Assembly (NCBI GenBank): GCA_021324395.1
Contig: JAJPJG010000030.1
Location: 40,641-104,640, forward strand
Direction: 5' to 3'
DNA: 64,000 bases
Source: Spartobacteria bacterium
GTDB taxonomy: Bacteria > Verrucomicrobiota > Verrucomicrobiia > Chthoniobacterales > Chthoniobacteraceae
Shown here: one piece after another, positions 1-64,000 of the stretch
Layout of the letters: every line of letters starts with the position of its first letter
Numbering within the stretch: the stretch's first letter is position 1
Position numbers and translations under genes: made by a program
The notes under the pieces: generated by a model
What the model was told of the DNA's origin: nothing
What the model saw: the letters and a program-made list of their open reading frames with translations, nothing else
Databases searched by the model: none

Positions 1-428
1 GGATAACGCATGACCATCTGCTCGAACGCTGCGACGTCAGTCGTGTCGCGCATGATCGCCGTGCCCGACGGACGTTTCGCCAGCTCCGCGTTCGCCTGTT
101 TCCAGATCGGGATCAAAATGCGCGCCCGGCGCAGATTGAGCGCATCGGAGCGCGGCACGATTGTGAACACGGCCGCGAGCGACTGCCGCACCGGATGGCT
201 CTCGTCAAACTGCGCGGTGATCAACTGCGGCACCGCGAGATTCAACGTGCGGATTGCGGCAAACTGCGCCAGCTCCGTATTCTTCATCTGCTTCGCCGCC
301 GTCTTGCGGTTCTCCCGTTCCTGCGCGAGCCGCCCGAGCTGATCGAGATTCGCCGCGTGCTGGTCGACACCCGTCCCGGCGACACTCATCAACGGAAAAA
401 ACTTCCTCCAAAACGTCACCGTTTCCAT
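1..428 (-). CDS. Hypothetical protein, 5' part only
   Basis: An open frame on the minus strand starts with ATG at 428 and runs off the left edge without a stop (about 142 codons visible). The product begins METVTFWRKF and has a short hydrophobic stretch near residues 10-20, followed by a charged, probably helical region rich in Ala, Glu, Arg and Gln. I do not recognise the family. Codon usage is GC-rich with GC at third positions, like the neighbouring genes, and the frames on the other strand look like shadows. The region upstream of its start holds the 21-bp repeat array and a perfect palindrome, so those elements could control it. The start is the first ATG; no strong ribosome binding site is visible. 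Confidence 0.6.
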   Translation of the reverse strand, partial: METVTFWRKFFPLMSVAGTGVDQHAANLDQLGRLAQERENRKTAAKQMKNTELAQFAAIRTLNLAVPQLITAQFDESHPVRQSLAAVFTIVPRSDALNLRRARILIPIWKQANAELAKRPSGTAIMRDTTDVAAFEQMVMRY

Positions 429-593
429 CCCGCGCTTGTGCGTCTTTTGCCAGAACTCAGGCATCGGGCGAAGGAATATGCGTGTTTTGCAGGGAGATGG
501 CTTGTCGTTTGGCGCAAGTGTCCGGCGTCTTCGTGTAAAAATCAGCGCGCCGTTGCAAACTGGCCTTTTGCCGGGATGGAATAGCTTTTTGTA

Positions 594-614
594 GCCGGTA
601 AATCATTTACCGGC
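594..614. promoter_or_regulatory. Perfect 21-bp palindrome at the array edge
   Basis: Two perfect 10-base arms (GCCGGTAAAT and its reverse complement) face each other around a single central C at 604. A one-base centre is too short for an RNA loop, although a shorter-stem hairpin is possible, so a dyad-symmetric protein binding site is the simpler reading. It overlaps the first unit of the 21-bp array and lies about 165 bases upstream of the leftward gene at 428. Confidence 0.6.
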
Positions 615-855
615 ATCAGAAAGCAATTCTGAACCGCCATCAAGTCGTTTTGGAAGCCCATCAAGTCATTCTACAGGCGCGTCAGGTCATTCTGGAACCG
701 CACCAAGCCATTCTACGACCGCATCAGGTCATTCACGAACCGCAAAAAGCCGTTCTGCGCCCGCGTCAGGTCATTTCGAAAGCTCGCGAAACCATTTACA
801 AGCCTCGTCCAGTCAAATCGCAGCCGCTTGAATCCGAATTTATCGCGCGTGATAA
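604..855. repeat. Array 1: about 12 degenerate 21-bp units
   Basis: A CATTCT-like anchor recurs at 604, 625, 646, 667, 688, 709, 730, 751, 772, 793, 814 and 835, always exactly 21 bases apart. The best-kept units (646-771) share the anchor and a CGCRTCAGGT-like stretch before the next anchor, while the 4-5 bases after each anchor vary freely. The outer units are more worn. No indel breaks the phase. Twenty-one bases equal two helical turns or seven codons. The array lies upstream of the leftward gene at 428. It is not a CRISPR: there is no long invariant repeat and no unique spacer of CRISPR length. Confidence 0.8.
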
Positions 856-953
856 TGGTGGAATAGTGGCTGTTTCCGGTGGAGGAACTTTTAAGGAAAG
901 ATTCACGAATGCTTGCTGTAGTATGAGTTACGTATTGGCGATTTGCGTGGGCG

Positions 954-972
954 TTGTATACGGAAAATACAA
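954..972. promoter_or_regulatory. Operator-like inverted repeat, copy 1
   Basis: Arms TTGTAT (954-959) and ATACAA (967-972) are perfect reverse complements around a 7-base centre ACGGAAA. The same arms and spacing occur at 1020-1038 and 3605-3623, so the motif precedes both PEP-CTERM genes. The geometry fits a dimeric repressor or activator site; the protein is unknown. Confidence 0.6.
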
Positions 973-1019
973 AGTGAGGCTGCGTTTGCCAATAAATTCG
1001 CCGAGGATTTGCGTGGGCG

Positions 1020-1038
1020 TTGTATACGGAAAATACAA
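1020..1038. promoter_or_regulatory. Operator-like inverted repeat, copy 2
   Basis: Identical to copy 1: arms TTGTAT (1020-1025) and ATACAA (1033-1038) around ACGGAAA. It lies about 140 bases before the start codon at 1180. The 66-bp centre-to-centre spacing from copy 1 is not an integral number of 10.5-bp turns. Confidence 0.6.
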
Positions 1039-1098
1039 AGTGGAAACCATTGCCGTCGCGGATTGGTGAAGTATTTTATCAATCAAGCTTTTTGAAAG

Positions 1099-1141
1099 AC
1101 CGCTGCCAATAACAAAGACTTATCCCCAAGCCGGCAGCGGT
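1099..1141 (+). promoter_or_regulatory. Inverted repeat in probable leader of the 1180 gene
   Basis: ACCGCTGCC at 1099-1107 pairs perfectly with GGCAGCGGT at 1133-1141 across a 25-base loop. If transcription starts upstream, this would be a 5'-leader hairpin ending about 38 bases before the ATG. No run of T follows, so it is not a typical terminator. A very similar pair of arms occurs at 24882-24911. Confidence 0.4.
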
Positions 1142-1179
1142 TCACGGAAGGCGAAAAACAATTAGTTCCCTAAAAAACC

Positions 1180-3507
1180 ATGAACCACTCTGCAAACCTC
1201 AATCATCGCCTCGTAAAATACCTCACCATGGCCCTCGGCCTTTCTGTGGCTGGAATCTCCAGTCCCGATGCAAAAGCTGACGCGGTCTGGAACGGCTCGA
1301 CCAGTTCCGACTGGAATAACGGAAGCAACTGGACCGGGGGCTCGCCCGGCACCGGTAACAACGACGTCATCGTCAATAACGCCGGCACGTTTCAGGTTCC
1401 GGTCCTTTCCGGCAACGGCTCTTCCAGCCGTGACATCCGTATCGGCGCAGGTGCCAATGGCCGGCTCGACCAGACGGCAGGGACGCTCTCGACGGGCAAT
1501 GGCAGTTGGTTCTTTGTCGGCTACGCCGGCGCGACTGCTTCATTCAATCTCGCGAATACCGCGGCCTCAGGCGGCACGTTGACCGGCTTCGGCCAGGGGA
1601 CGGGCAGCGTCAACGTCGGCGGCGCGAGTCAGAACGGTGATTTGTTGATTGCTTTGGATGGCGGCACAAGTTCCACGGTCAATATGAATACCTCGGGAAC
1701 GCTCGCCGCCGGTATGGTGTCCATGGGCAGCGCCGGCTCCAACGCGACGAACACATTCAATATCGACAACGGCACCGTGACCGTTGGCGGGGAGTTTCAA
1801 GTGGGCGGCGATGTGTTTGGCCAGGGCAATGGCAGCAACAACGTCCTCAACATGAGCGGCGGCAGTATTACTGCAAACATCATGTCTTTTTCCCGCGGCG
1901 ACAACAACGGCAACACGATGCATGGCACCGCCAACATCACTGGGGGAACCTTGAATTCGCGGTCGTGGTTTACTTTGGGATTCGCGGGAGCCGCAGGCGC
2001 GGTATCCACAATCAACAATAACGGCGGAGCGATCAACATCAACACGACTGGCGGCGGCAATCTCGAGATGGGCGTGTTTGATGGAACGACGAACCAGTTT
2101 ACCGTGAATTCCGGCAGCGTGACTTTGCAAAACAATGCGAGCATGTTATTCGGCAACGGCGGCAATCACTCAGGCGCGTCGACATTCACTCAAAACGGCG
2201 GAACCGTTGCCTTCTACAGTGACGCCGGCACGACGATCGGCGGGACCGGTGTCCTGAACCTCGGTGTTGGCAGCAGCACCGGCACCTACGCTTACAACTT
2301 GAACGGCGGAACACTGACGGTGCCTAAGATTCAAAAGGCTGCCGCAGGAGCCTCGGGCAGTTTCAATTTCAACGGAGGCACGCTGAAGGCAGCGGCTGAT
2401 AACGCGAACTTCCTCACCGGCATCACGACGGCGAACGTGCGTAACGGCGGCGCGATCATCGATACCAACAGTCACAACATCACCGTCGCCCAGGCGCTCG
2501 CACACAGCAATATCGGCGGTGACGCGGCGACCGATGGCGGCCTTACCAAAAACGGAAACGGCACGCTAACACTCACCGGCGCGAATACATTGACCGGCTC
2601 GGTCGTGATCAACGGCGGCACGCTCTACGCGAGCCGCGGTAACGCGGCGAACAATCAGGTGTTCAGCTACGTCACCGACATTACCGTTAACAACGGCGCG
2701 ACGTTGGAAGGCGGCGCGAACAGCCTCTTCGGATGGGATGGCTCGCAGGAACATCCGATCACGGTGAATGCCGGGGGCACTCTGCTCGCCGACACGCAGG
2801 GCGATATAGGCGTGAGTCTTGTCACCTTGAATGGCGGCACGCTTGCGACCAGCGCCGCGAATGCGGATGCGGGCACGTGGCGCTTTGACGGCGCAACTGA
2901 CAAACTGCTCGTCACCGATAACTCCACCGTGAGTGCGGTCAATGTGAAGTTCCAGGGCGGCGGCGCGATCGAGGTGGCGAGCGGCAAAGCCCTCAACTTT
3001 ACCGGCACAATCACCGATACCAATTCCTTCGGTATCAGCAGCGTCGTCAAGAACGGCAATGGCACATTGAACCTCGCGGGGGCCAACACCTACACGGGCA
3101 ACACGACGATCAACGCAGGCACGCTCGACCTCACCAGCAGCGGCAGCATGAAATTTGTGATCGGTCTCAACGCTGTGAACAACAAGGTCACCGGCACCGG
3201 TTCGCTGACGCTCGACGGCAGCTTTAACTTCGACTTGAGCGGTGCGGATACGACGCTCGGCGATAGCTGGCAGATCGTCGATAGCAGCCTCACCAGCCTC
3301 TACGACGGAAGCTTCGCGGTCACCGGCTTCACCGACGCGGGCAGCGATACCTGGACGAAGGACATCAACGGCACGAACTATTACAAATTCAGCGAGCAGA
3401 CCGGGCAGTTGAACGTGGTGCCTGAGCCGAGCACCTGGGCGGCATTGCTCAGCGGCATCGGCGCACTCGGCTTCTTCCGGAAGCTGCGCCGCAATCGCAG
3501 GGCGTAA
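1180..3507 (+). CDS. PEP-CTERM protein with beta-strand repeats
   Basis: A secreted 775-residue protein, probably sorted to the envelope or exopolysaccharide matrix by an exosortase. Residues 1-33 look like a signal peptide (KYLTMALGLSVAG core, DAKA before the mature part). The body is rich in Gly, Asn, Thr and Ser and contains autotransporter-associated beta-strand repeats of the type GNGTLTLTGANTLTG and NGTLNLAGANTYTG, which fold as a beta-solenoid. The C-terminus has the full tripartite sorting signal: VPEPSTW, a hydrophobic helix, then RKLRRNRR. There is no beta-barrel domain, so it is not an autotransporter. It is a paralogue of the next gene and shares its operator-like motif. No exosortase gene is in the window. 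The ligand or role is unknown; surface or biofilm function is inference. Confidence 0.85.
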   Translation: MNHSANLNHRLVKYLTMALGLSVAGISSPDAKADAVWNGSTSSDWNNGSNWTGGSPGTGNNDVIVNNAGTFQVPVLSGNGSSSRDIRIGAGANGRLDQTAGTLSTGNGSWFFVGYAGATASFNLANTAASGGTLTGFGQGTGSVNVGGASQNGDLLIALDGGTSSTVNMNTSGTLAAGMVSMGSAGSNATNTFNIDNGTVTVGGEFQVGGDVFGQGNGSNNVLNMSGGSITANIMSFSRGDNNGNTMHGTANITGGTLNSRSWFTLGFAGAAGAVSTINNNGGAININTTGGGNLEMGVFDGTTNQFTVNSGSVTLQNNASMLFGNGGNHSGASTFTQNGGTVAFYSDAGTTIGGTGVLNLGVGSSTGTYAYNLNGGTLTVPKIQKAAAGASGSFNFNGGTLKAAADNANFLTGITTANVRNGGAIIDTNSHNITVAQALAHSNIGGDAATDGGLTKNGNGTLTLTGANTLTGSVVINGGTLYASRGNAANNQVFSYVTDITVNNGATLEGGANSLFGWDGSQEHPITVNAGGTLLADTQGDIGVSLVTLNGGTLATSAANADAGTWRFDGATDKLLVTDNSTVSAVNVKFQGGGAIEVASGKALNFTGTITDTNSFGISSVVKNGNGTLNLAGANTYTGNTTINAGTLDLTSSGSMKFVIGLNAVNNKVTGTGSLTLDGSFNFDLSGADTTLGDSWQIVDSSLTSLYDGSFAVTGFTDAGSDTWTKDINGTNYYKFSEQTGQLNVVPEPSTWAALLSGIGALGFFRKLRRNRRA

Positions 3508-3540
3508 GTTTAACCAACCAACCAAATAATCACTGGTTCG

Positions 3541-3585
3541 CTGTGGCGGCTGCGCGATTGATTCGCCAGCCGCCGCAGCATTTTA
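3541..3585 (+). terminator. Rho-independent-type terminator
   Basis: A 12-bp GC-rich stem (3541-3552 with 3567-3578, one G-U pair) with a 14-base loop is followed by CATTTTAC. It begins 34 bases after the stop of the first PEP-CTERM gene and should end its transcript. The T run is short, so termination may be partial. Confidence 0.6.
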
Positions 3586-3604
3586 CAGGGTCTCGCGGGG
3601 ATTT

Positions 3605-3623
3605 TTGTATCAGGAAAATACAA
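3605..3623. promoter_or_regulatory. Operator-like inverted repeat, copy 3
   Basis: Arms TTGTAT (3605-3610) and ATACAA (3618-3623) around CAGGAAA, matching copies 1 and 2 in arms, spacing and the last five centre bases (GGAAA). It lies about 180 bases upstream of the second PEP-CTERM gene, between that gene and the terminator of the first. The flanks differ from copies 1-2, which makes the core look selectively kept. Confidence 0.6.
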
Positions 3624-3759
3624 GAGTGAGCCCATTGCGCCGATTCCGGCTTGGGATTAACTATCGATGCACTACTTGGCACGCGCATCGCAATAACGTT
3701 GTCTAATACCGCCACCCTGCAGGCGTAAAAAGCAGCGAAAGAGTTGTGCACGTGCCGAG

Positions 3760-3777
3760 AAAGTTCCCCAGAACTTT
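3760..3777 (+). promoter_or_regulatory. Small hairpin before second PEP-CTERM gene
   Basis: AAAGTTC and GAACTTT are perfect complements around CCCA and end 29 bases before the ATG at 3807. It could be a leader hairpin or a second operator. It has no T run. Nothing more can be said. Confidence 0.35.
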
Positions 3778-3806
3778 AACCCTGTCCGTAACCCCACACC
3801 CCGATC

Positions 3807-6800
3807 ATGAGCCAATCTGCAAAATCCACCCGCCAAAGTCGTCTAGTCAAATACCTCACCATGGCCCTCGGGCTCTCGGTCGGAATGTCCGGTTCCGGCG
3901 AAGCGGCCACGTGGGTCGGCGGCACCAGCACGGACTGGAATAATACGGCAAACTGGAATGGCGCGCCTGCCGGTAATAACGACACCGTCAACGTCAGCAC
4001 TGGCAATTTTCCGATCATTACCAGTAACTCGACGTTTACGCCTGTGGATATCTTTGTCGGCAGTGGTTCGGGGGCAACCGGTCGCCTCGATCATCGGGCC
4101 GGCACCGCTGCAACTGGCAATGGAAATTGGTTCTTCGTAGGCGTAAATAGCGGCACGGGCATTTACAATCTCGCGGATACGTCTGTTACTAGTGGCGGTG
4201 TGAGCGGGTTTGGAATGGGCTCGGGTAGCCTGACCGCCGGCAGATTCTACGTTGGTGGTGCAGACTTTAATGGCTCCGGCACCGGCACGGCTAACATCAA
4301 TACCTCGGGAACGTTAGCGACTACTACCGGCGGGGGAGTTTCCATAAGTGTGGGACAGGCCGGCACCGGCACGATGAATTTGCAAAACGGAACGCTTTAC
4401 GCACCGGGGGAATTTTGGATCGGTGCTGGGGGAAATGGCGTGGTAAATATGTCGGGCGGCTCTATTACTTCCGGTCAATGGTTCGTCGTGGGACGCAGCG
4501 GCACCGGCTCGTTTATTCAATCCGGCGGCACGGTGACTGGCGGAACCAGCAGCGGCGTGTTTACGACGATTGGCTCCTTCGGCGGTTCCCAAGGAACGGT
4601 CAATGTTAGCGGCGGCACTTTTAATAGTCCCAATCAGATCTATGTTGGCGAAGGTGGCACCGGCACGTTGAACGTCTCAGGCAGCGGCTCCGTCATAGTG
4701 GGAAATGCCACCGAAGGACTGCGGCTCGCTGTCAATTCAGGCGCAGTCGGCACAGTGAACCTCAACGGCGGCACGATACAGGCGAAGATCGTTAGCAGCG
4801 GCACTGCCGGGACGAGCACGTTTAACTTTAATGGCGGCACGCTACAGGCCGGCGCAAGCAGCGGCACGTTCATGACTGGACTCAATTTTGCAAAGGTCCT
4901 TACGGGTGGTGCAAAGATTAACTCCAACGGCTTCGACGTCACCATAGGCCAGGCGCTAACCAGCGGCACCAGCAATGATGGTGGACTCACGAAGAGCGGC
5001 AATGGTTCGCTCACTCTCACCGGAGCGGACACTTATGTAGGCGCTACGACCGTTAATGCCGGCACGCTTGCGCTCGGCGGCGCAGGAAGCGTCAATAACT
5101 CCAGCGGCATTGTGATCAATGGCTCGGGCACAAAGTTTCTCCAAAACAGTAGCGTTGCGAGCACACCGAATGTTACGCTGACTCAAGGCACTCTCGCAGG
5201 CACAGGCACTGTGGGTGCGGTAACAGTCGGTGCAGGCACGGGAGGCATTGTTTCCAACGGCAGCGGCGTTTCAGGTAACACGGGCTCACTCACGATCGGT
5301 TCGCTGACTTTTAGCGGTGTGGGAGCATTGAGCTTAAACCTCGCAGGCGGCAACTCGACTGCGACTCCGGGCGTCATCGTTACTAACGCGCTCACGACTC
5401 CTAACAGCAGCGGCGCGGTTACCGTCAATGTATCGCCGACGAATCCGCTGACTCTCGGCACGACTTACAACCTTCTAAGCTATGGCTCCTTTAGCGGCAG
5501 TCTTAGTGACTTTGTTTATGGCGGCAATTCAGCGCGACTTACCGGCGTTTTCGGGACATCGAGCAACTTCCTGACGCTAACAGTCAATGGCGATGCACCT
5601 AAGTGGACTGGTCTGGACAACGGGAACTGGCAGGTGGGCTCAACGGGCGCAAACAGCAACTGGAAGCTGCAAACAGCCGGCACTGCGACCAACTACATCG
5701 ATGGCGACCTTGTTTTATTCGACGATACCGCACAGGGCACGACCAATGTAAATATCGCAGCCAATGTAACTCCCGGCGCGTCGATCACCTTTAACAACAC
5801 AGCGAAGGATTATACAGTATCCAGCAGCGGCGGCTTCGGCATCGGAGGTAGCGGATCGTTGCTCAAGAATGGCACCGGTAAACTGACGATTAGCAGTTCC
5901 AACAGCTACACCGGCGCGACTACCGTGAACAATGGAACCTTAAATATTCAAAACAACAACGCGCTTGGTAATTCCAGTGGGGTCACTGTTGCTAGTGGAG
6001 CCAGCCTCGAGTTACAAGGAACTGCTTTGACCGTTGATCGCGCACTAAACCTGTCGGGCACTTTGCGCAACGTAAGTGGTGCTAATACCTACAGTGGCTC
6101 GCTTGCACTCGGTGGCAGCACGAATGTCATAGTTCAAGTGGATACAGGAAGCCTTGCGCTGACTAATAGTGGAGGAATTGCCGGTACCGATGCGAATCTT
6201 ACTGTTAGTGGCAGCGGCAATAGCAGCGTCGCGGGGGTAATCGCAACCGGCGTTGGATCGTTGACGAAAAATGGCAATGGCACATTGGTGCTAAACGGTG
6301 CCAACACCTACTCCGGCGGCACGACCATCAACGCGGGCACATTGCAGATTAACACAACTGCCGGTGCTGCGAACTCGGGAACGTTCAATCTGAATGGCGG
6401 CGCCTTCAAGATCAACTCCTCCGCGGCGAACTTCAACTATGCGCCATCGATCAATCTGACGGCAGCGGGCTCCACCCTTGGCAACATAGGCAGTCAGATC
6501 AACTATACAGGCGCGCTCAATGGCAACAACAACGCGCTCAACATTGCGAATGCCAACACCTCGGTGCTCTACATAAACGCCCCTGTCACCGGTGTAACCC
6601 AGTTCAACGTGCAGTCCGGCGCGATGGGTTTCGATATCAACGTCGGCAACAACCGCGGCACGGCTTCGGTCAACGTCACTAATGGTGCGTCGCTCTGGTA
6701 TGCCGGCAATAACACCAACCCGGTTACCAACAACCTCATCTTTAATGGTGGCGATGGCATGAACAATGCGGGCGCGCTCTATTATGAAGGCGGCGTTCCC

Positions 6801-9800
6801 GTCCCGGCAGCACTTACTGGCACGATCACGCTGGCCAGCGGGACGACGGGCATTGGCAGCCAGTTTGGTGATACTATCACGTTGAACGGAAGCATTACCG
6901 GCGCCGGCGCTCTCAAGCAGTTGAACGCGAATACCATCATTTCAGGCAGCAACGATTATTCCGGCGGAACAACCATCACCGCTAAAATCCTGACCGCAAA
7001 CAGCAGCACCGCGCTCGGTTCCGGAGCGGTCAGCATCAGCGCTGCTTCCGGTGCGCAGCTCGCTCTGGGCAGCAATGTCAATGTCGCCAATGCGCTAGCC
7101 ATTAATGGTGGCGGTGTCTCCGGCCAGGGTGCGCTTTATGTGCCGACGGGCGATGCCACCTACAATGGTGCGATCAATATCACTGGTGCGCCAAATGCAG
7201 GCGGCCACTTTGCCTCCGGCACCGGCATCTTAACGGTTTCCGGGCCGGTTACCTCCTCGGTCGATGTAACGGTTCGCGCCGGCACAGTGTTGTTTTCAAA
7301 TACCGGCAGCAGCTATAGCACACTTAGCCTTCTGGGAGGCACAACGAAAGTAGGTGCGACCAATGCCCTGCCGGTCGGTGCAACGGCTAATATCGGCACG
7401 GCGACTTCGGAGCAAAATGCCGTGCTGGATCTGAACGGCTTTAATCAGACGCTCGCCGGAATTACCAAAGGCGCTCAGACTGCAAAGATCATTAACAATG
7501 GCTTGTCCGATGCGACTCTAACCACAACGGGCAACTCCACCTACAACGGATGGTTGCAGGATGGTGCGACGAACAAGCTGGCGCTTACGGTTAACAGCGG
7601 TTCTCTCACTCTCGGCGGCACGAGCACCTTTACCGGAGACGTGAATGTCAACGGCGGAACTTTGCTCGTGAATTTCAGCAACAATTTTGCCAACCCGACT
7701 AGCAGCGCCTTGGGTAATCCACAGGCGGTCCGCAATATCAATGTGAACAACGGTGGCACGTTGAATTTCGTGCAGGGAGATACTCTCGGAGGAGCAACTA
7801 CGAACGTCGCTTCTACATTGGTAATCAATCAAGGCGGCACGGTGACTAATACAGGTGGTAACTTTACCACGCTGGGTGCTGTGCAGCTTAATGGCGGCAC
7901 ATTGACCGGCGTAGGTGGGGCAATCCCGAATTACCAGATGTATGCCTTGCGCGGTGATGTGACGGTCGGCGGCACTACCGCATCCACTATCTCCGGCAGT
8001 GGCGCGAACGCGGGTTATCATCTTAATACCAATACCACCTTCAACATTGCCGATGTGACAGGCAATTCGAATTCCGATTTGAATGTCTCTGGTATTTTGG
8101 TTGACCAAACCGGCAGTCAGGATAGCGCAGCAGGCGGCTTTACTAAGAACGGAGCCGGCACAATGACCCTCACGGGCAACAGCACCTATACAGGCGTGAC
8201 AACGATCAGCAACGGCGTATTGCAACTTGGAGACGGGACGAATGGCAACGATGGCACGATCGTCAGCACCGGTGGAGTGGTGGATAATAGCTCGCTGGTC
8301 TACAACCGGTTTGGCACAGTGACTTCGAGCTATGCTATTAGCGGCGGGGGTGCCGTGACAAAAATCGGCGCAGGCACGCAAATCCTAAGTGGTTCGAATA
8401 ACTATACTGGTGCTACCAATATCAACGTTGGGACGCTCGGGTTCTCGACTTTGCAGTCAAGCATTGGTGATGTCGTGGTTGCCAGTAACGCCATCTTAAG
8501 CGTGAAGCAGGCGATTGCGAATCAGACACTGCTGTCGACTAACAGTCTTACTCTCGGCAATTCTACACTAACATTCGATTTCAATAATCTAGACTCGAGC
8601 GCCGCGTTGATGTCAACCAATGGACTTACCCTCAATGGCACGACTGGTTTCAGCATGCAAAATGGCGCGCTGCTCTCCACGGGCACACACCAGTTGTTAA
8701 CCTATGCCTCGTTCGGAGGAGGCGGCTCGTTGCTGACGGGGACCACCTATCATCTCACCGCGCGGAACACCGGACAGGTCATTAATGATACCAACAATAG
8801 CGCGTTGAGCCTTGTAGTGATCGCCAATACCCCGATCTGGACAGGTTCCAACGGTAGCGCGTGGGACATCGAAACGACGCAAAACTGGAAGAGCGCCGGC
8901 CTCGCGACGACTTACTTCCAGACCGCCACAAGCGGAACCGATAGCGTTATTTTCGATGACACTGCGTCGAACACGAACGTGGACCTCGCGATGAATGTTG
9001 CGCCGCTCGGTGTGTTGGTGGATAACTCGACAAAGAGCTATCTTATTAGTGGCACCGGCGGCTTTGGTATTGGGGGCTCCACCTCACTCGTCAAGCAAGG
9101 CAGCAATACTCTCACCCTCACAGGTAGCAATAGCTATACCGGCGGGACGACGATCAAGGCCGGAACCATTGCAATTAACAACGCGAATAGCTTGGGCGAT
9201 AGCTCTGGCGCGGTCACGATCAACAACGGCGCTAAACTTGAAGCGCTTAATGCGATTACGACTTCACGCAGCTTCCTGCTCACCGGCACCGGCACGATTC
9301 AGACCGATAGCGACACCTATGAAGTCGACGGTGTCGTTGGTAATGGCCTCTCCACCGGTAGCCTGACGAAAACTGGCAACGGCACCTTGCGGCTGACGGC
9401 GGCGAATACCTTTACCGGAGATATCAATATCAATGGCGGAACACTGCTCGCAGATCGCACCAACAATGCAGTCAATCCTACAACCAGCGCATTGGGTAAT
9501 TCGCAATCCACTCGTAATATCATTGTGAACAATGGAGGCACGCTGAATTTCGTGCAGGGAGATACACTCGGCGGTGCGACTTCCACGGTAGTTTCGACAT
9601 TGGTCATAAATCCGGGTGGCACGGTAACGAATGCCGGCGGCAACTTCACGACGCTCGGTCCTGTTCAGCTGAATGGCGGCACGCTGACTGGTGTCGGCGG
9701 CGCAAATAGCAGCTATCAGATGTATTCCCTGCGCGGAGATGTGACGGTAGGCGGCACGTCGGCTTCCACCATTTCCGGCAGCGGCTCGAATGCCGGGTAT

Positions 9801-10571
9801 CATCTTAATGCGAATACAACCTTCAATGTTGCCAATGTAACAGGTGATGCAAACTCGGACTTGAATGTCTCTGCAACTTTGGTTAACCAGACTGCTAGTC
9901 AGGGCAATGCTGTCGGGGGCCTGACTAAGACCGGCGCAGGCACAATGACGCTTACTGGCAACAATACTTACACCGGCGATACAAATATCAACCAAGGGAC
10001 GCTGGTGGTGAGAGGTTCATTAAGTGGAAGCAAAATCAATGTGAACAGCAGCGGCACATTGTCAGGCGATGGAACAGTCGGATGGGTTGCACTCAATGAT
10101 GGCGGTCTCGTTGCGCCGGGCACAAATGGCATTGGCACGCTCGCCGACAACAATCTCTATTTGGATTGGTATGGGAGCAATGATTCCAATTTTGCCCAGA
10201 TGAAGTTTGACCTGAGCACGATCGACAACAGTTCCGACCAGATCACCGGCCTGTTCAATTTCACAAAAGCAAGCGCAACCGGCACCTTTAAGTTCGATTT
10301 CCTTGGCGGCGGCAACAACAACAATGGTGACCCGATAACAGGCACTGTTTACACGCTGATCCAGTTTAATAGTCTCGGCAATATCAGCGGTGCTCCATTT
10401 ACCGCCGCCGATTTCAGCTACAAAAATCTCGCTCCGGGATTGAGCGGTGCGTTTGTGCTCACTGCTAACAGCCTGCAGTTCGAAGTCGTGCCTGAGCCTG
10501 GCACATGGGCGATGCTGCTCGGCGGCGTAAGCGTGCTCGGCTTCTACCGAAAGCTGCGCCGAAACAGATAA
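3807..10571 (+). CDS. Giant PEP-CTERM beta-strand-repeat protein
   Basis: A 2254-residue secreted protein, three times longer than its neighbour and paralogous to it. The N-terminus carries the same RLVKYLTMALGLSV signal-peptide core, and the C-terminus has VPEPGTW, a hydrophobic helix and RKLRRNR. The body holds many autotransporter-associated repeats (for example NGTLVLNGANTYSGGTTINAG). Longer blocks are duplicated: one unit starting PKWTG or PIWTG recurs near residues 600 and 1670, and a collinear block at 7650-8198 recurs at 9432-9980. It has no protease, lectin or barrel domain that I recognise. A long beta-solenoid surface or matrix fibre is the likely form. Such repeats invite slippage or recombination, so length may vary between strains. 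The start is the ATG that begins the conserved signal peptide. Confidence 0.85.
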   Translation: MSQSAKSTRQSRLVKYLTMALGLSVGMSGSGEAATWVGGTSTDWNNTANWNGAPAGNNDTVNVSTGNFPIITSNSTFTPVDIFVGSGSGATGRLDHRAGTAATGNGNWFFVGVNSGTGIYNLADTSVTSGGVSGFGMGSGSLTAGRFYVGGADFNGSGTGTANINTSGTLATTTGGGVSISVGQAGTGTMNLQNGTLYAPGEFWIGAGGNGVVNMSGGSITSGQWFVVGRSGTGSFIQSGGTVTGGTSSGVFTTIGSFGGSQGTVNVSGGTFNSPNQIYVGEGGTGTLNVSGSGSVIVGNATEGLRLAVNSGAVGTVNLNGGTIQAKIVSSGTAGTSTFNFNGGTLQAGASSGTFMTGLNFAKVLTGGAKINSNGFDVTIGQALTSGTSNDGGLTKSGNGSLTLTGADTYVGATTVNAGTLALGGAGSVNNSSGIVINGSGTKFLQNSSVASTPNVTLTQGTLAGTGTVGAVTVGAGTGGIVSNGSGVSGNTGSLTIGSLTFSGVGALSLNLAGGNSTATPGVIVTNALTTPNSSGAVTVNVSPTNPLTLGTTYNLLSYGSFSGSLSDFVYGGNSARLTGVFGTSSNFLTLTVNGDAPKWTGLDNGNWQVGSTGANSNWKLQTAGTATNYIDGDLVLFDDTAQGTTNVNIAANVTPGASITFNNTAKDYTVSSSGGFGIGGSGSLLKNGTGKLTISSSNSYTGATTVNNGTLNIQNNNALGNSSGVTVASGASLELQGTALTVDRALNLSGTLRNVSGANTYSGSLALGGSTNVIVQVDTGSLALTNSGGIAGTDANLTVSGSGNSSVAGVIATGVGSLTKNGNGTLVLNGANTYSGGTTINAGTLQINTTAGAANSGTFNLNGGAFKINSSAANFNYAPSINLTAAGSTLGNIGSQINYTGALNGNNNALNIANANTSVLYINAPVTGVTQFNVQSGAMGFDINVGNNRGTASVNVTNGASLWYAGNNTNPVTNNLIFNGGDGMNNAGALYYEGGVPVPAALTGTITLASGTTGIGSQFGDTITLNGSITGAGALKQLNANTIISGSNDYSGGTTITAKILTANSSTALGSGAVSISAASGAQLALGSNVNVANALAINGGGVSGQGALYVPTGDATYNGAINITGAPNAGGHFASGTGILTVSGPVTSSVDVTVRAGTVLFSNTGSSYSTLSLLGGTTKVGATNALPVGATANIGTATSEQNAVLDLNGFNQTLAGITKGAQTAKIINNGLSDATLTTTGNSTYNGWLQDGATNKLALTVNSGSLTLGGTSTFTGDVNVNGGTLLVNFSNNFANPTSSALGNPQAVRNINVNNGGTLNFVQGDTLGGATTNVASTLVINQGGTVTNTGGNFTTLGAVQLNGGTLTGVGGAIPNYQMYALRGDVTVGGTTASTISGSGANAGYHLNTNTTFNIADVTGNSNSDLNVSGILVDQTGSQDSAAGGFTKNGAGTMTLTGNSTYTGVTTISNGVLQLGDGTNGNDGTIVSTGGVVDNSSLVYNRFGTVTSSYAISGGGAVTKIGAGTQILSGSNNYTGATNINVGTLGFSTLQSSIGDVVVASNAILSVKQAIANQTLLSTNSLTLGNSTLTFDFNNLDSSAALMSTNGLTLNGTTGFSMQNGALLSTGTHQLLTYASFGGGGSLLTGTTYHLTARNTGQVINDTNNSALSLVVIANTPIWTGSNGSAWDIETTQNWKSAGLATTYFQTATSGTDSVIFDDTASNTNVDLAMNVAPLGVLVDNSTKSYLISGTGGFGIGGSTSLVKQGSNTLTLTGSNSYTGGTTIKAGTIAINNANSLGDSSGAVTINNGAKLEALNAITTSRSFLLTGTGTIQTDSDTYEVDGVVGNGLSTGSLTKTGNGTLRLTAANTFTGDININGGTLLADRTNNAVNPTTSALGNSQSTRNIIVNNGGTLNFVQGDTLGGATSTVVSTLVINPGGTVTNAGGNFTTLGPVQLNGGTLTGVGGANSSYQMYSLRGDVTVGGTSASTISGSGSNAGYHLNANTTFNVANVTGDANSDLNVSATLVNQTASQGNAVGGLTKTGAGTMTLTGNNTYTGDTNINQGTLVVRGSLSGSKINVNSSGTLSGDGTVGWVALNDGGLVAPGTNGIGTLADNNLYLDWYGSNDSNFAQMKFDLSTIDNSSDQITGLFNFTKASATGTFKFDFLGGGNNNNGDPITGTVYTLIQFNSLGNISGAPFTAADFSYKNLAPGLSGAFVLTANSLQFEVVPEPGTWAMLLGGVSVLGFYRKLRRNR
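7650..8198 (+). repeat. Internal duplication, copy A
   Basis: About 549 bases inside the giant PEP-CTERM gene recur 1782 bases downstream with no net indel (fixed points such as ACAATGAC at 8160 and 9942 keep the same offset). The encoded blocks are very similar (shared NGGTLNFVQGDTLGG and AGYHLN). Divergence is mainly scattered substitutions, which suggests an old but length-constrained duplication. Confidence 0.7.
9432..9980 (+). repeat. Internal duplication, copy B
   Basis: Second copy of the block described at 7650-8198, offset by exactly 1782 bases (594 codons). It encodes a similar beta-strand stretch immediately before the C-terminal segment. Confidence 0.7.
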
Positions 10572-10722
10572 GCATACCTTGCCACAGGTAGTTCGTGCCC
10601 GCGAATGCTCGCGCGAGTTGCCTGGGGGAATACGGAGCACGAATTCGTATTCGGAACGTAACGTTTGCCTCTGAGTGCGCTGCCGCAGTGCTATGGTTGA
10701 AAAAGATTGCTGACATCTTAAT

Positions 10723-13700
10723 TTGCGAGTGCTAAACTTCCACGTCCGTATGCCACCGACCCCCCCACGGGTAGCATGCGCTTTGCTCGGCTGTAAACGA
10801 GTCGCTATTTCGATAGTCGAAGCGAAGCGATTTAGAACAAGCAAACTCTGGTGCAAAGCAGCAGTGTTTTGCGTGCTCATGCTGCCGGTTGGTTTTCATG
10901 GCACCTTCGCGGCAGCCCAGGACGTGATGGGCAAAGAGACTGCGGCTGCGGAGTTGACAAAGACTTTCAATTCCGCAATGCAAGCTTTCCAGTCGGGTGA
11001 CTACCAGACTGCGGCCACCAACCTTGAAAGCGTCATAGCGAAGGCCGCCGATTCGCCGCAGTTGGAACCGGTCTATTTTACGCTAGGCGCTTCCTACTTT
11101 AACCTCGAGCAATATGACAAAGCGGTGGAGACACTCAAAAAATACAAGGAGAAATTCCCGCAGGGAGCGCGTATTGGAGATGCGACCTTTTGCATAGGTC
11201 AGGCCAGCTTCATGAGCAAAAACTACGGCGAAGCTGTCGCGGCTTTTTCACAACTTGAGAGCATTCCTCAGCTTCGTGAGCAGGCGCTGCAATATGAGGC
11301 TGCGGCTTACAAGGAAGACGGCAAGATCGATGAAGCGATAGCTACTCTCGAGAAGCTGGTTTCGCCCGACATTAAATCCACAATCGGAGTCAACGGAGCG
11401 ATGACTCTAGCGGGCCTTTATGCCGACAAGAAAGAGCCTGTCAAAGCGACGGCTATGATTCGCAAAGTATTTCAGAAGCTCGATCTGGTGGATAATATGG
11501 TTCGTCTCAATGCGATGGCTGTAGAACTAGGGGACAATCTTCTGGGTGATGAAAAGCCGGGTGAAGCCATCGAAGCTTACCGCAATGTCCGTTCCCGCGA
11601 CGATGTCCTCAGGTTCCAAGCGGGAAGAGTGCTTCTGGCGCAAAAAAAGGTGGATGCAAACATCGCGGCGATGAAAGCCAATCCAGCAGATGCCGCAAGC
11701 TATGTGGCCACGCACGCAAGACTCAAAGATGAACTGGCCAAAGCAAAGAAGCTTTACGAGGAAGCGCAAAAGCTTCCCGACTTCATGCCCGAGCTTCTTC
11801 TTCGCGAAGGAAAAGCATGGTATGAGTGGGATAAGAAATGGGAATCAATCGTGGCTTTCAACCGGCTGCTAAAGAAGTATCCGCAAGCCAAGGAACGGGA
11901 GCCCGCGCTTTTTGCAATGCTGACTGCTTATACCGATGTCAACCAGCCGGTGCGCGCCCAGCAGTTGTGCGATCAGTATTTGAAAGAGTTTCCGCATGAG
12001 CGGAACACGGATACCGTTGCTTATCTGCTCGGTGCGACTGCGCTGCAAGCTAATGATCCCAAAGGTGCGGAGACTTACTTTGGACGAATGCTCGAAAGCC
12101 GGCCGGATAGTTCGTTGAAGGAAGATATGCGCTTCCTTCTCGCAAATGCGAGGTTTGCCCAAGGGAAGTTCGATGAGGCTATTCGCGACTATAAGAAGTA
12201 TCTCGAGGATTTTCCAAATGGCCATCGCGTGGAGGAAGCAGTCTATCGCATAGGTGCTGCAGAGGTATTTTCGGGTAAGTATGAAGAAGCGCTTGGCGGA
12301 CTTGGCGATTACCTGACCAAATATCCGAAAGGAACATTTGCGTCTGACGCGAAATATCGCGTGATGGTGTGCAAATATGCCGGCCAGCTTTACGGTGACA
12401 TTGTTACGGGCGTTCCAAGCTGGCGACAAGAGTTTCCGAATGATGCTATGGAAGGAGAAGTCCTGGCTTTGCTCGGCGACGCACTTGCAGCGCAAGGCAA
12501 AACGGCCGACGCCATCCCCGTTTACATCGAGTCCTACAAAAAGGCGACCACTGATGAGGTGCTAAACTATTCGTTATTTGAAGCCAGTAAAAACATGCAG
12601 AAGCTCGGCAAATGGCAGGACGTGACGCAGCTCTTTCAGGAATTTGTGAACAGCAATCCGGACCATTTATCGGTCGTTCCAGCCATGTTCTGGATTGGCA
12701 AATCCCTCGCGCACGAAGGGAAGACGGATGAAGCAAAGCAATACCTGGTCGGTCAGCTAAAACGCTATATCGGCGATCCACAGCGAGAAGCAGTCGAACA
12801 ACTGCTGCAACAACTCGCACAGCTTTGTTCGAAGCGCCCGCGTATAGTTGCTGCAGCAACGCCGGAGTCCTCGCCAATACCGCCAGCTAGCGCCGCGCCT
12901 CCCGCTTCGCCGATAGTTATTGCTACGCCGACACCATTGCCGCCTTACGATGCAGTAGGTGAATTGGCCAAGCAATTGCAGCCATTGGAGGAAAGCGCCA
13001 ACGCTACAGCGAGGGCCCGATTGCTATATACGAAAGCCGAACTGGCGACCATTCGCAGAAAACCGGATGAACACGATAAGCTGCTTGCTCAGATCGGCGA
13101 GCAGTTCAAGCCGGAGGAATTAAGTCCGCTGCTGCTGGCGGAGGCTGGCGACTATCAGCTCGCAAGAGGTCGGCTTGATCGAGCGGCCGCTTTTTACAAT
13201 CAACTCAAAGACTATTTTCCAAAGAGCAACTATCTCGACTATGCGTTTGTAGGACTCGGCGAGATCGCCTTTGCCAACAAACAGTATGACTCAGCACTGG
13301 ATTTGTTCAGTGAAGCTGCGGACAAGCTTGCGCAATCGAAGCTGAAGGACGCTACGATTGGTAAGGCAAAGACCTTGCTGGAGCTTGGTAAATACGACGA
13401 ATCCAAGAAGCTTTTCGAGCAGGTGGCAACTGTTCGCGAGTGGCGTGGCGAATCGACCGCGTATGCAGTTTACAAGATGGGCGACCTTGAAGCGCGCCAG
13501 GGGCATTGGGCCGAAGCGATTGCACACTATCAGCGCGTTTTTGTCTTATATCAAAGGTATCTGCCATGGGTCGCGAAAGCCTATATTGGCAGCGCAGAAA
13601 GCTTCGATAAGCTAGGCAAGCGACAGGAAGCCATCGATCACCTCAAGGAGATGTTGCGCAACGAAAAACTCCAAAAGTTTCCGGAAACAAATCAAGCAAA

Positions 13701-13731
13701 ACAAATGCTGCAAGAATGGGGTGCCGCATGA
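10723..13731 (+). CDS. Large TPR-repeat secreted/periplasmic protein
   Basis: A product of up to 1002 residues made of tetratricopeptide-type helical hairpins from about residue 75 to the end (for example FQSGDYQTAATNLESVI and FNLEQYDKAVETLKKYKEKFP), with a Pro/Ala-rich linker near residues 710-745 separating two TPR blocks. A hydrophobic signal-like segment lies near residues 45-65, unusually far in. The listed start is TTG, and ATG codons at 10750 or 10879 are alternatives that would place the signal closer to the N-terminus. It opens an operon with another TPR protein, ExbB, two ExbD and a TonB-like protein. TPR proteins in such operons are thought to act in the periplasm as partners of the energised complex (inference). 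A YbgF-like role is possible but not shown. Confidence 0.8.
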   Translation: MRVLNFHVRMPPTPPRVACALLGCKRVAISIVEAKRFRTSKLWCKAAVFCVLMLPVGFHGTFAAAQDVMGKETAAAELTKTFNSAMQAFQSGDYQTAATNLESVIAKAADSPQLEPVYFTLGASYFNLEQYDKAVETLKKYKEKFPQGARIGDATFCIGQASFMSKNYGEAVAAFSQLESIPQLREQALQYEAAAYKEDGKIDEAIATLEKLVSPDIKSTIGVNGAMTLAGLYADKKEPVKATAMIRKVFQKLDLVDNMVRLNAMAVELGDNLLGDEKPGEAIEAYRNVRSRDDVLRFQAGRVLLAQKKVDANIAAMKANPADAASYVATHARLKDELAKAKKLYEEAQKLPDFMPELLLREGKAWYEWDKKWESIVAFNRLLKKYPQAKEREPALFAMLTAYTDVNQPVRAQQLCDQYLKEFPHERNTDTVAYLLGATALQANDPKGAETYFGRMLESRPDSSLKEDMRFLLANARFAQGKFDEAIRDYKKYLEDFPNGHRVEEAVYRIGAAEVFSGKYEEALGGLGDYLTKYPKGTFASDAKYRVMVCKYAGQLYGDIVTGVPSWRQEFPNDAMEGEVLALLGDALAAQGKTADAIPVYIESYKKATTDEVLNYSLFEASKNMQKLGKWQDVTQLFQEFVNSNPDHLSVVPAMFWIGKSLAHEGKTDEAKQYLVGQLKRYIGDPQREAVEQLLQQLAQLCSKRPRIVAAATPESSPIPPASAAPPASPIVIATPTPLPPYDAVGELAKQLQPLEESANATARARLLYTKAELATIRRKPDEHDKLLAQIGEQFKPEELSPLLLAEAGDYQLARGRLDRAAAFYNQLKDYFPKSNYLDYAFVGLGEIAFANKQYDSALDLFSEAADKLAQSKLKDATIGKAKTLLELGKYDESKKLFEQVATVREWRGESTAYAVYKMGDLEARQGHWAEAIAHYQRVFVLYQRYLPWVAKAYIGSAESFDKLGKRQEAIDHLKEMLRNEKLQKFPETNQAKQMLQEWGAA

Positions 13732-14615
13732 AGCCACTGCTTCGTTTGATGCTCGGCTTTGTATTAGTAGCTTCGGCAGCCGCGCAAAATATCATTTTAA
13801 AAGATGGCAAAGTGATAGCTACCAAAGGTGTGCGGCGCACCGGCGACATTATTATGGCTACAATAGAGCTATCGGGAACGACAGCCGCGCAACCTAGTCC
13901 GGCCGGACAGGTGCAAGCTATTAGAACTGGCGAATTCGGGTATCCTATCGCGCAGATTTACAAGATCGATTTTCCAGAGCCTGCGCAGTTAAATGCGGCG
14001 GCGGCTTTGGTTAATTCAGGTAAAGCCATCGACGCTATAAAACAAATCGAGCCTGTGCTTGCTTACTACGATGCCGTTCGCGATGCTCCGGGAAGTTGGT
14101 GGAGTGACGCCCTTATTTTAAAAATACAAGCGCTGCTAAGTCTGGGTAACTATGACGCGGCAGATCGTTTGGCGAGCCAAATGGAGCGCATAGCAACAGA
14201 TCCCGAAGCTATTGATGCAGCCAGGGTCTATGTTGCGGCAGGGCTTGCGCGCAAGGGTGATCACGCGAAAGCGCTGCAGGTATACGATGCAGTGCTGAAC
14301 GAAGCTACTCGGCCGCAAACACTGGCCGTGTCCGCAGCGAATAAAGGAGTGAGTCATCTCGCGCGCAGAGAGTGGGAGGCGGCTCTACTTTCAGTGCTTG
14401 AAGTGCCGGTTTTCTATCCCAGGCAGGAAGCGTTGATGCCTTCTGTTTTGCTAAGTTCTGCACGCGCTTACATTGGGCTTGAAGACTATAACCGCGCTAA
14501 ATCAGCTCTGGGCGAACTTGGCTCAAAATTCCCCTCCACGCCTGAAGGAGCTCAGGCAAAAAGCGAACTGGATAGAATAGCAAAATTGGAAAAAACACCG
14601 CAATCTGCAAAATAG
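13728..14615 (+). CDS. Secreted TPR-like protein
   Basis: A 295-residue product with a clear signal peptide (MKPLLRLMLGFVLVASAAAQ). A short N-terminal domain (IILKDGKVIATKGVRR, a beta-hairpin-like stretch) is followed by helical TPR-like repeats from about residue 80 (AAALVNSGKAIDAIKQIEP, GDHAKALQVYDAVL, LEDYNRAKSALGEL). The ATG at 13728 overlaps the TGA of the upstream gene (ATGA), which supports it over the in-frame ATG at 13716 and implies translational coupling. It probably works with the larger TPR protein and the ExbB/ExbD complex. The exact function is unknown. Confidence 0.8.
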   Translation: MKPLLRLMLGFVLVASAAAQNIILKDGKVIATKGVRRTGDIIMATIELSGTTAAQPSPAGQVQAIRTGEFGYPIAQIYKIDFPEPAQLNAAAALVNSGKAIDAIKQIEPVLAYYDAVRDAPGSWWSDALILKIQALLSLGNYDAADRLASQMERIATDPEAIDAARVYVAAGLARKGDHAKALQVYDAVLNEATRPQTLAVSAANKGVSHLARREWEAALLSVLEVPVFYPRQEALMPSVLLSSARAYIGLEDYNRAKSALGELGSKFPSTPEGAQAKSELDRIAKLEKTPQSAK

Positions 14616-14626
14616 AAACGTAATCA

Positions 14627-15460
14627 ATGAAACTAAAAACAATCATCCTGGCAATATTCCTTGTTACCGGAGTATTGCTGACCATTGGAGTAGCACAACA
14701 GCCGGCTTCACCGCCGGCAAACGCGGATACCAAGCCAGCCGTTCACAACAAGAGTCTTTGGGAACAGATTCGTGAAGGCGGTTGGGTTATGGTGCCCATT
14801 GGGTTATGCTCAGTGCTGACAGTCTATCTTATCTGGGAAGGAATTGTCCGCACCAGTCAGAAACGCGTAATGCCACCCGAGCAAGTCGATACCTTAAAGT
14901 CTATCTTTCCTACGGGTGACTATGTGGGAGCTTACAATTACTGCAAGCAGCATCCATCGCCTTTTACAAACGTTTGCCGTGTTGCGATTAGTCTAATTGG
15001 AGAGGGGAAGGAGGCTGTAGAAGAGGGAATTATTGCCGAGATGGCAAAAGAGGATTCAAAGATGCAGACATATATTTCCTACCTCTCAGTTATCGGCGTT
15101 TGCACGCCGATGATCGGTTTGCTTGGCACTGTCACAGGAATGATCGGGGCCTTCGCGGTGCTGGGCAGTCAGGGCATTGGCGATCCCTCTGCGCTTTCAG
15201 CCAAGATCGGCGAGGTTCTTATCGCCACTGCGTCCGGTTTGTTTATCGCGATCCCGGCTTTCGGATCGTTCTATTTTTTGCGCAACCGCGCTGTTAAAGC
15301 ATTGCACGATATCGAAGACACAGTCGTTCTGCTCTTTCGCAAGATGCCTTACGAACTTGCCGCAGGTGTCCATATCGGCGATGAGCAACTCTATGCTGGA
15401 ACGCCAAATTGGATTACCGCACACGAAAGTGGTGAAGCGGGCGAAGCAGTGCCAGCCTAA
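14627..15460 (+). CDS. MotA/TolQ/ExbB-family proton channel protein
   Basis: A 277-residue inner-membrane protein of the ExbB/TolQ family, which with ExbD forms the proton-driven motor that powers TonB or Tol systems. A signal-peptide-like segment (residues 1-23) precedes a periplasmic spacer, a first membrane helix near residues 50-70 (VMVPIGLCSVLTVYLIW), a cytoplasmic domain, and two further helices with the family pattern PMIGLLGTVTGMIGAF and IATASGLFIAIPAFGSFYF. An added N-terminal signal peptide is common in ExbB of this type. It lies 11 bases after the TPR gene and 30 before ExbD-1, in one operon. Confidence 0.9.
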   Translation: MKLKTIILAIFLVTGVLLTIGVAQQPASPPANADTKPAVHNKSLWEQIREGGWVMVPIGLCSVLTVYLIWEGIVRTSQKRVMPPEQVDTLKSIFPTGDYVGAYNYCKQHPSPFTNVCRVAISLIGEGKEAVEEGIIAEMAKEDSKMQTYISYLSVIGVCTPMIGLLGTVTGMIGAFAVLGSQGIGDPSALSAKIGEVLIATASGLFIAIPAFGSFYFLRNRAVKALHDIEDTVVLLFRKMPYELAAGVHIGDEQLYAGTPNWITAHESGEAGEAVPA

Positions 15461-15490
15461 GCTAGTTATTATGCAAAGGAGACCGATCTA

Positions 15491-15949
15491 ATGGCAGGCG
15501 GAGGCGGAGGCGGCAAAGGCGAACCAGAGTTTCAAGTAGCACCGATGATCGATGTGCTGCTGGTGCTCCTCATTTTCTTCATGTCGATTACGTCGGCGCA
15601 AGTGCTGAAAGTGGATAAGAGCATCACCTTGCCGATTGCACCGAATGCCATCAAAAAAGATACCTCCCGTAGTGAAGCGGTGGTAAATGTCCGGTGGGAC
15701 GAAGCTGCAAAGAAGGCGACCTATGTCATGGATGACCGGGTGATACCTACGCTTGATGATTTGACTAAGGCGCTTGCCGACGCAAAAAAAATCGGCGAGA
15801 CAAAGGTTTCAAAAGGCCCGAATCCGGCATTTCGTTGTGTCATTCGCGGCGAACGCACTGCGATGGCAAAGAGCATTACTGCTGCGATGAATGCCGCTGC
15901 CGCAGCGGGGATTGGTGAAATAGCTATTTCAGCAGTGAATCGAGACTAG
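15491..15949 (+). CDS. ExbD/TolR-family protein 1
   Basis: A 152-residue single-pass membrane protein. A Gly-rich cytoplasmic start is followed by FQVAPMIDVLLVLLIFF, with the conserved proton-carrying Asp at residue 21 in the membrane helix, then a periplasmic TolR-like domain. It pairs with the ExbB-like protein upstream. The Gly-rich first eight residues (AGGGGGGKG) are unusual but common in genes of this bacterial group. It differs clearly from the second ExbD, suggesting a heteromeric motor. Confidence 0.9.
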   Translation: MAGGGGGGKGEPEFQVAPMIDVLLVLLIFFMSITSAQVLKVDKSITLPIAPNAIKKDTSRSEAVVNVRWDEAAKKATYVMDDRVIPTLDDLTKALADAKKIGETKVSKGPNPAFRCVIRGERTAMAKSITAAMNAAAAAGIGEIAISAVNRD

Positions 15950-15955
15950 CTTGTC

Positions 15956-16408
15956 ATGAAGCGCTCGCGTAAAAGGAAAAACCATTTCGACACTGAGCTA
16001 GGGTTTCAAATTGCCCCTATGATCGATGTCGTCTTTGTCATCATGCTTTTCTTCATGGTGATGGCAGGCGCAGTAAAGGTTGAGCGCGAGATTAACAGCA
16101 AGCTGCCAGGCACGGCGGAGACATCCGAGCCTACCGAATTTGTCGACGAGGTAATCATTAATATTTCCGATGCAGGCGAAGTAACTCTCAACGACGAGCC
16201 AATGGATTCTGCGAGCAGTAAAGAAATGTCGCAGCTTCGCGGCACATTGCTTCGTGCAAAGCAAAGCAGCGATGCTGCCAAGTCACAGCTTATGGTAACG
16301 ATCGTCAGCGAGCCCGAGGCACGCTACAGTCGGGCGGTGGATGTGCTTGATGCTCTCGCCGCGGCGCAGATTGAGAATGTGAGTTTCACCACTACTGACG
16401 AAGAATGA
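15956..16408 (+). CDS. ExbD/TolR-family protein 2
   Basis: A 150-residue ExbD homologue starting six bases after the first. A basic N-terminus (KRSRKRKN) precedes FQIAPMIDVVFVIMLFFMV, with the conserved Asp at residue 24, then a periplasmic domain ending in FTTTDEE. The start is the ATG just after the upstream stop, and its own stop overlaps the next ATG (ATGA). Two non-identical ExbD genes in a row are known from TonB-type operons in several phyla. Confidence 0.9.
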   Translation: MKRSRKRKNHFDTELGFQIAPMIDVVFVIMLFFMVMAGAVKVEREINSKLPGTAETSEPTEFVDEVIINISDAGEVTLNDEPMDSASSKEMSQLRGTLLRAKQSSDAAKSQLMVTIVSEPEARYSRAVDVLDALAAAQIENVSFTTTDEE

Positions 16409-17640
16409 GTCCATCGGATTTTTCAAATCAGTTGGACTCCGAAAGTAGCTCTGAGCCGTCAAAGCGCAATTTTTGGATACGGCTCGCAGGCAGCAAGGTT
16501 CTTGTATTCAGCGTGCTTTTGCACCTGCTATTCGGAGTCGTCGCAACGGTGTGGATTGTGCAGAGCATCCAAGCCAAGCGAAAGATAACCTTTGAAAGTG
16601 CTCCCGGCACTCCGAACCCGAGCACCCGCGCCCTGGAACACAAGGTTAATATGGCGCGCAAGCAACAAACCATGAGTGCGCCGGCTCAAGCGAAACGGAT
16701 TGCTACCACAGGACTGGCAAAGATCACGCTGCCGGACATGCCATCGCTGCCATCAGCGACTGACCTGACACCAAACAAGATGGGCGGAATGGGTGGAAAT
16801 GGAGTAGGATTTGGTCCAGGTGGCGGGATGGGTGGAGGCGGCGGAGGAAATGGAAAAGGCCTAACTATGTTCGGTATGCGCGAAGGGGGTGCGGGACTTG
16901 CCGGCACGTTTTATGACTTAAAACAAACGCGCGATCGTCGTCCTACTGGCATGGATCCACACAAATATGCCGATGAGCTAACCAGGTTTGTCCAAAACGG
17001 TTGGAGCCAAAGTGTGCTGGAGAAGTATTTCAAAGGCCCGCAGGCACTTTATGCGCAGCAAATCTTCGTTCCCTCAATGCCCGCCGACGAAGGCCCCAAG
17101 GCATTTGGACTGGAAAAGGACGTCCAACCCGGCATGTGGGTGGCGTATTACAGAGGCAGGGTCAGCCCGACGGTAAGTGGAAGGTATCACTTTATAGGTG
17201 GAGGTGATGATGTTCTAATGGTGCGCTTCGACCAGCGCCTGGCGCTCGCGCGGAATTGGGATAATCCAGGCTTCGGCGTCATCCAGACTCGCTGGCGTTC
17301 TCAGCATAACTATGACTATCACTTCCCCCGTCCAGAGCTACCGATTCCAAATGGCTTCGGCGAGGGCGAGGGCTTCGATGTAACCGCCGGATCATCCTAT
17401 CCTATCGAGGTGCTTATCGGCGAACAGCCCGGCGGTCTTTTTTCCGCGTCGCTACTCATCAAAAAGGAAGGCGACACTTACGAGAAGGATCCTTCGACTG
17501 GGCAGCCGCTCTTTCCGGTATTCCGGCTAACTACAACTCCGCTTCCTCCTGCGGAAAACGGCGCACACTATGCTCCTCATGCAGAAAAGGACGGACCTGT
17601 CTGGAAGCTTATTCCATCTACATCATCGTTCCTGCCATAA
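16405..17640 (+). CDS. TonB-position membrane-anchored PA14-like protein
   Basis: A 411-residue protein in the position where TonB or TolA would be expected. A short cytoplasmic segment and one membrane helix near residues 32-52 (VLVFSVLLHLLFGVVATVW) are followed by a charged linker, a Gly-rich stretch (about residues 131-153) and a C-terminal domain with PA14-like features (AGTFYDLKQTRD, GMWVAYYRGRVSPTVSGRYHFIGGGDDVLMVRFD). There is no classical Pro-rich TonB spacer or TonB C-terminal domain. It probably transmits motor force to, or senses, a glycan or envelope component; that is inference. ATGA overlap with ExbD-2 shows it belongs to the operon. Confidence 0.75.
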   Translation: MSPSDFSNQLDSESSSEPSKRNFWIRLAGSKVLVFSVLLHLLFGVVATVWIVQSIQAKRKITFESAPGTPNPSTRALEHKVNMARKQQTMSAPAQAKRIATTGLAKITLPDMPSLPSATDLTPNKMGGMGGNGVGFGPGGGMGGGGGGNGKGLTMFGMREGGAGLAGTFYDLKQTRDRRPTGMDPHKYADELTRFVQNGWSQSVLEKYFKGPQALYAQQIFVPSMPADEGPKAFGLEKDVQPGMWVAYYRGRVSPTVSGRYHFIGGGDDVLMVRFDQRLALARNWDNPGFGVIQTRWRSQHNYDYHFPRPELPIPNGFGEGEGFDVTAGSSYPIEVLIGEQPGGLFSASLLIKKEGDTYEKDPSTGQPLFPVFRLTTTPLPPAENGAHYAPHAEKDGPVWKLIPSTSSFLP

Positions 17641-17732
17641 CTAGCAATAACAATTGTGGCTTTGTAATCCGCCACCGTGCAATGATCTTATCGATTCCGA
17701 CTCGGGCCAACCAACTATTCTCTCACTTGAAA

Positions 17733-20072
17733 ATGCCATCCTTGTTTGCAAAAGCAGCGTCGCACTTTGTTCTCATCATAATGTTCGTTATGTCACCACA
17801 TGCGAGTTTAGCTGTGCCGCATACATTCAACATAGGCGATAACGACTTTCTCCTCGACGGCCAGCGATTTCAGATTCGTTGCGGAGAGATGCACTTTGCG
17901 CGCGTGCCGCGCGAATACTGGCGGCACAGGCTGCAGCTATGTAAGGCGATGGGACTTAATACAGTTTGTGCCTACCTCTTTTGGAATTTTCACGAATGGG
18001 AAAAGGGCCAGTATAACTGGTCGGGACAGGCTGATGCTGCGGAGTTTTGCAAAATCGCGCAGGAGGAGGGCTTGTGGGTAATCCTCCGTCCGGGACCTTA
18101 CGCATGCGCCGAATGGGAGATGGGCGGCTTTCCATGGTGGCTATTGAAAAAGGATGGCATGAAGCTTCGAACGCGCGATCCCGATTATCTGGCGGCAAGC
18201 CGTGCATGGCTAAAGGAAGTAGGACGTGAGCTGGGGCCGATGCAAGTAACCAAAGGCGGCCCGATTCTGCTGGTGCAGGTCGAAAATGAATACGGCTTTT
18301 ATGGGTCGGACGCTGAATACATGCGACAGATGCGACAGGCCACGATCGATGCAGGCTTTAACGTGCCACTGTTTGCATGCAATCCGCCCCAGACATTGCG
18401 CAATGGTTTGGTCAAAGAACTCTTTCAGGTAGTTAATTTCGGCAGTAACCCGGAAGCTGGGTTTAAAGCTTTGCGCGAAGTGCAATCGAAAGGGCCGCTG
18501 ATGTGCGGCGAGTTTTATCCGGGGTGGTTCGATACATGGGGCTTTCCACATCACCTCGGAAAAACCGCCCAATATCTCCAGGATTTGGAATACATGCTTT
18601 TACACAATGCTTCGTTCAGTATTTACATGGCGCATGGTGGAACTTCGTTCGGAATGTGGGGTGGGGCGGATAGACCATTCAAGCCTGATACAAGTAGCTA
18701 TGACTATGACGCGCCGGTTAGCGAAGCCGGCTGGATAGGTGATAAGTTTAAGCTGACGCGCGAGCTTTTCTCAAAGCATCTGCTGCCCGGCGAGAAACTT
18801 CCTGAGCCACCTCCGTCAAATCCAGTGATTGCTATTCCAAAGTTTGAGCTTACGCAGAGCGCGGGCCTCTTTGATAACTTACCACAACCGATCAGCGACA
18901 AAACTCCGCGAAACATGGAAGCTTATGACCAGGGACGCGGATGCATCCTTTATAGGACAACCATTCCAGCCGGACCGGCTGCAAAATTGGATGCACAATC
19001 CGCTCATGATTTCGCGTGGGTCTACCTGGATGAAAAACAGATTGGCATCATGGATCGTCGCTCGCAAAAATGCAGTGTTTCATTGCCGGCACGCACTGCC
19101 CCGGCGCGTCTGGACATTTTAGTCGAAGCAATGGGGCGCGTTAATTTCGGTCCGGAAATGCACGACCGCAAGGGCCTGCAGTCGCCGGTGAACCTGACTG
19201 TCGCTGATGGAAAAAAGGTAGAGCTAGAACAATGGCAAATCTTCCGTTTGCCTCTTGATGAGCCGATGCTTGCAAGTCTAAAGTGGCATGAAGACAAGCC
19301 AAACGGTCCCGCGTTCTGGCGCGGAACATTCGATGTCAAACATCCCGACGACACCTTTCTCGATCTCAGTAACTGGGGTAAAGGGGTGCTGTGGGTAAAT
19401 GGCCATTGCCTTGCGCGCTATTGGAACATTGGTCCCACGCAAACAGCTTACCTTCCGGGGCCGTGGCTTAAGGCTGGCAGCAACGAAATCGTAATTCTCG
19501 GCCTGGTAGGCCCGCAAGAACCCGTGATGGTCGGCTTGGATAAGCCGGTGCTGGATCACTTGCGCCCGGAGCTTGACTTTAGTCACAGCAACAAGCCGAA
19601 GGGTAAGTTGCTGCTTAATGGACTTAGCGCTACATATAGCGGGACTTTTGCTGAAGGTTCTAAAGCGCAGGAAGTTCATTTTCCGCAGACTGCAAAAGGC
19701 CGGCAATTCTGTATCGAGACGCTGAATGCTTACGATGGAAAGGAGTTCGCTGCGATTGCAGAGCTGGACATTTTTGGAGCCGATGGAAAACCGATTCCTC
19801 ATACGACATGGACTATCGCTTACGTAGATAGCCAGGAATCGCAAAAGGAAGATGGTTCTGCTTTGAATGCCATCAATGGACAGCTCGCGGATTACTGGCA
19901 TACCGAATGGAGTTCGGCGAGTCCGCCACATCCGCATCACCTAATCATAGATCTCGGCACTTCAGCCGACATAGGTGGCTTCCGCTATACGCCGCGTGCA
20001 AGTGAAGGCGGTGGACGCATCAAGGATTATCGGATTTATGTCGGCGATAAGCTGGCGGATCAAGGGCAATAA
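17733..20072 (+). CDS. GH35 beta-galactosidase, secreted
   Basis: A GH35 family beta-galactosidase. An N-terminal signal peptide (FVLIIMFVMSPHASLA) supports the ATG at 17733 over 17682. Counted from 17682, the TIM barrel spans about residues 50-370, with the acid/base Glu at 203 (VENEYG) and nucleophile Glu at 277 (CGEFYPGW); both are present. The middle part holds beta-sandwich domains, and the last 150 residues resemble a discoidin-like carbohydrate-binding domain (LIIDLGTSADIGGFRYTPR). It should cut terminal beta-galactose from plant or microbial glycans in the periplasm. It is followed by a dehydrogenase, a GPH-type symporter and a DUF2264 protein, which together suggest a galactoside or pectin-side-chain utilisation cluster. 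Confidence 0.9.
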   Translation: MPSLFAKAASHFVLIIMFVMSPHASLAVPHTFNIGDNDFLLDGQRFQIRCGEMHFARVPREYWRHRLQLCKAMGLNTVCAYLFWNFHEWEKGQYNWSGQADAAEFCKIAQEEGLWVILRPGPYACAEWEMGGFPWWLLKKDGMKLRTRDPDYLAASRAWLKEVGRELGPMQVTKGGPILLVQVENEYGFYGSDAEYMRQMRQATIDAGFNVPLFACNPPQTLRNGLVKELFQVVNFGSNPEAGFKALREVQSKGPLMCGEFYPGWFDTWGFPHHLGKTAQYLQDLEYMLLHNASFSIYMAHGGTSFGMWGGADRPFKPDTSSYDYDAPVSEAGWIGDKFKLTRELFSKHLLPGEKLPEPPPSNPVIAIPKFELTQSAGLFDNLPQPISDKTPRNMEAYDQGRGCILYRTTIPAGPAAKLDAQSAHDFAWVYLDEKQIGIMDRRSQKCSVSLPARTAPARLDILVEAMGRVNFGPEMHDRKGLQSPVNLTVADGKKVELEQWQIFRLPLDEPMLASLKWHEDKPNGPAFWRGTFDVKHPDDTFLDLSNWGKGVLWVNGHCLARYWNIGPTQTAYLPGPWLKAGSNEIVILGLVGPQEPVMVGLDKPVLDHLRPELDFSHSNKPKGKLLLNGLSATYSGTFAEGSKAQEVHFPQTAKGRQFCIETLNAYDGKEFAAIAELDIFGADGKPIPHTTWTIAYVDSQESQKEDGSALNAINGQLADYWHTEWSSASPPHPHHLIIDLGTSADIGGFRYTPRASEGGGRIKDYRIYVGDKLADQGQ

Positions 20073-20319
20073 GCGATAGCGGATGTCATCTGGCGGTAAT
20101 TACTTTTCAAAAACAACTCTGCGTAGCTGAAGCCGAGTCGATCACAGCAGCTCAGGCCGGGTGCTGTTACCGATAACATAGAATTCCTTTTGTGGCGTAT
20201 TTGATTCGCGCCTAAAATTCCGCAGTCCGACTACTCGAACGCAGATGATTCGGCGAAACGGTAGCATTTCGACTTTGGTTATCCTGAAAAGGAGATCGTG
20301 ATTTAACAGATTTTCATCG

Positions 20320-21381
20320 ATGCATTTGTCCCAGAATTCGCACATTGCCGGCTTGCAGACGGCGCTTTCGGATGATCAGGGGGTGCTGGTAAATGCCGGG
20401 TTTGTGTTGGGCGCAACGGAATTCGAGGACATTTACGGGAGCGAGCTAATGAGCGCGATCGAGCCGCGTGGGCGTCTGCTCGGACCGCCCATTACGGTTG
20501 AGGAGTTGGAAGCCGGCTCTCACGGTTGGGTTGGTGACATTGAGGCTTTGTTTACAGGATGGGGCGGGCCATGCCTCGATGAAAAGATGCTCTCGCGTAT
20601 GCCACGATTGCGCGCGGTTTTTTACGGTGCCGGGACATTGCGCTTTACTGTTACAGATGCCTGCTGGTCGCGCGGGATTCTTTTCACCACGGCCGCGATG
20701 CAGAATGCAATTCCTACTGCAGAGTTTGCTTTTGCGATGATCTTGCTATCGCTCAAACGCGTGTGGCACCACGCCGCTCTAGCTCATGAGATACGCACCT
20801 TTCCGCAGCATCTGCCGCTGCCGGGTAGCTTTGGATCAGTTATTGGCCTTACCTCGCTGGGACAAGTCGGCTACCGTGTGGCCAGGCAACTTCGCACTCT
20901 TGATATCAAAGTGATGGCCTACGATCCGTATGCGTCGCCGAAGCTCTTTAGAAAACTGGGCGTGATCTCGTGCTCGCTTGAGGAGTTGTTCGCTCACGCC
21001 GATGTCGTCTCTTTGCACACACCTCTGCTGCCGGAGACGTGCGGGATGATCGGAGGCGATCTGCTGCGGCTTTTGAAACCGAATGCGACCTTCATCAATA
21101 CAGCCCGTGGTGCGCTCGTGAAAGAGCCGGAATTTACTAACTTCCTGCACTCACGGCCGGATGTTCAGGCTATTCTGGATGTGACCGACCCGGAACCGCC
21201 CGCCGCCGATTCGCCGCTATGGGATCTGCCGAACGTATTTCTTACGCCTCACATTGCCGGTTCGCTCGGCTTTGAATGTCGGCGCATGGGGCGCGCGATG
21301 ATTGAGGAGTTCCATCGCTACGTCCGCGGCGAACCTTTGCGATTCAAAGTGACGCGCGAACAGCTTGCCCGCATGGCGTAA
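20320..21381 (+). CDS. D-2-hydroxyacid dehydrogenase-family protein
   Basis: A 353-residue NAD(P)-dependent D-isomer-specific 2-hydroxyacid dehydrogenase. The Rossmann motif near residue 170 is IGLTSLGQVGY, with Thr-Ser where GxG is usual; the Asp that prefers NAD is in MAYDPY. The catalytic trio is visible: Arg in NTARGALV, Glu in VTDPEPP, His in TPHIAGS. Its substrate is not evident. Next to GH35, a GPH symporter and DUF2264 it may oxidise a sugar acid. A 247-base gap with no other feature separates it from GH35, so it may have its own promoter. Confidence 0.8.
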   Translation: MHLSQNSHIAGLQTALSDDQGVLVNAGFVLGATEFEDIYGSELMSAIEPRGRLLGPPITVEELEAGSHGWVGDIEALFTGWGGPCLDEKMLSRMPRLRAVFYGAGTLRFTVTDACWSRGILFTTAAMQNAIPTAEFAFAMILLSLKRVWHHAALAHEIRTFPQHLPLPGSFGSVIGLTSLGQVGYRVARQLRTLDIKVMAYDPYASPKLFRKLGVISCSLEELFAHADVVSLHTPLLPETCGMIGGDLLRLLKPNATFINTARGALVKEPEFTNFLHSRPDVQAILDVTDPEPPAADSPLWDLPNVFLTPHIAGSLGFECRRMGRAMIEEFHRYVRGEPLRFKVTREQLARMA

Positions 21382-21462
21382 GACTGATAACAGTCAAATA
21401 CATCGTCAGCCTTCTTGCTGACAACTTCCTGCGTCCATCCATACTGAAGCTTCCCCCATTTT

Positions 21463-22911
21463 GTGAACGCACCAAAACACAATCATCACGAACGTCACAA
21501 AACTGCTCGTCAGGATCGAGTTCCTGCGCGCGAAAAATTTGGAATCGGCATGGGCCGGGTGGTTACCGATGGCTCGCATGGTTCGCTGCATGTCCTGCTA
21601 AATCCGATTTACAATATGTCGCTCGGCGTCGATACGCGGCTTCTTAGCTCGATCGTTTTTATCCAGCGAATTTGGGATGCAATGGTCGACCCATTTATCG
21701 GCCAGTTCTCTGATAACTTCCGCTCACGATGGGGAAGGCGCTTGCCATTGATGACTATAGCTATCATCCCACTTGCGCTGTTGTTCGGCGCGCTCTGGTG
21801 GTTTCCACGGAATGCAAGTCAGAATGAGCTTTTTTGGTATCTCCTGGTCAGCTCGTTGGCCTTTTACGCAAGCTACGCGTTATACTCCATGCCGCTCGGC
21901 GGATTAATGCTGGAAGCTACCGATGACTATCACGAGCGAACGCGACTAGCGGGCACTGCACTGGCTTTCGGGTTTACTATTCAAATCATAAGCCAATGGG
22001 TTTTTCCGCTGACGCAGCTGAAATTTTTCCCTGACACGATTACCGGCGTGCGCTGGGTCACAGGCGGGCTTGTTGTGATATTCATCCTTTGCGGCTTCAT
22101 ACCGGTAATGCTTTGCCGAGAGCGGCTATATCATCGAGTCGCGGAAAAACAGCCGCGGACATCCATTATCTCGGGTTTGGCTGCAATTGGAGGAAACCGC
22201 TCCGCATTACTCGTGCTCATTGCACGCTTCGTATCGATGTTTGGCTATAACATCGTCGGGATGCTCGGCCTTTATATGAACACCTACTATGTGTTCGGCG
22301 GTAATGTAAAAGCCGCTTCATGGGCATATGGCTTTCTAGGATCATCTTTTCACATTGCAGCTCTAGTCAGTTCGCTTTTCATCTATCCAAAGCTGGAGCA
22401 GCGAATCGGCAAAAGGCGGACCATGCAAGCTGCTGCGGCACTTCTTATGATCGGCTGCCTGGGAAAGACTGTTCTTTATAGGCCGGGTGAACCTTGGTGG
22501 CAACTTATAGTGCTATCAATTAATGGAATGGCGAATGCCGGCTTCGGGCTCATGTCTATAGCTATGCTAGGTGACGTCGCCGACTACGATGAATATAAGA
22601 GCGGGATGCGACGGGAAGCTTTATTTAACTCGCTTCTCGCGTGGGCGGAAAAGGCAGGTAACTCACTGGGCTCGCTGCTTACCGGATTTCTTCTTGTATG
22701 GATAGGTTTCAATGCAAAGCTTGGCGCCCAGTCACCACATACACTCTGGCTCATGAAGCTATTCTATGTCGTGACGCCTGCGGCCGGGGCACTAATTGCG
22801 CTAGTTTTGATAGATCGCTATCCATTGAGTGAGGAGCGCGCTTATGAAATCAAGGCGGAGCTCAATCGCCGTCGAGCAGAAGCTGTGAAAGATTCGCCAG
22901 GGGAGCCATAG
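21463..22911 (+). CDS. GPH/MelB-type sugar:cation symporter
   Basis: A 482-residue multi-spanning protein of the glycoside-pentoside-hexuronide:cation symporter family (major facilitator fold), about twelve helices. Family marks are EKFGIGMG near residue 25, DPFIGQFSDNFRSRWGRRLP after helix 2 and DYDEYKSGMRREALFNS in the second half. The GTG start is chosen because later starts would cut the conserved EKFG segment. It probably imports sugars or uronides released by the secreted GH35, and the next gene follows after seven bases. Confidence 0.85.
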   Translation: MNAPKHNHHERHKTARQDRVPAREKFGIGMGRVVTDGSHGSLHVLLNPIYNMSLGVDTRLLSSIVFIQRIWDAMVDPFIGQFSDNFRSRWGRRLPLMTIAIIPLALLFGALWWFPRNASQNELFWYLLVSSLAFYASYALYSMPLGGLMLEATDDYHERTRLAGTALAFGFTIQIISQWVFPLTQLKFFPDTITGVRWVTGGLVVIFILCGFIPVMLCRERLYHRVAEKQPRTSIISGLAAIGGNRSALLVLIARFVSMFGYNIVGMLGLYMNTYYVFGGNVKAASWAYGFLGSSFHIAALVSSLFIYPKLEQRIGKRRTMQAAAALLMIGCLGKTVLYRPGEPWWQLIVLSINGMANAGFGLMSIAMLGDVADYDEYKSGMRREALFNSLLAWAEKAGNSLGSLLTGFLLVWIGFNAKLGAQSPHTLWLMKLFYVVTPAAGALIALVLIDRYPLSEERAYEIKAELNRRRAEAVKDSPGEP

Positions 22912-22918
22912 CAACAAA

Positions 22919-24820
22919 ATGCAATTTCCGCCTGCTGCTAACAACCCGCTCCGAACGCGAGCGGATGTGCAAAGACTGCTTACAGATCTTGCAAAACCTA
23001 TCTTGCCGCACTTTTCTGCCGGACGCGCACAGGTGCATCTAGGCGAAACTCGCGGACATTTCGGCGATCCCGCTGGATGGCTCGAAGGATTCGCCCGGCC
23101 TTTGTGGGGATTAGTGCCACTCACGGCGGGCGGAGGAGAGTTCGAGCATTGGGAGCTTTGGCAAAAAGGAATTGCATCAGGGACCGATCCGACGCATCCC
23201 GAGTATTGGGGTTTGGCCGGCGATATGGACCAGCGCAGCGTCGAACAAGCCGCCTTTGGACTAGGTCTCGCGATTGCGCCTGACAAGCTATGGGAACCAC
23301 TATCGATAGCTACTAAAGAGCAGCTAACCGCATGGCTTGACAACATCAATAAAGTAAAGCTAGTCCACAGTAACTGGCTGTTCTTTCGTGTGCTGGTGAA
23401 CCTCGGGCTGCGTTCGCGCGGGCTCGCGTGGGCTCGAGAGACAGTCGAGGCAGACTTGGTAGAGATTGAGAAATTCCATGTCACCGGCGGTTGGTCAGCC
23501 GACGGCGGAAACGGGCCGCCTTACAAAGATGGACGGCTTGGCGATTACTACATTCCATGGGCGATTCAATTTTATGCGTTGGTCTACACGAAGTTCCTTG
23601 GCCAGGACGACAAAGAGAGATGTGATCGCTTTGTCGAAAGAGCGCGACTATTTGCACAGGACTTTCAATACTACTTTGACGCACATGGCGCAGCGTTGCC
23701 TTTTGGCCGCAGCCTGACCTATCGCTTTGCGCAAGGTGCATTTTGGGGTGCGCTCGCGTTTGCAGATATAGAGGCACTGCCATGGCCTGTTATCAAAGGT
23801 CTTTACATGCGGCATCTACGCTGGTGGATGCGGCAGCCTATTTTTACGGAGGCAGGTGTGCTCACGATTGGTTATACCTATCCAAATTTACTCGTGGCCG
23901 AGAGCTATAACTCATCGCAGTCCCCTTATTGGGCATTCAAGATATTTCTGCCGCTCGCTTTGCGCGAAGATCATCCATTTTGGAAAGCAGAAGAAGCACC
24001 GCTGCCATCGCGGCGCGCGATTCACACTGTTCCTGGTGCAAAGCTGGTGCTCGTTACCGATCCGCGCACCCACGACGTTACCGCGATCAATCCCGGCCAG
24101 CCGGTGCTCGACTGGCCACGCAATGCAATTCACAAATACTCGAAGTGCGCCTATTCGACACGGTTCGCTTTTGCAGTGCCGTCGAGCGCGCCGACTCCGA
24201 CGGAAGGTGCGCTCGATAACGGGCTTTCACTTAGCGACGACGACCGCTATTTCCGCGTGCGCGACCAATGTCTCGATGCGGAGGTAAAGGATGGCGTCGC
24301 TTATTCACGCGCGCCATATTGGCCGGATGTCGAAGTCCGCACGTGGCTGATTGCGCAGCAAACCGGTCACATTCGCATTCATCATTTGCGCACCGCGCGA
24401 AAATTGGCGGCGCTGGAAGGTGGTTTCGCTGTTTCGTGGACGGCACGTGCGGCGCTGACAACCGAGATCGCTGAAAAAGTTGTCGTCCGCACTCCATGGG
24501 GTGCAGCGGCTTTGCGCAATGTTTTCGGCAAACGGACGGGCGAGATCGTGGATCTCGGCGCGAACAGTCATCTCATGGCGAGCCTCTCCACGATGCCAGT
24601 GCTTCGCTCTACGCATGACCCCGGTGAATACTGGCTGGCTTGCTGGGCAGGCGGCGCGGAGACATCCGACGACTTTCATGAAGCCACACGCTTTAGTGTC
24701 ATTATAGAAGGCGCACAATGCCGGCTTATGCGCAACGATGAGCTATGGTGGTCCACGACCGGGAGCCAATGCGGCACATCCAGCGCAGCGCGACTCAGAT
24801 CACTCGAAGAGCCTGCGTGA
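22919..24820 (+). CDS. DUF2264 domain protein
   Basis: A 633-residue protein matching the DUF2264 family, which has an alpha/alpha-barrel-like N-terminal half (NNPLRTRADVQRLL, DMDQRSVEQAAFGLGLAI, SNWLFFRVLVNLGL, GGWSADGGNGPPYKDGRLGDYYIPWAIQF) and a beta-rich C-terminal half. The family is found in polysaccharide-utilisation loci and is suspected to be a hydrolase or lyase, but the activity is not established as far as I know. No signal peptide is visible, so it is likely cytoplasmic and acts on imported oligosaccharide, in line with the symporter gene just upstream. Confidence 0.85.
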   Translation: MQFPPAANNPLRTRADVQRLLTDLAKPILPHFSAGRAQVHLGETRGHFGDPAGWLEGFARPLWGLVPLTAGGGEFEHWELWQKGIASGTDPTHPEYWGLAGDMDQRSVEQAAFGLGLAIAPDKLWEPLSIATKEQLTAWLDNINKVKLVHSNWLFFRVLVNLGLRSRGLAWARETVEADLVEIEKFHVTGGWSADGGNGPPYKDGRLGDYYIPWAIQFYALVYTKFLGQDDKERCDRFVERARLFAQDFQYYFDAHGAALPFGRSLTYRFAQGAFWGALAFADIEALPWPVIKGLYMRHLRWWMRQPIFTEAGVLTIGYTYPNLLVAESYNSSQSPYWAFKIFLPLALREDHPFWKAEEAPLPSRRAIHTVPGAKLVLVTDPRTHDVTAINPGQPVLDWPRNAIHKYSKCAYSTRFAFAVPSSAPTPTEGALDNGLSLSDDDRYFRVRDQCLDAEVKDGVAYSRAPYWPDVEVRTWLIAQQTGHIRIHHLRTARKLAALEGGFAVSWTARAALTTEIAEKVVVRTPWGAAALRNVFGKRTGEIVDLGANSHLMASLSTMPVLRSTHDPGEYWLACWAGGAETSDDFHEATRFSVIIEGAQCRLMRNDELWWSTTGSQCGTSSAARLRSLEEPA

Positions 24821-24881
24821 TCTCAAGTTTACGACTTAGCAGTCTCGAGTCCTCGTTGCTGCGCCACTTTGCCCGAAACGA

Positions 24882-24911
24882 CCGCTGCCGTCGAAGCACT
24901 ACCGGCAGCGG
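24882..24911 (-). terminator. Hairpin downstream of tRNA-Arg
   Basis: CCGCTGCCG (24882-24890) and CGGCAGCGG (24903-24911) are perfect complements around a 12-base loop. It lies about 50 bases past the 3' end of the tRNA on the minus strand and is followed there by TCGTTTCGG, which is a weak T run. It may end the tRNA transcript or be a dispersed palindrome, since the same arms occur near 1099-1141. Confidence 0.4.
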
Positions 24912-24961
24912 ATAGCGCGGCGTCCACCGCGAGCCTTGAATATATGAGGCTTCGCGGGAAA

Positions 24962-25035
24962 CGCACCCGTAGGGATTCGAACCCCAAACCTTCTGATCCG
25001 TAGTCAGATGCTCTATCCAATTGAGCTACGGGTGC
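24962..25035 (-). tRNA. tRNA-Arg (anticodon ACG)
   Basis: On the minus strand the cloverleaf is complete: a 7-bp acceptor stem (GCACCCG with CGGGTGC), D arm GCTC/GAGC, anticodon stem TCTGA/TCAGA with loop CTACGGA (anticodon ACG), a 5-base variable loop, and a T arm with TTCGAAT. The discriminator is G. The 3' CCA is not encoded. ACG decodes CGU/CGC/CGA after conversion of A34 to inosine by TadA. Confidence 0.96.
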
Positions 25036-25101
25036 AAATGAGGAGAGGGACATTAGCCGGTGCGAAAAATGTGTCAAGCATTCCGCGCGGTTTTTGCGCA
25101 G

Positions 25102-26073
25102 CTACAAATGCTTGCGCAGGTAAAACAGCGTCACCGCGCCGACTTTTTGCAGGCTTTCGGGGCTAAGTTTGTCGAGTGTGTCGTCGGCGGTGTGCCACGG
25201 CGGGTAGTCGAAATCGATGAGATCGATGGTTGGTATGTGCGCGACATTCAGCGGCACGTGGTCGTCGTAGATATCGCGGTCGTAGTAGGAAAAGGATTCG
25301 CGCAAATTCAGGGCTGACGCGGAATCGAGAATGCCGCGCGCGAGCTCGGGCGGCGAATCGGGCGAGAGCGTGACCGTGAGATTTTTGTCGCCGATCATGT
25401 CCCACAAAATACCGAATTTAAATTGTGTGTTCCGCTTTGTTTCGCGCAGTTGCCGCGCATAAAAACGGCTGCCGTAAAGACCGTCGGTTTCGGTGAATTG
25501 CGTCACTGCTTCCTCGCCATCGAAAAAGACGAGCTCGGTTTTTTTCGCGAGGTCGGGATCGAGCGCGAGCACGCGCGCAAGTTCCGTCAATGCGCCGGTG
25601 CTCGATCCGCCGTCGCTCGCGCCGACGAAATGGATGGTGTCGAAAATTTTCGTGTCGTAGTGCGAGCAGACGATCGCACGCTGCGTGTCGGTGCGATCGC
25701 CGAAACGCGCGACGAGGTTAACGAAAGCAACCGTGCCGCGCGGCGTCTCGTCGTTAAATGTTTGCAATTGGACATTCCAGCCGCTCTGTTTCAGCGCGGC
25801 GATGATGTAAGCGCGCGTTTTTTCAAGCTCCGCCGAGCCCGATGGGCGCGGGCCGAACTCGACGAGCTTTGCCGTATGCGCGAATGCTTTCTCGCCGGAA
25901 AATTCCTTCCAAATTTCCGCCGGTGCCGACGATTTCGGAGAAGGTTTCCACCATGAGCTTGGAGTGGAAGACGTCGGTTCGTTGACAGAAGGTTCGGCCG
26001 CTTTTTCACACGCGCAAAGCAGCAACGCCGAGGCGGCAACGTAGAGAAATTTTTCCGGCGCGAGCCGAGCCAT
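25102..26073 (-). CDS. M28-family zinc peptidase or glutaminyl cyclase-like lipoprotein
   Basis: A protein of about 323 residues. An N-terminal lipoprotein signal (ALLLCAC) suggests lipid anchoring, followed by a Ser/Pro-rich linker and an M28-type catalytic domain with zinc ligands readable as CSHYDT, GASDGGSST, FFDGEEA and WHTADDT. The pattern FFDGEEA and WHTADDT matches the branch that includes glutaminyl-peptide cyclotransferases as well as aminopeptidases, so either activity is possible. ATG at 26073 is preferred; a TTG at 26085 would overlap the parB stop. It lies just downstream of parB on the same strand. Confidence 0.85.
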   Translation of the reverse strand: MARLAPEKFLYVAASALLLCACEKAAEPSVNEPTSSTPSSWWKPSPKSSAPAEIWKEFSGEKAFAHTAKLVEFGPRPSGSAELEKTRAYIIAALKQSGWNVQLQTFNDETPRGTVAFVNLVARFGDRTDTQRAIVCSHYDTKIFDTIHFVGASDGGSSTGALTELARVLALDPDLAKKTELVFFDGEEAVTQFTETDGLYGSRFYARQLRETKRNTQFKFGILWDMIGDKNLTVTLSPDSPPELARGILDSASALNLRESFSYYDRDIYDDHVPLNVAHIPTIDLIDFDYPPWHTADDTLDKLSPESLQKVGAVTLFYLRKHL

Positions 26074-26081
26074 CTGGAAAA

Positions 26082-26972
26082 TCAAACCTCTTCCTGCGGC
26101 AGCCGGATCAACTCGATGATGCGCTGCAAATCGTCCATGCCGTAGTATTCGATTTCGAGCCGGCCGCGCTTTTCGCTGTGGTGCAGCATGACGTGCGTCG
26201 CGAGATGCTGCTGAAGGCGATTTTGCAAATGCTGCAAATGAGGCGGCATCACGTTCGCAGCGGGCGTGGAGCGCGTCGGTCGAGCGACCCCTTTTTTGGT
26301 GAAATGATTCGTCACCAATTTTTCCGTCGCGCGAACGGTGTATTGATGGCGCAGCACGTTTTCGGCTACGAGCAGTTGCTCCTCCTGCGATTTTAACGCG
26401 AGTAAAACTTTCGCATGTCCAACGGAAATGCGCGCTTGCGTGAGCCAGCTTTGAATGTGCGGATGCAGCTCGAGCAATCGCATGCTATTCGCGACGGCAG
26501 CGCGGCTTTTGCCGACTTTTTGCGCGATGTCTTCCTGGCGCAGCCCGAACTCTTTTGCCAGACGCGAAAAGGCGAGCGCTTCTTCGATCGGGTTCAGGTC
26601 TTCGCGCTGCAAATTTTCGATCAACGCCAGCTCGAGCACCTCCTGGTCGGTGGCGGTGCGAACGATGATCGGAGCCTCCGTCAGCCCGACCTGCTGCGCC
26701 GCGCGCCAGCGACGTTCGCCGGCGATCAGCTCATATTTTTCACCCGTGCGCCGGACGATGAGCGGCTGGATGATGCCGTGCTCGCGGATCGAATCGATCA
26801 ACTCCTGGAGCCGCTCGCCGCGAAATTCGGTGCGCGGCTGCAGCGGCGTCGGGATGATTTGCGTGAGCGGCACCAACTGCACGCGTTCGCCGAGTTCGGC
26901 AGCGGGCGTCGGCGAGACCACGCGATTGTTAATCAACGCACCGAGACCTTTTCCGAGAGCGACTTTGGGCAT
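26082..26972 (-). CDS. parB: ParB-family chromosome-partition protein
   Basis: A 296-residue ParB. It binds centromere-like parS sites and loads condensin; as a CTP-dependent clamp it needs the GERRWRA motif, which is present near residue 92 (IAGERRWRAA). The N-terminal ParA-contact motif GKGLGALI is seen at residues 7-14, a helix-turn-helix in the middle (LRQEDIAQKVGKSRAAVANSMRLL), and a C-terminal dimer domain. The start at 26972 puts GKGLGALI at the usual distance; the longer frame up to 27113 has no family similarity. No parA lies adjacent, and I see no parS-like palindrome nearby. Confidence 0.92.
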   Translation of the reverse strand: MPKVALGKGLGALINNRVVSPTPAAELGERVQLVPLTQIIPTPLQPRTEFRGERLQELIDSIREHGIIQPLIVRRTGEKYELIAGERRWRAAQQVGLTEAPIIVRTATDQEVLELALIENLQREDLNPIEEALAFSRLAKEFGLRQEDIAQKVGKSRAAVANSMRLLELHPHIQSWLTQARISVGHAKVLLALKSQEEQLLVAENVLRHQYTVRATEKLVTNHFTKKGVARPTRSTPAANVMPPHLQHLQNRLQQHLATHVMLHHSEKRGRLEIEYYGMDDLQRIIELIRLPQEEV

Positions 26973-27708
26973 GGAACGGCGCATTCTAAATGGGGTCGGC
27001 GCGTTTGCCAAATTTGTTTTTGCGCCTAGCATTGGCGCGTTGAATCCGCTGTTTGACACGCTCGATTTTTTTGACGACACCGCGCCGCATAACGCCGCGT
27101 TAAACATGGCCATAGACGAGGCGTTGCTCGCTGAAATCGCGCGCCCGTTGCTGCGGATTTACCGCTGGAGTCGTCCCTCAATGTCGTTTGGTTATTTTGA
27201 AAAATGGGAGCCGGTGCAAACCGCGCATCCGCAACGCGAACTCGTGCGCCGTTGGACTGGCGGTGGCATCGTCCCGCACGGCGACGACATCACCTACTCG
27301 CTGCTTGTGCCGAAGCAGCATGCATTTTTTCAAATCAACGCCGCGGAATCCTATTGCGCGATTCACGCTTCACTCGCGGGAACGCTGAGCAAGCTGGGTT
27401 TTCCGGCTGTTGTTGCCGGTAATAACAAAGAAAAAATCTCGCAGTCCTGTTTTGAAAATCCGGTCCGTTACGACGTGCTGTTAAACATGAGTAAAATTGC
27501 CGGCGCAGCGCAGCGCAGGACGCAACGCGGCCTTTTGCACCAGGGCAGTATTCAAAACATTCCGCCAGTTCCCCGGTTTGCGTCGAGCTTTGCGGCAGCG
27601 ATCGCCGGTAACGTCAGCCAATTTGAAATGCCGGCTCGAATCTCCGAAGCAGCAGTAGAGCTCGCCAAAAAAAAATACGGCGCGGAAAGCTGGCTGCAGA
27701 AATTCTAA
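26971..27708 (+). CDS. Lipoate/biotin-protein-ligase-family protein
   Basis: A protein of about 245 residues of the LplA/LipB/BPL fold. Family motifs are NMAIDEALLAE, RRWTGGGIVPHGDDITYSL and the Lys-containing SKIAGAAQRRTQRGLLHQGSI. It lacks the C-terminal accessory domain of LplA, so it may be an octanoyl or lipoyl transferase-like enzyme. The start is uncertain: ATG at 26971 overlaps parB's ATG head to head, and TTG at 27040 would leave a 67-base divergent gap, which seems more natural. Its TAA shares three bases with the stop of the convergent ABC gene. Confidence 0.75.
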   Translation: MERRILNGVGAFAKFVFAPSIGALNPLFDTLDFFDDTAPHNAALNMAIDEALLAEIARPLLRIYRWSRPSMSFGYFEKWEPVQTAHPQRELVRRWTGGGIVPHGDDITYSLLVPKQHAFFQINAAESYCAIHASLAGTLSKLGFPAVVAGNNKEKISQSCFENPVRYDVLLNMSKIAGAAQRRTQRGLLHQGSIQNIPPVPRFASSFAAAIAGNVSQFEMPARISEAAVELAKKKYGAESWLQKF

Positions 27709-29060
27709 TCGAGAGCAGCTTCTTCGAGCTTGCGCTGGGTTAACTCATCGAGTTCCAGCTTCTCCACATTCCACTCAATACGCGGGCAAACCGCGCCGGG
27801 CCATGTTTCCGGATAGTGCGATGCCTGATTGCCTGCGCCGGAAATCGTAAAGCTAAGATATTCTCCTTGCGCTATAAGACTACGCTCGCCGGGTATCTCG
27901 CAACTTATACCGATTATATAAGTGCGTCGATTGAGCAGTCCTCCTGGAATGTTGCAAACCGTGCGATAAGCGCCTGGAGTAAGCACCTCCGACTGGAACA
28001 GGTGATCGGTAGCGACAAAAGCGATCTCACCTTCCTGGGTCATGACCGATAACTTAAACCTCGCGCCGCGAAGCCTGGTCTGCACCTGATAATGTATCTC
28101 AACGCGGATAGCCTGATCGGCTTCAAACAAAGACTGCGGCTTTTCATCTCCGTTCGTAATGCGGATACCTCTAAGAAAAATCTCATCGCTTCCCGGTGGC
28201 GGCTCGGTTTCGGTATCCCAAAAGATCTGGCCTTCGCTCTCACTATCCTTTGACACAGCCGAGGAGAGATAGTGACTAATCACATTTTGCGGCGTGTCGT
28301 GCATAACCAGCCGGCCGTTGTCGATAAGAACGGCGGTCTCGCAAAGCGAACGAATGGCGCCCATGTTATGACTCACAAAAAAAACAGTGCGTCCGTATTG
28401 ATTGCGCACTTCACTCATCTTACCCAGGCATTTTTTTTGAAACGCGGCGTCACCGACAGCCAAGACTTCATCAACCATCAAAACATCAGGTTCCAAGTGT
28501 GCCGCGACCGCAAAGGCCAACCGCACATACATGCCGCTTGAGTATCTTTTTACAGGGGTATCGATGAAAGGACCCACTTCGGCGAATTCGACGATCTCAT
28601 CAAACTTTCGTGCGATTTCCGTGCGTTTCATCCCGAGGATTGCTCCATTTAGAAATACGTTTTCACGTCCGGTAAGTTCCGGATGAAATCCTGTGCCTAC
28701 TTCCAAAAGCGAGACCACCCGACCACGAACTATGGCGCGACCTTTTGTAGGTTCCGTGATCCGCGAAAGTATTTTAAGTAAGGTCGATTTACCCGCACCG
28801 TTGCGTCCAAGTATGCCGATGACCTCACCTTTTTGGACGTTAAAAGAAATATCCTTCAAGCTCCAAAACGTATCCGGTGTAGGTCCCATTCGTTCACTTG
28901 CAATGAGCCTATCCTTCGCGCGACGTGCAATTAGCTTATGGCGTTCGCCCCGCAGGCCGGCCCACCAGCTTTCCACTGAATCGCGCAAACTGCTCGTGCC
29001 GATATCACCCAGCTTGTAGAGCTTTGAAAGCTTGTCGACTTCTACGATCGGCTTATTCAT
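27705..29060 (-). CDS. Wzt-like polysaccharide ABC exporter, ATPase
   Basis: A 451-residue ATP-binding subunit. Walker A is GRNGAGKST, the signature is RYSSGMYVRLAFA, Walker B is VLMVDEVLAVGD, and the switch His is in FVSHN. After about residue 260 a beta-sandwich domain follows that fits a Wzt C-terminal domain, which in O-antigen exporters recognises the modified chain end. The ATG at 29060 shares one base with the TGA of the permease, so both are made together. The longer frame upstream lacks homology. It exports a lipid-linked glycan with the adjacent permease. Confidence 0.92.
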   Translation of the reverse strand: MNKPIVEVDKLSKLYKLGDIGTSSLRDSVESWWAGLRGERHKLIARRAKDRLIASERMGPTPDTFWSLKDISFNVQKGEVIGILGRNGAGKSTLLKILSRITEPTKGRAIVRGRVVSLLEVGTGFHPELTGRENVFLNGAILGMKRTEIARKFDEIVEFAEVGPFIDTPVKRYSSGMYVRLAFAVAAHLEPDVLMVDEVLAVGDAAFQKKCLGKMSEVRNQYGRTVFFVSHNMGAIRSLCETAVLIDNGRLVMHDTPQNVISHYLSSAVSKDSESEGQIFWDTETEPPPGSDEIFLRGIRITNGDEKPQSLFEADQAIRVEIHYQVQTRLRGARFKLSVMTQEGEIAFVATDHLFQSEVLTPGAYRTVCNIPGGLLNRRTYIIGISCEIPGERSLIAQGEYLSFTISGAGNQASHYPETWPGAVCPRIEWNVEKLELDELTQRKLEEAALD

Positions 29061-29926
29061 CACGCGATATCGGCGATGGTGCGCTCGATTCTTTGGTAAA
29101 AGAGCACTCCTGAGTAAAAGATGAGCAGGGTTACTACAATGGAAGACACGACATAGCCCGGGTGGAGTGTTCCGCGGCCTAGCAGCGACAAGCGGAAGGC
29201 TTCTTCCACTGCGCACATAGGGTTTATCCATGCAAGCCACGTAAGCTTCACCGGCATTTGCGACAGCGGATAGATGACCGGCGTCGCATACATCCAAAGC
29301 TGCATGATGAACTGGTTCAGGTGCATCAAGTCGCGATACTTAACTGTCGCAGCAGTCATCCAAAGCGTAACTCCGAGACTTAGTGCGGCAGTTTGCACCA
29401 ACAGTAATGGCAGAAGGATCACATGCCACGTGGGTCTAAGCCCGCTAGCTTCCGGCACGCAGAGTTTGTAGTAGAGAAAAAAGCCGAAAAACGTGATTAG
29501 CTGTAACGCGAAAGCGCAAAGGGTGGAGATGACCACTGACAGAGGAACGGTCAGGCGAGGGAAGTAGACCTTTGAAAATAGTCCAGTATGCGCTTGAAAA
29601 GTTGCTGCGCCTGTGGTGACCACTTGCGAGAAGTAGCTCCATGCGAGTAATCCGCAAAGGTAGAACAAGCCGGGCGGAATACCATCGGTGGGTATCTTTG
29701 CGACTCTGCCGAAAAACACTGCGAAGACTGCGGCCGTAAGCAGCGGATTTAGGACAAACCACGCAGGGCCCAGGATTGTTTGTTTGTATTTTGAAACAAA
29801 CTCGCGTCGCACAAAAAGCAGCAACAGGTCGCGATATTCCCACAATGAACGCCAATCAATCCGCATCCAGCCGCGATTTGGCTCGATGACGATTTCGTAA
29901 TTTTCCGGTGTAGCGGAGTGGCTCAT
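29060..29926 (-). CDS. Wzm-like polysaccharide ABC exporter, permease
   Basis: A 288-residue ABC-2-type permease with about six membrane helices. RDLLLLFVRREFVSKYKQTILGPAWFVLNPLL is the coupling region and first helix of the family. The ATG at 29926 overlaps the TGA of the PPTase gene (ATGA); a start at 29944 is possible but inside that gene. It forms the channel that moves glycan-lipid to the periplasm, with the Wzt-like ATPase encoded next. Confidence 0.9.
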   Translation of the reverse strand: MSHSATPENYEIVIEPNRGWMRIDWRSLWEYRDLLLLFVRREFVSKYKQTILGPAWFVLNPLLTAAVFAVFFGRVAKIPTDGIPPGLFYLCGLLAWSYFSQVVTTGAATFQAHTGLFSKVYFPRLTVPLSVVISTLCAFALQLITFFGFFLYYKLCVPEASGLRPTWHVILLPLLLVQTAALSLGVTLWMTAATVKYRDLMHLNQFIMQLWMYATPVIYPLSQMPVKLTWLAWINPMCAVEEAFRLSLLGRGTLHPGYVVSSIVVTLLIFYSGVLFYQRIERTIADIA

Positions 29927-30579
29927 GGAAGATAGTCGAAACACTCGATGTTATAGCCATGCCCGACGAAAGCTAGCGACGCGGCATAGCCATCCGGCGC
30001 ATCCAACTCGACAATCGTCCAGCGATTGTCCGGCCTTTGCCGGAGGCCTTGTCCGATCCCGCAGCCGCTCGCTTTACAAAACGCTTCCGTTTTAGTCCAA
30101 AGCTTTAAAAAAGCAGCGACGCGTTCTCCAGCAGGTAATGCTAAAAGCTGCCCGGCTTCGCGTGGTTCAAAGCACTCGCGCGCGAGCCGCTCCACGTCGC
30201 ATTTACGGTCGAGTTGCTCGATATCGATCCCAACTTCATCGTGAGCTATCGCAATCGCGATGATCGAGCCGGAGTGGGACACATTAAATTGCAGCGCGCG
30301 ATTCGCGAGATAAGGCTTTCCAAACTCACCCGCGACAAACTCGATTTGTTCGGGCCGGTCTTCGAGATAACGTGCGAGCAATCCGCGCAGCATCGCGCGA
30401 GTAGCAATGAATCGTGTGCGGTGTTTTTCAAAACGGAATGCGTTCGCGCGTCCGATTTCGTCGCCGGAGATCATTGAAGAAGATGCAGCCGGCAGCGGCG
30501 TGTTTTCAAAATCCAAAAACCAGACGTGCACCGTTTTCGCCGGCAGAGATAGCTTATGTTCGAATGTGTCGGCGGTCAT
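29923..30579 (-). CDS. Sfp-type 4'-phosphopantetheinyl transferase
   Basis: A 218-residue Sfp-type PPTase that should load the CoA phosphopantetheine arm onto a carrier protein. Motifs present are GKPYL, FNVSHSG, the Mg-binding GIDIE and WTKTEAFCKASG, so it looks active. There is no NRPS, PKS or acyl carrier gene in the window. It heads the Wzm/Wzt operon, with ATGA overlap. A second, degenerate homologue lies at 31731-32417. Confidence 0.9.
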   Translation of the reverse strand: MTADTFEHKLSLPAKTVHVWFLDFENTPLPAASSSMISGDEIGRANAFRFEKHRTRFIATRAMLRGLLARYLEDRPEQIEFVAGEFGKPYLANRALQFNVSHSGSIIAIAIAHDEVGIDIEQLDRKCDVERLARECFEPREAGQLLALPAGERVAAFLKLWTKTEAFCKASGCGIGQGLRQRPDNRWTIVELDAPDGYAASLAFVGHGYNIECFDYLP

Positions 30580-30658
30580 TTAACTCAAAGTCTGGCGAGC
30601 AGGCGATATGCCGCGCCGCAGTATCTTTAGCATCATTTGTGCAGAGGCCAAACGGCAA

Positions 30659-31678
30659 TTATCCAGCGCGCCACTCCGAGAGCTTTTGCGCAAATGCATC
30701 CGCATCCCAGTCGCCGCAGACAACGCGGGGGATTTGGAAAAAATCTTCGCCGTTTTGCAACGCGCGTTCTTCGGTTGTCACTGCGGTTTGAAAACAGAGT
30801 GCCGCTGCAATCTCTGGTGTCTCGGCTGTATAGTTTCCGTATGGGTAAGAGAAGTCGCGAATCGGCCGCGCGAGCAGTTTTTCGAGTGCCGACTTACTTT
30901 CACGCAGCTCGTGCATTTGCTCTTCGCGACCGGCCGCCGAGAGCCAGCGATGCGTGACCGTGTGCACGCCAATCGCGATGTGGTTGCTCGCGGCGAGTTC
31001 GTGCAGCTCGCTTTCGGAAACGCAACGGCGCTCATCTTTCGGCGCGCGATGCGCGGAAAGTTGCTCGCGGATTTGTGCGAGCGCGGCCTGTTGCAACGCG
31101 TGCGGTTGTGGCCGAAGCAGCGCGTAAATTTCCAGAAACAGAGCGTGTCGGCGTGTCGGCGGCGGTTCGCTTGCGCGCCAACCGCGAAATTTTTCGAAAT
31201 CACTCTCGCTGTAAATCGCCGCGTTTTCCAAAGACCACGTGTGCCGCATCTCGTTGACATTCAGATCGAGCTTCGTCGGAAAGGTGCCGGGATAAAGCAG
31301 CAGCGTTTCCAGTGCGTCCCACCAAAATTCGTGCTGCGCGCCGAGGAAGCCGGTCGCGACGTAAATCAGCGCGGGAATTCCGGCAGCCTCGAGAATCGAT
31401 TTCGCGTTACCCAAATTATCCACGTAGCCGTCATCGAAAGTCAGCGCGACCGCGCGCGCGGGAAGTTCGCCGCGTTTGCATCGTGCGATCAATTCCGCAA
31501 ATGGCAACACGTCCGCGTGCGTGCGCAACACGTCCAGTTGTGTGCGGAAATTTTTCGGCGAAACCGCGAGCCCGAACGGATCAATCTCAGGCTCGGCGAT
31601 GCGGTGATAAAGTAGCACGAGCGGCGGCGGGGACAGCTTGCGGCGCAGTTTTTTTGTCCAATGCATGAGCCGGTTCAT
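30659..31678 (-). CDS. NodB-type polysaccharide deacetylase
   Basis: About 339 residues. Motifs of the CE4 NodB fold are visible: LLYHRI near the start, LTFDDGY (metal and catalytic Asp pair), HTVTH (metal His pair) and FSYPYG. It probably removes acetyl groups from a glycan or peptidoglycan precursor. The ATG at 31678 is chosen because MNRLMHWTKKL precedes the conserved core; the longer frame up to 31987 is antisense to nothing and has unusual composition. It lies between two PPTase-family genes on the same strand. Confidence 0.85.
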   Translation of the reverse strand: MNRLMHWTKKLRRKLSPPPLVLLYHRIAEPEIDPFGLAVSPKNFRTQLDVLRTHADVLPFAELIARCKRGELPARAVALTFDDGYVDNLGNAKSILEAAGIPALIYVATGFLGAQHEFWWDALETLLLYPGTFPTKLDLNVNEMRHTWSLENAAIYSESDFEKFRGWRASEPPPTRRHALFLEIYALLRPQPHALQQAALAQIREQLSAHRAPKDERRCVSESELHELAASNHIAIGVHTVTHRWLSAAGREEQMHELRESKSALEKLLARPIRDFSYPYGNYTAETPEIAAALCFQTAVTTEERALQNGEDFFQIPRVVCGDWDADAFAQKLSEWRAG

Positions 31679-31730
31679 CGGCACGCAGCGTTGCGGGAAA
31701 CGGTATTTTGCGCGAGCACGATCTGGCGTG

Positions 31731-32417
31731 TCAGCACCAGTTCCAGAGCGCGAACTGCGGCTCATTCGCGACAACTGCGAGCGCGGCAAGATAGCTTTCC
31801 GCCGGACAGATGCGATGCACGCAAACCGGCTCGGCATCAGCCTCGCGACGCAATGCGACGGCTTGCAGCGATGCCTCGGTCGTGGTCCAGCAATCGAAAA
31901 ACTTGCGCGCTTTTTGCGTATGGCAAAGCGTTGTGCGAATGCCCCAGTGATGCTCCGGTTCAAAAAAATGCGCGGCCATTTCATCAAACGGCAAATCGTC
32001 GCGCACGTGCTCGAGTTCGAGCCCGATCTCGCCGTATGGCGCTACGGCGACGAGCGCGACATTTTCCGCATGGCAAAAATTAAAATGCAGCGTGCTCAGC
32101 GCGAGCGAGAGCCTGCCAGCGCGATCGCGCGTGAAACGCAATTCATGCGGCGAGGCGCCGACATAGCGCGCGAGCACATCGCGCAAAAATCCGCGCATCG
32201 CGAGCTGGCGATCGCGTTCCAGCGACGAAACGCAACGCTCGGCTTCGACGATTTCGCAAAGCGCGAGCACGTCGGATGAGAGCGCGAGGAGCCGCGGATC
32301 GTCGAGCCACGCGCGCCAGACGTGGATCTGGCGCGGAGCGAAACGCGGCGATTCGGGCGCATCAGTCCATTCGGCGCTGATTACGTCCGGTTGTGAGATT
32401 TCCAAAAGCGTTGGCAT
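31731..32417 (-). CDS. Degenerate Sfp-type PPTase homologue
   Basis: A 228-residue protein with the overall layout of Sfp PPTases, but with key positions changed. FNVSHSG reads FNFCHAE, GIDIE reads GLELEH (the first Mg-binding Asp is Glu), and the usual WT(R/K)KEA reads WTTTEAS, losing the catalytic Lys position. It is full length with no stop or frameshift, so it is probably expressed, but standard activity is doubtful. It could be an inactive regulatory partner of the intact PPTase downstream or a transferase with another substrate. The function is unknown. Confidence 0.65.
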   Translation of the reverse strand: MPTLLEISQPDVISAEWTDAPESPRFAPRQIHVWRAWLDDPRLLALSSDVLALCEIVEAERCVSSLERDRQLAMRGFLRDVLARYVGASPHELRFTRDRAGRLSLALSTLHFNFCHAENVALVAVAPYGEIGLELEHVRDDLPFDEMAAHFFEPEHHWGIRTTLCHTQKARKFFDCWTTTEASLQAVALRREADAEPVCVHRICPAESYLAALAVVANEPQFALWNWC

Positions 32418-32517
32418 TTAAAATGGTTCAGTTCCGATTTATGGCGTTGCCCTTTTTTGCTGCCCGATTAAAAGCAGAGCCTATGCCATTGCTACGGCCC
32501 GATAACGCTCGTTGTTG

Positions 32518-33054
32518 ATGGACCTCGCGAACTACACCGCTGCTGATTTCGACCGTGGCGCGTCGCGAGCGAAAGAGGCGCTCTGGATTTTTACGAAGTG
32601 CTGCTTTTTCCAAACGCCGCTGCCATGGCCGTCACGTTTGCGTGTGGCGCTGCTGCGGTTCTTTGGCGCGCGGGTCGGCCATGGCGTGGTGATTCGCGCC
32701 AATGTGAACATCTCGTTTCCATGGCGGCTGACGATCGGAGACCACGTCTGGATCGGCGAGGAAGTGGCGATTCTGACTCTCGCGCCGGTGACGATTGAGT
32801 CGAACGTCTGTGTGTCGCAACGCGCGTTTCTTTGCACCGGCTCGCACAATTTTTCCGTCACGACTTTTGATTTGATAACAAAGCCGATCACACTGCGCGC
32901 CGGTTGCTGGGTTGCAGCGCAGTCGTTCGTCGCGCCGGGCGTGGAGATCGGCAGCGGCAGCGTCGTCAGCGCGGGAAGCGTCGTGATGGAAAACGTTCCG
33001 CCGGGTGTTCTGGTTCGCGGCAATCCGTCGGCGATCGTAAAACAGTTGGCATAA
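32518..33054 (+). CDS. WcaF-like acetyltransferase (left-handed beta helix)
   Basis: A 178-residue hexapeptide-repeat acetyltransferase. The first 55 residues match the WcaF-type N-terminus (NYTAADFDRGASRAKEALW), then left-handed beta-helix turns follow (VVIRANVNI, IGDHVWIGEEVAI, ESNVCVSQRAFLCTGSH). His in TGSHNF is the likely catalytic His. It probably O-acetylates a surface polysaccharide. ATG 32518 is used; two TTG codons just before are less likely. The glycosyltransferase gene follows five bases after the stop. Confidence 0.85.
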   Translation: MDLANYTAADFDRGASRAKEALWIFTKCCFFQTPLPWPSRLRVALLRFFGARVGHGVVIRANVNISFPWRLTIGDHVWIGEEVAILTLAPVTIESNVCVSQRAFLCTGSHNFSVTTFDLITKPITLRAGCWVAAQSFVAPGVEIGSGSVVSAGSVVMENVPPGVLVRGNPSAIVKQLA

Positions 33055-33059
33055 AAGCG

Positions 33060-34136
33060 GTGCGTTTTCTTTTTTTAAACCAATATTTTCCGCCCGATCC
33101 TGCACCGACGGGAATTTTGCTGTGCGAATTAGCAGCTCAACTCGTCGCGCAGGGACACGAAGTGGAATTCGTTGATTCACGGCAAAATTATCGCACCGGG
33201 AAAAAAGATGAGCGTCGCGCGATTCGCGAAATGCGCGGGCTGCTGACAATCCTCTGGCGCGGAATCCGTGCTAAAAAAAGGCCCGATGTCGTCATCTCCG
33301 CGACGTCGCCGCCGCTGCTGCTGTTTGTTGCCACGCTGGTCGCCATGCGGTTTCGCGCGAAATCGGCGCATTGGCTTTTCGACATGTATCCGGAGCTCGC
33401 GCTTGCGCTTGGCGAGATTCGCGATGGCTGGTTTTCGCATTTCGTCGAGTCGCTCATGCGCTGGTCTTATCGACGCACGAACGTGCTCGTCGCACTCGAC
33501 GACGACATGCGCGAGCGATTGAAAAAATATGGCGTTGAATCCGAAGCGATCGCGCCTTGGGTTTTTGCTTCGCTGCTAAAAAGCTCCGCATTTCATCGGA
33601 AAAACTCCGCATTTTACTGGTTTTATTCCGGCAATCTCGGTCGCGCGCATGACTGGCGGACGCTGCTTGAAGCACAGGCTTTGCTCGAAAAACGCGGCAC
33701 CCCGTGGCGGCTCGTTTTTCAAGGAGGCGGACCGTCATGGCTGCCCGTGCAGGAGCGCGCGAAAGAACTCGGCCTGAAAAATTGCGAATGGAAAAGTTAC
33801 GTGCCGGAAAACGAATTGCGCGATTCGCTGCTCGTCGCCGATGTGCTGGCGGTAACGCAAAAACCGGAAACGCAAGGTCTGCTCTGGCCGAGCAAGCTCG
33901 CGCTCGTGACAACATTGCCGCGCCGCATTTTGTGGATCGGTCCGACGGATGGCGCGATTGCTCGCGATCTGCGTCGTTTGCCGCAGGCGGGAATTTTTGC
34001 CCCTGGCGAATCCGAAAAAGTTGCCGACTGGCTGCAAAATGCGCCGCCGGCCGCGCCGGTTGTCAGTGATCCTGCGACTGTGCGCGAAGCGGCGCTGGAA
34101 AAATGGCGCGCGTTGCTGACCGGCTGCCGCGACTAA
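33060..34136 (+). CDS. Glycosyltransferase family 4-like (WbuB type)
   Basis: About 358 residues. GTG at 33060 gives VRFLFLNQYFPPDPAPTG, the usual start of WbuB/WcaI-like GT4 enzymes; the frame from 32904 is antisense-like upstream of it. The N-terminal Rossmann domain has FDMYPELALALG; in the second domain FYSGNLGRAHDW is the donor region and VTQKPETQGLLWPSKL takes the place of the usual EX7E motif. It probably adds a sugar to a lipid-linked glycan in the polysaccharide cluster. Confidence 0.85.
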   Translation: MRFLFLNQYFPPDPAPTGILLCELAAQLVAQGHEVEFVDSRQNYRTGKKDERRAIREMRGLLTILWRGIRAKKRPDVVISATSPPLLLFVATLVAMRFRAKSAHWLFDMYPELALALGEIRDGWFSHFVESLMRWSYRRTNVLVALDDDMRERLKKYGVESEAIAPWVFASLLKSSAFHRKNSAFYWFYSGNLGRAHDWRTLLEAQALLEKRGTPWRLVFQGGGPSWLPVQERAKELGLKNCEWKSYVPENELRDSLLVADVLAVTQKPETQGLLWPSKLALVTTLPRRILWIGPTDGAIARDLRRLPQAGIFAPGESEKVADWLQNAPPAAPVVSDPATVREAALEKWRALLTGCRD

Positions 34137-34256
34137 GGCTTGCTGTTACGCCCCTGAACTGGCACTCTCCGTGCTAAATAAGGGTCTATGGGAATTCTAG
34201 GGACTATCCAACTAACAAAATTTACGCAGTCGGCAAACTGAGCCGCCGCCAGTCGT

Positions 34257-35618
34257 ATGCTGATTTCGCTCCTGCTTTTTGCTCTCGGCTTTCTCATCGC
34301 GTTTCTCACGACGCCGTGGGTGATCCGCCTCGCGCAACGCAGCGAGATCGGGCTCGATGAATCCACGGAAAATCGCAAGCGCCACACCGGCGCGATTCCG
34401 CGACTCGGCGGCATGGCGATTATCCTCGCGCTGTCCATCGGGCAGCTGCTGATTCTCACGTCACCGACCGGTGCGACCGACTGGCTGCCGATCATGTTCG
34501 GCTCCGTTTTGATGTGCGCACTCGGTTTGTGCGATGATTTCAAGCCGATCGGCGCGCGCAAAAAGCTCGTAGGACAAATCGCAATCGCCTCGCTCGTTTA
34601 CGTGCTCGGTTTGCGGATCGAGCGCATGACCTATCCCGGCGGTGCGTGGAACTTCGAGCTCGGCTGGTGGGGATTTCCGGTGACAATTTTCTGGCTCATC
34701 GCCGTGCCGAACATCGTGAATCTCATCGATGGTTTTGATGGCCTCGCAGGCGGGCTCGGGTTGTTCATGGCTGTTACGCTCGGGATCGTCGGGTTGACGG
34801 CTGAGCAACTGCAGGTCGCGTGGTATGCGTTCACGATGGCCGGCGCGCTGCTTGGTTTTCTCGTGTTTAACTTTCCGCCAGCGCGTATTTTTCTCGGCGA
34901 TGGCGGCGCTTACCTGATTGGATTTTGCATTGCCGCGCTTTCGCTGAGCAGTTCTCACAAAGGTTCGATTGCAGCCGTGTTGCTCGTGACGATTGTCGCA
35001 CTCGGAGTGCCGATTCTCGACACGACTTTCGCTTTGGCGCGCCGCGCGTTTCGCGGCCTGCCGCTTTTTCAAGGCGACGACGAGCACATTCATCACCGGC
35101 TCGAGGATCTCGGTTTTTCAAAACGCCGCATCATTCTCGCGATCTACGGAATTTGCGTCGTGTTGAGCTTGATCGGCCTAAGCATTTTCTGGAGTCAGGG
35201 ACGCACGATCCCGATCGCGATCGGCGCAGTTTTTCTGCTCGCGGTCTTCGCAGTGCGTTATCTGCAATACGTGCGCAGCTTTTCCGAAGTCGGCGGCCAG
35301 GTCGAACGCTTGTTTGCGCGCCGTCGCACAATCCGTTACGCTTTGTTGCAGGCGCAAATTCTCGAGCTCGAAGTCGAACGCTGCCACAATAGCGAGGAAT
35401 TCTGGCGCGTTTTTAACCAATCGCTGCGCCGCGTAGGTTTTCTCGAGGAGGGCGATTGGACGGACGAGGAAGCTTTTAAAATTCACATCAAATACAACGG
35501 CAGCACGCCGTGGACGCTGCACGCACCGCGCGAAATCGGCAGCGATGCCGAATGGCAGCGGATTGCGGAATGTTTTCGCCCGATCTACGCTAAGGCCGTG
35601 CTGAAATGGAAACACTGA
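34257..35618 (+). CDS. WecA/TagO-like polyprenyl-phosphate sugar-phosphotransferase
   Basis: A 453-residue multi-spanning enzyme that should start glycan synthesis by moving a sugar-1-phosphate to undecaprenyl phosphate. Family motifs are LGLCDDFK, NLIDGFDGLAGG, FLGDGGAY and HIHHRL, and about ten helices are seen up to residue 345. The last 100 residues are a soluble, charged extension (ARRRTIRYALLQAQILELEVE onward) that is not typical of WecA and has no domain I recognise. Its end overlaps the next gene by 13 bases. Confidence 0.9.
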   Translation: MLISLLLFALGFLIAFLTTPWVIRLAQRSEIGLDESTENRKRHTGAIPRLGGMAIILALSIGQLLILTSPTGATDWLPIMFGSVLMCALGLCDDFKPIGARKKLVGQIAIASLVYVLGLRIERMTYPGGAWNFELGWWGFPVTIFWLIAVPNIVNLIDGFDGLAGGLGLFMAVTLGIVGLTAEQLQVAWYAFTMAGALLGFLVFNFPPARIFLGDGGAYLIGFCIAALSLSSSHKGSIAAVLLVTIVALGVPILDTTFALARRAFRGLPLFQGDDEHIHHRLEDLGFSKRRIILAIYGICVVLSLIGLSIFWSQGRTIPIAIGAVFLLAVFAVRYLQYVRSFSEVGGQVERLFARRRTIRYALLQAQILELEVERCHNSEEFWRVFNQSLRRVGFLEEGDWTDEEAFKIHIKYNGSTPWTLHAPREIGSDAEWQRIAECFRPIYAKAVLKWKH

Positions 35619-37918
35619 ACCGCAAAATCGCGCTCGCGGTTTTTGCGGTTCTCGTCGTCGCTGCTCCGCTTCTTTTCGGCGCCGCGGATCGCATTTTTCA
35701 AATAGGCCTGACGATTCTGCTCGGCTTCGGATTCCTCGCGCAGCCGCCGGAAGTTCCGAAATGGCCGCGCACCTGGAAATGGGCGGTTTTTCTTTTCATC
35801 AGCGCCGTAATCGCGAAGGAATTTTTGCCCGCTGCATGGTTCGGCATCGAGCCGTGGCAAAACGTGCTGACGCGCGACTACGCGCTTGCGATTCCGCCGA
35901 CGCACAATCCCGAGCCTGCGCGTGCGCTCGACACTATTCTCGCCGTCGCGATCGGCTCCGCGTTTTTCGTATGGGTGCGCACGCTCGCCGCAGAGCCGCG
36001 CGCACGCGTTGCGCTTGCGTGGACGCTTGCAAGCGCGGCGTTCGTGTTCGCGGTTGTTTGCCTCGCGATGGGCACGCGCCAGGATTTCATGATTTACGGA
36101 TGGCGTTATACGCCGGGCTGGACAGGTTTCGGACCGTTTCCGAACCGTAATCACACTGCTGCGTTCCTGGCGATGGGTGCGCTCGCCGGTTGCGGTTGCA
36201 CTGTGCGGGCTGGGCGCCGAAAAAACTACGCGCAAATTTTCGTCGGATTTGCGCTGATCGCGATTATTTTCGTCGCGCTCGTGCAGAGCAAATCACGCGG
36301 TGGTTTGATCGGTTTTGGTTTTGGCCTGCTCGTTTTCGGCGTGTTAACGGTCGCGCGCATCCGCACCCGCGCGGCACTGGTCGGCGCGCTCGGTTCGCTG
36401 CTTATCAGCGCCGGATTGCTGTTTGCATTTGGTGCGAAATTGCTCGCCCGTTTCAATTCGCCGACCGACGGCAACGTCTCAAATCAAATCCGCCGCGCGA
36501 TCTGGCGCGACACCATCGCGATGTGGAAACATGCGCCGCTACATGGATTCGGACTCGACACTTTTTCGCAGCTTTTCCCGTTCTACCAAGCCGTCCGCGT
36601 CGAGGATGCGGTTGTGTTACACCCGGAAAGCAGTTGGCTGCTCTGGCTCGTAGAGCTTGGCGCGATTCCGGTCTGCGTGCTCGCGGTTGCGCTATTGTAT
36701 TTTCTAATCAAAAACGGACGCGACATGTTTGTCGGCGAACGCGGCTTTTACATTCGCGCCGGGGCGCTGGCTGCAGTCGCCGCGCTGCTTTGCCACTCCA
36801 TTTACGATGTGCCCGCGCATCGCTGGGCGACCGCGGGATTTGGTCTCGCGCTGCTCGCAATCGCCTGTCCGCCGCGCGAGCGTGAATCACGCCTGCGGCT
36901 CGAACGGTCTGCGGCGCTCATTCCGTTTGCGATTGCCGCTTTCTGGCTGCTGCCAGTTTTTTCGGGTGTTCCCGACTGGTCGCCGACAACGCTTGCAAAG
37001 CTGCTCGCGCAAGCGGCAAGGACTCCGACACTCGTTTCGGCTGCTGATTTGCGAAATGATATCCGCTTTTTCCCATTGAACGCCGATCTGCACGAGGCGC
37101 TCGGCTTGCGTTATCTGACGAGTGGCGCGACTTCGCACGCGTGGAATGAGTTTCGTGCCGCCGATCGACTCGATGCGACGTCATGGCAACTTCCCGCGAC
37201 GCAAGCGTGGATCAGCCAGCAATATTCCCCGGGCATGGCGCGCCACTTTTGGAGCGTCGCGATCGAGCGCTCCGGCCATCGCGCGCCGGATATTTTTCCG
37301 CTGGCTTACAAACAAACCGAGGCAAACGACGGCGCGAAATTTTGGGCGAGCTACACGAACGAGCATCCGGAATTTCTGACGATCTACGCCGATCAAGTCT
37401 CTGATCAAATCGAGGCGCGCGCCGCTTTTGAAAAATGGTGGATCGTGCGCGCGAACGCCGACAACCTCACTTCATTTGAGACCAAATATTTCTACTACTG
37501 CGCTTCCAAATGGGGGACGCGCGAGCAGTTCGATCAATGGATGAAACGGCATCCGGAACTTGAGGCGGGCGATTTCAAAAGCTGGGCAAATCTGCTGCAT
37601 CATTGGAACGACGACGCGGCGGCGTGGGCGCTGCTCACGCGCTGGATCAAGGAGCCATCCTTTCCGCAATTTCCGCGCAGCGACCGGCCTGACGCGCTTC
37701 AAGCGACGTGGTTTTCGAATCCGGAAAATGCGGTCAACGCGCAGGCGTTTGCATTCGAGCTTTCCGAGCGTGGCGAGATCGAGCGCAGCCGCAATGTGAT
37801 TTTCAAAGTCGCCGACAGCAGCAATCCGCCCGCGTGGTTTTTGCAAAAAGCGGCGTATCTGTATGCCGCGAGCGGTGATTACGCGAATGCCGTTCGCGTG
37901 CTGCTGCGCGACGGCTAG
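35606..37918 (+). CDS. O-antigen ligase/polymerase-like membrane protein
   Basis: A 770-residue protein with about ten to twelve helices in the first 460 residues and Wzy_C/WaaL-type marks: GPFPNRNHTAAFLAMG, SKSRGGLIGFGF and LHPESSWLLWLVELG. The remaining 300 residues are soluble and helical (for example SGATSHAWNEFRAADRLDA), possibly TPR-like. It probably polymerises or ligates the surface glycan. It overlaps the WecA-like gene, so the two are likely cotranslated. Confidence 0.8.
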   Translation: METLNRKIALAVFAVLVVAAPLLFGAADRIFQIGLTILLGFGFLAQPPEVPKWPRTWKWAVFLFISAVIAKEFLPAAWFGIEPWQNVLTRDYALAIPPTHNPEPARALDTILAVAIGSAFFVWVRTLAAEPRARVALAWTLASAAFVFAVVCLAMGTRQDFMIYGWRYTPGWTGFGPFPNRNHTAAFLAMGALAGCGCTVRAGRRKNYAQIFVGFALIAIIFVALVQSKSRGGLIGFGFGLLVFGVLTVARIRTRAALVGALGSLLISAGLLFAFGAKLLARFNSPTDGNVSNQIRRAIWRDTIAMWKHAPLHGFGLDTFSQLFPFYQAVRVEDAVVLHPESSWLLWLVELGAIPVCVLAVALLYFLIKNGRDMFVGERGFYIRAGALAAVAALLCHSIYDVPAHRWATAGFGLALLAIACPPRERESRLRLERSAALIPFAIAAFWLLPVFSGVPDWSPTTLAKLLAQAARTPTLVSAADLRNDIRFFPLNADLHEALGLRYLTSGATSHAWNEFRAADRLDATSWQLPATQAWISQQYSPGMARHFWSVAIERSGHRAPDIFPLAYKQTEANDGAKFWASYTNEHPEFLTIYADQVSDQIEARAAFEKWWIVRANADNLTSFETKYFYYCASKWGTREQFDQWMKRHPELEAGDFKSWANLLHHWNDDAAAWALLTRWIKEPSFPQFPRSDRPDALQATWFSNPENAVNAQAFAFELSERGEIERSRNVIFKVADSSNPPAWFLQKAAYLYAASGDYANAVRVLLRDG

Positions 37919-37973
37919 CAGCGCGAAGGCTGCCGATTGACTCTCATCCACACTCGTTTTACAGTCGCGTTGG

Positions 37974-38441
37974 ATGGACGCCGCGCTTCGCAAAAAAATC
38001 TACGACTTCATCGAGGAGCATGGTCTGCGCAAGACCGCGCAGCGCGATGCGATCATCGAGGCGGCGTTCAGCACGACCGAGCACTACACCGCCGAGGACC
38101 TGCTCAGCATGGCGAAAAGAATCGAGCCGAGCGTTTCGCGCGCGACTGTCTACCGGACGATTCCGCTGCTCGTGAAATGCGGCGTTTTGCGCGAGATGGA
38201 TTTTGGCAAGGAACAGAAATACTACGATCCGAACTTTGTTGAACACCCGACGCACAACCACTTGATCTGCGTCGATTGCAACAAGATCGTCGAGTTCGAG
38301 GACCGCAATATCGAGACCCTTGAAAATTGCATCACGAAGCGCCTCGGTTTTTCGCCCGCGTCAAAAATCATCCGCATCGAAGCCACGTGCGATAAGCTCA
38401 AATCGAGCGGTGCGTGCAAGAATCGCGGAAAATGTGATTAG
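37974..38441 (+). CDS. Fur-family metalloregulator
   Basis: A 155-residue Fur/PerR/Zur-type repressor. An N-terminal winged helix (LRKTAQRDAIIEAAF, VSRATVYRTIPLLVKCG) is followed by the metal and dimer domain with HNHLICVDC, plus Cys pairs at the end (CDKLKSSGACKNRGKC) that bind structural zinc. It should sense iron, zinc or peroxide; the sequence alone does not decide which. ATG 37974 is the only good start. Confidence 0.92.
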   Translation: MDAALRKKIYDFIEEHGLRKTAQRDAIIEAAFSTTEHYTAEDLLSMAKRIEPSVSRATVYRTIPLLVKCGVLREMDFGKEQKYYDPNFVEHPTHNHLICVDCNKIVEFEDRNIETLENCITKRLGFSPASKIIRIEATCDKLKSSGACKNRGKCD

Positions 38442-38466
38442 CCGCTAAAAAACCAGCTCTTCCCCC

Positions 38467-38817
38467 TTGAACAAAACACTCGTCTCCGCTGTGGCGATGC
38501 TCGTGTGCATTGGCGCGCTCGCGCTCGCGCTCGCATTCGGTTATACAAAATACAAAGCTGCGAAAGCGCAGAACGCCCTTTCAAATCCACAGGCCGATCA
38601 GGAAAGCGTCACGGAGGCTTTGACCGGACACGCCGGCGAGGCACGGATCGCAGCGCACATGCCGCCGCAGCTCAGCAACGCGAACACGGCAGGTTCACGC
38701 CACCGCGAAACACTCGAGAAGCTCGATGCCACCCCGCGGGCGAATGTCGGCACGATGGACGGCAGTATGCGTGACATGGAGCAGAGACAGCCGCCGGAAC
38801 GGCAGTCCAATCCGTGA
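38467..38817 (+). CDS. Small membrane-anchored protein, unknown
   Basis: A 116-residue product starting at TTG (TTGAACAAA). One N-terminal hydrophobic helix (LVSAVAMLVCIGALALALAFG) is followed by a polar, Gln/Arg/Pro-rich tail with no recognised domain (ends PPERQSNP). It follows the Fur-family gene by 25 bases on the same strand and may be co-transcribed. No function can be proposed. Confidence 0.55.
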   Translation: MNKTLVSAVAMLVCIGALALALAFGYTKYKAAKAQNALSNPQADQESVTEALTGHAGEARIAAHMPPQLSNANTAGSRHRETLEKLDATPRANVGTMDGSMRDMEQRQPPERQSNP

Positions 38818-38861
38818 TTGCGGTTTGCAAAACGGACGCACGCCGCCGATAACAAAGCGCC

Positions 38862-40229
38862 ATGTGGAAAGGCCGCTTTAAAACTGAAACCGCCGAATTG
38901 CTGAAACAATACAGCGAGTCGATTTCATTCGACTGGCGTTTGTATCGGCACGACATCGCGGGCTCGATCGCGCATTCGAAAGCGCTGCTCGATGGCGGCC
39001 TGCTCACAGGCGATGAGCAGACACAAATCGAGAGCGGCTTGTTAACGATTCGCGATGAGATCGAACGCGGTGGATTCAAGTTCAGCCGCGACCTTGAAGA
39101 CATTCACATGAATATCGAGGCCGAGCTGACGAAGCGGATCGGCGCCGCAGGCGCGAAGCTTCACACCGCGCGCAGCCGCAATGATCAAGTCGCGCTCGAC
39201 CTGCGGCTTTATCTGCGCGACGAAACGGACGCGATTTCGCGCAGTGTCCAGGAACTGCAACGCAGCCTCGTCGCGCTCGCGGAACGCAATGCGGACGTGA
39301 TCATTCCCGGCTACACGCATTTGCAGCGCGCTCAGCCGGTGCTGTTCGCGCATCATTTGCTGGCTTACGTCGAAATGCTCCAGCGCGATGCGGACCGGCT
39401 CGCCGATGCACGCAAGCGCATCAACGTGATGCCGCTCGGCTCAGGCGCGATTGCCGGGTCGACGATCAATTTGAACCGCGAGCTTATCGCGAAAGAGCTC
39501 GGCTTTCCCGCGATCACGCAAAACTCGATGGACGCAGTGAGCGATCGCGATTTCGCGTGCGAACTACTCGCGGCGATCGCACTCATCGGCGTGCATCTTT
39601 CGCGACTCAGCGAGGATTTAATTTTGTGGGCGTCGAGCGAATTCAAATTCATCACGATTAGCGATGCGTTCACGACCGGCTCGTCATTGATGCCGCAGAA
39701 AAAGAATCCCGATGTCGCAGAGCTCACGCGCGGAAAAACCGGACGGCTCATCGGCAATCTCGTTTCGCTGCTGACGACGATGAAGGGCCTGCCGATGACC
39801 TACAATCGCGACATGCAGGAGGACAAAGAGCCGGTGTTCGATTCCGTGGACACGATAAAAGCGGCGCTTGATGTTTGCGCCGCGATGCTGCTGGAAATCG
39901 AAGTCCATGCCGACCGCGCGGCAGAGGCTGTGAACGACCCACTGCTGCTCGCGACCGATCTCGCTGATTATCTCGTGAAGCGCGGCGTGCCGTTCCGCCA
40001 GGCGCACGAAGTCATCGGCAAAACCGTCGCGCTTTGCGCCGAACGCGGCGTGACGTTTCACGAGTTGACGCTCGCGGATTACCAAAAGCTCTCGCCTGCG
40101 TTTGAAAACGGTGTGCTCGCATTGCTGGACGTGCGGAAATCCATCGACGAGCGGCAAACCATCGGCGCGCCATCGACGAAAAACGTCGCCGCGCAATTGC
40201 AGCGCTGGCGCGAAAAGCTCGCGTCATGA
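38862..40229 (+). CDS. argH: Argininosuccinate lyase
   Basis: A 455-residue enzyme of the fumarase/aspartase superfamily that splits argininosuccinate into arginine and fumarate. Signature SSLMPQKKNPD lies near residues 274-284 (catalytic Ser in the mobile loop), and the other conserved stretches are TARSRNDQVALDLR and GYTHLQRAQP. Length is normal. Its TGA overlaps the ATG of the Nudix gene. No argG or argF is in the window. Confidence 0.96.
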   Translation: MWKGRFKTETAELLKQYSESISFDWRLYRHDIAGSIAHSKALLDGGLLTGDEQTQIESGLLTIRDEIERGGFKFSRDLEDIHMNIEAELTKRIGAAGAKLHTARSRNDQVALDLRLYLRDETDAISRSVQELQRSLVALAERNADVIIPGYTHLQRAQPVLFAHHLLAYVEMLQRDADRLADARKRINVMPLGSGAIAGSTINLNRELIAKELGFPAITQNSMDAVSDRDFACELLAAIALIGVHLSRLSEDLILWASSEFKFITISDAFTTGSSLMPQKKNPDVAELTRGKTGRLIGNLVSLLTTMKGLPMTYNRDMQEDKEPVFDSVDTIKAALDVCAAMLLEIEVHADRAAEAVNDPLLLATDLADYLVKRGVPFRQAHEVIGKTVALCAERGVTFHELTLADYQKLSPAFENGVLALLDVRKSIDERQTIGAPSTKNVAAQLQRWREKLAS

Positions 40230-40822
40230 TTTTTCACGACTTCATTCGCGACAGCGAAGGCTGGCAGACGATTCGCCGCGACCTCGTTTTCGACAACCCG
40301 CACCTGCGCGTTTTTGATACCGAAACCCGAACGCCATCGCGTCCGGACGGCTGCCACTGGCTCGTCGCGCATCGCAAAGCCGCAGCCGTCGTCGCGCCGC
40401 TCACGAGTGATGGAAAATATCTGCTCGTGCGGCAGGAGCGCGTGCCGATTCGCGCCGCGATCTGGGAATTTCCGGCGGGACAAATCGACGAAAATCGCGA
40501 GCACGACGAGCGCGCGATTCGCGAAACCGCGCTACGCGAGCTGCGCGAAGAATCGGGCCACGAGCTGGCGCTCGACGGCGAGTTGATTCCGCTCGGCTAC
40601 TTTTTTCCGTCATGCGGATTTACCGATGAGCACTCGTATTTGTTTCTCGCGCGCGGCGTGGTTCCGAGTGCGTCGGGTGACGAGCAGGATGAAAACGAAG
40701 CGATCACCGAATGCCGCGCTTTTTCGCGCGACGAATTCCGGTCGATGATCGCGCACAACGAAATCCGCGACGCAAACACGCTCAGCGCCTTTGCACGGCT
40801 GTGCGCGCTCGAGCTTTTCTAA
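40226..40822 (+). CDS. Nudix hydrolase, ADP-ribose pyrophosphatase-like
   Basis: A 198-residue Nudix hydrolase. The Nudix box is complete: a Gly at the start (GQIDEN), then ETALRELREESGHEL, so the metal-binding Glu residues are in place. VRQERVPIRAAIWEFPAGQID is typical of the ADP-ribose/NDP-sugar branch. It probably clears a nucleoside diphosphate derivative. ATG overlaps argH's stop (ATGA), so it is cotranslated with argH. Confidence 0.88.
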   Translation: MIFHDFIRDSEGWQTIRRDLVFDNPHLRVFDTETRTPSRPDGCHWLVAHRKAAAVVAPLTSDGKYLLVRQERVPIRAAIWEFPAGQIDENREHDERAIRETALRELREESGHELALDGELIPLGYFFPSCGFTDEHSYLFLARGVVPSASGDEQDENEAITECRAFSRDEFRSMIAHNEIRDANTLSAFARLCALELF

Positions 40823-41626
40823 ATGCAATCGTCCTGGCTGCAGCGTTTGTTCAAGGTTCGCCAGGGGATGGAGGAAACGAAACCGTTTCTCGAGCATCTC
40901 GAGGATCTGCGCTGGATGCTCGTGAAAATGGCAATCGCACTCGTGACCGGCATGGTGCTCAGCTTTTCCTATCGCGTCGAAATCGTCCGCCTGCTGCAAA
41001 AGCCGCTGCGCGACATCGACCCGAATCTTGTCGCAAACCTGCAGGTTTTCGGCGTCATGGATTCGCTGCTGATCTCGATCCGGCTCGCGTTTTACGCCGG
41101 CATCGTCCTCACGTTCCCGCTGCTTCTTTTTTTCATCGCGCAATTCGTCCTCCCCGCGCTGACGCTGAAGGAAAAGAAATTCATTCTCCCCGGAATTCTG
41201 TTCGGCTTCGCGCTATTCGGCACCGGCGTCTGCGTGTCGTATTTCGTGGTGCTGCCGCGCACGCTCGAGTTTTGCTACAAGGACGCGAGCAAACTCGACT
41301 GGACGCTGCGCCCGCCGGTCGACAAATACTTTTCATTCGTCACAAACATGACGCTCGCGCTCGGCCTCGCGTTCGAGCTGCCCATCGTCGTGCTCGCGCT
41401 GAACTACCTCGGCTTCCTCAGCGTCGAGACGATGCGCAAAACGCGCACCTTCGCCATCCCGCTCATCCTCGTCCTCGCCGCCATCATCGCGCCGACGCCC
41501 GACCCATTCACACTCATCGCATTCGCGCTGCCGCTCTACCTGCTTTACGAGCTGAGCATCGTGCTCGCCGTGCTATCGGAAAAACGGCGCAAATCCGGCA
41601 ACGGGCAGGTAATCGAGAAGCCGTAG
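40823..41626 (+). CDS. tatC: Sec-independent (Tat) translocase TatC
   Basis: A 267-residue inner-membrane protein with about six helices. The family start is FLEHLEDLRWMLVK, the conserved Glu of the TatA/TatB site is in KPFLEHLE, and the later pattern FELPIVV is seen. It is the receptor and core of the Tat export complex for folded, often cofactor-binding, proteins. tatA or tatB is not in the window. It starts directly after the Nudix stop (TAAATG). Confidence 0.95.
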   Translation: MQSSWLQRLFKVRQGMEETKPFLEHLEDLRWMLVKMAIALVTGMVLSFSYRVEIVRLLQKPLRDIDPNLVANLQVFGVMDSLLISIRLAFYAGIVLTFPLLLFFIAQFVLPALTLKEKKFILPGILFGFALFGTGVCVSYFVVLPRTLEFCYKDASKLDWTLRPPVDKYFSFVTNMTLALGLAFELPIVVLALNYLGFLSVETMRKTRTFAIPLILVLAAIIAPTPDPFTLIAFALPLYLLYELSIVLAVLSEKRRKSGNGQVIEKP

Positions 41627-41690
41627 CACTGGTATATACCCGAGCAGCGCCGTTATTGACAGCGGCAGGGGGTTGCCGTTAAGCGCAGGC

Positions 41691-43103
41691 ATGATTCGTT
41701 TCCTCCCTGTCCGCATCGGCGCTGTTTTCGCGCTGGTTTCCGCTTTGCACTGCCATGCCGATACGGGCGGGGTGCTTCACTGGAAGTGCAGCACGCAGGG
41801 CAGTCCGTGGAGCGACAGGCCGGATGTGGCGATGAGTGAGAAGGTGCCGGTGCCGGCTGCCCCGCGGGCGCTGGTGCTGGTGGAATCGAGGCGGCGGGAG
41901 CAGGTGATCGATGGATGGGGCGGTTGCTTCAATGAGCGGGGCTGGAAGGCGATGGAGGTGTTGTCGCCCAGCGAGCGCGAGAAGCTTCTGCGCAATCTTT
42001 TTGACGTAAAAGAGGGGCTGAACCTGAACATCAACCGGACGCCGATCGGTGCGAGCGATTACGCGATCACGCTCTACTCGCTGGATGAGTCGCCGGGGGA
42101 TTTCACGATGCAGCATTTCAGCATCGACCGCGACAAGGAGCGGTTGATCCCCTACATCAAGGCGGCGCTGGCGGTGCGCCCGGACATGAAGCTCTGGGGT
42201 GTGCCGTGGTCGCCGCCGTCGTGGATGAAGGACAATAACAATCTCGTCGCGGGCAAGATCAAGGATGACGACCAGACGCTCGACGCGCTGGCGCTTTACT
42301 TTGTGCGCTACGTGCAGGCTTACAAGGCGACGGGCGTGGAGATCAACATGGTGATGCCGCAGAACGAGCCGAACATAGCGAGCAATTACACGTCTTGTCT
42401 CTGGACGGGGGAGCAGATGGCGAAATTCGTGGGCTATCATCTCGGGCCGGCTTTTCGTAAGCAGAACCTGACGACGAGCATCTTCCTCGGGACGTTCAAT
42501 GACTCGGGCCGCGGCGGCTATGCGTTCTGGGTGGGGCCGTCGATGCAGGACCCGACCGTGCGGCAGTATGTCGGCGGGATCGGCTGCCAGTGGAGCGGCG
42601 CGACGACGATGGCCGAGACGCATTTCCTTTTCCCCGATCTCAAGGTGATCCAGTCGGAAGCAGAGTGCGGCAAGCCGAACACGAACGACTGGGCATTTGG
42701 CGAAAAGCAATTCGAGCTGGCGAAGAAGTGGTTCGGCGCGGGCGCGAGCGTGAACACGATCTGGAATCTCGTGCTCGACGAGACGGGACTGAGCACGGCG
42801 AACTGGGCGCAATGCTCGCCGGTGGTCGTGGACAGCAAGACGAAGGCGGTGACCTACACGCCGTTTTACTATTGCTACAAACATTTCGCGCATTACGTGC
42901 ATCCCGGCGCTCACGTGCTGGCCGCGCAGAGCTCATGGGGCGACAAAGTGGCGTTTGTGAATCCGGACGGCGAAGTCGTGGTCGTGATGGGCAACTCCTC
43001 GGACACGGATGGAGCAATCGCGCTGAACATCGACGGCAGGCAATCCGACGTCGTCACGCTGCCGGCGCATTCGTTTAATACGTTTACGTTGCCGGCTCGG
43101 TAA
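41691..43103 (+). CDS. GH30-family glycoside hydrolase, secreted
   Basis: A 470-residue GH30 enzyme with a signal peptide (IGAVFALVSALHCHA), which selects ATG 41691 over TTG 41673. Markers are QVIDGWGGCFNERG, NRTPIGASDYA, PWSPPSWMKDNN, the acid/base Glu in MPQNEPN and the nucleophile Glu in IQSEAECG. A beta-sandwich ends the protein. GH30 acts as glucosylceramidase, xylanase or beta-1,6-glucanase; the close match to MVMPQNEPN fits the beta-1,6-glucanase/glucosylceramidase branch, but the substrate is not proven. The base composition is more G-rich in wobble positions than its neighbours. Confidence 0.9.
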   Translation: MIRFLPVRIGAVFALVSALHCHADTGGVLHWKCSTQGSPWSDRPDVAMSEKVPVPAAPRALVLVESRRREQVIDGWGGCFNERGWKAMEVLSPSEREKLLRNLFDVKEGLNLNINRTPIGASDYAITLYSLDESPGDFTMQHFSIDRDKERLIPYIKAALAVRPDMKLWGVPWSPPSWMKDNNNLVAGKIKDDDQTLDALALYFVRYVQAYKATGVEINMVMPQNEPNIASNYTSCLWTGEQMAKFVGYHLGPAFRKQNLTTSIFLGTFNDSGRGGYAFWVGPSMQDPTVRQYVGGIGCQWSGATTMAETHFLFPDLKVIQSEAECGKPNTNDWAFGEKQFELAKKWFGAGASVNTIWNLVLDETGLSTANWAQCSPVVVDSKTKAVTYTPFYYCYKHFAHYVHPGAHVLAAQSSWGDKVAFVNPDGEVVVVMGNSSDTDGAIALNIDGRQSDVVTLPAHSFNTFTLPAR

Positions 43104-43215
43104 GGCGTGGGTTTTCTAGCCAGTAGTAGAGAGCAGGGACGGGGCGGCGCTCGTCCCTCCAAGGGAAACGAATTTTGTAACCATCGCATGGGGCGATGCG
43201 TCTTGCGTGTTGAAT

Positions 43216-43722
43216 ATGAAACATTCCGCATTCACCAAATGGGCTGTCGCGCTTGTCGCGACGGCATTCATCGGCACCGGCGCATACGCGCAAACCGACT
43301 CCAAGACGCCTGCGCCTCAATGCCCGATGCCTCCGCCAGGTGGCGGATTTTTCGGCCATCCCGGACATATGATGGGCAAGCTCGCGGAGCTCGGCATCAC
43401 CGAGCAGCAAAAGGAGCAGATCAAGACCGTGATGCTCACCAACGCGCCCGCCGTGAAGCCGCTCATCCAGCAATTCGTGCAGGAGCGCCGTGCGTTAACC
43501 GATCTCGTCACGGCAACGCCCGTCAATGAGGCCGCTATTCGCGCGCAGGTCGCGAAAGTCGCCGCCGTCGGCGCGGACCTCGCGGTGAAGCACGCGCACA
43601 TTGCCGAGCAAATCCGCCCGATTCTGACGCCGGAGCAGATTCAAAAACTCCGGGACATGCGCATCGACGTCGAGTCGCACATCGACGCGATGATCCAGCA
43701 CGTCGGCGAAAACGCACAATGA
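43216..43722 (+). CDS. Spy/CpxP-like periplasmic LTXXQ protein
   Basis: About 168 residues with a signal peptide (ending AYAQ), a Pro/Gly-rich start of the mature form (QCPMPPPGGGFFGHPG) and a helical LTXXQ-type region (LGITEQQKEQIK and ILTPEQIQKLRD). Spy/CpxP proteins act as ATP-free chaperones or metal and stress sensors in the periplasm. ATG 43216 is chosen over the GTG at 43207. Three genes downstream (sigma factor, anti-sigma-like, a second LTXXQ protein) suggest one stress circuit. Confidence 0.8.
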   Translation: MKHSAFTKWAVALVATAFIGTGAYAQTDSKTPAPQCPMPPPGGGFFGHPGHMMGKLAELGITEQQKEQIKTVMLTNAPAVKPLIQQFVQERRALTDLVTATPVNEAAIRAQVAKVAAVGADLAVKHAHIAEQIRPILTPEQIQKLRDMRIDVESHIDAMIQHVGENAQ

Positions 43723-43798
43723 CCGATTCGCGGATGGCGCAGATATTCACGGACTTTTTCTCTGCGAAATCTGCGTCGTCTGCGGATAACCTCGTGCT

Positions 43799-44320
43799 GT
43801 GTCCGATGAAGAACTGGTCGCTTCGAGCCTCGCGGGAAATGACGCCGCATTCGCGGAGCTCGTTGCGCGGCACAAGCGTAAGGTTTTCGCGATGGCCGCG
43901 CGGTTCGGCCGCGACGACCAGCAGATTGACGACATCGCGCAGGAGACCTTCATCCGCGTGTGGCGTAGCCTCGCGAAGTTCCGCGCCGATGCGCCGTTCG
44001 AGCACTGGCTGTCGCGCATCGCGGTTCACGCCTGCTATGATTTCTTGCGCAAACACCGGCACGAGCGTGAGCACGTCGCGCTTGACGAAAATCTCGATGC
44101 GCCATCGCACGACACGCGCAACGACGCCGCGGAAATCCTGCACGCAGCGCTCGCGCAACTTTCACCGAAGGAACGTCTCGTGATTACGCTGCTCGAGCTG
44201 GAGGAAAAATCGGTGCGTGAAATTTCCATGCTCACCGGCTGGAGTGAGTCGAACGTGAAAGTGCGTGCGTTTCGTGCGCGAGCAGCGCTTAAGCGCATCC
44301 TGGAGCAACGCCATGAATGA
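43799..44320 (+). CDS. ECF-type RNA polymerase sigma factor
   Basis: A 173-residue sigma-70 of the ECF group. Region 2 (IDDIAQETFIRVWRSLAKFR) and region 4 (SVREISMLTGWSESNVKVRAFRARAALKRIL) are complete. GTG at 43799 is the start; no better ATG lies nearby. Its stop overlaps the ATG of a small membrane protein that probably holds it inactive (ATGAATGA). The target promoters are unknown. Confidence 0.9.
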   Translation: MSDEELVASSLAGNDAAFAELVARHKRKVFAMAARFGRDDQQIDDIAQETFIRVWRSLAKFRADAPFEHWLSRIAVHACYDFLRKHRHEREHVALDENLDAPSHDTRNDAAEILHAALAQLSPKERLVITLLELEEKSVREISMLTGWSESNVKVRAFRARAALKRILEQRHE

Positions 44321-44600
44321 CGAACAACTCAACGACCTTTTCCACGCCTCGCGCGCGCAGCATCGCGACACATCGCGCGCTGAATTCGCATTTGAGACGC
44401 GGCTGATGGCGCGGCTCCGCGCCGAGCGCGAGGAGTTGCCGCTGCTCATCTGGGCGCGACGGCTCTGCCCCGCTTTTGTCGTAGTTGTGCTCGCGCTAGC
44501 CGGCTGGACTTTCGCCTCCCTCGGCGACTGGCGCACCGATGCCGCGACGAAAAGCGACGACCTGCAATTCGTGCAGCTCGTCACCGGGAAAACATTATGA
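44313..44600 (+). CDS. Small single-pass membrane protein, anti-sigma candidate
   Basis: A product of about 95 residues with a short cytoplasmic helix rich in Glu, Arg and Asp (MNDEQLNDLFHASRAQ), one membrane helix (LCPAFVVVVLALAGWTF) and a short periplasmic tail. It is the usual place and size for an anti-sigma factor of an ECF module; there is no recognisable zinc-binding ZAS motif. Overlaps link it to the sigma gene before and the LTXXQ gene after. The role is inferred from position. Confidence 0.65.
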   Translation: MNDEQLNDLFHASRAQHRDTSRAEFAFETRLMARLRAEREELPLLIWARRLCPAFVVVVLALAGWTFASLGDWRTDAATKSDDLQFVQLVTGKTL

Positions 44601-44977
44601 AAAACGGAAAAGCGATCCTTATCCTCGTCGGCGTCTTCCTGCTCGGGGTGCTCGCAGGCGTGCTTGGCACCGCAAAGTTTGTGCAGGTGCAAATGCGCCA
44701 CTTCATGCAGGGCGGCCCGGAAGCCGTCGGCCAGATTATCGTCCGTCGCATCGGACACGAGCTGCGCCTCGACGCACCGCAACGCGAAAAAGTGCAGGCG
44801 ATCGTCACCAACGCCGCAGGCGAAATCCGCGCGGCGCGCCGCCAAATCCAGCCGCAGATCAACCAGACCTTCGAGAAATCAGCCGCCGAAATACGCGCCG
44901 TCCTCACACCCGGGCAGGCGCAAAAATTCGATAAGATCGTCACAGAAGGCCGGGCGCATTGGGAACACGCGCCGTGA
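44597..44977 (+). CDS. Membrane-anchored LTXXQ/CnrX-like sensor protein
   Basis: A 126-residue product. One N-terminal helix (ILILVGVFLLGVLAGVLG) anchors a helical periplasmic domain with RIGHELRLDAPQREKVQAIV and VLTPGQAQKFDKIV, which is an LTXXQ-type pattern. Together with the ECF sigma and the anti-sigma-like protein it resembles the architecture of metal-sensing CnrYXH systems; no metal site such as paired His is evident. ATGA overlap with the previous gene. Confidence 0.75.
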   Translation: MKNGKAILILVGVFLLGVLAGVLGTAKFVQVQMRHFMQGGPEAVGQIIVRRIGHELRLDAPQREKVQAIVTNAAGEIRAARRQIQPQINQTFEKSAAEIRAVLTPGQAQKFDKIVTEGRAHWEHAP

Positions 44978-45002
44978 TCCAACTCCGGCACCCAACACGT
45001 GC

Positions 45003-45236
45003 TTAAAAGCTATTTTCGTCGCGCCCCTTGCGCACCTGGTTCAGCACATCGTGGGTGCGGTCGAGCGGGCGCTTGATGAAGTTGTTCGGTGAAGTGGTGG
45101 ACGCGGGATGCGCCGGAGGCTGCGTGCCGGCGATTTCTGGTTGCGTAATGGTTTGAACGACGGCGCCGGTGTGGCTGTTGTGAAAGCCGAACCAGTAAAC
45201 TCCGCCGAGGATGAGAAAAATGAGAAAGTAGCGCAT
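45003..45236 (-). CDS. Small membrane-anchored protein, unknown
   Basis: About 77 residues. One N-terminal helix (MRYFLIFLILGGVYWFGF) is followed by a Thr/Pro/Gln-rich tail. It ends convergently to the stress module, and its start diverges 68 bases from the glycosyltransferase gene. No family is recognised. ATG 45236 is used; 45257 would add seven residues. Confidence 0.5.
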   Translation of the reverse strand: MRYFLIFLILGGVYWFGFHNSHTGAVVQTITQPEIAGTQPPAHPASTTSPNNFIKRPLDRTHDVLNQVRKGRDENSF

Positions 45237-45304
45237 GGGTTTTACAAATAGCAGCATCCGCGCCTTGCCGTGACCGTTTTGCGGATGCTAAAGAGCAGTC
45301 GGCG

Positions 45305-46480
45305 ATGAAAATCCTGCTGCTGCATTTTACGAGTGGACGCGTCGGCGGCGTGGAATCGGTGCTCGATGCGCACGCGACGCTTTTTGCAAGGCACGGGCAC
45401 GAGGTGACGATCGCGAGCGGCGCGAACGTGCCGTTGCTCGCGCCGGGTGAGCCGCTGGTGGAATCGGCGCAATGCGAACTCGACGCGGGTGCGCCGGGAA
45501 AATGTTTCGCGGAATTGCGCGCGGCGATTTTGGAGATGTTCGCGAAATGCTGCGCGGAGGAGGACGTGGTGATGCTGCACAATGTGCTGACGATGCCTTT
45601 TCATCTCGCGTGGACTTCCGCGCTATGGCAGCTCGCGTCGGAGCTGACGCAGACGCGTTTTGTCGCGTGGGTTCACGATCTCGCGGCTTGCAATGTCGAT
45701 TACGCGCTGCCGCATCTCGACCGCGAGCCGTGGAGTTTTTTGAACACGGCGCATCCGCGCGTGGAATACGTCGTGGTCTCGGATTTGCGGAAACGCGAGC
45801 TGGTCGCGCTCACAGGAATCGACGCGGCGTGCGTGAGGGTGATTCCGAATGGAATCCAGCCGCTCGATTTTCTCGGGCTCACGCCGGCGATCGCGGAGTT
45901 CGCGGAGAAGCATCGTATTTTGGAACGCGATCTCGTGCTGCTGCATCCGACGCGATTGGTAAAACGCAAAAACGTCGAGCTCGGTTTGCGCGTTGTTGCC
46001 GAACTGAAAAAACGGGACATGCGCGTTTGTTATCTCGTCACGGGCCCGCCCGATGTTCACAACTCCGCTTCCAGCGAATACGTGCGCAGCCTCATCGCGC
46101 AGCGCGATGCGCTCGGGCTGGCCGGCGACGCGCTTTTCTTGCACGAGCTTTTTGCGGTGACAAACGGCGACCTCGTCAGCTTATATGCGGTTTCGGATGC
46201 GTTGTTCTATCCCAGCAAACAGGAAGGTTTCGGCCTGCCACCGCTCGAAGCGGCGCTGCATCGCATGCCGATCTTTTGTTCCGATATCGACCCGATGAAC
46301 GCGCTCGCTTTCCATCACGTCACACGTTTTGCGCCAGGCATCGAGCCGGCGAAGCTGGCGGATATTTTAATGGACGTAACCGCGCGGGATGAAGCGATTC
46401 GAGGAAGGAAGCGTGTCGTGCGCGATTTTTCGTGGGACGCGATTTACGCGCGCCATTTGCAATCACTTTTAGAAAAATAA
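45305..46480 (+). CDS. Glycosyltransferase family 4-like
   Basis: A 391-residue GT-B enzyme. N-terminal motif is FTSGRVGGVESVL, the acceptor-side domain continues to about residue 190, then RVIPNGIQPLDFL and HPTRLVKRKNVELGL mark the donor domain, followed by YPSKQEGFGLPPLEAAL, the EX7E motif of GT4. The donor is probably a nucleotide sugar. It is directly followed by glgB (7 bases after the stop), so a role in glycogen or a related glucan is possible but not shown. Confidence 0.85.
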   Translation: MKILLLHFTSGRVGGVESVLDAHATLFARHGHEVTIASGANVPLLAPGEPLVESAQCELDAGAPGKCFAELRAAILEMFAKCCAEEDVVMLHNVLTMPFHLAWTSALWQLASELTQTRFVAWVHDLAACNVDYALPHLDREPWSFLNTAHPRVEYVVVSDLRKRELVALTGIDAACVRVIPNGIQPLDFLGLTPAIAEFAEKHRILERDLVLLHPTRLVKRKNVELGLRVVAELKKRDMRVCYLVTGPPDVHNSASSEYVRSLIAQRDALGLAGDALFLHELFAVTNGDLVSLYAVSDALFYPSKQEGFGLPPLEAALHRMPIFCSDIDPMNALAFHHVTRFAPGIEPAKLADILMDVTARDEAIRGRKRVVRDFSWDAIYARHLQSLLEK

Positions 46481-46486
46481 AAAGCC

Positions 46487-48733
46487 ATGGAAGTTCTCGA
46501 TACCCCCCAAACAATTGATCGCGGTCACATCGACGCGCTGCTCGGCGCGCATCACGGCGATCCGTTTTCCGTTCTCGGCATGCACCAGGCCGGCGACCGG
46601 CTCGCGGTGCGCGTGTTTCGTCCTGACGCGCGCGACGTGTCGGTGCGGCGAGTAAAGGACGGACAGGAATTCGCCGCGAAACGCCTGCACGAGCATGGAT
46701 TTTTCGAGGCGATTTTTCCGGAAAATACGGAGCGGTTTGACTACGAACTGCAATTCACCGCGCACACCGGCCACAAATGGACGGATCGCGATCCGTATTC
46801 GTTTGGCCAGATCCTCGGGCCGGTGGATATGCACCTTTTCGCAGAGGGAAATCACTACGACATCTATGACAAACTTGGCGCTCATTTGATCGAACTCAAC
46901 GGCGTCAAAGGCTGCACGTTTGCCGTCTGGGCGCCGAATGCGCAGCGTGTGAGTGTCATCGGTGATTTCAATGGATGGGATGGCCGCATTCATCCGATGC
47001 GCAAGCTGCTCGGCAGCGGCATTTGGGAAATTTTCCTGCCGGGTGTCGGCGAAGGCGCGCACTATAAATTCGAGATGAAAGGCGCGCACGGGCAGCATCT
47101 CGTGAAGAGCGATCCATTCGCGTTTTACTCGCAGCACGGCCGGCAGACGGCTTCGATGGTTTTTAACATCAAGCGATACAAGTGGAGCGACGAGGAGTGG
47201 ATGCAAAAACGGCGCGAAATGGAATGGCACCACCGTCCCGTCAGCATCTACGAAGTGCATCTCGGTTCGTGGGCGCGGCATTACGAGGAGGGCAACCGCT
47301 ACTTGAGCTACCTCGAGTTTGCAGACGCGTTGCTAAACTACGTTGTGGATATGGGCTACACGCACATCGAGCTGATGCCGGTCGCGGAGCATCCGTTTGA
47401 CGGTTCGTGGGGCTATCAAGTCACCGGCTACTACGCGCCGACTTCGCGCTTTGGCAATCCGGATGAGTTCCGGCAATTCGTCGATCGCGCGCACCAGCGC
47501 GGCATCGGCATCATCGTGGATTGGGTGCCCGGTCATTTTCCGAAAGACGCGCACGGCCTAGCGGAATTCGATGGCACCGATTTGTTCGAGCACGAGGACC
47601 CGCGCAAGGGCGAGCACATGGATTGGGGCACGCTGATTTTTAACTACGGTCGAAACGAAGTGCGCAATTTTCTCATCGCGAACGCTCTCTTCTGGCTCGA
47701 CGAGTATCACATCGATGGACTGCGCGTGGATGCCGTGGCGTCGATGCTTTATCTCGATTATTCGCGCAAGGCGGGCGAGTGGATTCCGAACGTCTATGGC
47801 GGACGCGAAAATCTCGAGGCAATCTACTTTTTAAAGCGGTTTAACGAAGTGTGCTATGAGCGGTTTCCCGGCATCATGACGATCGCCGAGGAATCGACCG
47901 CGTGGCCCGGCGTTTCGCGCCCGACGTATCTCGGCGGCCTTGGCTTCGGCTTCAAGTGGAATATGGGCTGGATGCATGACTTCCTCGAATACATGAGCAA
48001 GGATCCGGCGTATCGGAAATACCATCAGGGCGACGTGACCTTCTCGCTCATCTACGCGTTTCACGAGCATTTCATGCTCGTCCTTTCGCACGACGAAGTT
48101 GTGCACGGTAAAGGCTCGCTGCTTTGCAAAATGCCCGGCGATTGGTGGCAGAAGTTTGCGAATCTGCGGATGTTTTACGCGTGGATGTATGCGCATCCAG
48201 GCAAGAAACTGCTCTTCATGGGCGGCGAGTTCGGCCAATCGGCGGAGTGGAGCCACGAGCGCTCGCTCGATTGGTGGCTGCTTGATTATCCCGAGCACGA
48301 CGGTCTGCGCCGGCTTACCATGCATCTAAACTGGCTTTATAAAAATGAACCGGCGCTGTGGGAACTCGACGATACTTACGAAGGATTCGAGTGGATCGAT
48401 TTCCACGATTCCGACAACAGCGTCGTCGCATTCATGCGCAAGGCGCGCAGCGGACCGCCGCTGGTTTTCATCGTCAATGCCACACCCGTCGTGCGCGAAG
48501 GCTATCGCGTCGGCGTGCCGGGCGAGGGTTTCTATCAGGAAGTCCTCAACACCGACGCGGAAACCTATGGCGGCAGCAACGCCGGCAACTACGGCGGCAT
48601 GCACGCGGAGCCGATTTCGTGGCAGGGCCAGTCGCACTCGATCATGTTGCGCCTGCCGCCGCTGGCGACGATCGGTTTTAAAAAGATCGCGTATCAGCAA
48701 AACACGACGGAAGAAACGAGCACACAACTTTAG
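46487..48733 (+). CDS. glgB: 1,4-alpha-glucan branching enzyme
   Basis: A 748-residue GH13 branching enzyme that makes alpha-1,6 branches in glycogen. Two N-terminal beta-sandwich CBM48-type domains (to about residue 240) precede the barrel. The nucleophile Asp is residue 415 ([14 protein letters not shown]) and the acid/base Glu is residue 468 (TIAEEST), with the third site in [15 protein letters not shown]. Length is normal and ends with the usual C-terminal domain. It forms a short operon with the preceding GT4 gene. Confidence 0.95.
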
Positions 48734-48796
48734 AAAAGCGTTTGCCTTCGCAAACGAGGTATGGCTTATTCACATCGTCACTCACATCTCTCCACA

Positions 48797-49504
48797 ATGA
48801 AAACCCTCAGAACATACAGAGCGTTTACGCTCATCGAACTCCTCGTCGTCATCTCCATCATCTCGATCCTCGCGGGCATCGCGCTGCCGGTGTTCAGCTC
48901 CGTGCAAGTAAAGGGCGCACAAACCAAGGCGCTCTCCAACGCAAAGCAAATCGGTCTCGCGTGCAAGCTCTACGCGACGGACAACAACGGTCTGTTCCCG
49001 AGCAAGACATTGTCAAGTGGCAAACCTACGACCACGGATGTTGCGGATTCGAATTCCGCATTCGCGCAATTGTTCCCCGACTATCTCCAGTCGGAACAAA
49101 TCTTCTACCAGGCGAAATCGGCCTTCACTCCTGCTCCGCCGGATGACAAGATTGACAATCCGTCGGTCGATTCGCCGGTCGACACTTTGAAAGCGGGCGA
49201 AAATCACTGGGCATATGTTGTCAATCTCAGCGATACTTCAAATGCCGCGCTCCCGCTTATCGCCGACGGCTTCTCTGATCCAAGCGGCCACACCTACACC
49301 ACCGACGAAACCGCCAGGGGCGGCGTCTGGAAAGGAAAAAACGCAATTGTGATTCGTGCCGACATCAGTGGCAGCGTGATGAAAGCAAAAGTCAACGGCA
49401 CCACATCGACCGTTAGCGGCAATCCGAACGGCGGCGATTTGTTTGACAATAGCGGCATCACTAATTGGCTCGGTTCCGCGAACAAAGTCGTCAATCCCAA
49501 GTAA
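48797..49504 (+). CDS. Prepilin-type N-terminal methylation-domain protein
   Basis: About 235 residues. A pseudopilin or type IV pilin-like signal (RAFTLIELLVVISIISILAGIALPVF) is processed by a prepilin peptidase before the Phe; ATG 48797 is chosen so that the leader is short. The C-terminal half is beta-rich and of unknown role. Verrucomicrobia carry many such secreted or pseudopilin proteins, mostly of unknown function. A strong terminator follows, so it ends its transcription unit. Confidence 0.85.
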   Translation: MKTLRTYRAFTLIELLVVISIISILAGIALPVFSSVQVKGAQTKALSNAKQIGLACKLYATDNNGLFPSKTLSSGKPTTTDVADSNSAFAQLFPDYLQSEQIFYQAKSAFTPAPPDDKIDNPSVDSPVDTLKAGENHWAYVVNLSDTSNAALPLIADGFSDPSGHTYTTDETARGGVWKGKNAIVIRADISGSVMKAKVNGTTSTVSGNPNGGDLFDNSGITNWLGSANKVVNPK

Positions 49505-49520
49505 CACAGTTCTTTCCCCT

Positions 49521-49566
49521 GAAAACGCAGATTCCGGTTCGCTGGAATCTGCGTTTTCTTTTTGTT
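49521..49566. terminator. Bidirectional rho-independent terminator
   Basis: A perfect 15-bp stem (49521-49535 with 49544-49558) encloses an 8-base loop, flanked by A residues on one side and TTTTTGTT on the other. It lies between the convergent pseudopilin and xseA genes, so it can stop both. Confidence 0.9.
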
Positions 49567-49569
49567 AAA

Positions 49570-50934
49570 TCACTTTGCCGTGGATGAAACGGAGCCGTCG
49601 CGCAACTTCGTAATCAATTTCATGCGCGGCTTCACTTGCGCAATGGAGCGCACAATGTGGCCGCTCGCATCAGTCGTGATGCTGTAGCCGCGATTAAGTG
49701 TTCCTTCCGGGGAAAGCACGCGGAGCACGCTTGCCGCGCGCTCAATGCGGTGGCGATGTTGCTGGATCCGGCGCAGTGCACATTGCGCCAGTCGATTTGT
49801 TGATTCGGCAAGCTGCTGCCGCTTTATCCGCACAAGCTGATCCGGACGATGCTGTCGCAGCGTTGCCAATGTGGCGTTCACATGCTGGCGATGCGTGCCG
49901 AGGGCATCGCGCACGAACCGGTGCAGAAATTCCTCCGCAGAATCGATGCGTTGCGATGATTCGGCGAGCAACTTGCGCGGCTCGCGAAAGAGCGGTGAGC
50001 GTGCAAGCGCGGCGAGATCGGATTTCCATTTCGCGAGACAGTTCGTGAGTTCACGCTGAATGCGCATCGAAAACTGCGCGAAGCGCCGCTGCAAATCCGC
50101 GGCTTCCGGCACGATCAACTCCGCAGCCGCGCTCGGCGTCGGCGCGCGCAGGTCGGCGACGAAATCGGAGATCGTAAAATCGATCTCGTGGCCTACCGCA
50201 GAGACAACCGGAATACGCGATGCAAAAATCGCCCGCGCCAAAATCTCCTCGTTGAATTCCCACAAATCTTCCGCGCTTCCTCCGCCGCGACAAACGACGA
50301 TCACATCCATCGGCGGCAGTTGCGCGCTCTCGTTAAATTCACGCACGGCGACCGCCATCTCAGCCGCCGCGCCCGCGCCTTGCACGCGCACGGGATTGAT
50401 CACGATCCGCACCCACGGCGCGCGGCGTGCAAGAATGTTTAACATATCGCGAATCGCCGCTCCCGCTGGCGACGTCACGATGCCGATCGTGCGCGGAAAT
50501 TTCGGCAGCGCTTTTTTCCGCTCGGACGCGAAAAGCCCCTCCGCATCGAGTTTCCGCTTGAGCGCCTCGAATTTCGCCTGCAACAGCCCGACGCCCGCGG
50601 CCTGCACGAGATTCACGACGAGCTGATATTGCCCGCGCGCTTCGTAAACCGTGAGATCGCCCCGCGCCTGCACGAGCATCCCGTCCGAGAGCGCGGGTTG
50701 CCGCAGGGAGTTTTTGTAAAAGAGCACGCAGGACAACAGAGCCCGCTCATCCTTTAGTCCAAAATACTGGTGCCCCGACGACTGCTTGCGATGGTTGCAG
50801 ATTTCGCCCTGCACCCACACCTCGCCGATCGCATTCTCGAGGCAAACACGCACGCTGCGCGTGAGCTCGCTGACGCTGAAAATACGCGGACCTTTTTGCG
50901 GCGGCGGCTCGGCTGAAAACAAATCGGGCTGCAT
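49570..50934 (-). CDS. xseA: Exodeoxyribonuclease VII large subunit
   Basis: A 454-residue catalytic subunit of exonuclease VII, which degrades single-stranded DNA into oligonucleotides. The N-terminal OB-fold region (SVSELTRSVRVCLENAIGEVWVQGEI and YFGLKDERALLSCVLF) is followed by the nuclease core (RTIGIVTSPAGAAIRDML, DVIVVCRGGGSAEDLW, VSAVGHEIDFTISDFVADLRAPTPSAAAEL) and a long coiled-coil. The small subunit gene xseB is not seen here. It runs toward the terminator at 49521. Confidence 0.95.
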   Translation of the reverse strand: MQPDLFSAEPPPQKGPRIFSVSELTRSVRVCLENAIGEVWVQGEICNHRKQSSGHQYFGLKDERALLSCVLFYKNSLRQPALSDGMLVQARGDLTVYEARGQYQLVVNLVQAAGVGLLQAKFEALKRKLDAEGLFASERKKALPKFPRTIGIVTSPAGAAIRDMLNILARRAPWVRIVINPVRVQGAGAAAEMAVAVREFNESAQLPPMDVIVVCRGGGSAEDLWEFNEEILARAIFASRIPVVSAVGHEIDFTISDFVADLRAPTPSAAAELIVPEAADLQRRFAQFSMRIQRELTNCLAKWKSDLAALARSPLFREPRKLLAESSQRIDSAEEFLHRFVRDALGTHRQHVNATLATLRQHRPDQLVRIKRQQLAESTNRLAQCALRRIQQHRHRIERAASVLRVLSPEGTLNRGYSITTDASGHIVRSIAQVKPRMKLITKLRDGSVSSTAK

Positions 50935-50937
50935 GCG

Positions 50938-52248
50938 CTAACTCTCCGCGCGATACGCTTCGGCCAAAAGCGAAATCGGGTGCGCGATGCGTAAATCGCG
51001 TCGCGTCTCGCGCAAGCCGGCTTGCAATTGAATCGTGCAGCCGGGATTCGCCGACGCGATGATTTGCGCGCCGGTTTTGTCGATCTGCGCGAGCTTGCGG
51101 AGCAACAGTTCGCGCGACATTTCCGGTTGCGTGATGTTGTAAATGCCCGCGCTGCCGCAGCACCACGTCGATTCCGGCAGCTCGATCAGCTCCAGTCCGC
51201 GAATCGCCCGCAACACTTCGCGCGGCTGACGTGTGATTTTCTGTCCGTGGCACAAGTGACAAGCTTCGTGATACGTCACGCGCTGCGAATTTTTGGGCTT
51301 CGCTATCCGCACTCCGCAAGCGATCAGCCATTCGTGGATGTCCTTGAGCTTCGCCGTCCACATCGCAGCTCGCTGTGCATAACGCGAATCGCCCCCGAGC
51401 AAATGCGCGTAATTTTTCAAATGCGATCCGCAGCCGGCGGCGTTGCTGATGATCGCATCGAGCGATTCGAGCGAACCGGCGGCGCATTCCATCGCGTCGA
51501 TATTCCGCCGCGCCATCTCACGCGAAAGTTCCAGGTCGCCATTGTGCGCGTGCAGCGAACCGCAGCATGGCTGCGCACGCGACGTCACCACTTCGCATCC
51601 ATTCGCGAGTAGCACGTCGACGGTATCGCGGTTCACATCCGATAACGTCAGGTCCTGCACGCAGCCCGTCAGCATTCCGACGCGGAATTTCTTCTGCGGC
51701 GGCGCCTCGATTTTCGCAATCAACGCATCGGAAAAGTGCCGCTTGATTCGCGGCGTCAGCGGCTCCAGCTCGCGCAGACTTTTCGGCAAAAGCTTCACGA
51801 GGCGCAGCGCACGCACGAGATTCTCAAGTCCACTGACCTGATAGAGATAAAGCAGCCGCCCGACTGCGCGCAGCAATCGCGGCCGCGTAAAAATCCAGCG
51901 CAACGTCAGCACCCGCACCGCATTGCGCTTCGGGTTACGCAGCACGCCTGCATGCTCGATGTCCGCGCGCGCACTTTCAAACATCTCCGAGTAATTCACC
52001 CCCGCCGGGCACGCCGTCTCGCACGCGAGACAGCCGAGGCAAAAATAGAGCTCCTCGCCGAACTCGCGCGTCACATCGAGCCGCCCGTCCGCAATGCTCC
52101 GCATCAGCGCGATGCGCCCGCGCGGGCTGTTCCGCTCCAGCTTCGTCGCGTCGTAGGTCGGGCACGTCGGCAGACACATCCCGCAGTGGATGCACTGCTG
52201 GAGCACCGAGTAATCGAGATTTTTTAAATAAACCGAGCGATTCGCCAC
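50938..52248 (-). CDS. glcF: Glycolate oxidase iron-sulfur subunit or LutA-like protein
   Basis: A 436-residue protein with two 4Fe-4S cluster motifs near the start (CIHCGMCLPTCPTYD and CLGCLACETACPAGV) and two CCG domains later (QPCCGSLHAHNG, STWCCGSAGIYN). These domains bind a non-cubane cluster in GlcF and heterodisulfide-reductase-type proteins. It probably passes electrons from a glycolate or lactate dehydrogenase (glcD/glcE not in the window). It ends four bases before the xseA start, on the same strand. Confidence 0.85.
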   Translation of the reverse strand: MANRSVYLKNLDYSVLQQCIHCGMCLPTCPTYDATKLERNSPRGRIALMRSIADGRLDVTREFGEELYFCLGCLACETACPAGVNYSEMFESARADIEHAGVLRNPKRNAVRVLTLRWIFTRPRLLRAVGRLLYLYQVSGLENLVRALRLVKLLPKSLRELEPLTPRIKRHFSDALIAKIEAPPQKKFRVGMLTGCVQDLTLSDVNRDTVDVLLANGCEVVTSRAQPCCGSLHAHNGDLELSREMARRNIDAMECAAGSLESLDAIISNAAGCGSHLKNYAHLLGGDSRYAQRAAMWTAKLKDIHEWLIACGVRIAKPKNSQRVTYHEACHLCHGQKITRQPREVLRAIRGLELIELPESTWCCGSAGIYNITQPEMSRELLLRKLAQIDKTGAQIIASANPGCTIQLQAGLRETRRDLRIAHPISLLAEAYRAES

Positions 52249-52291
52249 GATTGCATCAACATCCGCGAGCCGCGCGCGAATGGCAATCCGC

Positions 52292-52594
52292 TCAATACCA
52301 ATAATGATGACGCCAGCTGTGGTAGCCGCCGTGCTCGAACTCGCGACGCGCGTCCGCGCGCTCTGCCGCCGTCAGCTCCGACGGCGCCTTGCCGAGGTCG
52401 TGCGCGTAATCGCGGAGGAAATCCTGGAAATCGCGCTCGTCCAGTTCGCGGTCGCGATGCGCCATCTCCCGGTCGCGCTCCGCATCTTCGCGCGCCCAGC
52501 GTTCTTCACGCGCCTTCCGCTGCTCGGGTGTGGAGCAGGCGGCGAGCTGAATGGCGAGAATGGCAAGGAGGGAAAGGGCGCAGGCTTTTTTCAT
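52292..52594 (-). CDS. Small lipoprotein with His/Arg/Asp-rich helix
   Basis: A 100-residue lipoprotein. Signal ends with the lipobox LAAC at Cys 25 (IQLAACSTPEQ). The mature part is a charged helix with repeated Glu/Arg/Asp (RWAREDAERDREMAHRDREL) and a His-rich C-terminus (YHSWRHHYWY). No family is recognised. ATG 52594 places the signal peptide at the N-terminus; the longer frame from 52912 has no signal and overlaps the next gene. Confidence 0.6.
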   Translation of the reverse strand: MKKACALSLLAILAIQLAACSTPEQRKAREERWAREDAERDREMAHRDRELDERDFQDFLRDYAHDLGKAPSELTAAERADARREFEHGGYHSWRHHYWY

Positions 52595-52727
52595 AAGAAC
52601 GCCACGATGCAAAACGGGCTGCGCGGCTTCAATCGGAAAATGCGGGTGGGAGTCCATTCCTTTTCCGTAAAATGGGCTTCCACGGCGGCAGAAGAGCATT
52701 TTGGAGTTGGCAAGCATTGACGACATT

Positions 52728-54116
52728 CTAAATGGGGAACAGCGTCCGTCCCTGCATTCCATCCGGCACCGGCTGCAGCATGAGCGCCAGCACCGTCGGC
52801 GCGATGTCGAGGATGTCGATGTCCATCGGTTCGGTGCGCACGGTTTGGCCGGGGACGATCCAGTTGAAAAAGCCGAATTGCGCGTGGTTCGCTTCATCGG
52901 GACCGGTGTCATTTTCCAGCGTGTGCAGGGTGTCGTGGCCGAGCGTGCCGACGGCGCGCCAGTGGAGGTCGCCGAAGATGACGATGAGATCGGGCGGGAT
53001 GCCTTCGACGCGGCGATAGATTTCTTGTGGTTTAAGGACGGAATTTTGCAGCGGTTGGCCGCAGTCGTCGGGAATTAGCGCGAGCTTCGCACCGAGTTCA
53101 TCCCGGACATTTTCGTAATCACTCTGCTCGACGATGCCTTCGGGTTCGCGGCCTTTGACGTTCAAGCAGACTCGCGCGTAGTAGCCGCCTTCGCCCCACG
53201 CCCGCGTGCGCGACCAGTCCACGTCGCATTTCGCGAGCGGAGTGCCGCGCGGCGGATTGCTTTTTAAAACGAGCCAGCCTTCGCGCACGAGCCAGTCGTT
53301 GATGCAAATGCCGCCATCGAGCCGCTTCGCGCCGTGGTCGGAGATGAGCAGCACGTTTGTTTCGTGCAAATCGACGTGCGCGAGCAGCCGCGCGATTTCC
53401 GCATCGAGCAGCATGTAGTAGTCGTGAATCGCAGAGGCGAGGGGATGGCCGGGCTCAAATTTGCGATGCGCAGCATCCATGTAATGCCAGAAACCGTGGT
53501 GAACGCGGTCGCTGCCCATCTCGACCATCATGAAAAAATCGGGCTGATATTTTTGCAGCAGACTGTGCGCGACGATAAACCGCCGGCGCGTCATTTCGTG
53601 AATGTCCGCCAGGATGCGCGCTTTATCGGTGCTGCGGAAATCGGCGACATCGAAAATGTAGTCCTCGCCACCGAGCCAGCCGGCGATTTCGTTTTTTAGC
53701 GACGGCGGATACGCCCAATTGCTTTGCATACCCGGCGTCAAAAAGCAGCTTACCATTTGGCCGTTGACCGGCCGCACGATCGGAAACGTGCCAGGGACTC
53801 CGAGGACGGCGCACGTTTTGCCATGAGCGGAGAGGATGTCCCAAAGGCGGTCGGCTTTCACCCAATCGCTCGTCGCGAAGGCGAGCCCTTTGTAGGAAAA
53901 ATCGGTGCGGTTGCGAAACCCGTAGATGCCGAGCGCGCCGGGATCGCGGCTGCTTGTCATGCACGACCACGCGGGCACCGTGATCGGCGGGATGCAGCTT
54001 TTCATCCGGCCCCACGCGCCCATGCTGCGCAGCTTCGCGAAAGTCGGGAGGTCTCCCGGCCAGCGATCGACGAGCGTCGGTTCGAGGCAGTCGAGGCCGA
54101 TGATGACTGTTTTCAC
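52728..54116 (-). CDS. Alkaline-phosphatase-fold phosphodiesterase
   Basis: A 462-residue type I phosphodiesterase/nucleotide pyrophosphatase-like protein. The metal-binding Asp is in IGLDCLEP, the nucleophile Thr/Ser region is PPITVPAWSCM, and the other metal ligands are in MGSDRVHHGFW, SDHGAK and the end region with His. It has no signal peptide and probably acts in the cytoplasm. Its substrate is unknown; relatives are often seen next to transport genes. Its start lies 86 bases from the divergent ABC permease start. Confidence 0.85.
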   Translation of the reverse strand: MKTVIIGLDCLEPTLVDRWPGDLPTFAKLRSMGAWGRMKSCIPPITVPAWSCMTSSRDPGALGIYGFRNRTDFSYKGLAFATSDWVKADRLWDILSAHGKTCAVLGVPGTFPIVRPVNGQMVSCFLTPGMQSNWAYPPSLKNEIAGWLGGEDYIFDVADFRSTDKARILADIHEMTRRRFIVAHSLLQKYQPDFFMMVEMGSDRVHHGFWHYMDAAHRKFEPGHPLASAIHDYYMLLDAEIARLLAHVDLHETNVLLISDHGAKRLDGGICINDWLVREGWLVLKSNPPRGTPLAKCDVDWSRTRAWGEGGYYARVCLNVKGREPEGIVEQSDYENVRDELGAKLALIPDDCGQPLQNSVLKPQEIYRRVEGIPPDLIVIFGDLHWRAVGTLGHDTLHTLENDTGPDEANHAQFGFFNWIVPGQTVRTEPMDIDILDIAPTVLALMLQPVPDGMQGRTLFPI

Positions 54117-54201
54117 TGATGCTGAGCTACACGTTGCGCCGGACGCGGTCGAGGCGGGAGAACGGCTCGCGTTTTTGCGTCGCGTTTGTTATCAGCGCGC
54201 C

Positions 54202-55896
54202 ATGTCGCGGCGCTTTTCTCTGCTCGTCTGGATCATCGCGCTCTTGTTCTTCGGCTGTTTTCTCGTGTGGCCCATCGTGCAATCGCTGCGCGGCGCGTTT
54301 CTCGATCCGAATGGTGCGCTGACGTTCTCCTATTTCGCGGAAATTTTCCGCAATCGCATTTACGTCGAGGGACTGCGAAACGCGCTGCTGCTGGCACTCG
54401 CGAGCACGGCGGCGACCTTCGCGATCGCGATGCCGCTGGCGTGGCTGGCCGACCGGTTCGATTTTCCGGGAAAGAAAATTTTCGCGACCCTGCTGCTCGT
54501 GCCGATGATTCTGCCGCCGTTCGTCGGCGCGATCGGCGTGCGGCGGATGCTCGGGCAGATGGGCGCTTTCAATGCGCTGCTGCACCACCTCGGATTGCTC
54601 GCGCCCGACGCGACGATCGACTGGCTTGGGCGCGGTCGATTTTGGGGCTGCGTGATTTTAAACGCGCTGCATCTCTATCCGGTGCTGTATTTGAACCTCG
54701 TCGCGGCGCTCGCGAACATCGATCCGGCGATGGAGGAAGCGGCGGAGAATCTCGGCTGCACCGGTTTTCGCAAATTCCGCAAAATCACGCTGCCGCTGAT
54801 CATGCCCGGCATTTTTGCAGGTGGAACGATCGTGTTCATCTGGGCGTTTACCGAACTCGGCGTGCCGCTGATGTTCGATTATCTGCGCGTCACGCCGGTG
54901 CAGATTTTTTATGGGATCAAGGAAATTGGCGGCAACCCGCTTCCTTACGCGTTGGTCGTCGTGACGCTCGCGGCAACGGCGCTGCTTTATCTGGCGAGCA
55001 AGCTGATCTTCGGCCGCACGTCGCACGCGATGTTGACAAAAGCAAGCACCGCCAGCGTCTCGCGACCGGCGCGCGGATGGCGCGCGATCCTGTGTTTAAG
55101 CGCCTTTGCGGGCATTTCGCTGCTGGCGTTGCTGCCGCACATCGGCGTGGTGCTGACGTCGTTTGCGAGCGATTGGTATGGCACGTTGCTCCCGGAAGGC
55201 TGGACGCTTTCGCACTATCAAACTGCGCTCGGCCACGAGCTAACCGTGCCGTCGATCATCAACAGCCTGAAATACGCGAGCATTTCGACCATCATCGACG
55301 TGCTGCTCGGCATCGCGATTGCGTTCGTGCTCGTGCGCACACGCGTCGCCGGTCGCGCGCTGCTCGATGCGCTCGCGATGTTGCCGCTCGCAGTGCCGGG
55401 ACTCGTGCTCGCGTTCGGCTACGTGGCGATGACGCAGGAGGGAAAGGCGTTTGCTTTTTTAAATCCGACCCGCGACGCGACGGCGCTGCTCATCATTGCG
55501 TATTCCGTGCGGCGCCTGCCTTACACCGTGCGCTCGGCGGCGGCGGGCTTGCAGCAAACGAGCGTGACGCTTGAGGAAACGGCGCAGAATCTCGGTGCGT
55601 CACCGTTGCGTGCGCTGCGAAAAATCACGCTGCCGCTGATCGCCGCGAACTTGATTGCGGGCGGGTTGCTCGCATTTTCATTTGCGATGCTTGAAGTCTC
55701 CGACTCGCTGATCCTCGCGCAAAAGTCCGTCGATTTTCCGATCACCAAGGCGATTTACGAATTATTCCAGCTCCTCGGCGAAGGCCGCTACGTCGCGTCG
55801 GCGCTCGGCGTCTGGGCGATGGTCTTTCTTGCGCTGACGATTCTCGCCGCAAGCCGCGTAATGGGAAAAAAGCTCGGCGCGCTTTTCCGGATGTAG
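54202..55896 (+). CDS. Iron-type ABC transporter permease, two fused halves
   Basis: A 564-residue permease made of two BPD_transp_1 domains in tandem, each with the EAA loop: EEAAENLGCTGFRKFRKITLPLIMPGI near residue 180 and EETAQNLGASPLRALRKITLPLI near residue 455. This duplicated architecture is typical of iron(III) (FbpB/HitB-like) uptake permeases. The ATG at 54202 is chosen because the longer frame from 53926 overlaps the divergent gene and has no membrane signature. The ATPase and binding protein are not in the window. The cargo is therefore only inferred. Confidence 0.82.
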   Translation: MSRRFSLLVWIIALLFFGCFLVWPIVQSLRGAFLDPNGALTFSYFAEIFRNRIYVEGLRNALLLALASTAATFAIAMPLAWLADRFDFPGKKIFATLLLVPMILPPFVGAIGVRRMLGQMGAFNALLHHLGLLAPDATIDWLGRGRFWGCVILNALHLYPVLYLNLVAALANIDPAMEEAAENLGCTGFRKFRKITLPLIMPGIFAGGTIVFIWAFTELGVPLMFDYLRVTPVQIFYGIKEIGGNPLPYALVVVTLAATALLYLASKLIFGRTSHAMLTKASTASVSRPARGWRAILCLSAFAGISLLALLPHIGVVLTSFASDWYGTLLPEGWTLSHYQTALGHELTVPSIINSLKYASISTIIDVLLGIAIAFVLVRTRVAGRALLDALAMLPLAVPGLVLAFGYVAMTQEGKAFAFLNPTRDATALLIIAYSVRRLPYTVRSAAAGLQQTSVTLEETAQNLGASPLRALRKITLPLIAANLIAGGLLAFSFAMLEVSDSLILAQKSVDFPITKAIYELFQLLGEGRYVASALGVWAMVFLALTILAASRVMGKKLGALFRM

Positions 55897-55912
55897 GTGT
55901 AGTTTCGGAAAA

Positions 55913-56113
55913 ATGCGCATCCTTCCCGGCGTCAATCCCCGCGTAAAGATCGTCGTGCTTCTCGCCGCGCTCGTGATTTTTCTCGGTGTAACGTGGATCG
56001 GGTTGCGCCAGTTGCTCCGCGAAGCCGCGCCGGCCGTGCGTGCGCTGGTGGTTCCGCCGAGGCATCCGCAGGCCAATCACCCGCATAGCAACAAGAGCAA
56101 CCACCACAAATAG
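55913..56113 (+). CDS. Small membrane protein, unknown
   Basis: A 66-residue product with one hydrophobic helix (VKIVVLLAALVIFLGVTWIGL) and a His/Asn-rich tail (HPQANHPHSNKSNHHK). It starts 16 bases after the ABC permease and is on the same strand. The His-rich tail could bind metal; nothing else can be said. Confidence 0.5.
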   Translation: MRILPGVNPRVKIVVLLAALVIFLGVTWIGLRQLLREAAPAVRALVVPPRHPQANHPHSNKSNHHK

Positions 56114-56278
56114 CGTCCCGCATTTTTCCGGAAAAAAGCGTGGACAAGATGGTCGGTTTCCGCTTTGTTCTCCCCTCCCAAGCGCGAATTAATAATACGC
56201 CGTTGGTCCTTGGGCTGGCGATTTCATGATCGCAGCCGCACGCGTCAAGGGAAACCCGGCGAAAGAGAAATTAAGAAT

Positions 56279-57292
56279 ATGCCAGTTCGTTTAGGTCGTT
56301 TCGAAATGCCGAAGCACCTCGTGAAACACGAGGACACGGCTACAGATACATACGCCAAGTTCATCGCCGAGCCCTTCGAGGCCGGCTACGGTCATACAGT
56401 CGGCAACTCGCTTCGTCGCGTGTTGCTCAGCTCGCTCGAGGGCGCCGCGATTACGTCGGTGCGCATCAACGGAGCGCAGCACGAATTCGCAACGCTGCCG
56501 CACGTCGTGGAAGACGCGACGGACATCGTGCTGAATTTGAAAAAAGTAAAATTCATCGCGCACGATCACGAGACGCGCACGCTCTCGATCAGTGTGAACA
56601 AAGAGGGCGAAATCACCGCCGGCGACATCCAGGAAGTCGCGGGTTGCGAAGTGTTGAACAAGGATCAGCTCATCTGCACGCTCGACAAAAAGACGAAATT
56701 TGAAGCCGAGCTCGAAGTGCGCGTCGGACGCGGCTTCGCGACGGGCGACGAAAACAAACACACCGACCAGCCGATTGGTGTCATCCCGATCGACTCGATT
56801 TTTTCGCCGGTCACACGCGTGAAATACGCCGTCGGCAACACCCGCGTTGGCCAGCGCACCGATTACGACAAGCTCGAGATCGAGATCTGGACCGATGGCC
56901 GCCTTTCGCCGCAGGAAGCACTCGTGCAGGCCTCGTCGATCTTGAAACGTCACTTCGAGCCGTTCTACGGCTACGATGAAAACGCAGTGCAGTTCGACGA
57001 AACGCCGGTCGCGCAGAGCCAGGAAAACCAGAAGCTGAAGAAGCTTCTCAACATGAGCGTAAACGAAATCGAGCTCAGTGTGCGCGCGGCAAATTGCCTC
57101 AACAACGCCAACATCACGACGGTCGGTCAGCTCGCGCAGAAGACCGAAGCCGAGATGCTCAAGTATCGTAACTTCGGCAAGAAATCGTTGAACGAAATCA
57201 AAGACAAACTCCAGCAGCTCGGCCTCAGCCTCGGCATGAAGTTCGATGGAAATCTCATCGAGACTCCCGAGCCCGCCGCCGCCAATTCCTAA
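56279..57292 (+). CDS. rpoA: RNA polymerase alpha subunit
   Basis: A 338-residue alpha subunit. The N-terminal dimerisation domain has GYGHTVGNSLRRVLLSSLEGAAI, and the C-terminal helix-hairpin-helix domain has VRAANCLNNANITTVGQLAQKTEAEMLKYRNFGKKSLNEIKDKL, which contacts DNA and activators. ATG 56279 is the usual start; the frame from 56165 is longer by 38 residues without family support. Downstream it is linked to rplQ, as is usual, but the upstream rpsD/rpsK/rpsM genes are missing from this locus. Confidence 0.96.
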   Translation: MPVRLGRFEMPKHLVKHEDTATDTYAKFIAEPFEAGYGHTVGNSLRRVLLSSLEGAAITSVRINGAQHEFATLPHVVEDATDIVLNLKKVKFIAHDHETRTLSISVNKEGEITAGDIQEVAGCEVLNKDQLICTLDKKTKFEAELEVRVGRGFATGDENKHTDQPIGVIPIDSIFSPVTRVKYAVGNTRVGQRTDYDKLEIEIWTDGRLSPQEALVQASSILKRHFEPFYGYDENAVQFDETPVAQSQENQKLKKLLNMSVNEIELSVRAANCLNNANITTVGQLAQKTEAEMLKYRNFGKKSLNEIKDKLQQLGLSLGMKFDGNLIETPEPAAANS

Positions 57293-57298
57293 GCGTCC

Positions 57299-57820
57299 AT
57301 GCGACACCAAAATAAAACCGTCAAGCTCGGCCGCTCGCAATCGCACCGCGATGCGCTGCTCGCGAACCAGATCGTGAGCTTGATCGAGCATAACCGCATC
57401 AAAACCACACTCGCAAAAGCGAAAGCCGTGCGCCCGCTCGCGGAGCGCATGGTCACGCTCGGCAAAAAGAACACGCTCCACGCGCGCCGCACTGCATTGA
57501 GCTATCTCATGCACAACGAAGACGCCGTGCGCAAACTTTTCGCCGAAGTCGCGCCGCGTGCAGCCACCCGTAACGGCGGCTATACGCGCATCGTCAAGCT
57601 TGGCTATCGCAAAAGCGACGCGTCGCCGATGGCGTTCATCGAATGGGTGGACGCTCCGGTCGTCGAGGAGCCGGCTATCGAGGAAAAACCGACGAGGTCG
57701 AAATCGCAAAAAGCAGAAGCTTCCGCTGCCGCTGAAGAAGCCGCGCCCGCGAAAAAACCCCGCGCGCGTAAGCCAAAGGCTGCTGCAGCCGAGCCTGAGA
57801 AAGAAGAAGCGGGCGAGTAA
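57299..57820 (+). CDS. rplQ: 50S ribosomal protein L17 with long tail
   Basis: A 173-residue L17. The core (RHQNKTVKLGRSQSHRDALLANQ, RIVKLGYRKSDASPMAFIEWVD) ends near residue 120, as usual, and is followed by a 50-residue Lys/Ala/Glu/Pro-rich tail that is rare in other phyla. The tail may bind rRNA or be disordered. Its start is six bases after rpoA, and a terminator follows. Confidence 0.95.
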   Translation: MRHQNKTVKLGRSQSHRDALLANQIVSLIEHNRIKTTLAKAKAVRPLAERMVTLGKKNTLHARRTALSYLMHNEDAVRKLFAEVAPRAATRNGGYTRIVKLGYRKSDASPMAFIEWVDAPVVEEPAIEEKPTRSKSQKAEASAAAEEAAPAKKPRARKPKAAAAEPEKEEAGE

Positions 57821-57840
57821 TTTCGCTGACGCAACAATTC

Positions 57841-57880
57841 AAAACCGGAGCGTGTTCATTCGCGCTCCGGTTTTTTGTTT
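57841..57880 (+). terminator. Rho-independent terminator after rplQ
   Basis: AAAACCGGAGCG (57841-57852) pairs with CGCTCCGGTTTT (57863-57874), with a 10-base loop, followed by TTGTTT. It is a strong terminator for the rpoA-rplQ transcript. The A run before the stem also makes it suitable for the minus-strand CDF transcript. Confidence 0.9.
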
Positions 57881-57946
57881 TAGTGCAGGATGTAGAATGA
57901 CGAATGCAGAGTTTTGACGGAGGCTCCGCCGCCCGATTCTAATTCT

Positions 57947-58861
57947 TCATTCCTCATTCTCCATTTCTTCCACCGGCTCGATGTGCACGAGCACATCGGC
58001 GATGGCCGGATCGGCTTCGCGCACTGCATCCTTCACGAGATGTGCGATGTGGTGTCCGTCGCGCACACTCATGTTCGCGTTCACGCGGACGTGAAGATCG
58101 ACGTAAAATTGCAGGCCCATTTTGCGAACGCGGCATTTCTCGATTTCTGACACACCCGGGACCGCGCCGGCGACGCGGCGCACGCGCTCAACGATCTCCA
58201 GCGACGGTGCGGTGTCCATTAGTTCGTCAAACGCCGGTTTTAACAATCGCACGCCGTTAACGGCAATTAACACGCACGCTAAAAGCGCAGCCCAGTCGTC
58301 CGCGCTCTCGTAACCGCGTCCGCCAATAAGCGCGATTGAAATGCCAACGAATGCAGCGGCGGAAGTGACCGCGTCGCTACGATGATGCATCGCGTCTGTT
58401 TTGATCGCCGTGCTTTGCGCGGCATGTCCGAAACGATGAACAACGCGAAACAACCATTCTTTGATGACGACCACGGCAACCAGCACGATCAACGTGAAAG
58501 GCGCCGGCGCATGATGCGGCGTGAGAATTTCGCGAATGCTCTCGATCGTCAAACCGACTGCGGCGGCGAGAATCGTGAACGCGCCGACGATTGCTGCGAT
58601 CGGCTCCGCTTTGCCGTGCCCGTAAGGATGCGTCGCGTCCGGCGGCTTCGCGGCCATTTTCAATCCGCCCCACATGATGAGCGACGAAAAGATGTCGAGC
58701 GACGATTCGAAGCCGTCGGCGATCAACGCGTAGGAATGCCCGAACACCCCCGCCGTGATTTTAACAATCGCCAGCACCGCATTGATGATGATCCCGATCC
58801 CCGCCAGGCGGGCTCCGGATTCGAGATTGCTGAGTGTGGGATGCGTTGTAACTTCAGCCAC
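57947..58861 (-). CDS. Cation diffusion facilitator (CDF) transporter
   Basis: A 304-residue CDF family protein with six membrane helices. The metal sites are HSYALIADGFESSLD in helix 2 and AMHHRSDAVTSAAAF in helix 5, and the C-terminal cytoplasmic domain has LHVRVNANMSVRDGHHIAH. It exports zinc, iron or manganese using proton exchange. The start is a GTG at 58861; the longer open frame upstream has no homology and overlaps the divergent gene. Only 33 bases separate the two starts. Confidence 0.9.
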   Translation of the reverse strand: MAEVTTHPTLSNLESGARLAGIGIIINAVLAIVKITAGVFGHSYALIADGFESSLDIFSSLIMWGGLKMAAKPPDATHPYGHGKAEPIAAIVGAFTILAAAVGLTIESIREILTPHHAPAPFTLIVLVAVVVIKEWLFRVVHRFGHAAQSTAIKTDAMHHRSDAVTSAAAFVGISIALIGGRGYESADDWAALLACVLIAVNGVRLLKPAFDELMDTAPSLEIVERVRRVAGAVPGVSEIEKCRVRKMGLQFYVDLHVRVNANMSVRDGHHIAHLVKDAVREADPAIADVLVHIEPVEEMENEE

Positions 58862-58894
58862 AGTCGAAAGTAATGCGCGAGCGCTATTCCTACT

Positions 58895-59887
58895 ATGCAA
58901 AAATGTAAAGCGGTAACCTATGAAAACCACGGCGCACCGGACGAGGTGTTGCATGTCAGCGAAATCGACCTGCCGGTGCCCGGCCCCGGCGAGGCGCTCG
59001 TCCGCATGCACGCCGCGCCGATTAATCCCGTCGATCTCAACGTGATCGAGGGCAAATATCCGGTGCGACCGACGTTGCCGGCCATCGCCGGAAATGAAGG
59101 CGTCGGGATCGTTGACGCCGTTGGCGCAAACGTCACGGATCTCGCCGCCGACACACCGGTGCTGGTCCCGACGGAGTTCGGCAGTTGGCGCGAAGCCGGC
59201 GTAATTGCGGCGGAAAAGCTGATTCCAATTCCGTGCGACATTCCGCTCGAACAGGCGGCGATGCTGAAAATCAATCCGCCGACCGCGTGGAGGATGTTGC
59301 ACGATTTTGTCACGCTGCAGCGCGGTGACTGGATTTTACAAAATGCGGCAAACTCGGCCGTCGGTCGCGCGGTGATTCAAATTGCGAAAATTTCCGGCTG
59401 GCGAACGGTTAATGTTGTGCGGCGCGATGAGCTGATCGATGAGTTGCAGGAGGAAGGCGCCGATGTCGTGCTGCTCGAATCCGACGACCTGCCCGCGCAA
59501 ATCAAGGACGCGACGGAAGGCGCGAAAATCCCGCTCGCATTCAACGCCGTTGGCGGCGAAAGCGCGTTGCGGCTGGCGAATGCGCTCGCGCCAGGCGGGA
59601 CCATTGTGACCTACGGCGCGATGGGACGGCAGCCGCTACGCATCCCGAACGGACTGCTCATTTTTAAAGATCTGCGCTGGCGCGGATTTTGGGTTACGCA
59701 GTGGTATCGCACGGCATCTCACGAGGACATTCATTCGATGTTCAAGCATTTGTGCCCGCTCGTCGCGCGCGGCAATTTACACTCGAAGATCGAGCAGTTT
59801 TACGCGATTGACGATGCGCTGGCTGCTGTCAAACATGCGCAACAAAGCCGTCGCACGGGGAAGATTCTGCTGCGGCTGCACGGATGA
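58895..59887 (+). CDS. MDR-family enoyl reductase-like (MECR-type)
   Basis: A 330-residue medium-chain dehydrogenase/reductase. The GroES-like N-terminal part (APINPVDLNVIEGKYPVRPTLPAIAGNEGVGIV) is of the MECR or 2-enoyl thioester reductase kind, since the catalytic zinc ligands are absent. The NADPH site is NAANSAVGRAVIQIAK. It may reduce trans-2-enoyl thioesters in fatty acid synthesis. It is followed by a peptidase-like gene with a four-base overlap. Confidence 0.85.
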   Translation: MQKCKAVTYENHGAPDEVLHVSEIDLPVPGPGEALVRMHAAPINPVDLNVIEGKYPVRPTLPAIAGNEGVGIVDAVGANVTDLAADTPVLVPTEFGSWREAGVIAAEKLIPIPCDIPLEQAAMLKINPPTAWRMLHDFVTLQRGDWILQNAANSAVGRAVIQIAKISGWRTVNVVRRDELIDELQEEGADVVLLESDDLPAQIKDATEGAKIPLAFNAVGGESALRLANALAPGGTIVTYGAMGRQPLRIPNGLLIFKDLRWRGFWVTQWYRTASHEDIHSMFKHLCPLVARGNLHSKIEQFYAIDDALAAVKHAQQSRRTGKILLRLHG

Positions 59888-60543
59888 GTTTCGAGCTCGA
59901 TCTGCGTCCCTCGAAATGGACGCGCATCATCGCGCTGCTTTGCATCGTCGCGCTCGTGCTCGCGATGGCACTGGCAGCGACGTGGATTGACTGGACGTGG
60001 AAACGCAAGCTGCCCGTGCGCGGGGGAATGTATTTTTTCCGGCGCGTCGAGCTCGCCGTGCCGCAATTCCGCCAGGGCGATCCCCAATGGCGCGACGACC
60101 CGCTCGGCTCCACGCCCGGCACCCTCGCCGCGGAAGGTTGCGCCGTCGCCTCCGCCGCGATGGTGCTGAAGTTTTACGGCATCGACACCGATCCGCAGAA
60201 GTTGAATTGGTTTCTCACCGCACACGACGGCTACGTCGGCAACGGATGGCTCGTGTGGGAAAAAGCCGCCGACTTCACACCGGGCCTCGTGGAGAAAGCC
60301 TACGAGGATTTGCCCTCATTCTGGCTCATCGACTCGAATCTGCTGCGCGGCAACCCGTGTATCATCCGCATTCGCTTTCCCAGCGGCATCACGCATTTCG
60401 TCGTCATCGTCGGCAAACAAGGCTCCGACTATCTCATCCGTGATCCCGGCGCCGGCGCCGCGAAAGGCGTTTACCCGCTCCGCGAACTCGCTCACCAAAT
60501 CGAGGCGCTCCGCTTTTACCGGCGGCTACGGCCCGCTCTTTAG
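59884..60543 (+). CDS. C39-like papain-fold protein
   Basis: A 219-residue protein with an N-terminal membrane helix (IIALLCIVALVLAMALAATW) and an extracytoplasmic peptidase C39-like domain. The Cys is in EGCAVASAAMVLKFYGI and the His in GITHFVVIVGKQG, with an Asp in LIRDPGAGAAKG, so the catalytic set is complete. Substrate and role are unknown. ATGA overlap with the reductase gene suggests cotranslation, without a functional link that I can name. Confidence 0.8.
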   Translation: MSFELDLRPSKWTRIIALLCIVALVLAMALAATWIDWTWKRKLPVRGGMYFFRRVELAVPQFRQGDPQWRDDPLGSTPGTLAAEGCAVASAAMVLKFYGIDTDPQKLNWFLTAHDGYVGNGWLVWEKAADFTPGLVEKAYEDLPSFWLIDSNLLRGNPCIIRIRFPSGITHFVVIVGKQGSDYLIRDPGAGAAKGVYPLRELAHQIEALRFYRRLRPAL

Positions 60544-60603
60544 TTCGCCGATTTCCTTTCGAGCAACGCCGTCTGCTTCGCCACCAGGCGCAAGCATGGT
60601 GGG

Positions 60604-60913
60604 TCAAAAATCCCGCGGGCCGTTGTCGCGTGCGCCGTGCAGGATGCGAATGACATGAACGTCTTCCTCGCTCTCGCGGTAGAAAATCAGGTAGTTGCCG
60701 ACTGGGAAAAATCGGAGACTGGGCACCAGATCGGGCCGGAGTTACCCGATGTCTGGATGCCGCGCGAGCCGCCAGCATTCGTCTTCAATTCGATCCATCA
60801 ATTGCGCGGCAGCCGCAGGATCACGCGCGCCAATGTAGTGCACGATCTCGTCAGTCGTGGTAAGCGTCGGTTGTGAAGCAGGGGCGCTTGTGGAAACGAA
60901 GTCGGAAAAACAT
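60604..60913 (-). pseudogene. ParE/RelE-type toxin remnant
   Basis: On the minus strand, MFFRLRFHKRP (60913 downward) and TTDEIVHYIGARDPAAAAQLMDRIEDECW, LARHPDIG and LRPDLVPSLRFFPVGNYLIFYRES, VIRILHGARDN together match a ParE-family toxin. The frame is broken twice: a frameshift near 60851-60860 (the N-terminal frame hits TGA) and an in-frame TAA at 60742-60744, where the codon after DIG would normally be an amino acid. The last stop is at 60604. No antitoxin gene is seen upstream; that side is now taken by the AT-richer island. It is a dead gene, with no function likely. Confidence 0.75.
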
Positions 60914-61028
60914 AGGCAGTTCTGGCGTCAGATTGTAGAAATCAAACGTGAAAGATCGTTGTAAGTTGCGAGCCACCACGCCTGCAAAGCGCCGTATAAA
61001 CGAACTGGACGGTTGTGTAATACTAGGC

Positions 61029-61478
61029 ATGAAACGGCAGGCACTTATTCTTGCTCGAAAATATCTACTTTCTTCAAAGTGTAGCGGAGCAGAATTTGGG
61101 GCCGCCCTAAACGCTGTGCTTACGTTTGCTCGCGTGCGCGCTTGGCGGGTCGATGTCACCGCATGTTACGACCGACTCTCGATCCGCAATCAACGCCGTC
61201 ATCGAAGTATGATGCTGGTATTTAGCACTCTTGCTGGTGACTACCAATATGCTCGGCAACTTATTCCCAAGCGGGTGACTAGCTATGTTGATCTCGTTCT
61301 GGCAATAGACACCTTGCTCAATCAGGATGATCTTCAAGCTGCCGAACCGCTGATAAGGCTCTGCTTTAAGGCGCTGTTAAGCCATGATAGCGAATACCTG
61401 CTAACTAATATGGCCGACTGTCTCTCTCGCTATTTTTCAATGCTGCACGAACACCTTAGCAAGACCGAGCACCTTTGA
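61029..61478 (+). CDS. Unknown helical protein, first gene of island
   Basis: About 149 residues if started at ATG 61029 (a GTG-started frame from 60948 is possible). It is predicted all-helical (ALILARKYLL, FGAALNAVLTFARV, YVDLVLAIDTLLNQDDLQAAEPLIRLCFKALL). I do not recognise a family. An RX4H motif (RNQRRH) occurs, which is found in HEPN ribonucleases but is too short to be evidence. The gene is poorer in GC than its surroundings and overlaps the next gene by four bases, so the three genes probably form one unit. Confidence 0.6.
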   Translation: MKRQALILARKYLLSSKCSGAEFGAALNAVLTFARVRAWRVDVTACYDRLSIRNQRRHRSMMLVFSTLAGDYQYARQLIPKRVTSYVDLVLAIDTLLNQDDLQAAEPLIRLCFKALLSHDSEYLLTNMADCLSRYFSMLHEHLSKTEHL

Positions 61479-62236
61479 TAAGGCCTGTTATGAGCTGCCG
61501 AAGTTCTTCCACATCGCATTCGTCAAGTAAGAGCGAACAGAATTTTCCTGCCCCTGCTAGTCTGAGTGCTTTGAAGAAGCTTACTCGCTCGTTGTGTGAG
61601 AAGCCGGTATATGCCTATATCGTTACCACGATCAAAACGCATCCAAACTTCCAGCTTCAACAAGAAGGTAGCGCTCCTAATTTTGATGGAGGACGCATCA
61701 CCCTTTGCACTTGCAAGCACAAGGACCGAGCCACATTTTGCCCAGTAAAGAAGCAAAAAGATCCTTGGCAAAATGTCTGGGTTGCAGGTCTTACCAGCAA
61801 GAAAGGCAATCGTCCGCGCAGTCTTGTCTACCTAATGTGTGTAGAGCGTTCCTTCTCGACTCAGCGAGAGCTTTGGGAAGAGCTGAATCCCAAATGTCGG
61901 CGGGCAAAGTCCGCTTCTAAATTCAAACATGGCGATCTATACGAGCCGAAAGCATCGGCGAAAAATGCCCTACATAACCCGGCTGACTATTGTTCTCCTA
62001 TCCGTGGGCATTCGCATTCCTCGAAGGAAGAGCCGAATAAATGGCATGAAGACATCAAGCGTTGGGGTAAACATTCCAAGCCACATCCTCTCCTGCTTGG
62101 TCAGATGTCACAGAGTTATCGCTGGACGAAAGTGAAGATAATTTTAAAGGAGAATGCAATCGGAACTACAGCACATCATAAGATGTATAAATCGCTCAAC
62201 GAGTTCATCGAGAACTTACAGGAGTTCAACCCTTGA
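61475..62236 (+). CDS. Nmad2-like protein (nucleotide-modification-associated), tentative
   Basis: Up to 253 residues. The TTG at 61475 overlaps the previous TGA (TTGA), as does the next gene; ATG 61490 is an alternative. After a polar start, residues 44-130 contain VYAYIVTTIKTHPNFQ, GGRITLCTCKHKDRATFC, NVWVAGLTSKKGNRPRSLVYLMCVERSF, a pattern that resembles the Nmad2 domain (Iyer and Aravind's nucleotide-modification-associated set). The rest is Lys/His-rich (AKNALHNPADYCSPIRGHSH). The family match is from memory and should be tested with an HMM search. Its partner is an Nmad3-like gene, in the same short operon. Confidence 0.55.
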   Translation: MIRPVMSCRSSSTSHSSSKSEQNFPAPASLSALKKLTRSLCEKPVYAYIVTTIKTHPNFQLQQEGSAPNFDGGRITLCTCKHKDRATFCPVKKQKDPWQNVWVAGLTSKKGNRPRSLVYLMCVERSFSTQRELWEELNPKCRRAKSASKFKHGDLYEPKASAKNALHNPADYCSPIRGHSHSSKEEPNKWHEDIKRWGKHSKPHPLLLGQMSQSYRWTKVKIILKENAIGTTAHHKMYKSLNEFIENLQEFNP

Positions 62237-62946
62237 ACGTAGTTCTGCTGCGCGTTGGTATTGACACCGGCTGCGGCGGTATCCATAGCCCGCTCTTTGC
62301 CAATGGAACATTTGAGTTTATACCGATACCAGACTCGCGTGGGTGGGATGAGCGCACTTACGGCAATACCGTCGGGAGAAAACGCCGGGCTCTTAGCGAA
62401 TATTTTCCAAAGCGTTATCAAGAGCGGATGGCCTGCTCGGCAATGCACGTTGATCCGGAGTTTGAAACGTTCACTTACGGCGATCCGACTCCAACTAAGC
62501 GAGGACTCACTAAGATGAAGCCCGGTGACATGCTGGTCTTCTACGCAGGAATGCAAGGATGGGATCACGAACGGTTGCCCGCTCTTTACATTGCAGGTTT
62601 TTTTCGGGTGAAGCTCGCCGGTTTTTCGACGGCCTTTTCTAGTGAACAATTGCGGCAGGAATTTCAACACAATTACCATGTCCGACATCCAAAAGTCTTT
62701 GCTGAGCAACGAGAAAAACTGGTGTTAATTAAGGGAGGAAAGGGCAGCCGCTTGCTACGGAAAGCTCAGTTACTTGGGGAAACAGTTCGTCGCAAGGACG
62801 GGTCTTCATGGCAGATCATTACACCAAGAATGGAAAAAGTATTTGGTAGATTTGGCGGCATCGGCTCACTCCAACGCAGCACACCGCGATGGGTAGAAGA
62901 TAGGCTGGTAAGCAAGGCCGAAAAATTTCTCGAATCTCTCGATTGA
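62233..62946 (+). CDS. Nmad3-like protein (nucleotide-modification-associated), tentative
   Basis: A 237-residue product that starts at TTG in a TTGA overlap with the previous gene. Features resemble Nmad3: the opening VVLLRVGIDTGCGGIHSPLF, then FEFIPIPDS, later HVDPEFETFTYGDPTPTKRG, KPGDMLVFYAGMQG and LPALYIAGFFRV. This family was predicted to work in DNA base modification systems; the biochemical role was unknown to me. It is low in GC relative to the rest of the window and ends at a hairpin terminator, right before the array of 21-bp units. Confidence 0.6.
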   Translation: MNVVLLRVGIDTGCGGIHSPLFANGTFEFIPIPDSRGWDERTYGNTVGRKRRALSEYFPKRYQERMACSAMHVDPEFETFTYGDPTPTKRGLTKMKPGDMLVFYAGMQGWDHERLPALYIAGFFRVKLAGFSTAFSSEQLRQEFQHNYHVRHPKVFAEQREKLVLIKGGKGSRLLRKAQLLGETVRRKDGSSWQIITPRMEKVFGRFGGIGSLQRSTPRWVEDRLVSKAEKFLESLD

Positions 62947-62969
62947 AGCCGTGAGTTATTTTCCTCATT

Positions 62970-62994
62970 ACAATGGAAAAAGCTTTCATTGTTT
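62970..62994 (+). terminator. Hairpin terminator of the island
   Basis: ACAATGGAAA (62970-62979) pairs with TTTCATTGT (62984-62992), with one bulged G and a loop of AAGC, then TTAG. It lies 24 bases after the Nmad3-like stop. The T run is short. It also touches an irregular TTTA at 62992, 14 bases before the first regular array unit. Confidence 0.6.
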
Positions 62995-63005
62995 AGAATC
63001 AGGCA

Positions 63006-63445
63006 TTTAGACGGCTGCAGGAGCGATTTAGGCGGGGAATTTTGCGGTTTAGGCGATGGGATTTTCAGTTTAAGCGGTCGCGCGGGGCGTTTAAGCGATG
63101 GCGTTTCGCATTTAAGCGAGGGGTTGTGGTATTTAGGAAGCGCGGGTTTTGGTTTAGGTGAAGGGGTTTCGGGTTTAGGAGATCGCGTGTTGGATTTAGG
63201 CGTGGGTTGGGTGCGTTTAAGCGAGGGGGTGTTTCGTTTTAGCGGAAGATGGTTGGGTTTAGCGGGAGGTGTTGAGGGTTTAGACGGGTCTATTGCGGGT
63301 TTAAGCGAAACGATGCGCGGTTTAGGGGATGGGGTTGGTGGTTAAGAATAGGCGTTCGGGGTTTAAGAATGGGTATTAGCGATTTAGGCGAGGGCGTTTC
63401 GCGTTTAGGCTGAAGCGGGGTTGGTTTAAGATAGCGCGTGTCGCG
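63006..63445. repeat. Array 2: about 21 phased 21-bp units
   Basis: A TTTA(A/G)G anchor recurs at 63006, 63027, 63048 and every 21 bases up to 63321, then (after one 20-base unit lacking a T) at 63362, 63383, 63404 and 63425. The positions after the anchor are mostly GC-rich and vary, with a weak GCGA-GGGGTTTCG tendency. The unit at 63237 has TTTTAG. Only one single-base deletion occurs in 20 steps, although unit sequences differ widely. It is not a CRISPR, and ordinary copying cannot explain phase kept without sequence kept. It ends about 60 bases before the alpha-mannosidase-like start. Confidence 0.9.
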
Positions 63446-63505
63446 TGCATTCGGGACACGTCGCACTCGACTTGAGCGCGGCCGTCTCGTAGAACGCGAC
63501 TGGTC

Positions 63506-64000
63506 ATGCACAAACATCCGCGCATCACCGAAACGCGAATCGCCCGCACGCTCGATCGCATCCACGGGCAGATTTTTAGACAGACCGCGCCGCTGCGTCT
63601 GGAGGCGTTCGAGGTCGGCGGCGAACCGATTCCGGCGGAACAGGCGTTCGGGCAAACCTTCCAGCCGTTCACCGTCGGGCAAAGCTGGGGTGCGGCTTGG
63701 GGGACGACGTGGTTTCGCGTTTCGGGGAAAATTCCGGCGGAGTGGAACGGCCGCGAAGTCATGGCGCTGATCGACCTGGGCGGGCTGCCGAATTTGTCCG
63801 AAGGCTTCACATGCGAAGGTCTCGTCTGGCAGGAGGGTGTGCCGACGCGTGCGATCAATGTGAATCGCGCCGATGTGCCGCTGGCGAAAAGCGCGCGCGG
63901 CGGGGAGGAGTTTCTGTTTTACGTGGAAGCGGCGGCGAATCCGAAAGCGCCGGAGCGGGGTTTCAGCAATCTTCCGCAACGCGGTGACACGACGCCGCTC
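63506..64000 (+). CDS. GH38 alpha-mannosidase-like, N-terminal part
   Basis: An open frame from ATG 63506 runs off the right edge (165 codons). The visible part fits the N-terminal beta-sandwich of bacterial GH38 alpha-mannosidases: IARTLDRIHGQIF, GQSWGAAWGTTWFRVSGKIP, VMALIDLGGLPNLSEG and EGLVWQEGVPTRAINV. The catalytic domain lies outside. It would cut alpha-mannosides in the cytoplasm (no signal peptide). The 21-bp array ends about 60 bases before its start and may control it. The call rests on the N-terminal domain only. Confidence 0.75.
   Translation, partial: MHKHPRITETRIARTLDRIHGQIFRQTAPLRLEAFEVGGEPIPAEQAFGQTFQPFTVGQSWGAAWGTTWFRVSGKIPAEWNGREVMALIDLGGLPNLSEGFTCEGLVWQEGVPTRAINVNRADVPLAKSARGGEEFLFYVEAAANPKAPERGFSNLPQRGDTTPL

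Follow-up and report, generated by a model that had tools for sequence, protein, structure and literature searches.

A degenerate, phased array of 21-bp units in a Spartobacteria genome and its probable place in a lineage-restricted class of non-coding satellites

The window considered here is a stretch of 64,000 nucleotides from the genome of a Spartobacteria bacterium (genome G000 in what follows). Close to its downstream end, in the gap between two genes of the same orientation, lies a run of 21-bp units that keep their phase while differing in sequence (Table 1). The two genes upstream of the array, Nmad2-like and Nmad3, are adjacent to one another, have a G+C content below that of the downstream DNA and are perhaps an acquired DNA-modification locus. 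Relatives of the mannosidase-like gene on the other side are confined to one genus (g8 of the nine, g1 to g9, that were sampled; g1 is represented by G000 alone), and their loci are without the array. No orthologue of the array was found in 39 relatives.

Table 1. Positions of the array, its neighbours and other features (window coordinates unless a locus is named)
Feature	Position	Strand	Remarks
21-bp phased array under study	63006..63445	+	consensus about TTTARGCGnnGGnGTTTnGnG in 21 units; phase slips once, by 1 base, between 63321 and 63341
First-unit anchor, TTTAGA	63006..63011	+	similar TTTARG-like anchors each 21 bases up to 63425
Open frame over the array (Leu-heptad frame)	62989..63345	+	judged non-coding
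Start of downstream gene, alpha-mannosidase-like protein (Ams1-like first domain)	63506..64000	+	start codon ~60 bp past the array
Upstream gene, Nmad3 (nucleotide modification associated domain 3)	62233..62946	+	
Upstream gene, weak Nmad2 similarity	61475..62236	+	under the Pfam cut-off
Second phased 21-bp array in the window	595..825	+	11 units with a consensus of their own, about AAGTCATTCT..AACCGCATC; neighbouring genes divergent
Palindromic MITE-like elements	locus L232, about 8340-8620 and 9465-9590		

Anchors are found at 63006+21k as far as 63321 (16 positions) and then at 63341, 63362, 63383, 63404 and 63425. The 20-base step from 63321 to 63341 is the sole slip of phase, and bears out the single one-base deletion that an initial annotation of this DNA had recorded. 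The count of 21 units given there also stands, but not the start at 62992: the TTTAGA at that position is out of phase by 7, and the phased array begins at 63006. TTTA[AG]G is exact in 16 of the 21 units and one mismatch off in each of the other five (by column: T 20/21, T 21/21, T 21/21, A 20/21, purine 21/21, G 18/21); the 15 non-anchor columns are mostly loose. Identity at lag 21 is 0.566, against 0.302 +/- 0.022 (maximum 0.381) in 1000 dinucleotide shuffles, and the longest chain of exact anchors is 10, against at most 2 in shuffles. The phase is thus real, and the equal periodicity in shuffled sequence that would have reduced it to an accident was never reached. TRF covers only a fragment of the array, 63023-63077. 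The TTTARG anchors do not serve as a defining feature, since the tandem repeats (of 7 and 21 bp) that a 4-anchor scan of 85k genomes retrieved were for the most part unrelated. A CRISPR array does not fit a conserved core of ~6 bp per 21-bp period, loose columns that are not unique spacers, and an Nmad3 and an alpha-mannosidase-like gene as neighbours.

The array had been presented as a singular element; it is one among many 21-bp arrays in its genome. The second array in the window was overlooked at first reading, as were many further ones in G000. (Shortly after the end of this second array there are repeats of a short unit, gatttgcgtgggcgttgtatacggaaaatacaaagtgagg, at 915-1035.) Scanning 751 kb of G000, the window included, with no period assumed (about one-fifth of the genome, chiefly contigs C17 and C26 in full and, of other contigs, the first 20 kb) yielded 32 arrays, 20 of them with period 21, three each with periods 15 and 18, and six other periods once each; the density of 21-bp arrays is ~27 per Mb. 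Among the 21 that score above 8.5, the period is exactly 21 in 19; the remaining two strong arrays, with periods of 22 and 24, count against a strict rule of 21. A triplet-shuffle control gave four weak chance hits, none at 21. TRF, used independently and counting arrays no shorter than 80 bp and with three copies or more, reports units of 21, 42 or 63 for 8 of 9 G000 arrays. With 21 regular units here and 8-34 in the others, these arrays come under the definition of satellites and VNTRs, which asks for four or more internally regular tandem units with lengths of 10-200 bp.

In the pooled intergenic arrays of G000, the identity signal at lag 42 equals that at lag 21 in strength (z 42.7 vs 42.0), so that phase does not decay along them. 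In the arrays of relatives, second neighbours are even more alike than first neighbours (0.712 vs 0.663), which amounts to a 42-bp superperiod. Near-perfect arrays already have periods of 21 or 42 (L162, L234, L235, L236, L239, L232, L018 and an array in the alaS gene of relative G027), several of these having been located through their similarity to another 21-bp array. Age is judged here from divergence only, and young arrays are undercounted because perfect arrays break assemblies; those at L162 and L156 lie at contig ends. An origin from heptamers was considered and rejected: the A+T content within the unit has a 7-bp harmonic in 20 G000 arrays (z 6.2) that is absent from relatives, and identity at lag 7 is not raised.

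By a simple, home-made codon-based gene caller, which misses atypical genes such as that for Nmad3, 21 of 22 arrays are intergenic in DNA that is 86% coding. Their positions relative to genes are mixed, and gaps between convergent genes are included. The exception lies within alaS of G000, where a 10-unit array forms an in-frame insert of ~75 residues in a loop that measures 7-10 residues in most relatives. In G027 the same loop of AlaS is occupied by a 21-bp array that is near-perfect (GGASSPT heptads) and unrelated in consensus to that of G000. In the core of the G000 alaS array, Thr and Gly codons are nearly always ACC and GGT, and this near-invariance suggests a constraint on DNA rather than on protein. 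The gene has other insertions among the relatives. In G039 (L204) the loop in question bears an MGMT-like DNA-binding domain (PF01035, E 6e-13), and at a second insertion site the alaS genes of G032 (L207), G029 (L227) and G025 (L230) carry, in frame, a Y1_Tnp (IS200-like/RAYT) transposase domain of ~160 residues (Pfam PF01797, E 1e-5 in the G032 copy). A literature search pairing alaS with a Y1_Tnp transposase domain found no paper.

The array consensuses are mostly unrelated (CTTGGGCAAG, CACC-N8-AAGGTG, TTCGAACG, CCGCC..GGCGG and CATTCCGC among others). Comparing 21 G000 arrays at their best circular shifts brings out only a few related pairs, which make up small families: L151 with L152, L172 with L178, L159 with L341, and the array under study also with L341. 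The last-named is a 21-bp array on another contig, between a tRNA-Arg gene and a reading frame that, judged by eye, resembles bL35. What the arrays do share is a clustering of their conserved columns in a contiguous core (z 3.4, p 0.001 for the array under study; Stouffer z 7.6 for 22 arrays pooled). The initial annotation had argued that simple ageing of tandem copies would cost them their phase along with their sequence, and the core strengthens the argument: uniform ageing makes columns interchangeable, and clustered conservation contradicts it. The G000 arrays have also accumulated ~1600 substitutions from consensus as against six single-base slips, a disparity, like the constancy of phase itself, that is in part a matter of ascertainment, units out of phase being harder to detect. 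The core is often palindromic, with dyad symmetry at p <= 0.007 in 10 of 20 G000 arrays and dyad z > 2.5 in 20 of 55 arrays; the array under study has no dyad (p 0.38). Constraint on the core is indicative of a contact or structure at the level of DNA, and could in part be mutation bias or homogenisation.

These properties bear on the proposal that the array families are selected, degenerate operators placed two helical turns apart, with a cognate protein polymerising along one face of the DNA in regulation, silencing or chromosome organisation. Contiguous cores, the dyads of 10 of 20 G000 arrays, the recurrence of small families at more than one locus and a phase as well kept at lag 42 as at lag 21 are all what binding platforms would show. 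However, consensuses that differ so widely cannot be explained by any single sequence-specific protein, and many different ones would be needed. Mixed positions relative to genes (convergent pairs included), the placement of one array inside the alaS coding sequence, a 21-bp step already present in near-perfect arrays and the lack of a dyad in the array under study also speak against operators, and we regard this origin as possible but on the doubtful side.

Arrays with a 21-bp period occur in genera g1 (G000), g7 and g9, the last with a single array (L201). In ~450 kb sampled from genera g2-g6 and g8 there were none, except for one 21-bp hit (L187), which in translation looks like a His-rich protein. 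Counting loci that were not picked for similarity only, TRF arrays fall at a multiple of 21 in 10 of 12 cases in carriers and in 0 of 4 elsewhere (periods 10, 17, 33 and 36 in g2-g6 and g8; p about 0.008, calculated by hand); counts that take in loci of relatives picked for their resemblance to an array are biased. At one locus the sister species G033 and G028 have arrays of 609 bp (29 x 21) and 273 bp (13 x 21), respectively, with the same flanking units. The difference is exactly 336 bp, or 16 x 21, and the flank is 96% identical, so that unit number varies between close relatives in this class, as it does in VNTRs. In G028, whole arrays have been copied together with a leader to many loci, and the order of units is retained within the sets L320/L322/L323, L333/L334 and L324/L332.

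Other repeats keep company with these arrays. The leader in G028, GAAAAGGGGCGYTCTTCTCTGTTGGAGG, is conserved at some ten of the loci L320-L338, where it keeps phase with the arrays; its motif, TTCTCTGTTGGAGG, has no convincing counterpart in the sampled DNA of G000. Dispersed palindromic MITE-like elements of ~220-270 bp and ~120 bp, with many matches, flank array loci in G033, G028 and G030, and a short dispersed element built on CAATCCGCAATCC, with many matches in g7 genomes, is found near arrays (L232, about 9623-9655; L233, about 9668-9701). A RAYT transposase, considered as a possible driver, was found in none of the sampled sets.

The arrays might also be ordinary minisatellites made by replication slippage, the excess of 21 being a founder effect of a few arrays copied genome-wide long ago. 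Whole-array dispersal evidently exists, the similarity of units drops only slowly with distance, as it does in duplication, and prokaryotic satellites of many periods are known (PMC6749651). Few pairs among the 21 G000 arrays are related, though, which requires a descent old enough to have erased sequence and yet to have kept the period, and the same alaS loop holds arrays of unrelated consensus in G000 and G027. We consider a founder effect unlikely.

Strong intrinsic bending, one of the roles at first suggested for the array, is not predicted: against column-permuted units its curvature, computed with dinucleotide wedge values, has a z of 0.26, and the 20 pooled G000 arrays show a weak tendency (z 2.2). 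Folding energy is below that of column-permuted units on both strands (pooled z about -6.8), as is to be expected from the dyads, and it is possible that single-stranded DNA hairpins aid amplification. That the arrays function as RNA or single-stranded hairpin arrays, with a short stem-loop in each unit, is improbable. Folding, the dyads in many consensuses and one suggestive compensatory set (L329) would favour it, but pairing double changes at dyad partners number 36 in the pooled arrays, against 33.9 expected from randomly re-paired units (the test was limited to double changes, against artefacts of descent). Moreover, the two strands fold equally well, the array under study folds weakly (z -1.8 and +0.4) and matches no Rfam family, and an RNA role leaves the 21-bp period unexplained.

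A coding role for the array is unlikely, and a heptad repeat of seven codons per unit, already thought the poorer fit in the initial annotation, can be given hardly any credence: the Leu frame is open over 118 codons and one 21-bp array, in alaS, is truly coding, but nearly every unit would need Leu as TTA, a codon that makes up 3.9% of those used for Leu in long frames, the codon log-odds are slightly negative (-0.064 per codon), the one-base deletion shifts the frame, the translation has no Pfam match and almost all of the arrays are intergenic by codon-based calls.

The reading that we prefer, with a probability of about 0.7, is that the array belongs to a class of non-coding satellites (minisatellites) that is restricted in lineage and whose 21-bp period is independent of sequence. 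The class is marked by its near-exclusive period of 21 (with superperiods of 42) whatever the sequence, its almost wholly intergenic placement plus the variable loop of alaS, its whole-unit changes of copy number between sister species, the copying of arrays with their flank in one relative, and its kept core. Growth through tandem duplication, and dispersal, are known of satellites; what is unusual here is the fixed period. Tandem duplication in register at 21 bp would give rise to the arrays, and the period would be fixed by the amplification step rather than by later selection for a particular sequence, since near-perfect, presumably young arrays are already at 21. Twenty-one bp is two turns of the DNA helix. 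The likeliest physical ruler would be those two turns of B-DNA, acting through alignment of an amplification intermediate or a bound protein on one face of the helix, and once an array is born its core may be constrained through a contact or structure of the DNA. An old common ancestry of the arrays, or selection exerted afterwards by proteins that read the phase, is the alternative source of the period.

A more general form of this proposal, that some bacteria amplify local DNA of any sequence in exact steps of two helical turns, between genes and even within an essential gene, with the helix and not the sequence or the reading frame as the ruler, is offered tentatively and at less than even odds. 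Satellite unit lengths outside genes are usually thought arbitrary. One unit length common to many unrelated arrays turns this into a testable question, of whether DNA topology, the footprint of a polymerase or of recombination, or a coating protein sets the step. The satellite class is common in its carriers, restricted in lineage and able to enter an essential gene in frame, and its arrays are degenerate enough that standard tools largely miss them.

Several known systems share some of these features. Iterons of plasmid and phage origins are direct repeats at a spacing of about two helical turns and are bound on one face; each replicon has a single set of them, next to a rep gene and with the whole unit conserved, whereas the arrays described here lie at many chromosomal loci and differ in sequence. 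Rickettsia palindromic elements, like the present arrays, are repetitive DNA found in frame within genes as well as between them, but they are single elements of ~100-150 bp with shared (and palindromic) sequence, not tandem 21-bp arrays.

The initial annotation knew of no described element of this form, and that holds in part: in open-access papers we found nothing on arrays of fixed 21-bp period in this bacterial group, but prokaryotic satellites and the tandem repeats of Borgs have been described (PMC6749651, PMC9879509). In the survey of prokaryotic satellites by Subirana and Messeguer (2019), dispersed non-coding families are rare, transposed families being reported in Leptospira interrogans and Methanocella conradii; repeat lengths vary, and divisibility by three is ascribed mainly to coding (PMC6749651). 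The likeness lies in scattered tandem arrays with many unique sequences and few dispersed families; the intergenic arrays here differ in being nearly all of period 21 and, in many cases, far more degenerate. TAACTGA heptamer direct repeats are likewise abundant and intergenic and in part form long arrays, but they have one fixed sequence and a 7-bp step (PMC4679880), whereas the present arrays vary in sequence on a constant step of 21 bp. Borg tandem repeats arise independently at many loci, with nearly perfect, A-rich units of variable length (one example has units of 18, 20, 21 and 36 nt), and of the intergenic unit lengths no more than 14-38% are divisible by three (PMC9879509). They resemble the present class in their many independent arrays, both genic (in frame) and intergenic, in the variation of unit number and in being mostly missing from related genomes. 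Near-perfect, recent repeats of variable unit length are not what is found here, however: the 21-bp period of the class is fixed, and its units are heavily diverged (~32% from consensus) around a conserved core.
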